DNA of 10,379 nt from Patescibacteria group bacterium (GTDB lineage Bacteria; Patescibacteriota; JAHJAL01): contig JAHJAL010000143.1 of assembly GCA_018814055.1 (NCBI GenBank), positions 1 to 10,379 on the forward strand, given 5' to 3'. The notes under the pieces were generated by a model. The model was given only the letters and a program-made list of their open reading frames with translations. It was not told the origin of the DNA and did not search any database. The position numbers and the translations under genes are program-made. Of this stretch, positions 1 through 10,379 are shown piece by piece (the stretch's first letter is position 1; each line of letters opens with the position of its first letter).

Positions 1-1200
1 GGTGGATTTATTGGTAGTTATGGGATTGCTGAATTTGATGAGGGGAAAATGCAGGAAATATATTTTGATGATATATATAATCCTGATGGGCAGATGCTTG
101 AGAAAATAACTCCTCCATATCCAATTATTATGATGACAAAGTATTGGGGAATGCGGGATAGCAATTGGAGTCCGGATTTCGCCATATCGGCCGACCAAGC
201 AGTGAGGATGTATGAGAAGGAGGGGGGCTATACCGTTGATGGGGTAATAGGATTCACGCCGGAAGTTGTGGTTCGGTTTTTGGAGTTGACCGGTCCGGTG
301 GAGATGGAAGAGTATGGTGTAGTTTTGGATAGTGAGAACTTTACGGAAGCGGTACAGAAAAAAATTGAGCTGGACAAGAGTGGGGATGAAAGCAGTCCCA
401 AAAAAATACTGTCAGATTTGTTGCCGATTCTGATTGACAGAATGCAGAGTCTATCCGAGGAACAGAAGAAACAATTTTGGCAGATTATACTTGATTTATT
501 GAATGAGAAGCATGTAATGTTTTTTTCGTATGAGCAACAAGTGCAAGATATGATTGAAAAAATAGGCTGGGCGGGTGAAATGAAGGATGTTGATAAAGGA
601 GTTGATTATCTATCAATGATTCATGCAAATATTGGTGGGCGGAAGAGTGATTTGTTTATGAAGGAGGCAGTTAGACATGAGGTGAATATTACCAAGAATG
701 GGGAGGTGGTGGAGGATATTGAAATAACGCGTCGGAATATTGAGGGATTGACCTGGCCAAACTACACCAACTATGATTATCTGCGGGTATATGTACCTCT
801 GGGGAGTGAGTTATTGAGTGTCGATGGTTTTGCAGATCCGGAGGGGATTGTGATAGGTAAAGACGGGGTTCTAGAGTATGATGAGAGTTTTGGAGAGGCG
901 GGACTGGGCAATACTAAAGTTTATGAGGAAAATGGCAAGACTGTTTTTGCTAATTGGATTGTGACCTATCCATATGATGCTTCGACGGTAAAATACACCT
1001 ATAAACTGCCTTTCAAGGTAGGTGATAAGTACAATTTATATGTTCAAAAGCAGTCCGGCCGGCTTGATTTGGACTATATGTTCAAAATGGACAAGAAAAA
1101 TGTGATATCGGATAGTAATGTAGATTTTGTGATAGAGGATGATTGGTATGCGTACAAGTCCAATTTAGCAAAAGATGAGACTATTGAGATTGTCATGTAA
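1..1200 (+). CDS. DUF4012 domain-containing protein, C-terminal part (5' end outside window)
   Basis: The reading frame is open from base 1, so this is the C-terminal 399 residues of a longer protein; the first ATG at 49 is internal, not a start. The visible part opens with GGFIGSYG, followed at about residues 40-60 by a proline-rich stretch and YWGMRDSNWSPDF, then VDGVIGFTPEVV and LELTGPV. These are hallmarks of DUF4012 proteins, which are common in Patescibacteria and some Gram-positives. Typical family members have an N-terminal membrane anchor (outside the window) and an extracytoplasmic body. The later part (YDYLRVYVPLGSELLS near residue 265, then FANWIVTYPYD and YNLYVQKQSGRLDLDYMF) fits the beta-rich C-terminal half usual for the family. 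No LPXTG sorting signal or C-terminal membrane helix is visible. The molecular function is unknown; a cell-surface role is an inference. It ends in TAA, 160 nt before gyrB, and is probably a separate transcription unit. Confidence 0.88.
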   Translation, partial: GGFIGSYGIAEFDEGKMQEIYFDDIYNPDGQMLEKITPPYPIIMMTKYWGMRDSNWSPDFAISADQAVRMYEKEGGYTVDGVIGFTPEVVVRFLELTGPVEMEEYGVVLDSENFTEAVQKKIELDKSGDESSPKKILSDLLPILIDRMQSLSEEQKKQFWQIILDLLNEKHVMFFSYEQQVQDMIEKIGWAGEMKDVDKGVDYLSMIHANIGGRKSDLFMKEAVRHEVNITKNGEVVEDIEITRRNIEGLTWPNYTNYDYLRVYVPLGSELLSVDGFADPEGIVIGKDGVLEYDESFGEAGLGNTKVYEENGKTVFANWIVTYPYDASTVKYTYKLPFKVGDKYNLYVQKQSGRLDLDYMFKMDKKNVISDSNVDFVIEDDWYAYKSNLAKDETIEIVM

Positions 1201-1216
1201 CCCCTGGCAGGTAGTG

Positions 1217-1246
1217 TTGGTTTTTTGGGGCTTTTTGGTGTAAAAT
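1217..1246 (+). promoter_or_regulatory. Weak candidate promoter upstream of gyrB
   Basis: TTGGTT at 1217-1222 and TAAAAT at 1241-1246 lie 18 nt apart and loosely match sigma70-type -35 and -10 boxes. If used, transcription would start near 1252 and both downstream inverted repeats would lie in the gyrB leader. The -35 match is poor, and AT-rich DNA gives such matches by chance. A second weak option is TTGTAT (1273-1278) with TATGAA (1296-1301). The main reason to expect a promoter here is the 160-nt gap, the longest in the window. Confidence 0.25.
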
Positions 1247-1260
1247 ATAGGTACTGCTCA

Positions 1261-1294
1261 ATAATGCAGGGTTTGTATTGATGTGAAGCATTAT
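1261..1294 (+). repeat. Inverted repeat / stem-loop 1 upstream of gyrB
   Basis: ATAATGC at 1261-1267 is the exact reverse complement of GCATTAT at 1288-1294. This gives a 7-bp stem with a 20-nt loop. No T-run follows, so it does not look like an intrinsic terminator. It could be leader RNA structure or a protein-binding site. A single 7-bp match with a long loop could also be chance. Confidence 0.35.
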
Positions 1295-1300
1295 CTATGA

Positions 1301-3343
<2,043 letters not shown>

Positions 3344-3349
3344 TCGTTG

Positions 3350-3373
3350 AAAAGTTTTATTAATTTAACTTTT
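3350..3373 (+). terminator. AT-rich hairpin with T-tract between gyrB and gyrA (weak attenuator/terminator candidate)
   Basis: AAAAGTT (3350-3356) is the exact reverse complement of AACTTTT (3367-3373), giving a 7-bp stem with a 10-nt loop. The T-run continues to 3375, and a second T-run lies at 3380-3385. The layout resembles an intrinsic terminator, but the stem has only one G-C pair and should be unstable. At most it may reduce read-through from gyrB into gyrA. In AT-rich DNA it may also be chance. Confidence 0.25.
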
Positions 3374-3405
3374 TTGTAATTTTTTGGTGAATAATAAAAA
3401 ATGTT

Positions 3406-5943
3406 ATGGCGAATGAAAAGAAAAAACAGGATCAGGAAAAATTGGATTTAAAATCGAAAATTGGTTATATCAAAGACGTGGATGTGGTGGATGAGATGGA
3501 AAAGTCCTATTTGGATTATGCGATGAGCGTGATTGTCCGAAGAGCGTTGCCTGATGTGAGAGATGGCCTGAAGCCGGTACATCGTAGAATATTGTTCTCG
3601 ATGAATAAATTGGGATTGAAATATAACGCCAAATTCAGGAAATGCGCAACTATTGTTGGTGATGTGTTGGGTAATTACCATCCGCATGGTGATGTGGCGG
3701 TGTATGATAGTTTGGTTAGGATGGCTCAGTGGTGGTCATTGCGATATCCGTTGGTTTGGGGACAGGGAAACTTTGGTTCGATGGATGGAGATAGTCCGGC
3801 GGCTTATCGTTATACCGAGGCCAAGATGGAGAGGGTTTCTGATTTCTTACTGATTGATATAGATAAAGATACGGTTGATTTTCGAGATAACTATGATGGT
3901 AGTAAGCAGGAGCCGACAGTATTACCGTCTAGGTTACCCAATCTGCTCTTGAATGGTTCAAGTGGTATAGCGGTTGGAATGGCGACCAGTATTCCCCCGC
4001 ACAATATGAATGAATTGGTGGACGCAATAATTTATCTGATAGATAATTCCGAAGCGACGGTGGAGGAATTGATGGAGTTTTTGAAAGGTCCTGATTTTCC
4101 AACGGGTGGTGCTATATATGGTTATGAAGATATCAAGAATATTTATTCGACCGGTAGAGGAAGAGTGATGGTGAGGGCCATTGCTGAGATTGTTGAGACA
4201 AAGAAGGGAAAGAAAAAAATAGTGGTTAGTGAGATGCCATACATGGAGAATAAGGCCTCTTTGGTGGAAAAAATTGCCAATTTGGTTAAGTCAAAGAAGA
4301 TAAATGGGGTGTCTGATTTGCGGGATGAATCGGATAAGGATGGGGTTAGAATTGTGATTGATCTCAAAAAAGAAGCATATGCCAACAAGATATTAAATCA
4401 GCTGTATAAACTTACTCCGATGCAGAAGTCGTTTTCTGTCAACTTGTTGGCCTTGGTGGACGGAATTCAACCGAGAGTAATGACTTTGCCTATGGCACTG
4501 GGGCATTTTATCGAGCATCGTAAGCAAGTGGTGGTTAGGAGAACGAAGTTTGAACTGACGAGAGCACAGGAACGAGCACATATACTTGAAGGATTAAAAA
4601 AAGCTTTGGACAAGATAGATCAAGTTATTGCTACTATTCGGGCATCAAAGACCAAAGAAGATGCTCACAAGAATCTTATCAAAAAATTTAAATTTAGTGA
4701 TAAACAGGCAACGGCTATTTTGGACATGAGATTGCAGACTTTGGCGGGATTGGAGAGGAAAAAAATTGAAGATGAATTAAAAGAAGTAACGGATTTGATC
4801 AAAAAATTAAAGGAGATATTGGGTTCGGATGAAAAAGTAATGGATATAATAAAGCAAGAGTTGACAGAATTAAAAGAAATGTTTGGTGATGCCAGGAGGA
4901 CAAAAATCTATAAGAATCAGGTTGGTAAATTAGAAAGTGAAGCGCTGATACCCAATGAACAGGTTATAATTTCGGTGACCAAGGGGGGCTATATCAAAAG
5001 ATTGACAAGTACTACTTACAAGACACAGAAACGTGGTGGAAGGGGAGTGGTCGGGGCGACCATGAAGGAGGAAGATGTGGTTGAACATTTTGTAGTTACT
5101 TATAATCATGATGATATATTGTTTTTTACCACTACTGGACGAGTTTTTCAATCAAAGGTGTATGAAATTCCAATAGCGTCACGTCAGGCAAAGGGTACAG
5201 CGATAGTTAATATATTGGGGTTGGCTCCCGAAGAACGGGTTTCCGGTGTGATAACGATCGCCGATTATCGTCGGGGAAAATATTTATTGATGGCTACAAA
5301 ATCCGGAAAGATAAAAAAGACCGAATTAAGATATTTCAAAAAGGTTAGAAAAAGTGGACTAATCGCCATACGTTTTGCGGAAAAAGATGAATTGAATTGG
5401 GTGAAAGTTACTTATGGAATGGATCAGGTGATGATGGTAACCAAGAAAGGACAAGCGATTCGTTTTCAGGAAGGTGATGTGAGAAGTATGGGGAGAAATG
5501 CGGCGGGGGTGAGGGGTATTAAATTGAGGGCAAATGATGAGGTGGTGACGATGGACGTTGTATTCCAGTCGCGTGAGGGAAGTGTGTTGGTGATAACTGC
5601 CAAGGGGTACGGAAAACGGACATATTTGAGTAATTATAAAGTGCAAAATCGGGGGGGAATAGGTATCAAGACGGCTAAGATTACTCGGAAGAATGGGGAT
5701 ATTGTGGAGGCCAAAATTATCTATAAGGAAGATGTGGAGTTGGATTTGGTGATGATTTCTATCAAGGGTCAAGTTATACGATTGCCAATCAAGAGCGTTA
5801 GAAATATGGGAAGGGCAACTCAAGGGGTGATAATGATGAGGTTTAAGACGGATGACAAAGTGGCATCGACAACTTTGTTGGCAGATTTGGATAAAGAAGT
5901 TGAGAGACAGCGGGGAGAGCATGAACCAGTGGAAGAAAAATAA
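3406..5943 (+). CDS. gyrA: DNA gyrase subunit A (DNA cleavage and wrapping subunit)
   Basis: GyrA cuts and rejoins the gate DNA segment and wraps DNA so that strand passage gives negative supercoils. The 845 residues are a normal length. A lysine-rich leader of about 20 residues precedes the breakage-reunion core ([21 protein letters not shown] at 37-57). The catalytic tyrosine is Y136 in AAYRYTEAK. The quinolone-binding region [11 protein letters not shown] (91-101) has Val97 where E. coli has Ser83, and Asp101 where E. coli has Asp87. A coiled-coil arm lies at about 370-490. The C-terminal DNA-wrapping domain begins near 515 and carries the GyrA box QKRGGRG at 541-547, then repeated blade motifs such as [28 protein letters not shown] and [16 protein letters not shown]. 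The GyrA box separates it from ParC. The tail is charged and acidic. No clear Shine-Dalgarno precedes the ATG; another ATG at 3401 is out of frame. infB starts 15 nt after the stop. Confidence 0.97.
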
Positions 5944-5947
5944 TATT

Positions 5948-5950
5948 AGG
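5948..5950 (+). promoter_or_regulatory. Short Shine-Dalgarno-like AGG before infB
   Basis: AGG (continuing as AGGT) sits 8 nt before the infB ATG, inside the 15-nt gap after gyrA. It is short but well placed. No room remains for a separate promoter in the gap, which supports infB translation from a gyrA-infB message. Confidence 0.4.
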
Positions 5951-5958
5951 TAAAAAGT

Positions 5959-7989
5959 ATGGGTATCAAAATTTCCGATTTGGCCAAGAAGTTGGGTATG
6001 GAGGTAAAACTACTGCGACAAAAGGTGCAGGAGCTTCATTTGGGTGTTTCTAAGAAGGCGAATGTATTCAAGGATGAGCTGGCCGTGGAGATTGAAAGGA
6101 GATTATCAGATAAAGACAGTAAACAAAATGAGACCCCAAAGGAAGTAATTGAAGCAAAAGTTGAGCTTGTAAGTGATGAAGAAGATAAAACGGTCAAGAA
6201 AGAGGATGAAAAAGAGCCGGTAGATTTACCGAAGATTGAGATTCCCAAAATGATAACGGTGGGAGAGCTTGCATCCAACATGGATATTGGTGTATCGGAG
6301 GTGATAAAGGAATTGATGAAGAATGGGGTATTGGCCAATATTAATGAACATATTGATTTTGATACGGCGGCCATTATTGGTGAGGATTTGGGGTATGAGG
6401 TGGTATTGTGTGAGCAGGAAGGAGATAGTGAGGAGTGCTTGATTGATAAAGAGGAATACGCGCAGAAAGATTTGGTGAAGAGGGCCCCGATTGTGACGGT
6501 GATGGGACATGTTGATCATGGTAAAACATCAATATTGGATAAAATTAGAAAGTCGGATATTGCACTTTCAGAGTCGGGAGGAATAACCCAGCATATCGGA
6601 GCATACAAAGTAAAGAGGGGGAAGAAATACATTACTTTTTTGGATACTCCCGGCCACAAGGCTTTTTCGGCTATGAGGGCACACGGAGCAAAATTGACTG
6701 ATATAGCTGTGTTGGTAGTGGCGGCTGATGATGGCGTGAAGCCCCAAACGATTGAGGCCATTAACCATGCCAGGGCTGCCAGTGTGCCAATTATTGTAGC
6801 TTTGAATAAAATCGATCGGCCGGAGGCAAATGTCGATAAAGTCAAAAAGGAGCTGGCAGATTATAATTTGATGTCAGAGGAGTGGGGGGGAAATACGATA
6901 ATCGTAGAGACTTCGGCGAAGACCGGTGCCGGAATTGATGAATTGTTGGAGATGATTTTATTGCTGGCGGATATGGAAGATTTGAAGGCATACAAAGATG
7001 GGCCGGCACAAGGCGTGGTGATTGAAGCGCATTTAAGTAAGCGGGTGGGGCCGGTGGCAACGGTTATGATTACGCAGGGTTGTTTGCGAGTAAGAGACAG
7101 TATCGTGATAGGCATAACAGATGGGGTGGTAAGGGCGATGGTAGATCATCGGGGTGAACGACTTACCAAAGCTTATCCGGCTGATCCGGTTAGGTTGGCG
7201 GGTTTGAGCGAAGTTCCGGAATTTGGGGATACTTTGTTGAAGGTAGCTAATTCAAAAGAAGCCAAAACTTTGGTAGCTTCGAGAAAGAAAAAAATATCTT
7301 CAAAAGGATTTAAGCCCAAATCAATTGGGATGGCTGAGTTGTCTCAGGCGGTGCGGGAGGGGAAGATTAGGGAGTTGCCGGTTATTTTGAAGGCTGACGT
7401 TCAGGGTTCGTTGGAAGCAATCAAGAGTTCTTTGGACAATATCAAAAATGAAGAGGTAAAGGTCAATATTTTGCATGAAGCGCCGGGGTCAGTCAATGAG
7501 TCGGATGTGATGATGGCGGCATCGTCACACGCACTAATATTGGCGTTTCGTTCAAAGATTGAGCCCAATGCGTTGAAAATTGCCAAAAAATTGGGGGTAA
7601 ATATTTCGACGTATGATGTCGTTTATCGTCTATTGGATGATGTGACAGCTGCATTGGAAGGGTTGCTGCAGCCGGAAGTTATGGATGTCAAAATTGGCAA
7701 AGGCAGGTTACTGAGGATTTTTACGCGTGGAAGGAAGTATCGAATAGTCGGAGTAGGTGTGATTTCCGGGTATGTAGAGAAGGGGGCGAAAGCAGTAGTT
7801 TATCGAGAAAACGAGAAAGTTGGTGAAGGAGTAGTTGAGGGAGTAAAAAAGGGTAATGAGAACGTAGCAAAAGTACAGGAAAAGAATGAGTGTGGGATGG
7901 GCTTGACGGGAGATTTTAAAGTGGAAGAGGGTGACGTGTTGGAGTTTTGGCAGCAGGAGACAAAAATGCGGAAATTGAGTCGGGATTAG
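5959..7989 (+). CDS. infB: Translation initiation factor IF-2
   Basis: IF2 is the GTPase that brings initiator fMet-tRNA to the 30S subunit and promotes 50S joining. The 676 residues make a compact IF2 (E. coli has 890). Residues 1-50 form an IF2_N module ([19 protein letters not shown]). A charged linker of about 45 residues follows, then a second IF2_N-like module at about 97-148 ([22 protein letters not shown]). The G domain starts near 176: G1 GHVDHGKT (183-190), switch [14 protein letters not shown]3 DTPGH with catalytic H233, G4 NKID (283-286), G5 SAK (319-321). Domain II ([19 protein letters not shown]), domain III (about 470-565, [15 protein letters not shown]) and the fMet-tRNA-binding domain IV ([21 protein letters not shown]) follow in order. 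All G motifs are intact. The start matches the IF2_N start and has a nearby AGG. The usual partners nusA, rbfA and truB are not adjacent; it follows gyrA instead. It ends in TAG, 69 nt before the next gene; that gap shows no convincing promoter or terminator. Confidence 0.97.
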
Positions 7990-8058
7990 CATTGTTTTAT
8001 ATAGCTAAAGAAGGTCCTCTCTTGCAAAAATAGAGCAGCTTTTTGATGGATAAAATAT

Positions 8059-10299
8059 ATGGACAATATTTGGGTATCGTTGGATGTTGAAACAACCGGA
8101 TTGGATCCGATCAAAGACAAGATCATTGAAGTGGCTTTGATTAAATATCGCAATGAAGAGATGATAGATAAATATATTTCTTTGATAGATATAGGCAGCC
8201 AGTTGCCAAGCAATATTTCTCAATTAACGGGTATTTCTGATGATGACCTAAAAAAAGGTCAGAAGTGGGAAGTGGTGCTCGAGGATATATATCGATTTAT
8301 GACTGATGTTGATATGGTGATAGGACACAATGTAGAATTTGACAAAAGTTTTTTACAAGCCTCTGGTTTGGACTTTGGAAAAAGGAGGATTTTGGATTCA
8401 TGGTATTTGGCCACATTGTTTGTTTGGGATTTGGGTTCATATTCTCTGGGAAATGTTTGTTGTGCCATTGGATATGAATTGAAGGGGCATCGGGCGGAAA
8501 ATGATGCTTTAGCAGTTACTCAGGTGTATTTATATATAAAGAAGGCGATAAAAAAAGTTTCGGATAAGTTGTTGGGTAGAATATGTCAATTGGTTGAAAA
8601 AACTGATTGGGAGTACAAATATATATTCATTGATGAGTTTAGGGAACGGCGCAAAGAAAATATTCGGGTAAAAAGGGGAAGATACTTTCCCAGGACGCGA
8701 TGTCGAGATATTGGCCAGGAATATAATTATGCAAATGAAGAGTATGAAGGTGGATTGACGATACTGGAAAGTGATTTGAAGTCAGTTTTGCATCAGGGAG
8801 GCTGTCAGGATAATGTTTTGATTGTTTCGAAAGTTGTGTTCAATTTTTTACGGAAGAAAATGGGTAGATGTATATATGTAGACCAAAGAGATAAGTATCT
8901 ATGTCGGCAGAGATTCAAAGAATTTATAGGCCGAGGTAGGATACCAAAAAGTGATATAGGGGTGATAGTGAGGATTTACTTGGTAATTGATCGAGGTTTT
9001 TGGGATGGTTACTTGGAGGATTTAAATTTGTCCAGAAATGAAAGACAGGTGTTGGATAGGTTGCAGTGCGGGAAAACGGTTAGATGCAAACAAGATTGTT
9101 TTTTTCAAAAAAAGCTGGATAGTATAAGAAATGATAATTGTAGAGCTGTTATGAGTTTTGGAGCTTGGAAAGAGGAGGTTGACTGGAAAATAAGGAAGAT
9201 TAATTTTTGGGTGGATGATGTATTACTGGAGGATGGAATAAGTAACATCACCGTGGAAGAATATGGATTTACCAAAGGCCGAGAGATCTTGGTAGAATGC
9301 GCAAGATGTTTTCAGGATAAAAATATATATAAGAATATTGTTAAGCGACTGGATATTGTTGGGCAAATGATTGGTTTGTTGATCAAGTCTCAAGGTGTAA
9401 GCCGGGGACGGGAAATTGACTTGGGTATGACTCCGGCCGTGTTGGCTAATTTTGCGGTGGAGGATATTCGTATGAGATTGGGGGGGGTTATTACTGAATT
9501 AGCAGCCAATGATAAAGGAGAATGTGGCGTTTGTGATAATAATTTGAAGAAGTTGGTAAATCTGACAAGGGCGATTGAAGAAAAGAGTAATAAAGTAGTA
9601 AAGTTGAATCTGAATTTAAGAAATAGAAAAGTTACTATAAGAGTTTTTTTGAAAAATTTTATTGATTTAATTGAAAATATTGGAGACAGAAGCGATCAAT
9701 GCAAGTTGGCCGCAAGAGTAATTCAATCTGGCAAAAAGTATTATGCGGATTGTTTATTTGGTAAAACGGGTGTGATAATGAAGAGAGGACTTGGTGACGC
9801 TTTGGGAGTTGAAAAGTTGTATGCATATTCCATCTCAAAAGTGATTAACCGGTTGAAAGAATACAAAAAAAGCATGTTAATCTTGGCGGATAATAAAATA
9901 TTATATGATGTTCAGAGAAATCATGATGATCAAAATGTATGTTGTTTAACATCCAACAGATTGAGAGGTAATCGTGGTGCATTGATAGAGAAGGGAATAA
10001 TAGCGGTAACAATGAGAAATGTGGCAGAATTATCGGTAGTCAGCCAGGGCTATGACTGTATTTATTTGCAAAGGTTGCCCTTTGATGTACCGGGTGAATT
10101 ATTGACAAGTAGTCGATCAATGTATTACGAGGATGATCATTTTGAGGAGTATTTTGTACAAAGGATGGTAATTAGGGTAAAATTTGTCTTGAGTTTGCTT
10201 GGCAATTCAGGTATTTTATTGGTTGGTGATACCAGGTGGGATGATAAGAAATATTCAGAAAAATTAAATACTTTATTTGTAAAGGAAAGTATTCTTTGA
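8059..10299 (+). CDS. DEDDh 3'-5' exonuclease fused to a degenerate DinG-type (XPD-like) helicase region
   Basis: Residues 1-165 form a DnaQ/RNase T-type exonuclease with the full DEDDh set: D9 and E11 (SLDVETTGLDP), D95 (GHNVEFDKSF), H144 and D149 (GHRAENDA). Such domains remove nucleotides from DNA or RNA 3' ends using two metal ions. The remaining 580 residues follow the order of exonuclease-DinG helicases: EYEGGLTILESDL resembles the region before Walker A; DKYLCRQRF, then DLNLSRNE, then a C337/C343/C347 cluster ending CFFQKKLD resembles the Fe-S domain; QRLPFDVPGELL, HFEEYFVQRMVIRVK and LLVGDTRWDDKKYSEKL resemble the DinG C-terminus. However, no GTGKS Walker A exists, the DEAH position reads VDDV (385-388), and the motif VI glycine-arginine element is replaced by hydrophobic residues around 707-714. 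The helicase half is therefore probably not an ATPase. It has 20 cysteines, including CxxC pairs at 414/417 and 489/492. DinG homology is inferred by eye. The ATG start directly precedes the exonuclease fold. The der-like gene starts 8 nt after its TGA. A role in DNA repair or processing is likely; the substrate is unknown. Confidence 0.8.
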   Translation: MDNIWVSLDVETTGLDPIKDKIIEVALIKYRNEEMIDKYISLIDIGSQLPSNISQLTGISDDDLKKGQKWEVVLEDIYRFMTDVDMVIGHNVEFDKSFLQASGLDFGKRRILDSWYLATLFVWDLGSYSLGNVCCAIGYELKGHRAENDALAVTQVYLYIKKAIKKVSDKLLGRICQLVEKTDWEYKYIFIDEFRERRKENIRVKRGRYFPRTRCRDIGQEYNYANEEYEGGLTILESDLKSVLHQGGCQDNVLIVSKVVFNFLRKKMGRCIYVDQRDKYLCRQRFKEFIGRGRIPKSDIGVIVRIYLVIDRGFWDGYLEDLNLSRNERQVLDRLQCGKTVRCKQDCFFQKKLDSIRNDNCRAVMSFGAWKEEVDWKIRKINFWVDDVLLEDGISNITVEEYGFTKGREILVECARCFQDKNIYKNIVKRLDIVGQMIGLLIKSQGVSRGREIDLGMTPAVLANFAVEDIRMRLGGVITELAANDKGECGVCDNNLKKLVNLTRAIEEKSNKVVKLNLNLRNRKVTIRVFLKNFIDLIENIGDRSDQCKLAARVIQSGKKYYADCLFGKTGVIMKRGLGDALGVEKLYAYSISKVINRLKEYKKSMLILADNKILYDVQRNHDDQNVCCLTSNRLRGNRGALIEKGIIAVTMRNVAELSVVSQGYDCIYLQRLPFDVPGELLTSSRSMYYEDDHFEEYFVQRMVIRVKFVLSLLGNSGILLVGDTRWDDKKYSEKLNTLFVKESIL

Positions 10300-10303
10300 A
10301 GGT
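10298..10303 (+). promoter_or_regulatory. Shine-Dalgarno of the der-like gene, overlapping the upstream stop codon
   Basis: GAAGGT lies 4 nt before the ATG at 10308 and shares bases with the TGA stop (10297-10299) of the exonuclease gene. This is the clearest ribosome binding site in the window. The overlap suggests translational coupling between the two genes. Confidence 0.55.
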
Positions 10304-10307
10304 CTAT

Positions 10308-10379
10308 ATGAACAAGAAAGATAAAAAATTACCGGTAGTGGCGATAGTGGGTAGAACGAATGTAGGAAAGTCGACGTTA
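10308..10379 (+). CDS. der: Probable ribosome-assembly GTPase Der (EngA), N-terminal 24 codons only
   Basis: Only 24 codons lie in the window: a lysine-rich start (MNKKDKKL) followed by PVVAIVGRTNVGKSTL, a TRAFAC-class G1/P-loop (GxxxxGKS). A P-loop starting within about 15 residues of the N-terminus with the form VVAIVGRxNVGKSTL is typical of Der/EngA, the double-GTPase needed for 50S maturation. The usual residue after GR is Pro; here it is Thr. Era and other Era-like GTPases share the same opening, and without the second G domain the assignment is provisional. The start has a good Shine-Dalgarno 4 nt upstream and lies 8 nt after the preceding gene, so co-transcription is likely. The 3' end is cut by the window edge. 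Confidence 0.65.
   Translation, partial: MNKKDKKLPVVAIVGRTNVGKSTL

Follow-up and report, generated by a model that had tools for sequence, protein, structure and literature searches.

The closest described relatives of the protein reported here are the ExoDinGs, in which a DEDDh exonuclease is followed by a DinG helicase module, as in DinG of Staphylococcus aureus (PDB 8zef, 9ii8), Bacillus subtilis and Listeria monocytogenes. S. aureus DinG is reported to unwind DNA (PMC12345164), which revised an earlier study that had described it as a nuclease without helicase activity (cited in PMC12345164 and PMC11981726). Its motor domain 2 contacts single-stranded DNA (ssDNA) through K801, F804, F823, R858 and Y864; alanine mutants of these contacts reportedly lost helicase activity in five of five cases, and DNA binding was more than 2-fold worse for K801A, F804A and F823A (PMC12345164). 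Since the B. subtilis Walker A mutant K290A is described as still degrading ssDNA 3' to 5' (PMC12525004) and the Listeria DEAH mutant E465A as keeping prominent exonuclease activity (PMC12774634), a working ATPase is not required for the ExoDinG nuclease. Unprocessed rRNA has been reported as a target of Listeria DinG (PMC12774634). Escherichia coli DinG (6fwr, 6fws) and archaeal XPD (5h8w, 2vsf) are ATP-driven helicases without this exonuclease. Another DinG-like protein with an incomplete ATP site is sDinG, a short form from three cyanobacterial orders, described as comprising MD1, MD2 and Arch only, with neither exonuclease nor FeS domain, and suspected, by prediction, of not being a classical helicase (PMC11981726). 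Ten subgroups of DinG-like proteins, covering 125 of 192 KEGG bacterial orders, are distinguished in the same source; the word Patescibacteria is absent from its main text (PMC11981726). Among the matches listed in the literature on DinG, ExoDinG and the candidate phyla radiation, with most subscription papers outside this scope, we found no account of an ExoDinG family with erased motifs.

The window analyzed here is a stretch of 10,379 nucleotides from a member of the Patescibacteria, a large, mostly uncultured group with tiny genomes. The assembly of this genome comprises 173 contigs and is 82% complete.

The gene and its exonuclease domain

On the + strand of the window, gyrB, gyrA and infB are followed by an ExoDinG-like gene (8059..10299, +) which, as judged from its open frame and from family and fold comparisons, encodes a DEDDh exonuclease joined to a motif-erased DinG module (746 amino acids). 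infB, coding for translation initiation factor IF-2 (5959..7989, +; Pfam IF-2 and IF2_N), lies 69 bp upstream; 8 bp downstream begins a gene with P-loop GTPase-like first residues (10308..10379, +), which is cut by the window end and which we take to be Der-like. Upstream of gyrB, a start-truncated open reading frame (1-1200) matched DUF4012. An earlier note on this DNA had placed the feature at 8722-10299, which belongs to the same protein but covers its C-terminal part only (residues 222-746). Its statement that this is not a fresh pseudogene agrees with a frame open across 746 codons with no internal stops; fresh-pseudogene and frameshift readings were dropped in view of this frame and of a collinear homologue, P0002.

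RNase_T was the sole domain recognized in a Pfam scan of the 746-residue protein (PF00929, E 9.8e-23; residues 6-157, 8074..8529, +). As previously noted, the DEDDh residues D9, E11, D95, H144 and D149 are all there. None of them varies in a 30-row family alignment, and 87 of the 88 rows of a larger alignment keep them, the exception (L133) being a frame whose start lies past the exonuclease. By sequence, the window protein has an N-terminal exonuclease of the ExoDinG type with its catalytic residues intact. After the exonuclease comes a basic stretch, FRERRKENIRVKRGR (8638-8682, residues 194-208), a possible additional nucleic acid contact; P0002 is basic there too.

Motif loss and fold of the helicase module

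Alignment of the 88 rows bore out the earlier claim that the motifs of the ATP-driven motor are missing. In the window protein, no residues occupy the Walker A columns, VDDV (residues 385-388; 9211..9222, +) fills the DEAH (motif II) column, and VKFVLSLLG (residues 707-715; 10177..10203, +) stands at the QGxGRxIR (motif VI) position, where KFVLSLLG fills the column and neither of the two motif VI arginines is present. The loss of DEAH is qualified by the two acidic residues that VDDV still contains; of the 70 erased proteins, 45, among them the window protein, have an acidic residue (38 D, 7 E) at the position of the DEAH glutamate. A pattern search revealed no Walker A or DEAH elsewhere in the window protein or at the aligned columns, and a hidden-Walker-A reading was dropped. 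The window protein thus lacks the Walker A, DEAH and QGxGRxIR set of an SF2 helicase, whereas S. aureus DinG retains P-loop, DEAH and QGxGRxIR in the alignment.

Of the DinG landmarks named in the earlier note, LPFDVP, FEEYF and GDTR did pair with the same DinG segments in the alignment. The match exceeds chance, since hhalign comparison of the C-terminal parts of the window protein and P0002 with 10 intact DinGs gave a probability of 98.7 (E 3.5e-16, 461 columns). In predicted models, with the whole module compared, the part past residue 165 (residues 166-746) adopts a DinG/XPD-like fold, including in a model predicted from motif-less sequences only, and a predicted model matches S. aureus DinG over its full length. 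The best NCBIfam model was TIGR01407 (dinG_rel), which matched two stretches at 113.5 bits, below its curated cut-off of 547.7. Sequence and structure prediction together show a helicase module that has lost motifs I, II, V and VI yet keeps the DinG/XPD fold. The window protein resembles sDinG in its incomplete ATP site but falls outside that group, since it has an exonuclease.

The closest relative found, P0002 (754 amino acids), is 28% identical to the window protein over 98% of its length, is collinear with it and also lacks the motifs. Its public name is PolC-type DNA polymerase III, although the exonuclease is its only precomputed Pfam domain, and this name is likely a misannotation. Searching for homologues with nothing but the C-terminal part recovered no sequence besides the window itself, a C-terminal profile added three proteins carrying helicase Pfam domains, for four rows in total, and a first contig scan of genomes with P0002 as query yielded 0 relatives. 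Because the C-terminal searches returned only the window and helicase-domain proteins, we consider the family too divergent for word-based searching. A family profile, which was built mostly from erased sequences and therefore favors them, matched in 217 of 380 genomes taken to be Patescibacteria; by hand count, about 78 of these hold a nearly full-length protein, a figure made inexact by contig breaks, and most others match the exonuclease alone. PF13307 (helicase C-domain), a view with less bias toward erased sequences, was above cut-off in 24 of 145 relatives, strongly so (E < 1e-25) in three, and had no match above cut-off in the window genome (82% complete).

Nine of the 88 distinct family frames found were kept out of the alignment, owing to a C terminus without visible DinG landmarks (L061, L063, L065-L068), a length of ∼475 amino acids (L069, L070) or a weak score (L138). 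The remaining 79 loci of the phylum and nine P proteins make up its 88 rows, a few of them near-copies. By motif state, 11 rows count as intact, 7 as partly eroded and 70 as erased (6, 7 and 66, respectively, for the 79 phylum loci). In the 70 erased proteins, Walker A was present in 0, DE-H/Q in 0 and Q..GR in 1, and motif V residues were kept by at most 23. Motif loss common to 70 of 88 aligned proteins while DEDDh persists is not the decay of a single copy, in line with the earlier proposal of a family. Candidatus Doudnabacteria make up most of one erased clade, and the motifs are likewise lacking, by pattern, from eight Gracilibacteria loci (L161, L163, L164, L166, L167, L169, L174, L193). 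The partly eroded ExoDinGs (L031, L032, L037, L040, L042, L043, L044) include proteins with leftover motif pieces, GVGRY and DEAQ in L040 and L042 and GNGKY and CEAH in L037, and could reveal the order of motif loss. Outside Patescibacteria, the three motifs were present in nine of nine complete ExoDinGs picked by similarity, with DEGH taken as DEAH (eight Chloroflexi-type and one Desulfosporosinus: L165, L168, L171, L173, L175, L179, L182, L183, L184); truncated, split or extended frames with some motifs (L170, L177, L181, L200, L212) were excluded from this count. The intact P proteins include P0003-P0006 and P0016, of which P0006 is from Anaerolineae. The exonuclease proteins L061, L063 and L065-L068 (680-723 amino acids) gave an hhalign probability of 90.8 (E 1.2e-6) for their C-terminal parts against the erased family and of 10.6 against intact DinGs; by sequence they are possibly a further eroded stage.

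In a full-length tree with the motif columns removed (seven rows omitted, long branches flagged), intact rows were split from erased and partial rows by a branch with an SH-aLRT of 92, and six of the seven partial rows clustered beside the rest. An exonuclease-only tree (five rows omitted) contained 7 changes of the intact/lost label, was not resolved and is compatible with one origin or several, so that a single origin of motif loss rests on the full-length tree. Gene order ties the three states together: carA lies one or two genes upstream of two intact loci (L101, L104), one partial locus (L037) and six erased ones, and pnp up to three genes upstream of partial L031, L032, L043 and L044 and intact L050 and L060. 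Neighbors were named by Pfam on one or two members each, the remainder via BLAST clustering. The NG86 omega of the remnant was 0.035-0.131 in nine erased pairs, 0.063 in a partial pair and 0.085 in an intact pair; one further erased pair was saturated. These nine close pairs come from two family-level clades outside the window's own (f50 and f63), share members and in several cases have a dS of about 2 or above; within this sample, the dead helicase part is under purifying selection. Judged from these sequence comparisons, the erased-motif family is old and maintained.

Contact residues and proposed function

By alignment, the counterparts of the S. aureus DinG contacts, whose numbering was verified against the PDB sequence, lie in RLPF (residues 672-675; 10072..10083, +) for K801 and F804, at F695 (10141..10143, +) for F823 and in the span R726-Y732 (10234..10254, +) for R858 and Y864. 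The window protein shares these motor-domain-2 contacts as R672, F675, F695, R726 and Y732, the first lysine being replaced by arginine. Like residues occupy the K801, F804, F823, R858 and Y864 positions in 45, 68, 67, 68 and 64 of the 70 erased proteins, respectively, the first figure meaning that only 45 have K or R there. All five contacts are kept by 41 of the 70, four by 26 and one only by three (L053, L125, L135). Among 90 helicase-part columns conserved in intact rows, four contacts rank 3, 5, 6 and 9 for retention; K801 was omitted because it is frequently arginine. The hypergeometric probability of all four falling within the top nine columns is 4.9e-5, a post hoc value for a statistic picked after the data had been seen. 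The top ranks also include a D and two P that are not known contacts, and across the 90 columns, most of which are lost, retention has a median of 0.16. Since most conserved helicase-part columns are lost and the mapped contacts are those of motor domain 2, the grip on nucleic acid may be partial, and the retained residues could have a structural role.

We regard it as probable that the window protein is an ExoDinG whose ATP motor has been lost and whose helicase-shaped part holds single-stranded nucleic acid in the manner of a passive clamp, feeding 3' ends to the exonuclease. The remnant would grip the strand passively and hand its 3' end to the DEDDh exonuclease, which would digest ssDNA or single-stranded RNA 3' to 5' without ATP. 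By analogy with the nucleolytic Firmicutes mutants, the Patescibacteria proteins look as though evolution had fixed an ATPase-free ExoDinG state and retained the module as a clamp. Because many relatives share the design, the dead motor resembles a functional handle more than a decaying gene. The idea of a nuclease with a helicase-derived platform, put forward in the earlier note, is supported; independence of ATP, the substrate and an Fe-S cluster are what we infer from sequence. Its task would be one of those reported for the ExoDinGs of Firmicutes, either clean-up in repair or replication stress or the quality control of RNA. Clade-specific neighborhoods hint at repair or RNA/ribosome functions without choosing either: at 13 of 67 loci, all erased (L053, L057, L059, L062, L064, L102, L124-L127, L129, L131, L135), a recA-cluster gene (one member RecA by Pfam) is found up to three genes upstream in the same orientation, and at 10 of 67 it is immediately upstream; a ybbR gene and a DAC-domain gene occur at seven of the 67, and infB is in the window. 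Before the recA-cluster gene, 11 of these loci have an HTH_25 protein and 9 have ftsK.

The neighborhood of these 13 loci would also suit a C-terminal part that acts as a scaffold, protein-docking or purely structural, with RecA, SSB or components of the ribosome or replisome as partners and with contact residues that serve fold stability, as would the reported binding of RecA by B. subtilis DinG (PMC12525004) and the loss of most conserved columns besides the motor-domain-2 contacts. We consider this unlikely, given that retention is concentrated on the counterparts of the ssDNA-contacting residues of S. aureus DinG and that the window copy is not beside recA, with no RecA match above the Pfam cut-off in its genome (82% complete). 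Less likely still is a replicative proofreading exonuclease of the DnaQ/PolC type that the remnant merely anchors to a polymerase. The PolC-type exonuclease is the closest solved sequence for residues 3-166 (2p1j), PolC exonuclease models score nearly as high as dinG_rel, P0002 bears a PolC-type name, and the ExoDinG-like protein is the sole RNase_T-domain match found in the window genome, which is, however, only 82% complete. Unlike PolC, the window protein has no Pfam polymerase match, the fold past residue 165 is predicted to be that of DinG/XPD, and several family genomes (e.g., G026, G101, G154, G194, G214) also carry a DEDDh match in another frame, of ∼200 residues. That a noncanonical nucleotide site still drives the module is very improbable: partial members do retain the motif pieces described above and VDDV its acidic residues, but the window copy is empty at the Walker A columns and both motif VI arginines are gone. 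Recent decay or an assembly artifact of a single copy, for which one might cite the 173 contigs and a G+C content that is lower over the gene than in the DNA upstream, can practically be dismissed, being already contradicted by 746 open codons with a collinear homologue and by 70 erased rows with purifying selection in related clades.

Four cysteines of the window protein (C282, C337, C343, C347; span 8902..9099, +) align with the FeS-domain positions of intact DinGs, and P0002 has three of the four. Three or four cysteines at these positions are reported to be able to hold a cluster (PMC11981726), and by this rule the sequences of both proteins are of the FeS type; the window copy may thus carry an Fe-S cluster. 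Three are also present in the f31 and f79 clades and in L136, most other erased rows having none or one. The Fe-S scaffold suggested in the earlier note therefore fits the window protein, but it is ruled out as a general explanation because many other erased clades lack the cysteines.

We are evenly divided on a wider history, in which a single early loss, through stepwise erosion of the motifs, would have deprived an ancestral Patescibacteria ExoDinG of its ATP motor. Its descendants in many families would form a distinct class of ATP-independent exonucleases with a pseudo-helicase that holds single-stranded nucleic acid; a retained Fe-S site in the window's clade may give redox sensitivity, and L061, L063 and L065-L068 may end the series, linked to intact DinG only via erased intermediates.

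Motif-erased ExoDinGs, in which the ATPase residues vanished and the ssDNA contacts stayed, are a natural experiment on how a helicase module serves a nuclease once ATP is removed. Annotation in Patescibacteria, where P0002, the closest relative found, goes under the name of a PolC-type DNA polymerase III, would be corrected. The intact, half-eroded and erased orthologues provide a ready set for asking if clamping the substrate is the main role of the DinG module.
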